From Saccoglossus kowalevskii (Eukaryota; Hemichordata; Enteropneusta; Harrimaniidae): a stretch of 47,256 nt of DNA. The translations under genes and the position numbers were made by a program. Location of the stretch: NCBI RefSeq assembly GCF_000003605.2, contig NW_003129364.1:53032-100287 (forward strand), written 5' to 3'. Shown in pieces: positions 1 to 47,256 of this stretch. Below the pieces are notes generated by a model. That model had not been told where the DNA came from. It did no database searches and saw only the letters and a list, made by a program, of their open reading frames with translations. How positions within the stretch are numbered: position 1 is the first letter of the stretch; every line of letters starts with the position of its first letter.

Positions 1-3000
1 AACTCGGCTGACGTTTTGGCAGTGGCAAACAATTAGGAGGAAGACACGTGATAGAAAATATAACAGACGGGTGTTCACCAGAAACAAATTTTAAAAGAAA
101 CGGTTCGCATCGAATTTTGATTAATTAACAAGATCGCATTATTAACACCAGTAGGAAATTTGTGGACTCGATGACGCCTTAATATGATGAAAACACGATC
201 ATAGCCGATCAAAGCCGAATCAACAAAAATGACTGGCAATGTTCGGCTGTTTTCAAACAACTTCTAACCCGGATATCTTGTGATTATTGCACATAGTGCA
301 TGGCGTATACTACTACATAAGTCACCGGATACAAACGAAGTATATCCGATAACATAACTTATAAACTTTAAAATGTCTCCGTGTTTTTAAAATCATCTAG
401 AAGCTGCTAGTACTATATATAGTTTCCTCTGACACTTTCGGGTTGCAAAGATAATAGATTCGCTTTGATCAACTCATGTCGCGTACGTCGCTTTGTACAT
501 GCTACAGCTACCTTTCTATCGTTCAGAAATATTTGTTGAAAAGAAAATTTGCAAGCTAAACACCAAAGGGACAATTGCGTACAAGATGTTGCAGGAAAAA
601 ATATGGCACTGTCAAGAACAAATAAAATTGAGCACCTAAAGTAGGAATACCAACCTAATAAATATGATGAGGCGTCGTGACTTCAAAGCAGATCTCCATA
701 ATTCAAAGGTTTATTCTACTGTTCACAAACCGGTTGACTCATTGGCTTTGAGTGTAACATTATGCAAAGCAAAATAAAAACGTTCTTTATATATATATAG
801 TCCGAAGTTAAATTTGTTCGTGGCCTTTCTCCTCCGTTTTTATCACATCGCATTATTGTCATATCACATGGTGAACTGAAAAATAAATTTTCAAAAGTAT
901 TATGTAATCATAAGGTACACATTTCATGGATAGAATTATATGAATTATATCTCCCATGGATTCCTTCAGGTTCTGAGATTATATGACTTAGATAACTAAA
1001 CTAAAACCCAATATACGTGACATATTGTGACTTCTGGTTGTCAACTGCGAATAAAATAGCGAGATACTTTCCAGTAATGCACTGTAAGTTGTGTATTGAT
1101 CATTGCACAATAGTTTAGACATTTAATGATAATTTAGTCAGTTGGTTACCCGGACGTTGCGCATATTAGCTAAAGATTAAAACCTTGGAAACACATTCTC
1201 TGGCAATCATAATTATTTTAAATGCAGACAGTTGACATTTTTGTTCAAAAACATTAAGAGATGTTATATGGTAAATTATTACTGTTATGTAGGGCAATAC
1301 CGTCACGAGAGTGTGACAGGATGCATGACGTGTATGTATTTTGGGTTATAATTATAAAATAGAATGCGATCTCAAAAAATATATTTATAAAGAATACTAG
1401 TATTATCACGAAGTAGTTAGGAAACTTATTTATATGAGAGGTACTGTCGAATTAATTATACGCTTCCATATCCTGAACAAGATGAAATAAATTTATAATT
1501 ACCTGCTAAATAAAGAAGTTTCTTGTTTTCACCGTGACCTAACTATTGATTTCAACAAATGAAAATTGAAACCAAGTTAGTACGGCCATTTATATATAAT
1601 TATACATGACTATGTTGTATCAATCTGATTAAAATATCAAGTAGGTATAGGCTCCATATTTTATTGTTATTTGTTTTTATTAATTATGTGGGGGGTTTAC
1701 AGTTAGATAACTCAATATTAAGAAATAATCCCCAAAAACCTAATAACGGTAAATAAAACCAAAACAATAGTCACACATTAACAAATGTGGCAATAACAAA
1801 AATTAAAATAATAAAATAAAATACAAATTGAATCAGACTTGTGTTTGTATATATTTCTCATGTTCAATGTGTTTTTATTAGATTTTAGTGTCATTCTTGT
1901 ATAAATTGACGCTTATTCTACACCAAAAGCACACGGTAACGATATAGATATGACATGACCCGGAAGTAAAGGATCGCCGCTACTGCATAACGGCAATTCA
2001 ACAAAATGGGATCTAATTACCGTTCCTCCAAACACGCGTCTGACACATGCTTTTAAATAGTATAGATATTTCCTGTGTAGTTATTATTCAGTAGATATTA
2101 TAAATAATTGCAATATTGCAAAATGTTCTTCTCTCCTAGGCTTCAGTGGTTTTTTTACTGTGATAAAAATCAAATGATAGTCAGAGCCTTCGTATATACA
2201 AAAGTTATATACAAGTCACGAATCTTGTCTTAGGTTTGTTTGTTAGTTATTTACTTCCTTGATGCCTTTATCTTGAATGATTTCAAGTTTAAGTTGCCAT
2301 TCGTATACAGCCGAGAAAAAAACACAATGTACATTATACAACGCTATATGAACGTTGAGCCCATTGCATTATTGCTGTACTTATATCTAGTCATGGTTGT
2401 GTCAATTAATTAAATAAATAAATTATTTTCATGAATTCGAGACTACGAATACAATGCTACCCCCCCCCACCCCACCCCGTCCTGCACACTGTCCAGCCCT
2501 AGATACAAAAACTAAGTTCATATATGAATACATTAATGAGCGGATACTACTAGATAAACACTATATATACAAGTACCATGGATTCACTTGTAATCCATAC
2601 AGACACACACTGATACCGTCCATCACCGTGCTGGGGTCCGTTCATTTAAACTACATTAAAAATGACCTTACGCCATGGATTATTGTGTAGAATCCGAGTG
2701 CTAATAGCTAGCGAGAATACGTGTGACCTTTTCGGTAAATAATTTAGCAGAATTAAATTTAAAAAACTATAAATATTAAATTCAGGCGTTCTAGAAAAAT
2801 CATTGAGAGCAGGATTGCAAATATCTGCAATCTGTTTCGAAATAGAATTTGCATGTTTTAAATAAACATATTGTCGAATATAATTTCATTAAAATTACAA
2901 ATACATGCGAAATAGGTTCTTGCATGTTGGAAATCGCCATGAATACTGACCGAATGTATTCGTTTTAAGCGGATATGTTTAGCTTACTAGACGAACCAAA

Positions 3001-3060
3001 ATAATATCGACTGCTTTGGGCACAATGGGCTGTCTATATAAGGGAATCAGTAAGCAAATT
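1..3060. other. non-coding, AT-rich, no gene recognised
   Basis: Both strands were read. Only short chance ORFs occur, with no recognisable domain and no flanking splice signals. The stretch is AT-rich with small simple repeats such as a TA run near 789-800 and the C-run annotated separately. It probably is intergenic, or a distal part of the NR4A regulatory domain. Confidence 0.6.
2459..2480 (-). repeat. C-run / potential G-quadruplex on the minus strand
   Basis: A nine-C run is followed by two C4 runs separated by single A residues. On the minus strand this reads as G-runs with one-base loops, which satisfies the simple G-quadruplex pattern because the long run can supply two tracts. Function is unknown. 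Confidence 0.5.
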
Positions 3061-3066
3061 AGACAG

Positions 3067-3225
3067 TGACGTCAGTCAGTTGTCCATATTTACCATTAAC
3101 GTCAGTTGTATCGAATCTGTTTTTGTAAAACGTTTTGTTATTGGAGTGCTTTGAGTACCGTGACGTCAATGGGTGACGTACGCATATAAAAACATGGCGC
3201 GAATCGGGGGGAGTTTAGTCGTCTG
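3067..3225 (+). promoter_or_regulatory. CRE-rich TATA core promoter
   Basis: Perfect CREs (TGACGTCA) lie at 3067-3074 and 3161-3168. An inverted CCAAT box (ATTGG) is at 3140-3144, a CRE variant TGACGTAC at 3174-3181, and a TATA box (TATAAAAA) at 3185-3192. A GC-rich stretch and a plausible start near 3215-3220 follow. The order CRE-CCAAT-CRE-CRE-TATA within 130 bp is what cAMP/CREB-driven immediate-early promoters look like. No coding exon can be tied to it. The nearest plus-strand gene is NR4A, whose first recognised coding exon is 15.7 kb downstream, so this may be a distal alternative NR4A promoter, or the promoter of a non-coding RNA. Confidence 0.55.
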
Positions 3226-6200
3226 CGAACACGTAATACGGAACGGGTACCTACGCGACAGAGTCTATTTGGACCGTTTTTATGGTCGTCTGAGGGCTGT
3301 TTTTGCCGTTTCCATGTAGGAGTATCATTGGACTTAAAAGTATTGAAGATGACGAAAGCCAGTGCAAAGCGTCAGTCAGTGGGGTCATGCCGTATTTATG
3401 CCAGTTGTGTTATAGAACATGTACGTAGATGCCGTTTACTATTGTGTTATCATACGTAGTTGCGGAATACTGTTTTGTCTCCGATTGGGGAGTCGCCCCT
3501 TCTTTTTATTTTACTCCACCATTCAGCCAGGTACCATTGTGTCATCGGTTCAACAACCTACAATTTATCGACAACGGGTCTTGTTTTCGGGCAGGTTGGC
3601 GAAATAACTCCACATTCTAGCCGGTATTCGAGGCCGGCATTGAATTATTTTAATTTGATTGTACATCTGATTCCTTACGCAGTGGGTTGTTTGGGATATG
3701 CATGTGTAATCTACAGTCGTTATGGTGAACTATTTATCCCATGAAATAGTTAGAAAGTTTGAATACGCCCGGGATAAAAACAAAACAATTCAACTTTTTC
3801 AGGTTCAACTTCAATATGCTATAAAGCGTTTTACCGGGATTTGATGCGATATAAAAAGATTCTTAATATGTTCACCCTTGTTAAACCACAAACTAACGCA
3901 ATCGATTTTCTGTTTTCATACAGGTGTTTCCCAGTGACTTTATTTTACATTTCCTTATGATAGTTTATGATAAAGAAACTAGTCTTCATCTTTTGGGTAT
4001 TCCAACCCAACATATTGGTACAAATACTCTTTCTGATTTTGGTTCAAGAGATTCTTGTGGTGTCGATTCTATTTCAGGTTCAAGACAAGAAGACCAATCT
4101 TCAAATTGATGATTGGTCGTGTTGTCTAAAGTATATATGTAAGGTTTGTTTTGTGGGGTGGTACATTCGTATCAACATCTCTAAACTTATCACTTCTTTT
4201 CCTTCATTCGATAGGTTACCAAAGCGAGTTGACACTTCGACAAATATGAAAACGCGATAACCAAATAGAATATCGATGCTTGACGGACTATCTTTTCCAG
4301 AGAGAATGGCGAAGAAAGAAGATGTGTAATATGCTTCGATGACGTGAGGGAACAGACACATCCCATGAAATAGAATAACACAGAGCGAGGAATACATTGA
4401 CTCAAAGGTAAATTCAAAAAATGATTTGAGCGAAAAGTCGCCTTTATAGATAAACAGAGCACGTATGAAACTGTGTTATAACTATGTTTGGAATATTGTG
4501 GGACTTAAACCAAGACTATAGATTATATATATATATTAGTTTTATCGGTTAATAAAACAGAATCTCCATTTTAAACAGACTATTGCCTAGTGTTGTAATT
4601 ACAAGCGCTTTCTTATGAACGGGAAGGTCCATAGGTCGATTATGTTGGTAAAAGACGTGGTCATCTAAATATATTGAAAAAATAGGTCAAAATAAGCCAG
4701 TTTCCATCATTTATTTTGAAATTAGAAATACATATGAAAAACTACGAAAACAACTTATGTATTTTCGCTCGTACAACGTATACGTGCATGGTTCCAATGC
4801 GTAGAGTCTGTGACGTAGAATGACGCACATCTACTGTCATAGCAACTATCTGATCTCGTAGCAACAGAGAACAAGCGATGCATTACATTTGAATCAATGC
4901 TGTGTATATTGACAGTCGTTGCTCGTCAGGTGGCACCTACAGAGTGTGAAATACAAAAGAAATTGAGCTAGACAACTCCTAATATGGGTATATTAAATTT
5001 GCATCCCATGACGCACATGGAAAGACCGGCACACATTAAATCATGACAACATCTTGATGCATTTCGCGATAGCTGTCGTCAGTGTGTTGCCATGGCAAAA
5101 TGAGACATACCATTTTAATTATGGGGTGTTATCTTGCTTCTAATGCGAAAAGCTGAGACCCTACTGAAAATAATGCCCCGTTCTAAGTCTGCAAATATAT
5201 TACTGTTTATATTATGTTGTATGCCGGGCCATAGTGTGATTCAACCGAACTATTTTGAAATTACCGCTATGATATATGGGATAGATATATATGATATGAA
5301 ATGTCGACTAGGGCACTTATATGGTGAGATTGAGATCCCTGCCAAGTCTATTCGTTTTCCTTGCATGCACGAACCTCGAAAACGCACAGTAGGCAATGAG
5401 TATTAATTTCGGTCTGGTTTGACTTATCATGCTGCGTATCATAGCTTTGTCTTCCTTTTATCCCCGACTTTCACCGGCTTTCTTTGATGGCCATTGGCAC
5501 CTCGTTAACTGGGTCAGAAGACAATACATTAGAGCTGAACAGGAATGTAACCATAGCAACAAATTGTGATTGAAAAACTAATTTTCAATGACGTCGCTAT
5601 CACGTGACAGGTGAACAAGTTCAACTCAAATGACATCAAAGTTGATCATGCGAATATACGTTGCAAAACCCGAACAAGTTACTCATTGGACCCCTAAATT
5701 ATTTGCATTTCATTGATGAGGTGACGGTAATGCGGAAAAGTAAGCTTTTTGAAATTCATATGGGAAGGGGAACTTCCCATTGTACAAAATGGAAAACTAC
5801 TATCATCCTGGTAACTTAATAAATTGTGTATTTGTTTTAAATGTTTCAACAATAGTAGTATCTGTGATATTAAGCAATCTTGCCTTAGAACTTGAATCCA
5901 GTGTAAAATGCCAATTGTGATAATTTTGCATTACATATTGGGGCTCTTGTATATAAGTTCAAATTTATCCGGTGACCCCCTAATAATGAAAGTACCCTCA
6001 ATCCTCAATTCGGCTCGTAGTACCTCCTAGTTTTTGTTTAACGACATAGTAAAAAATCACATAAGCTGTATGTAATAAAAACAAAAACAAAATTACAAAT
6101 ATAAAAATAAAATGTATGAAATAAATAACACACGCCGTACAATAATCAGGTTTTAAACAGATATACTCGTTGTGTAGTTCAAAGAGCCCCTCCCCCTAAA

Positions 6201-7170
6201 AAATCTCACAGGCTGCTCTGACTGTTACAGGACCCTTTATATTTCTGCCATTTATTATGTGTTATTATAACTACTAGGTAAAGATAGACAGATAGTGATA
6301 AATCTTCTACTGTCGAGGAAATGTCACAAAAGATCACTGAAATGTCCATCGTGATTATAATTATACTAGTAATAATAATTTAGAAAATACCGACTGAGTA
6401 TAGTGCTGTGGTGAAAATCCTGAATAAATTCATGAGCCACAGTGTGTGGCGCATCCCAGTGCCCATAGTGATTAGGAAATTTAGACGGAATAAGTTATTT
6501 CTGGGAAGAAAGTGCAGATTTTAGTTTGTTACGGCTTTCGAAGGTGATATCAATTGATTGTATGCATGCCATCCACGCTTCTATAAACAAGGCAATAATA
6601 CTATCAAGGTTTGATACACGGTTGCCATAGATTATTAATTGACGTTAATGCGCATGCTCAGTCGATATGCTTGCACACGATTCTTACTTCAAAAAGTCTG
6701 ATAATAATGCTTAATAACAACACGTGACTCACGAATAAAAAAAATCAATTCGCTGAAAATAGACATTTAGTTGTATTTTCAAATATGGTCGACATGAGAG
6801 CGTCGTCGTTTGTGGGTTTTCGCATATGGTGTTCAACTTATAGCCGTGCTTCATCAATATGGACGCGGGTAGAAAATGGGAATTGTTATTTAGGTGAAAT
6901 ACATAATGTGATATTCTGGTTATATCACTATCTGATATGTCAACACGTTTACAACTGACGCAAACTGTCTACTTGCATATAACATTAATTTGTTTAACCT
7001 CTGCAACACGTTCCACACGAGTCTTACAAATCCGAGAAAAAGATTCCTAGATAGGTGGGGATTATTTGAATTAGTATTGATTAGCACTACTGTAGTCACC
7101 ATGTCACACACATGTGTACACACGTGCAGGTCTCCCATTGAAGCTATCAATTTAATTACATTGTATTCAA
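3226..7170. other. non-coding, no gene recognised
   Basis: No ORF here resembles a known protein or is framed by convincing splice sites. Isolated CRE-like sites occur at 4811-4818 (TGACGTAG) and 5589-5596 (TGACGTCG), the latter next to an E-box-like CACGTG at 5601. The stretch could be intergenic, or a long 5' intron if transcription starts at the 3.2 kb promoter. Confidence 0.5.
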
Positions 7171-7248
7171 TTTAATTTTAATTAAACTCACTGATAATTA
7201 ACTTGCAATATATTGCGTTATAATTGAGTTTAATTAACTTGAATTAAA
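7171..7248. repeat. AT-rich inverted repeat (hairpin)
   Basis: The left arm, 7171-7190, ends AATTAAACTCA. The right arm, 7225-7248, begins TGAGTTTAATT, and the two are reverse complements with a few indels. The spacer contains a second small palindrome, GCAATATATTGC, at 7205-7216. It could be a degenerate small MITE or a cruciform-forming sequence. Confidence 0.45.
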
Positions 7249-8549
7249 CGAAGTAGAAATAAATTTAACCTAGTTGTATTTAGGGTTTCAAGAAAAGGAT
7301 AAGATAGAATACTGTATATACCGACCTATCATTTTATATTACCCTAATATACACAAACGTATAAAATTCAAATTCAACATGTGCTTCACTTAAATTGGTG
7401 ATTTCATTGAAATGGTCCAGACACTACATAGCGATACATACGACATTTTATAAAGCTGTACATTATGTTTTCTTCATTTTTGTAGGAATGCTGTAAACAA
7501 ATATGAAAGTGGTACAAAAAACAACGTAGAAATATAAAGGTAAATCTATTTCAGTGTTCGTATAGTCAGTACCGTTTTGTATTCAGTGTGTTATTTTCTT
7601 AGCACAACGTGACTAGCAATCACTACACACGTGACTAGCATGCACTGCACAGCAGGTGAGCGAATAGTAACGAGATCCATATATAATTTTGTATTTTTCC
7701 TAGTTTCGGACGGTTCAACCATATGACCACTTGGATTTAATACATCACTAGTGACCGACAAGTGTGAACGCGTGGAACGTAGACATGAACATTCAGTGGG
7801 TGAGATGTGCGTCTGAAGTCCGAGTGAAATGAGAAACGAGGCGTAGCACGCTATAATCAGCATGTCTATATACATACAGTAAACTCACCTGCTACTCACG
7901 ATGTCTCGGCAAATAGGATTGCAGGAACTCCGACCAACTTCGACACCAAGATCATCAAAAGAGGGAGTTCTGAACTGAAATGCTGTAAATATTGGAAGTG
8001 TGGACAACAAAAGTATTGTAAATCTATAATCTGCGCACTATTATAATTGTGTGATTCTGCGCATACGTCACATTGCTTTTGTCGTCACGATGAAGCCGCC
8101 TGAAACTCAGTTACCTGCACAGCGCACGCGCACACCCATCACTCTGTTTTTCATAAAGAACTACTGGATGTCGGTTCAGTTGTCATGGCTACCAAGGGAA
8201 GAATTATTTTCGAGATGCTATCGCACGTTGCAGTGATTTCCAGGAGACATAAATCATGACGTGCAAATTTTACACGCATTTACAATCGATATAAGTACTA
8301 ACAATTAGTAAAAAAACAGAAAACAAACATTACGTTCGGTGCTTACGTAATTCACAACGAGTTATGCAACGTTCGGGGGCGTAGCATCCCTATCTTAGTA
8401 AGAACAGTCGTCATATGACGTGGGCGGGCGACAATTTTACAAATGACATGTGATACTCCCTTATTACTAATATAAGACATGAAAAGTGCGTGGTCGGTTT
8501 CGCTAACGGCCTTAACTTTTGAAGCAAGCAATTTAAATCGTGCTTGGCA
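7249..8549. other. non-coding, no gene recognised
   Basis: Only short shadow ORFs without domains or splice support occur here. Nothing further was identified. Confidence 0.5.
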
Positions 8550-8550
8550 A

Positions 8551-8586
<36 letters not shown>

Positions 8587-8593
8587 TGTATAC
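8550..8593. repeat. TA / (TATG)n microsatellite
   Basis: A short TA run passes into about eight TATG tetranucleotides. The overlapping minus-strand ORFs read HTYIHTYI repeats only because of this microsatellite and are not genes. Confidence 0.85.
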
Positions 8594-10881
8594 ATGAAAT
8601 GAAACACAGTTTTGTGACCCCATCCCCCTCCACCGCCAACCGATGAAGAGGTGTAAGTCAGTAGTGCGCCCTCAGAACATCGAAACTTTTCAAAAACGCT
8701 CTTAAAAAAGACAATCTGATTCAGTTCAGCATCCAATAAGTGTTGTAGGAGTATATATTGTTATTGTCCGGTAAATGAATTTCTTTTTAAGGCGTACACA
8801 TTTGGAGCATAATTATGTAAATGGCCCAGGCATTCAAATATGAACGTCGATTTTCGATACCTGAAACGTTCAACTGTGTTCCGAGCATGCGGTGGTTATT
8901 TGAGAATACATTGTACGGCTTTGCTGTCACTGTTCTAATTGACATTCAATATATTATGGGATGTGAGTGATTGGTATATATATTACATTGCACAAACTCC
9001 TTCCGATTTGTAATATCAACAGAAAACCGTGACTGATATATGTTTTAATCAACATAAGACAAACGAAATGTGTCATTAGTGGATCACTAATATTTGCGTT
9101 TAGATTATTCAAGTATGAAATAAACAATTAATATTTTATGTCAACATGATAAGGATTCATTTGTCTTATCATTAGTTGTTTACTAAGTATCAAATTACAT
9201 GTAAATTGAAAACACTCTGGGCATGTTTTCCCAGTTGAAACTCCAAAAATATGATATAATTTACAATTTATCAAATTTCAAAGATTCGAAATTATTTTGG
9301 CAACAGAAGACACTATTTATGTAAGATCATTTCGTCAGTCGGTATAACAACGTGTCTGCGCAGAACGCGAATATTTGTCCAGATTGTAATCATACTTAAG
9401 AAATATAGATTTACAAAATATATTTTCTCCCAAAAATCAGTAAGAATATATTGCGCACAAATAACCAAGTGTATTTTTCGGCCAGCGGATCTTATTTTGT
9501 CGGTAAAAGCATACGTCAGCAGGTGAGGCAAATTAACACAGGCGGGAAATAGCGTTGGAGAAAAAAAACGTGTCATTTAAGACAGAATATCGAACGGAGG
9601 AAATATTGTTATAGGGGGACTTGCAGCGTTAAAATGTTTGAATGTATAAATATCGGTTTTGATCAATATGGAAACGCACTTAAAAACGACTGCTTGAAAA
9701 CAACAAGACGGCATCAATCGAAGACTGGGACTTGTTTACATCTGCCGCGGTTAGCACGGATTGCAATGCTGTCAGCCCACTCATTGCGGCGTTCCATTAT
9801 CGATCGTCGTACGCTGATAATATGTTCTTATTCTAGGTCAATGCTGAGTCAGTTTAAAATATAGGAGTCAAATTGAACAAGGTTGTACTTGCGTCCATCT
9901 TTACATTGCTACAGTGTCTAATATTTAAATCCAATATCGACAACACTGCGTTATGGTACCGTTCATTTTAATAACTCTAATATAATGCACTGTATGTATA
10001 AGTATCATTTGCCAACTGATGTAAAATATTATGTGTCACAATGGGGTTTGTTTCAACCACTGCACGAGTAATTAACGTTGATACTAATGTAAATAAACGG
10101 ACAAGTCGTCCCTTGCTTAAAGTGGGACGAGGTTATCTCAGGCCAAGGCCACTGTGTAGTGATTTCAATGAGGCTATTGCAAACGCGAAGGGCAGTAATA
10201 TGAATTTAACGAGGAATCAACATCAAATTTCAATCGGGCACAAAACAGATGTAAAAATAAAAACGTGCATTTGTTTGTCAGTCCGCAAGTTGAAGAATAA
10301 ATTCATTATGTTTGTCAAATCGTTTTCCTTTCTGTGTTATTTCTGTATTTTTTTTTAAGAATGTTGAATGTTACGCGTGGCGGCTACTGTCATATGCTGA
10401 GTGGAGCTCGCGTGGCATCTCCGCTAACGTAACAGAATTCCAGGCGGTGATGTTCACACATCATTAGTTGTTATTTAATGAATATTTGACCCCGACTATT
10501 TATTTAATGGTTTACGTGCGGTTTGCGTTTACTTTCTGCTCGAGTATATTTGCCCCAGTCGGCCCATTACAACTGAACTTTGTGGACCCACCTCTTTAAC
10601 CGCAATGTGTGCTGACAAAAATAAACAGTCCCAAAATATCGGCAATCGTTACTATATTTGGTCATGTATGGGTGAAATATTATAAAACGTCGACGGTTGA
10701 GCCAGAATTAGACCATTCAGCATATAATAATAATGTATCAACGCATAGAAACGATATATTTGGCCGTTCAGTGTACGTAGTTGGAGATTAGTTAACGCGT
10801 AATGTATTAAAAACATGGCGCACTACTCGACAATACGAGCCTTAATCGGGTCGCCGATCAGGTTACGAATCCGTCACTAGG
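8594..10881. other. non-coding, no gene recognised
   Basis: An open frame of about 105 codons at 10041-10358 has an unremarkable composition, no family resemblance and ends in a T-run. It is not called as a gene. Nothing else was identified. Confidence 0.45.
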
Positions 10882-11141
10882 ATTGGCCGATGGTGTCCGG
10901 TGACGTCATAATCACATGTTAATAGAATGTTAATGCGTTCTTTATTTGTTCTCTGCTACCGAATAAATTACTAGCATTGTCGTGAATTGCACGCTGTGAC
11001 GTCACCGGTTTGACTAGGTACACTTCTGACGACACTCGAATGGTCACCAACCGTGCTGATATCAATTAGATTCCGGCGCCCTGATTGGCCCATGCTAATT
11101 TCCCGGAATGTATGACGAAAATGTAGATTTCAGTGACGTAT
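10882..11141. promoter_or_regulatory. CRE/CCAAT cluster, likely enhancer or promoter
   Basis: Two perfect CREs (10901-10908 and 10997-11004) and a CRE variant (TGACGTAT, 11134-11141) occur with two inverted CCAAT boxes (ATTGG at 10882-10886 and 11084-11088). An octamer-like ATGCTAAT lies near 11092. There is no obvious TATA box at the expected distance. The clustering repeats the site combination of the 3.1 kb module and is best read as a cAMP-responsive regulatory element, probably for NR4A. Confidence 0.45.
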
Positions 11142-14100
11142 GGGGCTCGTTCGAAACACCCGTCAAGGGAAATACACAAATACGATGGGGCGCTCCAATT
11201 TACCCCAGTTAAGCCACTCGGCATTTGCAGTAAAACTCGTGTCTCCCTCGATGCGGCATTTGTGGAGAGAGCTTGAGGTGGATTTGGCTCAGGGTTTCAA
11301 AGGAAATTTCTCTTGTTATTCCGTGAAAGTGGAACGTCGACCAGAAGCTGTTCGCGGTAGGGCCTTATCTATTTATATATATGGTTGTATCATGCACTAG
11401 GGCTGAACATAGGCGTACAATCAGCACGCTTTGGTATCGCACCCTGTTTTGTTGTTACACACAAGGGGCATATGAACCTAGGAACACGAGTGCATCTTAA
11501 GGAAAGACAGAGCTTAGACGAAATCGACGGTGCGACTTCACGAACACCGAGAACTACACGGTAAGGCTTTGAGCTGTACCATTCAGCTGATTGTACCCTA
11601 TATTCCGCGCTATATTAGGCTGTCCTTATGCTATTTAAATTAAACTTCACAGCAACAAGCTTGAGGGGGTCTAACTAACTAACAATGTCATAATTCAACA
11701 GTGCGTTCACAATGATGTTGATCCGAATGTTGAATAAATACATAGATTTGGCGAAACCGTTGCTAAATTAATCAATTAATTAACTTTGTTGGTATATTAA
11801 ACTCCTTTGGTTCATACATCACCCCGCTGTGACGTATCGATAACAAAAGTACGTGCCTTACATGTGCCAATTTATAAATTTACTCGTTGTCCGGTGCTGT
11901 ATTTATTTTTTAACAATACAAATCGGAATGATAAGTGACCTACCACTATAGGTTAACTTGACTGCATGCGATGTGGTAGGTACACACGTGCCCCGTTCAC
12001 AGCACACGCTGTGGATACGACGCCAGTCAAGTGTGTGGTGACCCAGTGATATGTGTTTAAGACCTGTTCGTATAGTTATTTATAATTACAGGATTGACTC
12101 GTCAAATCATGAACACAATATGCGAGCGTTACGTTATGCTGACGAATTAAAAATATATTTGTTGTGACGAAAACCAAATAGTTGGCTCCCATGACAATAA
12201 ATCAATTTATAAAAATTCGAAAACAAATCGTAAAATGTTATTCTACATATCAATGCATGTTTATAGGCGATTAGTTTCCAACAAAATTCAATTACTACTA
12301 CTACTAATAATAATAATAATAAAATATTGTTGTTATAATTATATTATATTATTATATTTATTATTATTACAACGCTCACAAACGATATGTTGATGGTGTG
12401 GTACACTGTCGATAAAATGCAGCTACGAGGAACGTACTGATTCGTTGTTAGTCACGTGTAAGCATTACTCAGTTACATTATAAACATCATTAATGTCGTT
12501 GATGCTGCTGTTGTTGTTGCCATTGTTGTCAGCTCATTTGGTTCTGTTGACAAAGACAAAACTCAAGATAAAACGACCTCATTTGAAATGCTTATCAAGG
12601 TTTCTCTTTTCACCCCTCCTATATTCGACGTGCAGTATCATCTACCTTAAAGACCATCAGTGTTCTGATACGACCCAATCTGATATCAGGAAACCTTACT
12701 CTCCTTCCGTACACGTGTTATGCATAAGGTGTGATAACAGGAACTATCAAACAGAAAAATCTTATCGTTTTCCATGATTTCGACAGCTCATTTTCCAAGC
12801 CACGCGCCTGTGAGGAAACCTAACGCGGTTTTCTTTATCTCTCGACAGCCGCTAATTCTAAGTTCGCGTGTGTTAGTTGGTCTACAAGATAACTTGTTGA
12901 CCTTCCCATTGCACACGTGTCGTCCGCGATATGCCCGACTGTATAAACGCGCACACTGAATTGTTGCTCACATCCGTGTGTGTGTTTAAACGGTGATATA
13001 CCTGCGTAGGTCATGTAAAGTAAAGGACAGTGGTGAGTAGACAAAAACGCGCTTTATAAATACGTTTTTATATACGAGTATATATATCTAATGTTCATTG
13101 CTTGTCCCATGTCCCTCAAAAAGTGTTTATAATCTGATAATCGAAACTCCATGTTAAGATCGTCGACTCGGAAATCAGTTTTAATAAGATTTTCCGCGAA
13201 ATTGTTTCCTAAAAAAAAAGACAAGTACTGCGTGTGAATATTTTGAAGTGTTCTGGATTTCCACGGATTTGTACTCCTCAATCTAGATTGCGTTCTCAGT
13301 CTCGTAAATTCTCTCTCTTTACACTTTATGGCTGGCATGACGCAAACTTTTACTTCTTTTTAAAGATTTTACTCCGGTTGCGCCGGGAAATAAACTATAA
13401 ACTGCCTTTCAAAGTGACGGGGCGGTGGTCGACCTTTTACTGTACTATTACTGCAAAGATCTAAGACAAACCAGACCGTCTGGACAGGAAAACGACTCTT
13501 TGTATCGCTCTGATAATCTTCATTATTCAGACTGATGTGTCCATCTCTGGCCTGACCTCACATGCCTTAGCTCAAAACAGACATGGTTGATGACAGTAAA
13601 CATAATCCACACCAACAGCCCACGTCCAAGTCAAAATGTTTACAAGCCAGTACAACCAGGGAACGACTAGAATTGAATGATAGTTTCAAGTGAGTTACTT
13701 TCCGCAGAAATGTCATGATGAAAATATAAGAAATGCTGTAACCGAATTGGTCTAATATTCATATTGTCCTCTCAGTAAATATTGTTATATACCATATCAT
13801 ACTTTTTTTTAGAGAAAATGTTGGTATATCATTCAGGAAATGCGCCAATGACGGCGATTATATTAGACCCATACCTCTTTTGAAATCGCGCGTGGTGACG
13901 CGAAATGACAATATTTCATGTGCTACATGCTACTTGAGTATCAAAATAGCTTACCGTTTTGAATGTTTTTTCCATTTCGTTAGAAATTGTCATCAAAGCA
14001 GCAATGTTTTGTTCTACTAAACAACTGTTAACTGTTGTCCAATATCGTAATTCATAGTTCCATACCAACACACACGTAGTCTGGTAAAACGTGTTCTACA

Positions 14101-17100
14101 AATGTCTCAAGAATTACAACTAAGAACGCATGCACACTTTGGTAACCTTCGGTCACTGTATGTCCGAAACACAAGGTTTGATTTTTGTGGGAACAGGAAA
14201 AGATGTCAGCCCGTGGCACAACTTAAATAACATTTTACCAACAAGTACGCGTTAATGTTGTTATACGAAGCAATTGCAACAGCCTCTGGCTATGTATATA
14301 TCTTGACCTATTAAACGTTCTAAAAGTTAACGCGCGCCAGGCTGTGGAGATACTTCCATGCAAACCACGATGATTTTATGTATTTTAAAACGATTTGGGC
14401 GGATTTAATTGAATTTAGCAAGAATTACCTGTGAGAAAAGAGCGCAATTGCAGCCTATTAATAATTCCATACCTACGTCAGTTGGATTTCGAACAAAACG
14501 TGTCATCTTCTAAACTCAAGGCGCATCCTCTAGAAAAAGTGTGTGAGTAGTAGGAGGAAAATGATTGGGGACCAAAACTGGGATGTGGAATGCTTTTGTT
14601 CAGCAAATAAGATTTATTCGTGCCCTCGCGTGTGTTGATGCCTGCCAAGCTTTTCTTTCTTGCAAGGTTTCTGACTCTATAACGTAAAGCAATTCAACGT
14701 GGTGCGTGATTTAGGCCGTTCCGTCACGGTGCAACGCGGACATATGTTCTTTTCTCCTGTGCGTACGAAGTGGTGCGAGTAATCAACGTCATCGAAATTA
14801 GTATGCTTGGATGTAGATGTGACAGAATGAAAGATGGCACTTTGTGTTCTAGTCGATGAACACGGCAAAACATATTCACACATGGACGAATTCGTCGTTG
14901 AATAAATCTAAGCCTCTTTCATCAAATTTCAGGCAATGTTTCCTGTCTTGTTTTCTCATCGATTGATTGGCGCTGACAACAAATCCCAACCAGCTGACAC
15001 TGGCAATGTAAAACAGTATATCGCGTTATTTACTGATCCACAAATACGAATAAATATTCGGGCAATACATGTGTTATACATTCAAAAAAAAAAAAACTTT
15101 AACAAGTTGGCGTATCGGAGAAATCTCCAAACCTAGTATTATATACCACACTTTGATCCTAGACGCACTTTTAAATTCATTTCTTACCGGAAAAATCATA
15201 TCTCTCAGAAGTAAAAGAAAAAAAGAATGATTTTAATTGCGCCCAATAGTCCACATATTGCGAAGATAATGCGTTTTATCCGGGTGCCTGGCTATTAAAC
15301 GGCGGCACGTTGTTTGAAATGTGCAAGGAGAGGTGAAGTGAGGAAACAAACACCGGTGTATCGTTTAATCATGCCATGATGTCGGTTTCCTCGGCTCTGA
15401 CAGATACCTGAGTGTCAGATCGCCTCCTTGCCTATTTTTTAAGTGAGAGGAGCTTGAAATCGGGGCAAATACACTGTAATTTCCGTCAATTTTGCCAGTT
15501 TGCACAGGTGTACAGTCCCCATGGAAGTGTTAATAGCAGCGTTTCTTACCATCTCAGAGCCTCTGGTGTTGGATGTGAGTTTAGTTGTTTTCCATGTATT
15601 GGGTCCCATCCGATGCCAACGGCGAGCATCTTCGCACGTTCCCCTGAAAACGACATGAAAATACGATTTCAACGAGATACGTCACTTAGATAAGGCTGTA
15701 GGTTTGTTTTAGCTGTCACTTTAAACATCTACATATTTTACTTACTGAGCTCGCATATCACATTCTCGACTCCGGTCATGTGAAAAGTGTGTGGCATGGG
15801 GGATTTATTTTTATTTTTGAAATTTGTTGTAGTTGTTTAGTTATTCGCATAATTCACTGACCATTACTTTAACGCCGGGATAGCGAGGCAATTAAGATGA
15901 AATTTGATTTGTTGTGCAAAGAAATCACAGCTTGATGCGGAATGATCTATTTATAACGAAAAAAGAATAGACGAGGCACAGTGTACGCCCTTCGTCGGAT
16001 GGTAGTAAATTCATAGCATACGTGAAATTACAATAATAGGAAAATTTGACATAAGGACTGAAGAGCAAAGTCAGATTTGATTTTATCAGGTTTGTTAAGT
16101 GTTGTATCGTCCACACGTACGTACGGACCCTGTGCAACATTTTGATGCGCAGTCAAGATAACAATACGCTTTATACTATTCATCTAAGATATTATTTATA
16201 CCGAGGGGTGGTGTGCTCTGGTATTATTTCGATAAACTGAACAATCCCAACGAGACGCGCGATCATTGTTGTTTTCCAATTCGAACGTTTGGGGAGCGGA
16301 TTTGCGTGTCAAAAGGGGGAATTGTTATGGGTAATGGCTGGGTTCCCGCTAGTGCTCCCTCACTGTTGCTACACCTGATCCCCCTATCTCTGAATGGAAC
16401 ACTCCACAGATGACCAGAGGGACCGTCGCTTAGTGGCTATTATGGTAATCACTGAGTACGAGTTTTTTCTGACTTACGCAGTCTTGCCGTACTGTGCGTA
16501 GTAGAAAGAAAGTGATGACGTAGTTCACCGGCCTTTTTTTTATCTACGTTGTTATTATTATATGTATCTAAAATGCCGGTCGTCAATTCACCGGCACTCT
16601 GACGTACTGTTCGTTTGCCCTTATATAGCAATTTTCTCACGTCGTTCGAATCCTTTGACGCAATCGCGGTTAAGACTAATTTCAAGTGACCGCCGCGCGT
16701 ACAGTAATATTAAATATCTACTTCGTATTTACGTATGTAAGCCGCCGCTACGTACATGGGTAGCTTGTCACGTGTACACCATAACCGTCAGCGTGACTCC
16801 CCAGAGAAAAAAGTAAATCGAGCAAAACATTACATTTGCTATACTTTAACGCGATTAGCGCCTGAATCTATGGCGAATGCGCAGTACTGTGTTCTATCAT
16901 ATATGATTCTCGCATTACGGTGTACACCAAGCAGATTTGAAACACTATTTTGCTATCGTGTTCCTTAGGACCTATACTCATACCCCAACACACTGTGTAG
17001 TATTTTACGTTGACGTGTATGCCTTTTAATTCGGGCATGTTTTAATAACAGATCGTACTGGTAATTGTGATGTAGTTTTGCTTTAGACGTATTGAGTTTG

Positions 17101-18251
17101 TTTTCTTTTAAACACTGTCGACCTACTTCCGGATATTGACCTCTGACACAACTCTCGTCTTAGCCGAATAATGATTAACTGATATGAATACCAACAGAAC
17201 TTATTTCTAGTCTACCGTCACTTCACACTCGGTGTAGAGATTTATAAGTTTAAAAGTCTTGTTGTAATTTCTATACTCGTCTTCGCTAATTAGGTGTGTT
17301 CCTGATCTTCGTGCTGTTTAAGACTTAAGTCTGTTGTTTCGGTATGAATCCGGGGCATTCGAAGTATGAGAGGAATTTGGCAAAAACAAATCCGGTACTC
17401 GAGTAACTCATTTGATGCGTAACACGCGTCAGAGGAAGACATTTTTAAACAGCATAAAGCGTAAATCTAAACAACAGAGCTTGTTTAGAGAGAGTATCGC
17501 GAGCACTGTCTTTTTGGGAGCCGGGAGCAAGACAAATTGTTTGTTTTTTTCATCTCGTACTTTATTAGTTTTGTGTAAACAAATATTGTTTTTACTAGCA
17601 CCGGTACTTGACTGTAAGTTTAGCTAATTTTATTCGTACCTGACAGTGGAATATTGAACTTTTAAAAATGCGATAATTGTTTTAGCTCAAACGAAATGTA
17701 GCGAATTTAAGTACTTTCTCTACTATATAGTAGTCCAATAAAAATACTAATAACGGACAGTTGACGAAATATACAAGTCTATTTCTATCACATCCAAAAT
17801 ACGCCCCTTTTTGAAATGATATAGAATCCCGTGTGAGAAGTGGAGCATGTCGGTGTCCTGGTAATTGAGTATCTCGTGTAGAATCACATTATGGTATAGT
17901 CTAATTGAGATTCTTTTCTGTATGCGCAGGGATATCCTGGCTTTAACTATAGCTTTTTGCGTTATACCATTCATCACGTAGGTAGCATCTAATCAGAATC
18001 ATCACATGCTGTGAACTGTGCTGAACACGGCAGCTACTCACTACATCCTTTCCCCGACGTCCGCCATGTTGTTGTTTCGTAGCACTGCGTTCGAAGCATT
18101 TGCCAGAACGTGAAAACGAGATGGGTTGTATAAAATAAATACAAGCAAGTGAGAGAAATTCACCGACACCGCCAATTTTCAACCCCTCTTTTTCTTGCCT
18201 CATCACATCCCCGTTTCGGGAATTACAGTGAACCAGTTTAAAGCGAGCCAC
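11142..18251. other. non-coding, probable NR4A upstream region
   Basis: No recognisable coding exon was found. Scattered CRE variants occur at 11830-11837, 16516-16523, 16600-16607 and 17011-17018. Trinucleotide-like AAT/TTA repeats are near 12293-12370. Open frames of 60-106 codons in this stretch show no domain and no splice context. Confidence 0.45.
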
Positions 18252-18320
18252 TGACGTAGGCACATCGCTATAAAATGGTTAATTTTAGTCTCACTGACGC
18301 ACATAGTACGCTATATATAC
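18252..18320 (+). promoter_or_regulatory. putative proximal NR4A promoter (CRE plus TATA)
   Basis: A CRE variant TGACGTAG (18252-18259) sits ten bases upstream of TATAAAA (18269-18275). TGACGC (18295-18300) and a TATATATA run (18312-18319) follow, and an inverted CCAAT box (ATTGG) lies further downstream near 18398. The CRE-TATA spacing resembles the module near 3.18 kb. It is 0.7 kb upstream of the first NR4A coding exon seen, so transcription probably starts near 18300 or within the next 200 bp. The first-exon donor could not be chosen with confidence. Confidence 0.5.
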
Positions 18321-18959
18321 CAACCTACGCACTTGCTCGGTTGTGATGATGTCAGAGCCGCAAAGCAGGATAAAAATAGGAGCTAATGGCCGACGCTGAT
18401 TGGTCATCGATCGACTTGCCTAGTTAATATTCAAATGAGTTGACACAATGAATGGGAAACGCTGAGATCGTGGTCGTCATCAGTTGAGGATACGTAGGCT
18501 AGTACTTTAGACGTTGGTTTATTTCGCTCGTGTATGCAGACACGACCCAGCTTTCTGCGCCTCTGCAGTGGACTGACAACGAGTGCGTTTGTTATTATTT
18601 GTCCCTTCCTATATGTTTGGTATATGTGTGTGGGTTGTAACGTACAGCCCGTGTTTCTTTCCCACTTATATATGTAAAAGTTAACCTTGCTCGCCGCATC
18701 TCATATACTTAGGCGCATGGTATCTCTGTTTTCAACACCTGTTTGAGTTTTTCTTTTAGTTCCACCGTGTTAGGTCTCTTAACTTTAATTTTCATGTAAT
18801 ATTTTTTGCAAGCAGCTTTCGCGGTTGTTTGTATGTTTGTTCATCGTTACATGTTTGCTTCATGATTGTGAGTAAGATTTAACTGTTGGCATAACCAGTG
18901 CATTTAAGTTTCTGAATATCTGTTTTACTCATTGTCGTTATTTTCTTTTCTTTCACCAG

Positions 18960-22891
<3,932 letters not shown>

Positions 22892-23015
22892 GTGTAATAT
22901 TGCTACATATAAGGTACGCCATTAACCCAAACTATCACTTGGAGAACTTGACGACTGCGTACCATCTTTAGTCAGTGTCTTCATATCCAACTTGCCTTGC
23001 CTGAAGTTTTTTTTA

Positions 23016-23021
23016 AATAAA
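23016..23021 (+). terminator. candidate NR4A polyadenylation signal
   Basis: This is the first canonical AATAAA after the NR4A stop codon at 22889-22891. T-rich sequence follows. Use of this or a more distal signal cannot be decided from sequence. Confidence 0.4.
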
Positions 23022-23683
23022 TCAGAATTTTTGACATTCTGATGTGATTTTTTTCCATAACTGTTTCCATGACAACATTTTTTACCTCTTTCTCTTTTGT
23101 TTTTTCTCCTGATTTTTTTCATAAGAATCGTGATTTTACTGTGAGTTTGGTGTCCTATTGTTTATACAAGTTTGAATTTTATACTTTAATTGAAACACAC
23201 TGAAGTACAATTTCTATGTATTTTGTCTTAAGCCAACATTGTCTGTCACCATGGTAATCACTTAAGAATACCAATGTTATATTCAAAGCCACTGCCATTT
23301 TTTGAATGTAAACTGTCCTGTGCTGCACTTGTACTTTAGTTCAAACCAATGTATACTTTTTTTCCTGTGTGCAATATACATTATGGGCATTTGCCAAAAT
23401 TTCACAAAATATTGGTTAAAAAGTGAAACTATTAAGTAGAAATTTTGATGTTGCACCTGTCTTGTCATGGAGTGGGTGTGTTTTGATTAATATTTGTATC
23501 ACCCATCAGAAGTATAAAACTATTGTGTTTAAATTATTATAGTTGTGTACATTATAATTATGTAAATGTTTTTAACAAGAAACGCCTGCACAAATTGTGC
23601 TAAAAAGCAGCAAACGTCATGACGACATTCATAACAATTTTGAAAAGATTACTATGACTCAGAGCAGTTTGAATTGTATTCTT

Positions 23684-23723
23684 CATATGCTAATGAGCTG
23701 CAACATATGCTAATGAGCTGCAA
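23684..23723. repeat. tandem 20-bp duplication
   Basis: CATATGCTAATGAGCTGCAA occurs twice in direct tandem with no mismatch. It lies in the presumed NR4A 3' flank or long UTR. No function is evident. Confidence 0.85.
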
Positions 23724-23828
23724 TAAGCTAGCATGGTTTAATCTCGATGAGGTATACTCAATAATGACAACAATTGTATGCTAATCAACACAGCCATTAA
23801 ATTGAAGTCGGTGCTTGTCGTTTCATTT

Positions 23829-23843
23829 TTATTTATTTATTTT
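23829..23843 (+). promoter_or_regulatory. AU-rich element (overlapping ATTTA)
   Basis: TTATTTATTTATTTTT contains overlapping ATTTA pentamers and the UUAUUUAUU nonamer. If NR4A uses a distal polyadenylation site this would be a 3' UTR instability element, as expected of an immediate-early transcript. Confidence 0.35.
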
Positions 23844-25400
23844 TAAAACGTTCTATTTTTTTCTTTTGCGTTAATTAGCTAGAACATTGTAAAATGCAAA
23901 TGATGTTTGACTGCCCTATTTAACTGGTGACAACTGGGGGTTAGACTCCCTATCTTCAGGAAAAATCACATTTTGATAATGGGTGGATGAATGAACATTC
24001 TAAGGAATAATGTATAACTAAATTGCTTGATTTATTGATTATATCTTAGGGGGTTGTGTAGGAAAGGCACTCCCTAGCTTCAGGGAGAATTCACATTTTG
24101 AGAATATCAGGCTCCTTAACTAAGTTGAGGGTATATTTTCTGGTGGACTATGTATGCCAAGCATATTGAAGAATAAGGTTTTTGAGAATGTTTAGTATTT
24201 TTTTACGAAAGGAAAACCATTACAGTTTTTATACAATTTACAAATTATAGTGAATACATGCTTTGTCAATTTTACACAAAATTTTTAAAGTGATCTTTCC
24301 TTCTAAATCGTGAAATTGTGGCTCACCTTCAGAAGCTTAAGGAGTCCGTTTTTGTAAAGTTCTTGTTGTTTATGACTTTTCACTTTTACACGTCTATGTG
24401 GTGTATTTTCATACTGTTCAAAAAATTGGACGAAATCTTGTGAATTTTGTACAAATATTTTTTTTGTTTCTTCACTTTTTTTTACTTTTTTATAAAACCA
24501 TCTCAAGTGGTGTGAAGTCGTGGTAACGTCGTAAATGTTATTACATTTTGACAAGTTTTTAAAAGTTTGACATTCACTGTCTATATTGGTTTCAACTTAT
24601 ATGTTAAACACTTATGTATGTTTCATATTTTTACTGATTTTGTTTTCTTAAAAAATCTTTAAGTTTGTCTTGATTTCAAATATTTGGATATATAATGTCG
24701 AAATGTGATTGTGTTGTTAATGTCAATGTCAAAAATATTAGTCCAAGACTACCAATCGGAATCTTTTGATTGGTCAATTGAATATTATGTTAATTTAATT
24801 TTTAATCATCTTACGAAATTGTGTCCATATTTGTTTGTCGTTGATTGGTGCTATGTTAACAGTTATTTCCTGTCTCTATTTTCAAAGTGGTTCTTTACAT
24901 GTGGTTTTCTATCTTATATTCCTGATTGATTTTGCAGGGCTTTTATTTCATATGTGGCAATATTTCATTTTTTATGAAACAGTGACGAATAAAAAATCAT
25001 CAGCATCTACTGAATGGTTATTGTGTTTCTCTCCCGAACCTATGAATAGCTTAATGATTGCCATAGAGGGCGATATATCATTCTAGTAAAAAATATCAAA
25101 GAAAGCTTGTATTGGAGGCATGAATTAAAAATTAGGAATAATGTATTTACAATATATTCACAGCTAACACATGTGCTTCTAATAGAGCAAATATAGCATT
25201 TAACAATATATAACTGCAAGCAATGATCAAGTAGCTATGGTTTAACAATATATGACAATATATGATGACTTGATATTTTGTTCATATATCTATAGCATAT
25301 AAAATTATAGCACCAGTTGCATGTTGCAACTGCAGTTGCAGTTTTGCATACTATTGGGATCACATGACCATATATAGTCATCTGAAACATTAGTCATATC

Positions 25401-25985
25401 ACATTGATCTCAACCAAAAACTAATCAGGTTTGCACATTACCCCAGAGCATTAATGTGCCATGTTTCAATAAAATCTGTTAAATGGTTCTTGAGATACAA
25501 GTGAAAATGCTTAACCTTTGCTCAATACTATGTAGATTAGGTCATTGATAGGCATTATCATCAAGGTACTAAGTTTCATTGTAATGTGATGATTAATACT
25601 TGAGATGTCAGTGGAAAAACTGTAAATTGATTAAACATTATGCAAATGAGGTTATTAATATGCATGAATTTTTAACCAAAACTATTCAACTCTGCGCATT
25701 GTCCCAGAGCGTCTATATACCAAGTTTCATAAAAATTCGATAAGTGGTTCTTTAGATATCAGTGGAACAGTCAAGGAACAGCTAAAAATTGGCTAATTAT
25801 TATGCAAATTGGTCCATTAATTTGCATGGATTTAAACCAAAATAGAATCTGCGCCTTAGTGCAGAGCATCTATGCACCAAGTTCCATCGAAACCCAACAT
25901 ATGGTTCTTGAGATATCAGTGTAACAGACGGCCACACACATACATACACATAAAGACAGACACACTAAGTACAAAGACCCCCATC
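25401..25985 (+). repeat. dispersed repeat with three degenerate internal units and CA-rich tail
   Basis: Related phrases recur near 25424-25500, 25675-25760 and 25845-25920: a motif like CCAGAGC, then CCAAGTTTCAT or a variant, then GGTTCTTGAGATATCAGTG. The segments between them share ATTATGCAAAT and ATTAATNTGCATG. The element ends in a CA/TACA-rich and GACAGACAC-rich tail (25930-25970). It looks like an interspersed repeat built from tandem units of 150-180 bp. It is non-coding. Confidence 0.6.
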
Positions 25986-26285
25986 GAGTGATTTGCACAC
26001 GGGAGTCAAAAGTAATAAGTGCTAAAAACCAAGCATACACCTAATAGGTTAAGGCCACACTGAAATTCCACCTGAAGATCAACTCTATACCACCATAATG
26101 GTGTAATAATATGCTGAGGCGCCATCACGATTGATACTTTCTGGTACAAATTATTGCATAACATCAAATACAATCAAGTTTCTGGTATTAAACTGTGGCT
26201 TAAAATCCTCTTATCCAACCAGGAATGCATGATGTTATATGTTGAGGGCGTATTATTGATACAAATTAAGGTTGCATGTCATATC

Positions 26286-26561
26286 CTCGGGGGCGGAGCT
26301 ACGTCACGGACGTTCTACGTTGCTAAGACGCGCACCACTGTACCACGTATTTCTATGGGCTTTGTGCGCGCTGCTGTGGAACGCCGGTGGAGCCGGTGAA
26401 AACTCGAGAAAACAACACAAACTCAACTTTGAAGTAATCCTGAACAACCAAATTCATATATGTTACACACGTAGGGCTAATCTTGTTACACTGTTCAGGG
26501 AACTCTCAACAACCATTGCAAAGTACCGTTTTCTGCGAGTTTTTCGTCTTTGTTTTCACCG
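26286..26561 (+). repeat. dispersed repeat family B, copy 1
   Basis: This stretch is closely similar to the reverse complement of 33148-33446 over its whole length. The shared block starts CTCGGGGGCGGAGCTACGTC and ends TTTGTTTTCACC. A GC-box-like GGGGGCGGAG and a CRE-like TACGTCAC stand at one end. The open frames crossing it differ between copies and have no known domain, so this is a repeat and not a gene. Confidence 0.8.
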
Positions 26562-28228
26562 CGAGGGTTGCCAGGCGGTAGAAAATGCCCGGATGTCTGC
26601 CCCCCGAGGATACTCTCAGACTACTAAAGAACAGACTAGCAATGCATATTGCTATAGGAGTAAATTGGGGATTACAACTGTAATTCCTCGGCAGACCTTG
26701 CTGGTAGTTTACCCGAAGATTTCCGAAAGCACCCGCATTTACCTGCTTCGTGTGTTTTTGTAGTGTGTCACAAGGTAAATTATACGGTGAAGTACTATGG
26801 TGTGGTAGAATCGCCAAACGTAATACAGAAACGCAATGTCCAAAATAAAGTACAGTCACCGACCTTGTGGTTGGGTTCTTTACCCCCAAAATACACAATG
26901 TAAATAATGCATAGATATAATATTGGTATATGAGCATACACAGTAATGCCAGGGTAGAACTTTGGGATAGAACACGTACACCCGCAACAAACATGAACGC
27001 ACTTCAAGAAACACAAGTATATGTGGTCAACGAAATATTTAATATAGAATAAGCTCAAATAGTATTTTTAATGCAAATCATCAAGTTTGACCACAAATAA
27101 TTAAAACAACAATTACATTATCATTTAAACACAAATAACCGTGGTTAATGCCCTAAACAACATAATCAGTACATAATCTGAAAATACCATTCTAGTGCCG
27201 AACGCACAGGCGCATAATTTCAGATCTAACCTAAATGAAATCTGCGAGTGTTGAACTGTCTATTGTTGTCTTTTCTGTTTAAATCGGTCATTTTTTAGAT
27301 GAGGTACGACATTTTTAATTTTTCCTACTTTCGTCTACGATATTTATGAATACATACATAATGACAACATTTTTAATTATATTTCTCATAATTTAGACTT
27401 TTCCAAGAACTTGTAGATTTTTGTTATAAAGGTCAAATAGCGGTGTTGGCGTTGACAGTGTTCCTCTGTGTGGACGCTTCGTAGGATGCGTTTGAAAACC
27501 TGATATGCTCCCGCAACTAAGTGATTGAAATCATTTAATATTCAATAGGAAGCTGATATTTTAATGGAGCATAAATGTCAATTATCTTTATTCTCGTTTT
27601 CTGTATTATTACAGAAACATGGAGAATAAACATATAAATAACTTGCATATGTTTTGTCGCATTTGTGGAGAGTGTTTAACCAAGAAAAAAAGAAAATAAC
27701 TACTAAACTACGACCCAACTAATACTACTTCCTGTGTACACATCTTAGTAATACAATCTTGCTTTATTTGATGAAAAAGTAATGAATATCGCGTTATTAC
27801 GTTATAGTCGCGTTAGTTCGATCGGGTTTTATTAGGTTAAAAAGTTAAAACCAAAACATACGTGGCAGGCACCTGACTAAAGGAAAAGTCGCATTGCTAG
27901 TCTGTACTTTCGTAGATATACCTAAGAATGCATGGTGTCTTGTGTTGAGGGCGCCCTGTTAATCTGGTAACAATTTAGGTAAAATATCATATAACATATA
28001 AATACATACTAGTATACCATTGACCCTGAAAAAGATATACTTCTCAATATACCCAGGAATTAATTGTATACGCTTTTTAATTTAATTTAAGTTGAGATGA
28101 TTATGTTTATACCAAATGTAGAATGTACCACTGTGACGGAAACACATGCCTATCTGGCCATCCTGCTCACCATAGCAACAGCGTTACGTATATTATTTGT
28201 GATATCATCGCAAGTAGGTGTCTTGTTT
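26562..28228. other. non-coding, no gene recognised
   Basis: The long frames here (about 160 codons on each strand, 26272-26994) overlap repeat B and its flank, lack domains and overlap each other. No exon is supported. An NBRE-like AAAGGTCA lies near 27430. Confidence 0.5.
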
Positions 28229-28522
28229 AAAGCGCGGTGGTTGTCGCGCTACGCGTGTGCGACATTTGTGTTGATAAACATTGATTTTCCCACAATCCAA
28301 TGCGCTCTTCAAATGGAAATCACAAGTATAAGGTTTGGCATGGGCACAGCACTAATTACCGCCGGTGACTCCTTCGATACCTTCCAATCACCTAAAAATA
28401 CCTAATTAAAGCTTGGAAACGTCTTAGTTTGTACTTGTTGATCTGCGCAACAGTCAAAGTCGCCATCTTTGTTTATATGAGACCCATATATCTCGCACAT
28501 GCGTGGCGCGACGACTACTGCC
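28229..28522. mobile_element. MITE family C, copy 1
   Basis: Terminal inverted repeats of about 30 bp (left GGTGGTTGTCGCGC, right read in reverse GGCAGTAGTCGTCGCGCC) enclose about 230 bp. Three related copies lie at 43238, 44935 and 45339. Shared internal landmarks are ACATTGATTTT, CACAATCCAATGCGCTCTTC and a GCCATCTTTGTT (YY1-like in reverse). It carries no transposase. Confidence 0.8.
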
Positions 28523-28559
28523 TCAAGTACGTGTAAACTTCTCAAGTACGGGTAAACTT
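28522..28559. repeat. 19-bp tandem duplication
   Basis: CTCAAGTACGTGTAAACTT is repeated once with a single mismatch, directly at the right end of MITE C copy 1. Confidence 0.85.
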
Positions 28560-29715
28560 TGCAAAAATGGGTAATGTCTAACTTGTGAAGATGCATCTGA
28601 ACAGGCCTGGGACATGTATGTTGAGTTCTGACAGTGATAGTAATGCAATGTAGTTACATAAGATTGTAAATGTGCTAATTTATATGGGACACTGACACAT
28701 CACGCGCGCTCTTTGACCCTTGACCTCTCGGTAAGATTTAAAATATCATATTCACGATTTGAGGCGTTTGAAAAAGCACACCTTCAAATTGGCCGGCGAA
28801 GATGGTGAGAAGGGGAAGGAATGATCGTTCTCGTACAGATGGCCTTATGTCAGCTATACATTTGCCTATCTTGTAATATATATTTATTTCTATTTAACAT
28901 ATTCATTAGGCCCCAGATTTTTTTTCAAAAATAAGTATACACGCAAAACAGAGACTTGTATTTGTGTGGTCTCTCTCAAGACATCGCACGGGCACTGTTA
29001 TCTCTAGGACTGAGAACACGAATACAACAGAGAATTTGAAAATAATATTTCATTTCGATCATAATAGTGTGAATAATAGAAAGTATTTCTAGGAAAAGTT
29101 GCTATTATCATATAATTTCCCATATGCATTGGTTAATATCAGACAAATCTTCAATCTGTCAATGGCATGTAAATATACCGCAGGTCACCACACCTTATCT
29201 ATTCATGGCGTGTATAAATGCTTCGCTTGAATGGAAGCACCGCTTGGGTCACATGACTTATAGATGCACTGAGAGAACATGCAAATTGTAGTTCCCTTTA
29301 CTCCTTATTATTCTGTGTTTTTATGAGCCATGCTGCCCCGCGTGCTTGCACAGTTTAACTTAATCAAAATTTAAAATGCTCGAAGAATTGACAGGGCAAA
29401 TGTGGTTTAACCGCGATAAGGCCCGGTCCCATTCATATATTATCCGACGTATACTGTTAAACAATTTATTCTCATATCATTTAATTTCATTATTTTGAAG
29501 TTTTCAGCATATTCACTGTTTTTTAAGTTAAGTTAATTTAGCGATTATATTTATCATTGAAAATAGCAAAATTACTATATTTCTTAGCATACATTACCCT
29601 CAGATGGTAATTGTTGAGTAATAAAGTTATTATTATTATAACACCCAATGAATAATTGAAGTATTTACAGTAGTGCGACGCAATCAAGGTTTGTTTGATC
29701 AAGTGAAGTTATCGT
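28560..29715. other. non-coding, no gene recognised
   Basis: AT-rich sequence with small tandem A/T tracts. No exon, domain or clear repeat boundary was seen. Confidence 0.5.
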
Positions 29716-29721
29716 TTTATT
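29716..29721 (-). terminator. candidate polyadenylation signal of the cytochrome c gene
   Basis: TTTATT on the plus strand is AATAAA on the minus strand, about 335 nt after the stop codon of the cytochrome c-like gene. It is a plausible 3' end, unconfirmed. Confidence 0.4.
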
Positions 29722-30054
29722 CTCTGTAATACATGGTAATACCAGAGCACAATAGAAAAGATAAACGATACAACCGTGGCAGTTTATAACTGGCGCATAT
29801 AACATACATATGCCACGTATAGTGTCAGTGCCTACCAGTGGAACAAACAAACAACAGCAAATAAACATTAATAGTTTGTAAAGGCACAATCGGCAACTAT
29901 TCAAATTTTAGTTAACAAAAAACAAACAAATAAAACAGTTCTATACCAAAGCGTCATAAACCTGTAGAAAGGGAAAAGTTGTTATATTCAAAAGTTTGAA
30001 TGCAGACAATCCTTGATGACCACCGTTCTGCATCACATTTCACGATAATTGCCT

Positions 30055-30507
30055 CTAGTCGTCTTTTGTTGCTTCGTGTAAGTACGCGATAAGGTCTATT
30101 CTGTCTTGCTTTGATGGCAATGGTTTGAAAAACGTCTTGGTCCCAGGTACGTAGTTCCCTGGATCGGCCAAGTACTCATCCAGGGTCTGATCGGTCCATG
30201 TGATATCTTTCTCCGTCCACCGATCGAGGTCACGATAGGTGAAACCTTCCAACTCCCCAGCTTTGCGATTGAATAGATTCTGCAAATTCGGTCCGAATTT
30301 GTGTTCGCCTCCCTTTTCTATAGTATGACAGTGTTCACATTCTCGAACGAAGACGTCTCGACCTCTCTGGGGGTCGGACGGTTCCACGACTTCGTCTTTC
30401 TTTGATAGGCTATCTTGTTGGTATTTCGATATTTCAGTCTTTGCCTTGTTTTTTAACTTGTCCAGCTCTGCTGTTGCCTCCGGTACGGATGATGGCTTCT
30501 GTCCCAT
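30055..30507 (-). CDS. divergent cytochrome c lacking the axial methionine, with N-myristoylation motif
   Basis: The protein has 150 residues in one exon. The start is the first ATG after an in-frame TGA at 30568-30570, with A at -3 and G at +4. Residues 1-43 form a charged extension absent from ordinary cytochrome c. The fold follows: haem site C57-E-H-C60-H61, P73, R81, Y91, W104 (Trp59 of horse), Y112 (Tyr67) and F127 (Phe82). At the Met80 position the sequence is PGTKT, so Thr125 replaces the axial ligand, and no Met occurs after residue 1. Horse lysines 8, 13, 72, 73, 86 and 87, which dock oxidase or Apaf-1, correspond to D51, E56, G118, N119, P131 and S132. The N-terminus MGQKPSS fits the N-myristoyltransferase consensus. 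Haem attachment is expected. Normal Met-ligated electron transfer is not; peroxidase-like or Lys-ligated haem is possible. The open frame argues against a decayed pseudogene. Confidence 0.9.
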   Translation of the reverse strand: MGQKPSSVPEATAELDKLKNKAKTEISKYQQDSLSKKDEVVEPSDPQRGRDVFVRECEHCHTIEKGGEHKFGPNLQNLFNRKAGELEGFTYRDLDRWTEKDITWTDQTLDEYLADPGNYVPGTKTFFKPLPSKQDRIDLIAYLHEATKDD

Positions 30508-31166
30508 ATTGACGTATTGCGTGATTAAATGCAGAATAAACAACGCACTGCGATTACACAGTCCCGGTCATTCACTACAAACGATTTACGGGCGTCGATT
30601 CACAAACAGGACGCGCTATTATGATGACCTCCAGTGACCCCAGTATTGAAGAACCTCTAAGCCAGTGTAGCTGACCAAAAAATTCCCTCGAACTAACTAA
30701 AAAACAAACAAAAAGGAGTTACAACATTGTATAATAGAATATAATTTAAGTAAAATAGATAAAGAATTTCCTCCATAATTAAATCTGTCAAAATACGTAA
30801 TTTTGCTAACTTGTAGACAGTTCTGTTATAACTTAGAGAGTACAATCCCACAATGCAATATTCCGCGGACAGGCAGACAGACGAGAATAACTTCCGTGTT
30901 TACGTTGGTTTTAGTGATGGATGTTTTTTATTGTGTTAATACATAGATCGATACGTGCTCTTGGATCCACTGGTATTTCTGATCAAAATTATGGAATACC
31001 AGATATAGAAAATGAGTGGCGAATGAGTGAAAGGTTAGGTAACGAAAGTCGTTCGCGGAAGTTGATATCTGCATCAGGTCATAATTCATTTATTTACGTG
31101 TGTGACATCTTACATGCATGTCTATGATACAATTATACTGTATCGGCAACATTTAATTCGTGTGCC
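30508..31166. promoter_or_regulatory. divergent (bidirectional) promoter region
   Basis: The 659 bp between two divergent start codons should hold both promoters. A CRE-like TGACGTAT is near 30511, just upstream of the cytochrome c ATG. An ETS-type CTTCCG is near 30891. No TATA box is evident at a suitable distance. Upstream ATGs in the right half, such as the short frame at 30921-31127, are probably 5' UTR or intron. Confidence 0.4.
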
Positions 31167-31328
31167 ATGGCAACGTTTGAATCACTTGGCAGCCTCAGAT
31201 CACTGACTGTAGAAGATATGCCGAAACAACCGATAAAACGACTGGAACATGCCATCCGAATGTTTACAAAAGTGGCGATTCCCACCGATCTACAGAGGTT
31301 GTCTCAACATAAAACTAATATTGAGAAG
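31167..31328 (+). CDS. first coding exon of an unidentified gene
   Basis: An ATG in a strong Kozak context (GCCATGG) opens 54 codons ending at a good donor, GAGAAG|GTAGGT. The predicted start is MATFESLGSLRSLTVEDMPK, and the rest is an amphipathic, Lys/Arg-rich helical stretch with no family I recognise. The donor leaves phase 0. A possible second exon follows the acceptor TTTAATTTTGCAG at 31573 and continues IEK-VINICNAHNIQHF in frame. That exon runs into the foldback element at 31651 and no donor was found. Splicing straight to the LRR exon at 36556 would hit a stop after a few codons. The gene may be broken by the insertion, or its later exons lie elsewhere. Confidence 0.5.
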
Positions 31329-31650
31329 GTAGGTATTCTTCTATAGTGATTTTCTTTCTACATTATTTAAGAAATAATATAAGTATAAATTGGTAAAATG
31401 AAAATAGCAACATGTCACGTGATGAACAACGTAAAATGATGACGTACTGATGTGTTGCAGGTGTCACCTAGCTACGTCACGTGTCGAAGGGGATGGTATA
31501 AAATTTATAAACAGTTGTTTTCACAATTAAAATCCCTACGCCATCTACATTATAAAGTTTAATTTTGCAGGTCATAAATATTTGTAACGCTCATAACATT
31601 CAGCATTTTATCTTAGTCCCACGTCTAGCGGGTCTAGCGGGGCTGCATGT

Positions 31651-32253
31651 TAGCCCTGCGTACAGTGCTGTGTGTACGGGGACGCGTTCAGTTGATAGAT
31701 GTCCCCACCACAGCCCTGCGTACAGTGCTGTGTGTACGGGGACGCGTTCAGTTGATAGATGTCCCCACCACAGCCCTGCGTACCTCCATAGACAAAGTTC
31801 GGGAGCACACCGTAATTGGTGCGCAAGTTAAAAATAAGTAGTTTCCCAGCCGAAATCGGTTGAAATGACGATAGTTATCCGTAACAACCATTACAAAGTT
31901 ATCTGAAACTGAAATGTCTTTAAATAACAACTAGTAAAGACGGACAAATTGTAAACGCGTAGGTACCGGAGGAATTATCCACCAAACGCCGCCATTTTTA
32001 ATTTCATTCACGCGAGAGATTACGTTTGTTTTTAGGGCAAAGTAGCCGATTTCATCCACAATTGGACTCCGAACTGGGAGTTCTGGATATATCTGGTAAT
32101 CGATCATTATTTTTGGTACCTGGGCATGTTATTTCATTAAAAAGTTATATTTTTCAAAGTCCCGGACTTTGTCTATGGAGGTACGCAGGGCTGTGGTGGG
32201 GACATCTACCAACCGAACGCGTCCCCGTACACACAGCACTGTACGCAGGGCTA
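31651..32253. mobile_element. foldback element with long terminal inverted repeats
   Basis: The left arm (31651-31806) and right arm (about 32159-32253) are inverted repeats beginning TAGCCCTGCGTACAGTGCTG and diverging near CATAGACAAAG. TA dinucleotides bound both ends. In the left arm a 60-bp unit is duplicated exactly (31652-31711 and 31712-31771), so it is longer than the right arm. The interior has only short frames. It is a non-autonomous element of TA-target type, family uncertain. Confidence 0.75.
31652..31771. repeat. two perfect 60-bp tandem units
   Basis: Two consecutive 60-bp units running from AGCCCTGCGTACAGTG to GTCCCCACCAC are identical. The downstream inverted arm has a single unit, so the duplication postdates formation of the inverted repeat. 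Confidence 0.93.
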
Positions 32254-33077
32254 CCAGCGGGGCTGGAAGTCTTAGAAATATCGCTCACTTTGTAATAGAA
32301 TAGAGATGAACCAAGTTAGTTATTCCTGAGTCCGTATTATACTGGTAAAGATCTTCCTGAGTTCGCATTATACTGATAAAAGGCTCGGGCGGGGCGCGGC
32401 ACGCGTTAAAAAACAACTGTCACGCCATGAAAGTGGTGGACCGCAGCGAGCCGCGCTCGGCAGACGACATTCTGCCAGTCAAAAAAGTGACGCCTGGTCG
32501 TTGCCATGGTAAACGGCGCCCGGAAGCCTGTGGATGACCAAGAACCGACACAGTTCCCTACTGTCATATAACGCCTGACGCTGGACGTGATGTGGTTTTG
32601 AACCATTTCTAAGAAAGAAAACATTTCAAACACAAGAGCCACAAGAGCGTTGAAAAGCATCCAGTTTTTTGTGTCGGTGGTCGGATACAAATTGAATGTG
32701 GTATCAAAGCCAGTAAAACGTTTGGAGGAGAAAGTGATCACGGCAAGCACATTAACTTGTTCCAGCGCTGGTCAATGTGCTACATGCAGTCCATGATTGA
32801 ATCCGGGGATTGAATCCTATGGGAGGCGTAATTCAGGGGCGGATCGATATCTAGGATTCTGGAATAGGGGGGGGGGGCGATAAGTTGGCCTAAGGCCAAG
32901 TTCACGAGCGCCGATGGCTCGAAGCAATGTTGGTTGTTAAAGAGGGGGGCGGCCCCTCGGCCCCCATCTATTAAATCCGCCAATGTAATTGGCCTTCTAA
33001 AGCAAACATACGTATTGTGAAGTCTTTTCATCCAATAAAATATTGGCTGAAGCAGTTATATGAGTGTTTCTGATTTT
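32254..33077. repeat. about 0.8-kb duplicated block, copy 1
   Basis: From about 32266 (GGAAGTCTTAGAAATATCGC) to the N gap the sequence is nearly identical to 33491-34297, in the same orientation. Differences are a 9-bp indel near 32640, a 13-bp insertion in copy 2 near 33754-33766, and homopolymer length changes. It contains the small transposon at 32834-32985. The minus-strand frame 32406-32750 is shifted between copies by these indels and is not called. Confidence 0.85.
32834..32985. mobile_element. 152-bp non-autonomous transposon, 5-bp target duplication (copy 1)
   Basis: The left end is CAGGGGCGGATC and the right end in reverse is CATTGGCGGATT. TAATT flanks both sides (32829-32833 and 32986-32990). 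The ends match those of the element in NR4A intron 5, and the 5-bp duplication length is the same. It is internal to the duplicated block. Confidence 0.75.
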
Positions 33078-33127
33078 NNNNNNNNNNNNNNNNNNNNNNN
33101 NNNNNNNNNNNNNNNNNNNNNNNNNNN
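33078..33127. other. assembly gap (50 N)
   Basis: Exactly 50 N residues, the usual placeholder for a gap of unknown size. It ends copy 1 of the duplicated block. Confidence 0.98.
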
Positions 33128-33147
33128 CAGAACTGTACTCAGGGCTA

Positions 33148-33446
33148 GGTGAAAACAAAGGCCGAAAACTCTTAGAAAACGGTACTTTGGGATGGTTGTT
33201 GAGACTGCCCTGAGCAGTGTAACAAGATTAGCCTGCGTGTTGTAAGCATATAAATTTGATTGTTCAGAATTACTTCAAAGTTGAGTTCCTGTTGTTTTCA
33301 AGTTCTCGATTTTTCACCGGCTTTACGCTCGACGTTCCGCGTTCCTCAGCAGCGCGCGCAGAGCCCCTAGAAATACACGGTACAGTGGTGCGCGTCTTAG
33401 CAACGAGGAATGAGGAACGTCTTGTGACGTAGCTCCGCCCCCGAGA
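33148..33446 (-). repeat. dispersed repeat family B, copy 2
   Basis: This is the reverse complement of the 26286-26561 repeat. Relative to copy 1 of the duplicated block, it sits as an insertion between CAGGGCTA (33142-33147) and the resumption of shared sequence near 33480, so the two block copies differ by its presence. Confidence 0.8.
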
Positions 33447-33474
33447 GTACTAACTAATTCTGATTTCAAAGGTT

Positions 33475-34297
33475 GGCAACCAGCGAGGCTGGAAGTCCTA
33501 GAAATATCGCTCACTTTGTAATAGAATAGAGATGAACCAAGTTAGTTATTCCTGAGTTCGCATTATACTGGTAAAGATCTTCCTGAGTTTGCATTATACT
33601 GATAAAAGGCTCGGGCGGGGCGCGGTACGCGTTAAAAAACAACTGTCACGCCATGAAAGTGGTGGACCGCAGCGAGCAGCGCTCGGCAGACGACATTCTG
33701 CCAGTCAAAAAAGTGACGCCTGGTCGTTGCCATGGTAAACGGCGCCCGGAAGTCTCAATTGGCGGCCTGTGGATGACCAAGAACCGACACAGTTCCCTAA
33801 AGTCATATAACGCCTGACGTCGGACGTGATGTGGTTTTGAACCATTTCTAAGAAAGCAAACATTTCAAACACAAGAGCGTTGAAAAGCATCCATTTTTTT
33901 TTTGTGTCGGTGGTCGGATACAAATTGAATGTGGTATCAAAGCCAGTAAAACGTTTGGAGGAGAAAGTGATCACGGCAAGCACATTAACTTGTTCCAGCG
34001 CTGGTCAATGTGCTACATGCAGTCCATGATTGAATCCTGTGGGAGGCGTAATTCAGGGGCGGATCGATATCTAGGATTCTGGAATAGGGGGGCGATAAGT
34101 TGGCCTAAGGCCAAGTTCACGAGCGCCGATGGCTCGAAGCAACGTTGGTTGTTAAAAATAGGGGGGCGGCGGCCCCTCGGCCCCCATCTATTAAATCCGC
34201 CAATGTAATTGGCCTTCTAAAGCAAACATACGTATTGTGAAGTCTTTTCATCCAATAAAATATTGGCTGAAGCAGTTATATGAGTGTCTCTGATTTT
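33475..34297. repeat. about 0.8-kb duplicated block, copy 2
   Basis: This is the direct-orientation partner of 32254-33077 (offset about 1225 bp including the N gap). It continues past the point where copy 1 is cut by the gap. The second copy of the 152-bp transposon lies inside. Confidence 0.85.
34054..34205. mobile_element. 152-bp non-autonomous transposon, 5-bp target duplication (copy 2)
   Basis: It has the same ends and the same TAATT target duplication (34049-34053 and 34206-34210) as the element at 32834. It was therefore inherited through the block duplication and not inserted separately. Confidence 0.75.
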
Positions 34298-35759
34298 TCC
34301 TTTGAAAATTCTATTTTGGCGCTCGAGGTCCCTCAGAGAGTAAAAAGAACCCCCTCAAGCAAAATCGTGGCTACGGGCATGCACACTGTGGGACGAAACA
34401 AGTAGCTCTTTGCATGGCGATACCCCACAGTTATAAATGTTGTTCCCGATCCCAGAAAAACGCCCCCAACGGTGTCTGGCGAAAGTAGTAAATATTCCAG
34501 TTGCAACCAGTTTTCAGTCTGTTTTCGTGCGGCATACTGCATATATCTTGCATCAAATATGACTACCAGTTTGTGCCTTTTTGCTGTCTGCACACACAAA
34601 AAATCTTCAAGCCACCACTTATTTACGTCAGCGATAAAGTGCAGTGAATAATCGCTCGTTTTCAACGTGAGTATATGGTATTAGAAGTTGTTTACGTTTT
34701 GTCGCTGAAAGTGGGACAGGTCGTCGACCGACTTGTCCAATGTAAACACGCGCTCTTTACAAAATTACTCAAAATTTAGCAGGTGAACTGTGGTTGGAAC
34801 AACGTTATCCAGTGATGAGACTTACTTTGTGGTGTGTGTAAATACCTAGTTGTAGCTTCGATGAAAATGTAACGTGGCCCTGCTGTTTACGGAAATAGTC
34901 CGAAAATGTTCAACCCACAAGAGGTCACTTAAAAGTAAGCCGAGGTCAACGCCTGCGTTTTAAAATCCGGTACATTATTTCATTTATAATCAATGTTTTG
35001 AATTCCAGATTTTCAAAATAATTTAAGACAACGAATTAAGTTGCATTTGGTAATGAAAGAAATATTTTCACCCCATGTCATAACGCAAAAGTTTTAGATG
35101 TAGATCTCTTGACAACCAACGATAAAACTAGTTTCTGGTCATCGTGCATGTCATATAAAATTGTTTTAGAAAAAGTTAATCAAAAGTACTACAGGGAAGG
35201 GTAGAAAGCTGCATCTTAGTTTGATAACATATTTATATCCAATTCTTTGTCTGTAAGATGAATATCTTGTTAATTTTTGCACTTCCAGTCATACTGCATT
35301 GAAATTGGCGTGCACTAGTACTAGACACTCAGATCAACTACCGGTAAAAACAACATGGGGACAGTGCAGTGAAAATGCTTGCTGGATTGAAACAAATTTG
35401 GAAGTACCCCAATTATTTCCTAAGAATTTAAAAAAAAAAAAAAACAGCCAATCACAAAGAATAATATAGTAAAGTTTCAGGAAATTTTTCCAAAAAGTTT
35501 ATTAGCCACAACCAAAAAAATGAAATCCAATGATCCCACTCAACAATTTTGAAAAGCAAACAGTCCCAAATTTCTGCACCTTGTGTTCTTTCATTTGCTC
35601 CATCCCAAACTCCTTCAGCTTACATAAATATTTATCTATAAAGATTAGATTGTGTTATGGAATTTGGATAAATTAGGTCCATTTTCCCTATTGTAAGAAA
35701 AAAATTATTTATTCAGGTTTCCTTGCAGTGCTGGAAAACGCCGCAAGACACCGGCATGT
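34298..35759. other. non-coding; one unassigned ORF
   Basis: A 110-codon minus-strand frame (34333-34665) has even composition but no family I recognise and no splice context, so it is not called. The rest is AT-rich with an A-run near 35429-35444. Confidence 0.4.
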
Positions 35760-35968
35760 TTAACCTTTTGACCACCAGACTTTCTTGCCCAAATTTTTCT
35801 GTACTTTTTTTCTGAAAATGTACCCTAATTTGGAAGACAGCAAACAAAATTTGCAGTTTTTATTCAAACAAATTTGGCTATTTTTGTCCTAATCTTCTGA
35901 AGGAAAATGCAGACTATAAACGGGACTATTTTGTGATAAAAAGAGGAAACCGGTGGTGAAAAGGTTAA
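35760..35968. mobile_element. 209-bp MITE with TTAA ends
   Basis: The left end is TTAACCTTTTGACCACCAG and the right end in reverse is TTAACCTTTTCACCACCGG. The terminal TTAA on both sides fits a TTAA-target transposon (piggyBac or Kolobok type). The interior has no ORF. Confidence 0.6.
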
Positions 35969-36555
35969 GTTTGCTCCCATACATGTGTGCATGTACGTTT
36001 ACAAGTGGGGCAGTTTATACTTATAAACTTAGATTGATTGCTAATCATGTTTGATCATACACGGTTTGCCCTAACATTCATGCATATGTACGTTTGCTAT
36101 CTAGGTTGAAATCTAAGTTGATTTTTAACCATCCAACTGTGCTAGATTCAGGGCAGTGGTTGATTCAGGTTTGAATTGTACAAAGTATGAAAAGTGATGG
36201 GAGAGCTGTACACTTTGGACTATTTATGATAATTGAAGAATACAGTATCAATCAATATGTTTTGTTAGCCAGCATGTTATTTCAATATACTGTATTTTAG
36301 TAATAAAGTGGAGTAATTTAACAGGAGCTATATTTTAAAAAGATTTTTCACTTTTTCTGGAGATACATACATTGAACAAAATTTGACAAAATCGCATGTA
36401 CTACAGGAATTGCCAAAAATGTCCCCACCCCCAATTGCAGATAATCTTAAGTTACATTGATGCAGATTTGTTTTTTTGATAAGCCTGGCTCTGTGTATTG
36501 TGTTATTAAATTATGATCAATATTTACCTTATTTAATTTGTGTTTGTTTTTTCAG
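35969..36555 (+). other. non-coding, ends in the acceptor of the LRR exon
   Basis: AT-rich sequence ending in a strong polypyrimidine tract and acceptor (GTTTGTTTTTTCAG, AG at 36554-36555). It is probably an intron of the LRR gene. The upstream exon was not identified. Confidence 0.5.
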
Positions 36556-36556
36556 A

Positions 36557-38248
36557 ATGATTCCATCTTTAAGTGACCTGTGCCTCAAGACAGTTAGCTG
36601 CCATCTTTCTGTATTACACCAAGAAGTCAGAGAGTTATTACCAACTCTGTTTAAAGAAGCACTGTTACAGAGATTGGCTGACCATGACATGTTCACACAG
36701 GAATACCTGCCATACATTGAAAAGGCCTTGTTTGTGCCAGAGCTGAAATCACTGGACTTTTCTAGCTGCAACCAAATTAATGACAATTTTTTAAAACGTC
36801 TTGCAGATTGTGGATGCAAATTGAAATCTTTTTATATAGGTGACAATGTCAGTACTGACGGTATTACTGCATTCTTAAATCAACAGAATAAACTTACTGA
36901 TTTGAAGTTAATTATCAGTATTATAGATTTGGGGTTTCTTGAGCGGCTTAAAATACCTAATCTCAGAAAAGTGGCACTCAAGATATATGGCTGCTGGACT
37001 GCCAGTGGATACACATGTTGTTCAGAAATACCAAGGGCTCCATTGAAATGTCTCATCCCATTTGTTTCTCATCATGAACTATTGAATGATTTCTCGCTTA
37101 CTTGCGACACAACAGCAATGTTCTTGGGTGATTCTTACATTGTTGAGATAATTACTAGGCTTGGTGAACATCTGAAACATTTTCAGATTGACGGATTGAT
37201 TCCACTGCCTCCTGCATGCATCCATGCTATTGCAAACCACTGTCCAAATATACAGGAACTTAAATTGCAGTCTTATCTGAAATCGAAAGGTGTCAATGAC
37301 AGTGATTTGAAGTGTCTTGCAAACAGCTGTCCAAAGCTGGAAATATTAACACTGTCATCAATCGTGAGCTGTGCAGATGCTAGCTGCTTCCCATCAACGC
37401 TGAATCGGCTCAGTCTATATCCCCGAATTGATGACAGAATCATGCCTCTTTCCCCTTCTTCCTTGAGCTCATTGATAAATCTGGAATACTTGGAGCTTCC
37501 AATGTGGTATTTTACAGCAGATACTGTGTATTCTGTGCTGTCGAGAATAGGAGCCCAGCTGAAAGGGATTCATTTTTTGAACACCAAACAGAAGAACCAA
37601 GATAAAACATTGGAGTGTGCAGTTGTTGACGCAATTGTAAAGTTCTGTTATTCTTTGAAAAGTTTGGAACTATGTTGTTACCATGCTGAGTCAATGGAGG
37701 GACTCCTGTCACTCTTTGTTGATGCTGATAGAGCAATGCGATTATGCCGATTCTGTCTTTCCTGCGACAAGCTAATGTTAGATGTTTCACATATCATCCA
37801 AAATGCCAAACTGTTGCTGTTTGCTTTAACAAATTCGTGTGAAAATATACAAGAATTAGACGTTGACAGCAGGTTTGTTGATGACATGATTTTGATCAAA
37901 CTAGCCATGAATTGTCCTCGGCTTTCTCGTTTGGTGGTACGACCAGCTGGAAGACGCCATGTTTATAAAGATAAGATTACCGATGCTGCAGTATGTAAAT
38001 TAGCTGCCAATTGTCCACTGGAAGAGTTATCACTTATTGAATCGTCTCGCTACTCTCATTTATCAGGCTTTTCTTTGAAAGCGCTTGCAAATTGTTGCCC
38101 GTCATTACAGTCTCTGAGTTTCACCTCTGGTTTCAAGTTTTCTTCCAAAGTGTTTGAGTGCCTGAAGAATTCCTGTGTCAACAGAGTTTCTATCAATGTT
38201 GAATACGATGCCAGTGGTCAAGGTGCTGGGATCCATATTACATCATAA
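36557..38248 (+). CDS. leucine-rich-repeat protein, FBXL/AMN1-like
   Basis: The protein has 563 residues in one exon from ATG 36557, which lies one base after a strong acceptor. The gene therefore has an upstream, probably non-coding, exon. The extended frame upstream of the acceptor is intron. Residues 1-60 form a helical, F-box-like N-terminus (SLSDLCLKTVSCHLS, then LLPTLFKEALLQRLAD). From about residue 60 to 545 come irregular cysteine-containing LRRs, with units such as CPNIQELKLQS, CPKLEILTLSS, LINLEYLELP, CPRLSRLVVRP, CPLEELSLIES and CPSLQSLSF. The aligned NCP/SCP step of these repeats is typical of FBXL substrate receptors and AMN1. No signal peptide or membrane segment was seen. A role as an adaptor of a Skp1-Cullin1 ligase is inferred from the fold only; the F-box itself is not a clear match. 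Confidence 0.85.
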   Translation: MIPSLSDLCLKTVSCHLSVLHQEVRELLPTLFKEALLQRLADHDMFTQEYLPYIEKALFVPELKSLDFSSCNQINDNFLKRLADCGCKLKSFYIGDNVSTDGITAFLNQQNKLTDLKLIISIIDLGFLERLKIPNLRKVALKIYGCWTASGYTCCSEIPRAPLKCLIPFVSHHELLNDFSLTCDTTAMFLGDSYIVEIITRLGEHLKHFQIDGLIPLPPACIHAIANHCPNIQELKLQSYLKSKGVNDSDLKCLANSCPKLEILTLSSIVSCADASCFPSTLNRLSLYPRIDDRIMPLSPSSLSSLINLEYLELPMWYFTADTVYSVLSRIGAQLKGIHFLNTKQKNQDKTLECAVVDAIVKFCYSLKSLELCCYHAESMEGLLSLFVDADRAMRLCRFCLSCDKLMLDVSHIIQNAKLLLFALTNSCENIQELDVDSRFVDDMILIKLAMNCPRLSRLVVRPAGRRHVYKDKITDAAVCKLAANCPLEELSLIESSRYSHLSGFSLKALANCCPSLQSLSFTSGFKFSSKVFECLKNSCVNRVSINVEYDASGQGAGIHITS

Positions 38249-41200
38249 ATTGGATTTGCAGCCTCTATGTGACTATTTTATTTGCTCTGTTGCAAGTGCA
38301 TCTTCATTAGCAACATAATTATGAGCTAAGAATTTTTGTTTGGCCATTGTTTTTACCTATATAAATGTTTTTTTTGCTAAAATTTTACTGATCTCTATAC
38401 ATATTTGCATTAAAGGCACAACTCTATAAATGCACGTCATCCAAAAAAATGTGTTGGAGAGATTACTTGCGCTAAAGCATTTATGCTAACTTGTTCAGTA
38501 TCAGTAGGTTGTTTTTTTAAGCATATGCACTTATATTTAAGAGCATCTACGGTATAAAACCATGTGGGTTTCTCCATCTTCTGCCATATTAGAATTATAA
38601 ATAGAGAAGTTAAGAAATAATGATTGCATCCAACATGTACCGGTAAAACGTGTTTTATGGGGTGACTTTTCTTGGTGTGTCTCAATGGATTGCCCGAGTT
38701 TCATAACTTTATTTATAGTATCTGCAGTAGAGAGACCAATGGAGAAAACATAATCAACAAAACAGAAAATACAAGTGTTCCATGTACTTTCAATAAAAGT
38801 ACAATTTATAAAACTTTTATACGCAGTGATAGTCTAAAATTAAGTTTTCATATTGGTCCGGTTGAAGCAAAACATATGCATATATTTTTAATTAAAAAAT
38901 TTAAAAAAAATAACTAAATTTGTGCAATCTTTAATTAACTTACTACTGTACAACGTACATGTAATTTTGCAATGCGGTAAATGCAAACACATTTGTTTGG
39001 AAATCGGACTGACTTGTTGGGAAACAAATTGGAATGTGACCAAGATAACACTTACAATTTTGCTAAACAGTTCGTTTTCACAACAGTTGTATTATTGAAC
39101 AAGTATTGTTAAAAAGAGGACACTGTTAATTATCTAACCCAAACACGGTGCTTAACTAAATGTAACATTTAAATCTTATGACAGTAATTTATTGAACAAA
39201 TTAATTTATGAATTTTTATTGAAAATTTTTACAATTATCGATGACAGTTGTCGTTGGATACATACAAGGTAAGGTCATGTATCATTTAAGGTAGCCTGTG
39301 TCCTTTTTGATGACAATAGCATTCTGTTTTATCAAGTTTGAAAAACAGATTTATTTGGTAAAAATCAACACTTAAAATGAGTGATGGATTACCTTGTGTC
39401 TTTAACCATTTAAGTACATAACCAAATCAATTGTATTTTTTTCTTCAACTTCACTGAGCTACCAAACCATATGTAAATGCTATGTTGAAATAGGTAAAAC
39501 AGTGAAGTGATGCTGTACTTCAACCCAGCAGCATCTGTCTGTTTTCTCCCTCTCACTACTGTAAAATATCGGTAACAAAGTGGAGAAAACAGAAGCTACA
39601 CTTTAATGTAACACTAAAACTAAAAACTTTGTCAATACTTAACATCCAAATTTGCAATTGAGTAAAATGCGTGTATCAACAATTGGGTAGAAATAATCTT
39701 AATTCATGTACCAATAGCTCTTAATATTGTTGTTTGTATATATTATATATTTTATTTTCAAATCTGACTAATCACAAGTTTTTCAATGTAGTTTTGAAAA
39801 TATATGGGAAGTTGGTAGCAACAATTTAATGCTCATTTTTCATGGATCTTAAGGTTTTGTAAAACAATGTGAATACCGGTGTATAATAATAAATGTGCTG
39901 ACAGATCTTGCATTGTCTGCTGTATTTGTAGGATGTGGTGGCTAGATTTATGCAAAGAGTCATATACCAAAACAGCGCCAGCTCAGTTGCTGACTGATCT
40001 ACCATGGGTGTCTCAAAATTGAAATGTACATTGTATTGGGCAAAAAGTGTAGCAATTTCAATTTATATTGTCTTTTTCAACAAAATGTATGTACTGACTC
40101 ATAAAGACACAGTTGTCAGTCAGTGTGTGTAAAGTTACATATAGTTGTTGCTCTGATCGTTGTGTTGCATTCCCAAAGTGCCATTATTACCGGTATGCCA
40201 GAATTGTATAAAAATGTTCGCTGATCGAAGAGTGATTACCCATGAAGAATACAAAGCAAGTGCCATATTTTATGTGTACAATGTATTGTATATGCTTCCA
40301 CTGGGTCGACACTATTCATTACACCAAATTTACAGATGACAACAAATACATGTATTTCAACATTTATGACGTGTTCAAGTGTCGAAGTTGAACCAGCAAG
40401 TTCATAAAGTAATTTTCTGAATTTAATGTAACATGACAAGCCTAGCAAAGATCATTTAGCCTACAAGTTGACTATTAATTTTTCTGTGATTTTTTTGCCT
40501 TGACCGAATTTATTCATACTTCATGGGCAACCTGCAAATTTTATAAAAAATCTGTACTAACATTGTCACAGCAACAGCCAACAAAATAACCGTTTGATCC
40601 CCCAGTGGCTTGCCAATAAGCTGTTGTTTTTTTGAAGACTTTTCATTAAACTTCTATGAAATTTATTTACACACACACCCAATTATCAATACCCAACCCC
40701 ATTCCAAATGCACCCCCCTACTACAGTGTTGATACCAGCCATCTTAAAATCCATAAATGACTGAATGCAAAGTACGTCATGAAACAGTAAGAGAGTGTAG
40801 ATGTAAATTTGAGACTAGTGGCACAGATGACAGAGTACATATGATGAGTAAATCATTTACACCAAGAAATAACATTACTTGTTGAGAATTCAGTAAATAA
40901 TACACCATACTCACAAACAACAACCAAGACCATTTGAATTTTTAATTGTCATTGTTTTTATAAAAAAAGACATGAATATTGCACATATATAATTAATTAC
41001 ATAATACAGAGGTGATCAATTTTACAGAATTTGTAGCTACTGTTAAGTAAAGCTGTCATACACTTGAAAAAATGCAGCATTAGCCAATCAGATAAATACA
41101 ACTCTATAATTCTTCAACTACAAGTCACTCACAGTATAATCAAGCATTAACTGAAGAAGACACCCATTTTCTGATAAGCATGTTTTCAGAGTAAAATATA

Positions 41201-42970
41201 CATGTATATAGCCTCACAGTTACACAAACGAGAAATCAGGAACTTTATTGGATATTGTCCAACAATAATAATAATTTCTAATGTATTTGAAAATACAACT
41301 GCTTATATTATTATCATTTTGTTAGCCCCTTCGGAAGTACCAGGGATGGGCAAATCTTTCTGGTTTATATGAACAGCAACTCACAAGTGAATTGTTTCCA
41401 CTCCTGGGAAGGGGTGGTGGAGTTGGGGGCTGGAAGATGATTTTTCTCACTTATTATAATGTGGCATTCAGTTTTTCAACAATTGATAATGCAAGTCCAT
41501 TATGGTTACATTTTTCATCTCAAACTGTCCTCATACCTCTCCAGGATTTTGAATGTCCCACCCTATATGTACAATATTTTCTGGTTTCAAGGAGCCAATT
41601 TTAACACAAAAATTTTGCTTTTCCTACTATAATGAAACACACAATTCAAATGATCTATACCATCAAAGTGAACTAAAATGTCACAAATACACAGTAAGAG
41701 CAATAATACACAATAATTAATGCATGTATGTATGTATATAATATAAAAAAAAGCAATTGTAATATATTCACTGAATTTACAATGGAATCAATGAAAATTA
41801 GACAACAAATAATGATTAATGACTAAATATTGGTAAGATATTTTTAGGACTGCTAAATTAGGATATACAGTACTATACTCAAATGCGTTACAAATTTTAA
41901 TAGTAAACTGCCTTATACACATGTTCCAGTATTCACTGTTTACCAAAGAATGACAGGTTTGGTAATATGGAGATTAAATTATTACTCTGCAATTTATTGT
42001 TTAAGGTCATGTCAGCATGAGTCTGAAAGATAAGATTACAGATCTTAAGCCTTCAATTTTATCAATTTGGCTTTTGGACATACTACTAAAAATCCTTCAT
42101 TAAATATCTATGTACATGTAATTCAATACTCCAACAAAGACATCCAAGGTCTACTGTATTCTCATTAAAGAAGGGTTGTCACCTGTGCATGTGGGGACAC
42201 CCCCCCCAAACATTTTGCAAATATTTTCTGAAATATTTTTCGACAATTTAGAATCAAACAGACATAATTTCTTATTGGCTACAGGTTTTGGTTTTTGAAA
42301 AACATGGCTAGTTTATTTTGTGAAAAGTGACCTTGCCGCAAAAGGTCAAATCACTCCAGTGGCAGTACAGAACATTTTACTGTTTAACATATGGTATACT
42401 TTGACATTAGGTCATGATCACTGAAATGATGTAGACAATATGTAACAGTTGTATTGTCCCACCCAAAGGTTTTATATTGGCACTTTCACCAATGAAAAAG
42501 GAATAAATAACAAATGAACAGAATTTCCTTTTTTTTATTGGCATTAATAAGGTGTAAATTCTCATCATCAAGTTTGAAAATGCAATATGGATAATTTATC
42601 AATACTGCATGTCAAAAGATTGTGATTTATAGTAAACGGAAAACTTTCAGTTTCATCATGCAGAAAACTGTAAATCCTAAATTTGTAATGCAAGAAAGTT
42701 GTCACAAATGCCATTCAGTCGAACAATTGTGAACCACTGTACCAATGAAAGTTTAGCATTTTGCAGAACATGGTTGTATACAAACTGACCTTGACATTGA
42801 ATGTATGTATGGCATTTTAGCCTTGAGTAGATTTGGAAAGTATTATATACTGTTTGTATTGAACAACCTTTATACAACTGTAGTATCCAAGCCCTCATGC
42901 CAATTAAACAGCTTGTCAGTCACATCATACATCATTAAAGCCAAGTAATAGTGTTTGGATCCTGGCCTTG
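38249..42970. other. LRR-gene 3' UTR and AT-rich non-coding sequence
   Basis: Candidate AATAAA for the LRR gene is at 38792-38797. Beyond it no exon is recognisable on either strand. Small features include TACTGTAAAAT end-like motifs near 39556, AC-rich tracts near 40670, and an AAAGGTCA NBRE-like site near 42344. Confidence 0.5.
38792..38797 (+). terminator. candidate polyadenylation signal of the LRR gene
   Basis: AATAAA about 545 nt after the stop codon at 38246-38248. It is a canonical plus-strand signal in a suitable position. Confidence 0.35.
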
Positions 42971-42974
42971 ATAT

Positions 42975-43210
42975 CACCATGGTTACTGTAAAATGACTAA
43001 TTTTTGCTGGGTTTAAATTTCGCTGATTTATTATTTCAGGCATATTCAGTGGGTTTTAAATTCACAGTTTTATCATTTAGATAATGTGTTCTATGCTAAA
43101 TTTGATATATTCACTGGGTTTCAATTTAGCGCATTTTCCAGTCAGCGAAATAAGCAAAATTAAAACCCAGTGAATAATTAATCCTTTCACAGTAGTTATC
43201 ATGGGTAATT
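42975..43210. repeat. imperfect foldback repeat
   Basis: The left arm (ACCATGGTTACTGTAAAATG, later GCTGGGTTTAAATTTCGCTG) and the right arm read in reverse (ACCCATGATAACTACTGTGA, later CACTGGGTTTTAATTTTGC) form a long imperfect inverted repeat. A further CACTGGGTTT copy lies inside. It directly abuts MITE C copy 2. Confidence 0.55.
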
Positions 43211-43237
43211 GTACATGATTCCCATACAGATAATACA

Positions 43238-43540
43238 AAAGGACGGCAGTCGTCGCACTGCGCATCTGCGACACTGGTGTTGATGAACATTGATTTTTCC
43301 ACAATCCAATGCGCTCTTCTAATGAAAATCACAAGTATGAGGTTTGACCTGGGCGCGACTTGCACTAATTATCGCCGATGACTCTTTCGAAACCTTCCAA
43401 TCACATAAAAAATTTCTAATTAAAGCTTGGTAAAGTCTAAGTCTGTACTTGTTAATCTGCGCAACAGTCAAAGTCGCCATCTTTGTTTATAGGAGACCAT
43501 ATATCTCGCGCATGCGTGGCGCGATGACTACCGCCCTTTA
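43238..43540. mobile_element. MITE family C, copy 2
   Basis: This copy is strongly similar to 28229-28522 over its full length, in the same orientation. The inverted ends are GGCAGTCGTCGCAC on the left and GGCGGTAGTCATCGCGCC on the right in reverse. Like the first copy it is well preserved. Confidence 0.85.
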
Positions 43541-44934
43541 CGGTGTTAATCAAGAGTAATCTAAAAAGCAACAATGGAATATACAGATTGATAATTAAAT
43601 TTATAAAACAATATAAAAAGAGAAAAACTCACAATATTCACTGTATAATCAATCACAAGGCATTCATTAATTAAGTTTAACTGAGATTTTACCTACAGTT
43701 TTGATCTTTCACCCCTGCCACAGTAATCATAGGGAATAATCATCAAAGACTTGCACTTTTTTTGGTAACTGCTGAACTTGATAATATAATAACAATATGA
43801 GCAAGAACCAATATGTCTTGCTTTTGTATGACAGATTAAAAATAGAGCATTCATTGGTTGATTTTACAACTAGAATTCACATAACACATCACATCACATC
43901 AAAGAAGGGGATTCTTACATGTATATGCCATATGTATTAGTGTCAAACTATTACAAAGAATTTAACATCAGGAAGATGGTCCTATATTACTGGTACCTTC
44001 AGTACTTAATCTTTATCAATGTTTGATAATGTGACATACCGTATATTACAAAGGATTATGGGTACTAACAGACACAAGACGATTTATAATACCCTATTAT
44101 GTCATAAGTTTGGTTGTTTATCAGTGAAGCTCACACAAATGTCATTATAGCCATTTGAATATATGTCACTATAGTGTCAATGTGCACCGTTTCCTATATT
44201 TGGCCGGAAGCCCTCAACGTATGAAAGAATCAACATGCATCAACAACAGATCAATTGATATCTCATATTTTTTCATGTAAATACCATGACTTGCTGAGAA
44301 CTTTCATAGATTGCTTTTTGAGTTTTCAGAATCTTTTCAGGTTTTATCAAAAAATGTATGTAGGAATCTTTATTCATTAAAACCATGTCAACATATGACA
44401 GTTTTTATGGAAGCACAGAACAGCTATCACACATAATATGTAATCACTCACAACATTAAATAATACATCATGCTGTAGCATCTCAAGGATAAATGAGGAT
44501 AACCTAAGACACAGGTTTTCCTGAAGTCATATTGTGCAATGTAAATTAGTTTGTATTTTGATCAATTTTCTATCCACTGCAAGATTATGCATTATGCATG
44601 AAATTGAACATAGACCAGCACAAACAGAGATTATAGTGGCATGATTTGTAAAAACAACACTCCAGTAGGCTTGAAACAAATGTGAAAGTACTTTTGGGGT
44701 ATATTCATGCTTAATATTGTGATATACACATTTGATGGCGAAGTATTTCAACGCCATGTTCCTCTGAAAAATCAGTATTTTAACACTATAACAAACATTG
44801 ATTTGAAATTGAGTATTCAAGTTTGAAATCAAATCATTCAATTTTAGCAACAAACTTTCAATATTTTTTGCATATTACACAAGTTTCGCAGTGAACGAAA
44901 AATACAATTTCACAATGGCTGCTGGAGATGGATT
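43541..44934. other. non-coding, no gene recognised
   Basis: AT-rich sequence. A 108-codon minus-strand frame (44527-44853) shows no domain and no splice signals. Confidence 0.5.
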
Positions 44935-45207
44935 GAAGAGCAATGGTCGTCTCACCATGCATGTGCAGGATTTGTGTTGATAAACAGTGAAACTCCCACA
45001 ATGCAATTCACTCCAAGTGAATCTTGATCTTGATCTTGTCATGATTTGCACTAAGGGTCATTTGATGCATTCCAGGAATTATCTAGTTACTATGGTTACT
45101 AAAAAAACATGGGTAAACCTTGATCTGTGCAACAATCAATGTCAACATCTTTGTTAATAGGCAACCCATATTTCGTGCATGAGCATCAGGATGTCCACCA
45201 CCCTTTA
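44935..45207. mobile_element. MITE family C, copy 3 (diverged)
   Basis: It shares GTGTTGATAAACA, CCCACAATGCAATT, GCACTAAGG, CTGTGCAACAATCAATGTC and CATCTTTGTTAATAGG with the other copies at matching positions, and the CCACCACCCTTTA end. It is older and more mutated than copies 1 and 2. Confidence 0.7.
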
Positions 45208-45338
45208 TTGCTATGCATGAAAATTAAAGCTGAGGTACCACTTTTTTTAATGTATTTTAAATTTCATTTTACTTGACATAATTCTAACATAACAAACTAT
45301 CAAGAACTTAGTTAGTTAGTAGTAGCCTACTCCACCTT

Positions 45339-45618
45339 GAAGGGCAGTGGTTGTTGTGTCGTGCATGTGCGACATTTGCGTTGATAAACATTGATTTTCT
45401 TACAATCCAATGCCCTCTTCTAATGAAAAAAGTTAGTTTAGACCTACATGTAGGCACAATGTGCACTCATTACCTTTGGTAGCTTCCCATCTCTCAGTTA
45501 AAGCATAGTAATGTAACAGTTTGTACCTGCTGGTCTGCACAACAGACAAATTCACCATCTTTGTTCATATTAGACCTATATCTTGTAGATGCATGGCCAA
45601 TGCCAACAACGCCTTTTA
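45339..45618. mobile_element. MITE family C, copy 4
   Basis: The left end is AAGGGCAGTGGTTGTTGTGT and the right end in reverse is AAAAGGCGTTGTTGGCATTG. The internal CGACATTTGCGTTGATAAAC, ACAATCCAATGCCCTCTTCT and CATCTTTGTTCATAT align with copies 1-3. Confidence 0.75.
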
Positions 45619-46016
45619 AAGATTGTATTGAAACCAGTCTAAATCAATGTCATTAATTTCAGATGATTCAAATGGGAATTAGTTTAAGCTGAACTGATTC
45701 AGTTTGGATGTCACAGATTAAAAATTAAAACAGTTATCATCATACACATTCACCTATTCTCCACATTTGCACGTTGCATAGCAAAATTAAAAAAAAAAAC
45801 ATGGCAAATTCAGGAAAAGAAGCTCCCTGCTCATGTTGCAGGAATGGAAAGTTATGTACAACAGCTAGGTAACACTCATTTAAAATATCAATGACATGTT
45901 TTATGCTAACTTCCAAACAAAGAGACAAAAACAACATCCAGCTAAATGAGTTCTTCATTTTTGAATGAATAATATTTTTATGTACACAACTAAAAACCAG
46001 AAACTTAATATGTAAA

Positions 46017-46705
46017 TTATTTTGCTTTATCTTTCATAGTCCACAACGGGTCCAGTAAACTTAATGGATCAGCCGGGTCTTTCTCTGTACCAAGTGAATC
46101 CTTTCTTTCATCAAAAGAAGCTTTAGAGACTCTGGGTTGATGTTTTGGACTGGTGTTGAGGGTGAATGTTGTTGGATCCAGAGTCGCCAATAGAGTTGAT
46201 GGTGCCTCAGAAACCAGTGACTGACCGTTCTGATTCTGTAATGTTTCGTTGATGGTACCAAGTTGCTGGGCAGTACCAGACAATAGAGATGAGTTACTGG
46301 ACAGGGACTCTAAGGAATCATGTCTTCCAAGGTTTGGGTTAAGCTGCTGTGCTGAACATGGGTTGTGCGCTGGTGAAGGTGGGAAACTAGCATTACCATG
46401 GCTGCTATGAGAGTCTTGTGAATTTGTACGCGATAGGTGGGTATGCATCATGTGATCACTTTGAATATCAACCATCTGATTGGTTATTTCAGTCACATGA
46501 CCCAGCTCTTCATTTTGATAGGTTACAGGCTGTTGCATATCTTGATTGTCGTTGGTTATTTCCGGTTTTGGTTTGACTGTCATCTGCGATATCTTTGACT
46601 GTATATCTTGCAATGAACTGGTGCCCATGATGAAATCAAACGAGTTCCTAGCATGCACCTGGGGATCAATACCAGGAGTGGCTGGCTTTCTTAAAAATAT
46701 CCCCC
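46017..46705 (-). CDS. PTPN23/HD-PTP, last coding exon (C-terminal tail)
   Basis: After acceptor TTATTCTTCAG (AG at 46706-46707) the exon supplies two bases to a split Arg codon and then 228 codons to the TAA at 46017-46019. The tail is Ser/Asn/Gln-rich. It carries the conserved landmarks of the HD-PTP C-terminus as I know it from human: SLQDIQSKISQMTVKPK, LLATLDPTTFTLNTS, and the terminal DPLSLLDPLWTMKDKAK block. HD-PTP is a Bro1-domain protein that works with ESCRT on endosomes to sort ubiquitinated receptors. The tail is the PEST-like regulatory part and binds no catalytic site. The extended frame above 46705 is intron. Confidence 0.9.
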
Positions 46706-46927
46706 CTGAAGAATAAACAACAACAGTGGTTTGCAACACAAGACACAAAGCAATAAACGCTAAGAGCCAACAGAACCAGGAGTAATCTATTATTCTCAGC
46801 TGCTATATCACAGCCTTGGTTGTGCCACAATTTCACAAGGACAAATTTTTGTTTGTTTTGCATGCAAGTATGGGAAAACCGATATATTCCTAGTATTGTA
46901 AGTTTTACAAGAAGATAAAGGTCTTAC

Positions 46928-46988
46928 GTTTTGCCAGTTGTCTTTCACAGTAGAATAAAACAGCATCATAGCAGAACTTATACTGATC
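46928..46988 (-). CDS. PTPN23/HD-PTP, penultimate coding exon (end of phosphatase domain)
   Basis: A 61-nt exon between acceptor GTTTTCAG (AG at 46989-46990) and donor GTAAGA encodes DQYKFCYDAVLFYCERQLAK plus one base. It joins 46017-46705 in frame, giving QLAKR-GIFLRKPA. It matches the last helix of PTP domains, with the RFCYEAV-like block of human HD-PTP at the same place. Earlier exons (Bro1 domain, coiled coil, Pro-rich region, most of the PTP domain) lie beyond the window edge. Confidence 0.88.
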
Positions 46989-47256
46989 CTGAAAACAAAA
47001 CAAAATTAACTGTGAGACAAAAATATGCTGAAAATTTGAGATTAAAACAAATGTCTGTCTGTCATTTTGAATCTGATCTGAAGAACAAAATGACATGACA
47101 TGCATCAAGATCCCATTTTGTTCAATGTATAGTATATGTACAAAATTTGGGAATAGCTATTCATATATTACCGAATTCCAAGATCTGGAATGACAAAAAT
47201 GCCAAATTTGTTCTCATTAAAATGGCCACCATTTGGTCATCTTGGATTGCATTGCC
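46989..47256 (-). other. PTPN23 intron, running off the window
   Basis: No further PTP-domain exon was recognised between the acceptor at 46989 and the right edge. The sequence is AT-rich and intron-like. Confidence 0.6.

Follow-up and report, generated by a model that had tools for sequence, protein, structure and literature searches.

To our knowledge, cytochrome c is among the most constrained proteins, and the axial Met80 is regarded as virtually invariant. Bacterial cytochromes of the cy and c552 type have their cytochrome c domain tethered to the membrane at the N-terminus, by means of a transmembrane helix, and keep the axial Met. Loss of the axial Met is documented for the horse M80A mutant, whose ferric form is reported to bind hydroxide and whose ferrous form binds O2, presumably stabilised by Tyr67 (PMC10041640). 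According to the same source, peroxidase activity rises once Met80 leaves the iron, and the Y67H/M80A double mutant has an only slightly raised peroxidase activity. The K72E exchange alone raises the peroxidase activity of cytochrome c as well (PMC11311590).

Attachment of the haem by holocytochrome c synthase (HCCS) is described as requiring the histidine of the CXXCH motif and not the axial Met (PMC4158909). The recognition features given there are an aromatic residue equivalent to yeast F15 and its separation from CXXCH by three residues, with acceptance by HCCS also depending on factors besides the Phe and the spacing. The same account reports strong conservation of a basic residue immediately preceding CXXCH, and that in bacterial cytochromes glutamates near the N-terminus had to be replaced for acceptance by HCCS. 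As to lipid anchoring, human HCCS and NDUFB7 are listed as N-myristoylated mitochondrial proteins (PMC10752898), and in the case of yeast Mic19 myristoylation is reported to overcome an import block imposed by the protein's own N-terminal domain (PMC6362269).

The window analysed here, a stretch of 47,256 nucleotides from the hemichordate Saccoglossus kowalevskii, contains a cytochrome c paralogue. The coordinates, strand and frame of the initial annotation proved accurate: the minus strand reads from 30507 to 30055 as 150 uninterrupted codons plus a stop codon. The parts of the gene are compiled in Table 1.

Table 1. Parts of the cytochrome c paralogue gene and its surroundings; positions are those of the window.
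Feature	Position	Strand	Basis
Cytochrome c paralogue CDS, 150 aa + stop, single intronless open frame	30055..30507	-	Translation; phmmer E 1.8e-33 vs horse cytochrome c
N-terminal extension, 43 residues: MGQKPSS start and predicted helix (residues ~8-34)	30379..30507	-	Motif check and both structure models
Haem-lyase recognition spacing: Phe53 and three residues preceding the haem site (FVRE)	30340..30351	-	Horse comparison; rule as given in PMC4158909
Haem attachment site CEHCH, residues 57-61	30325..30339	-	Translation, horse comparison
Remodelled haem-crevice loop NYVPGTKTFFK, residues 118-128 = horse 73-83	30124..30156	-	Horse comparison
Codon 125, ACG = Thr at the place of axial Met80	30133..30135	-	Horse comparison
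AATAAA, poly(A)-signal-like, ~334 bases past the stop codon	29716..29721	-	Pattern only
Pyrimidine tract + AG, weak candidate for the 3' splice site of a 5'-UTR intron	30697..30704	-	Pattern only

Several other elements were seen in the window, and an Rfam search at the gathering threshold returned nothing. Near the cytochrome gene, two near-alike open frames starting PALEQVNVLAVITFSSKRFTG (32409-32771 and 33708-34004, minus strand) are probably repeat copies, and a perfect tandem repeat with 2.2 copies of a 60-base unit lies at 31652-31783. A split nuclear receptor gene, which we take to resemble NR4A, occupies 18908-22888 on the plus strand, with the two halves of the zf-C4 domain in separate open frames, followed at a distance by a Hormone_recep match; between its exons, a 21-base unit is repeated in 13 copies with 99% matches (21570-21843). 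An open frame of 595 codons at 36461-38245 (plus strand) has leucine-rich repeat character and a weak PF24758 match under the cut-off of that family, and another of 261 codons at 46020-46802 (minus strand) is Ser/Gln-rich by eye and has no Pfam match at E 0.01.

By homology, the paralogue is a member of the cytochrome c family. It is identical to horse cytochrome c at 54 of 104 aligned residues (~52%), matches Pfam PF00034 (Cytochrom_C) with 35.9 bits at a curated cut-off of 21.3, and retrieves horse cytochrome c at E 1.8e-33 in a phmmer search against solved structures; among the best 60 of the 102 distinct sequences found there at E <= 0.001, animal cytochromes c rank highest. In common with respiratory cytochrome c (class I, PF00034; horse, yeast) it has CXXCH, the haem-lyase Phe with its spacing, the PGTK turn and the equivalents of Trp59, Tyr67 (Tyr112) and Phe82. 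The CEHCH haem site, which includes His61, and the three aromatic residues had already been recognised in the initial annotation and are evident in the alignment to horse. The same alignment bears out the reported replacement of Lys8, 13, 72, 73, 86 and 87 by D, E, G, N, P and S, as well as the presence of PGTKT in place of PGTKM: codon 125 (30133-30135), equivalent to horse Met80, is ACG for Thr, and the sole Met of the protein is residue 1. The accompanying statement that every respiratory cytochrome c has PGTKM was too broad, as a mitochondrial-type relative described below (L007) has PNTKM. The equivalents of Lys27, Lys79 (Lys124) and Lys88 are kept.

Further differences from respiratory cytochrome c came to light that the initial annotation did not contain. 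The cytochrome domain starts at about residue 44 and is preceded by an extension of 43 residues; relative to horse, two residues are inserted at paralogue residues 97-98. The domain is acidic, with a net charge of -6 and a pI of 5.2 versus +9 and 9.6 for horse, a shift of 15 units. Over horse positions 70-88, 11 of 19 residues are changed, those near codon 125 comprising M80T, I81F, A83K, G84P, I85L, K86P and K87S; loss of Met80 thus appears as part of a remodelled loop rather than as a lone change. With both the axial Met80 and the basic lysine docking face missing, the paralogue stands, on the evidence of its residues, outside the respiratory His/Met cytochrome c class.

The features pertinent to haem attachment are retained. 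The segment FVRECEHCH (residues 53-61) preserves the haem-lyase Phe, the three-residue spacing and CXXCH, and since Phe53, V-R-E and C57 are all kept, haem attachment is the best explanation for this segment; the haem is probably bound covalently, in the intermembrane space. The residue just before CXXCH is Glu56 (position 13), and Asp51 occupies position 8. These acidic residues may hinder recognition by HCCS.

The 43-residue extension, MGQKPSSVPEATAELDKLKNKAKTEISKYQQDSLSKKDEVVEP, begins with MGQKPSS, in which GQKPSS directly after Met1 fits the N-myristoylation pattern (PROSITE motif); 59 of 20000 shuffled tails bore a myristoylation motif after Met1. A tail helix is predicted for residues 10-34 by a single-sequence structure model and for residues 8-34 by a 3-row model, with low to middling confidence (mean pLDDT over residues 1-40, taken in four blocks of 10 residues, being 43-61 and 48-73, respectively). 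Over the whole protein, mean pLDDT was 40 for the single-sequence model and 60 when two rows from bacterial records were included, both models having been calculated without haem. The amphipathic moment of the tail helix was not significant, 278-907 of 5000 shuffles being equally high in six tests, and a tail helix lying on the membrane is therefore unsupported. A cytochrome c domain on a predicted N-terminal membrane tether recalls the bacterial cy and c552 type, from which the paralogue differs in the kind of tether and in the missing axial Met. An N-terminal Gly within a fitting motif is shared with the N-myristoylated intermembrane-space proteins Mic19/CHCHD3, NDUFB7 and HCCS (PMC6362269, PMC10752898), and with Mic19 the paralogue further shares an N-terminal segment ahead of the folded domain (PMC6362269). 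Mic19 and NDUFB7 contain CHCH domains and follow the Mia40 route, whereas the paralogue has a haem domain, and its myristoylation is only predicted. An extension at the N-terminus might impede import, a hindrance of the sort that myristoylation overcomes in yeast Mic19. Given the precedents of Mic19, HCCS and NDUFB7, the predicted lipid-anchored location in the intermembrane space is plausible.

Relatives were sought in other genomes and in the literature. With the paralogue as sole query, none were found in viral contigs (12 stretches) or prokaryote genome contigs (65 stretches); with an alignment of the paralogue and horse cytochrome c, none appeared in viral contigs (76 stretches), and three loci (L006, L007 and L008) were obtained from prokaryote genome contigs (114 stretches). 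The loci covering the Met80 position keep the Met, L006 as PGTKM and L007 as PNTKM; L008 ends before this position. L007 (1501-1878) is a cytochrome c gene labelled Verrucomicrobiaceae that is interrupted by a stop-bearing, intron-like stretch, and perhaps represents eukaryotic contamination of a metagenome bin. Among the open-access literature matches listed, none dealt with an animal cytochrome c that naturally lacks Met80 or bears a myristoyl anchor, though 'cytochrome c-like' database entries may exist.

The initial annotation had also suggested finding the ordinary Met80 cytochrome c of this genome. We queried the 572-Mb assembly with PF00034, the paralogue protein, full-length horse cytochrome c, an exon-2-like 48-mer, an exon-1-like 57-mer and three exact patterns, the protein and family search reading frames regardless of introns. 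No ordinary gene was found: the protein and family queries returned the paralogue locus only, save for one match of the exon-2-like 48-mer on contig C1359 (E 2.5, 38% identity, one internal stop). Searched without mismatches, the pattern YIPGTKM matched once (contig C3) and CAQCHT[V/I/M] twice (contig C1340), in each case with no cytochrome c around, and PGTKM-[I/V/M/F/TTR-Leu]-Phe had no match in the assembly. An aerobic animal must have cytochrome c1, and this control (PF02167, family mode) was missed in the same assembly too; in 14 control genomes the PF02167 search matched in 3. Absence of the ordinary gene from the search results thus means little, and we rejected the idea that the paralogue is the only cytochrome c of the genome.

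That the protein is not the respiratory carrier, as initially proposed, is well supported by the loss of Met80 and of six docking lysines, by the 15-unit charge shift and by the intact core detailed below. The reading we prefer, to which we assign a probability just short of even, is that of a working nuclear gene whose product, a non-respiratory cytochrome c tethered to a membrane and with its haem open or weakly ligated by Lys, serves as a peroxidase or ligand sensor; its expression, myristoylation, location, haem attachment, ligation and activity are what we infer for it. Gly2 would be N-myristoylated, which would aid entry into the mitochondrial intermembrane space, and the lipid and the helical tail would tie the protein to the membrane. 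Holocytochrome c synthase would read Phe-x3-CXXCH and attach the haem, with His61 as its proximal ligand. The distal side would then either be weakly closed by Lys124 or stay open, holding water or hydroxide that is hydrogen-bonded to Tyr112, so that the haem could bind peroxide, O2, NO or CO. The engineered M80A protein (PMC10041640), which likewise has lost the axial Met and kept Tyr67, can serve to model the open haem expected here, though it is a horse laboratory mutant with Ala at position 80 and an unaltered surface, whereas the paralogue is natural and has Thr. At the position of the K72E exchange the paralogue has Gly rather than Glu. As the face is acidic and the docking lysines are missing, the partners of such a membrane-bound peroxidase or redox/ligand sensor would not be complexes III and IV. 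A more specific version, which we regard as tentative and rather unlikely in its full detail, is a lipid-anchored protein dedicated to peroxidase activity or to O2/NO sensing in the intermembrane space, an evolved counterpart of the pro-apoptotic, cardiolipin-bound cytochrome c with dissociated Met80.

The preferred reading presupposes an intact gene. Most intronless cytochrome c copies in mammals are retropseudogenes, and with its coding part devoid of introns the paralogue might be a pseudogene or retrocopy that is still unbroken. When only stops were counted in simulations of neutral decay, frames stayed open in 219 of 2000 runs (to 65% identity) and 104 of 2000 (to 52%), which would leave some room for such a copy but is the less telling measure. 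With frameshifts included, 3 of 2000 and 2 of 2000 runs, respectively, remained unbroken (5/4000 together), and the paralogue has neither a stop nor a frameshift despite its ~52% identity to horse. Moreover, it keeps 27 of 28 core positions (a list of structural and haem-packing residues; the one miss is Gly34 to Asn) versus 27 of 75 elsewhere, while none of the 4000 runs retained 27 core residues, the maximum being 25 of 28. These simulations started from horse cytochrome c as ancestor, with indels assumed to occur at 0.1 per substitution, and their counts are therefore a guide rather than an exact probability. The N-terminal extension is open and in frame, and no poly(A) tract was seen beyond the AATAAA site. 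Codon usage backs the frame weakly, 56 of 2000 random 450-mers scoring equally high in a sampling that could include the training genes. The argument for selection from frame and core, already put forward in the initial annotation, is strengthened by these figures; the copy is apparently intact and under selection, and a surviving pseudogene has in our estimate a very small chance of being correct. Smaller still is the chance that the gene is ordinary except for a misassembled Thr codon. A single transition would convert ACG to ATG, but neither the acidic surface nor the 10 other substitutions among the 19 residues of positions 70-88 depend on that base, and with the whole loop around codon 125 remodelled, a one-base error is unlikely as the sole cause.

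If the gene works, its product might serve otherwise than proposed. If the haem site closes, Lys124 is the likeliest internal ligand, and its ligation could be stable: a membrane-tethered electron carrier with a six-coordinate haem held by this ligand of the alkaline form, of low potential, with a basic partner that is not cytochrome oxidase and no catalysis. Such a carrier would be in line with retention of the Lys79 equivalent and the PGTK turn despite the loss of Lys72 and Lys73, and with the new Lys128 at position 83; however, Lys ligation of cytochrome c haem normally demands rearrangement of the loop. We consider the carrier unlikely, though worth keeping in mind, and modestly favour a haem that is open or weakly closed and is used for catalysis or sensing over a stable Lys-His carrier. 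A tissue- or stage-specific cytochrome c (for instance sperm or larval) that still takes part in respiration or apoptosis is brought to mind by the mammalian testis-specific cytochrome c among the solved-structure matches and by the failure to find a second cytochrome c gene in the assembly. The latter point is uninformative in view of the missed cytochrome c1, and loss of Met80 and the six docking lysines together with the inverted charge makes this explanation improbable. We give an equally slight chance to a haem-free or cytosolic role as a myristoylated membrane adaptor built on the cytochrome c fold, for example an apoptosis decoy. The myristoylation-type N-terminus and the loss of Lys72 would suit it, and haem attachment may, by comparison with the bacterial cytochromes described in PMC4158909, be hindered by the acidic residues close to the haem-lyase signal; yet a haem-free protein would hardly account for the conservation of CXXCH, of the haem-lyase Phe and of 27 of 28 core residues.

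Should the preferred reading of a membrane-tethered, non-respiratory cytochrome c hold true, the paralogue would separate, in a natural protein, the needs of haem attachment and folding from those of respiration and apoptosis. It would also provide a natural protein for studying the five-coordinate or Lys-ligated state, which so far has been made by mutation or with cardiolipin.
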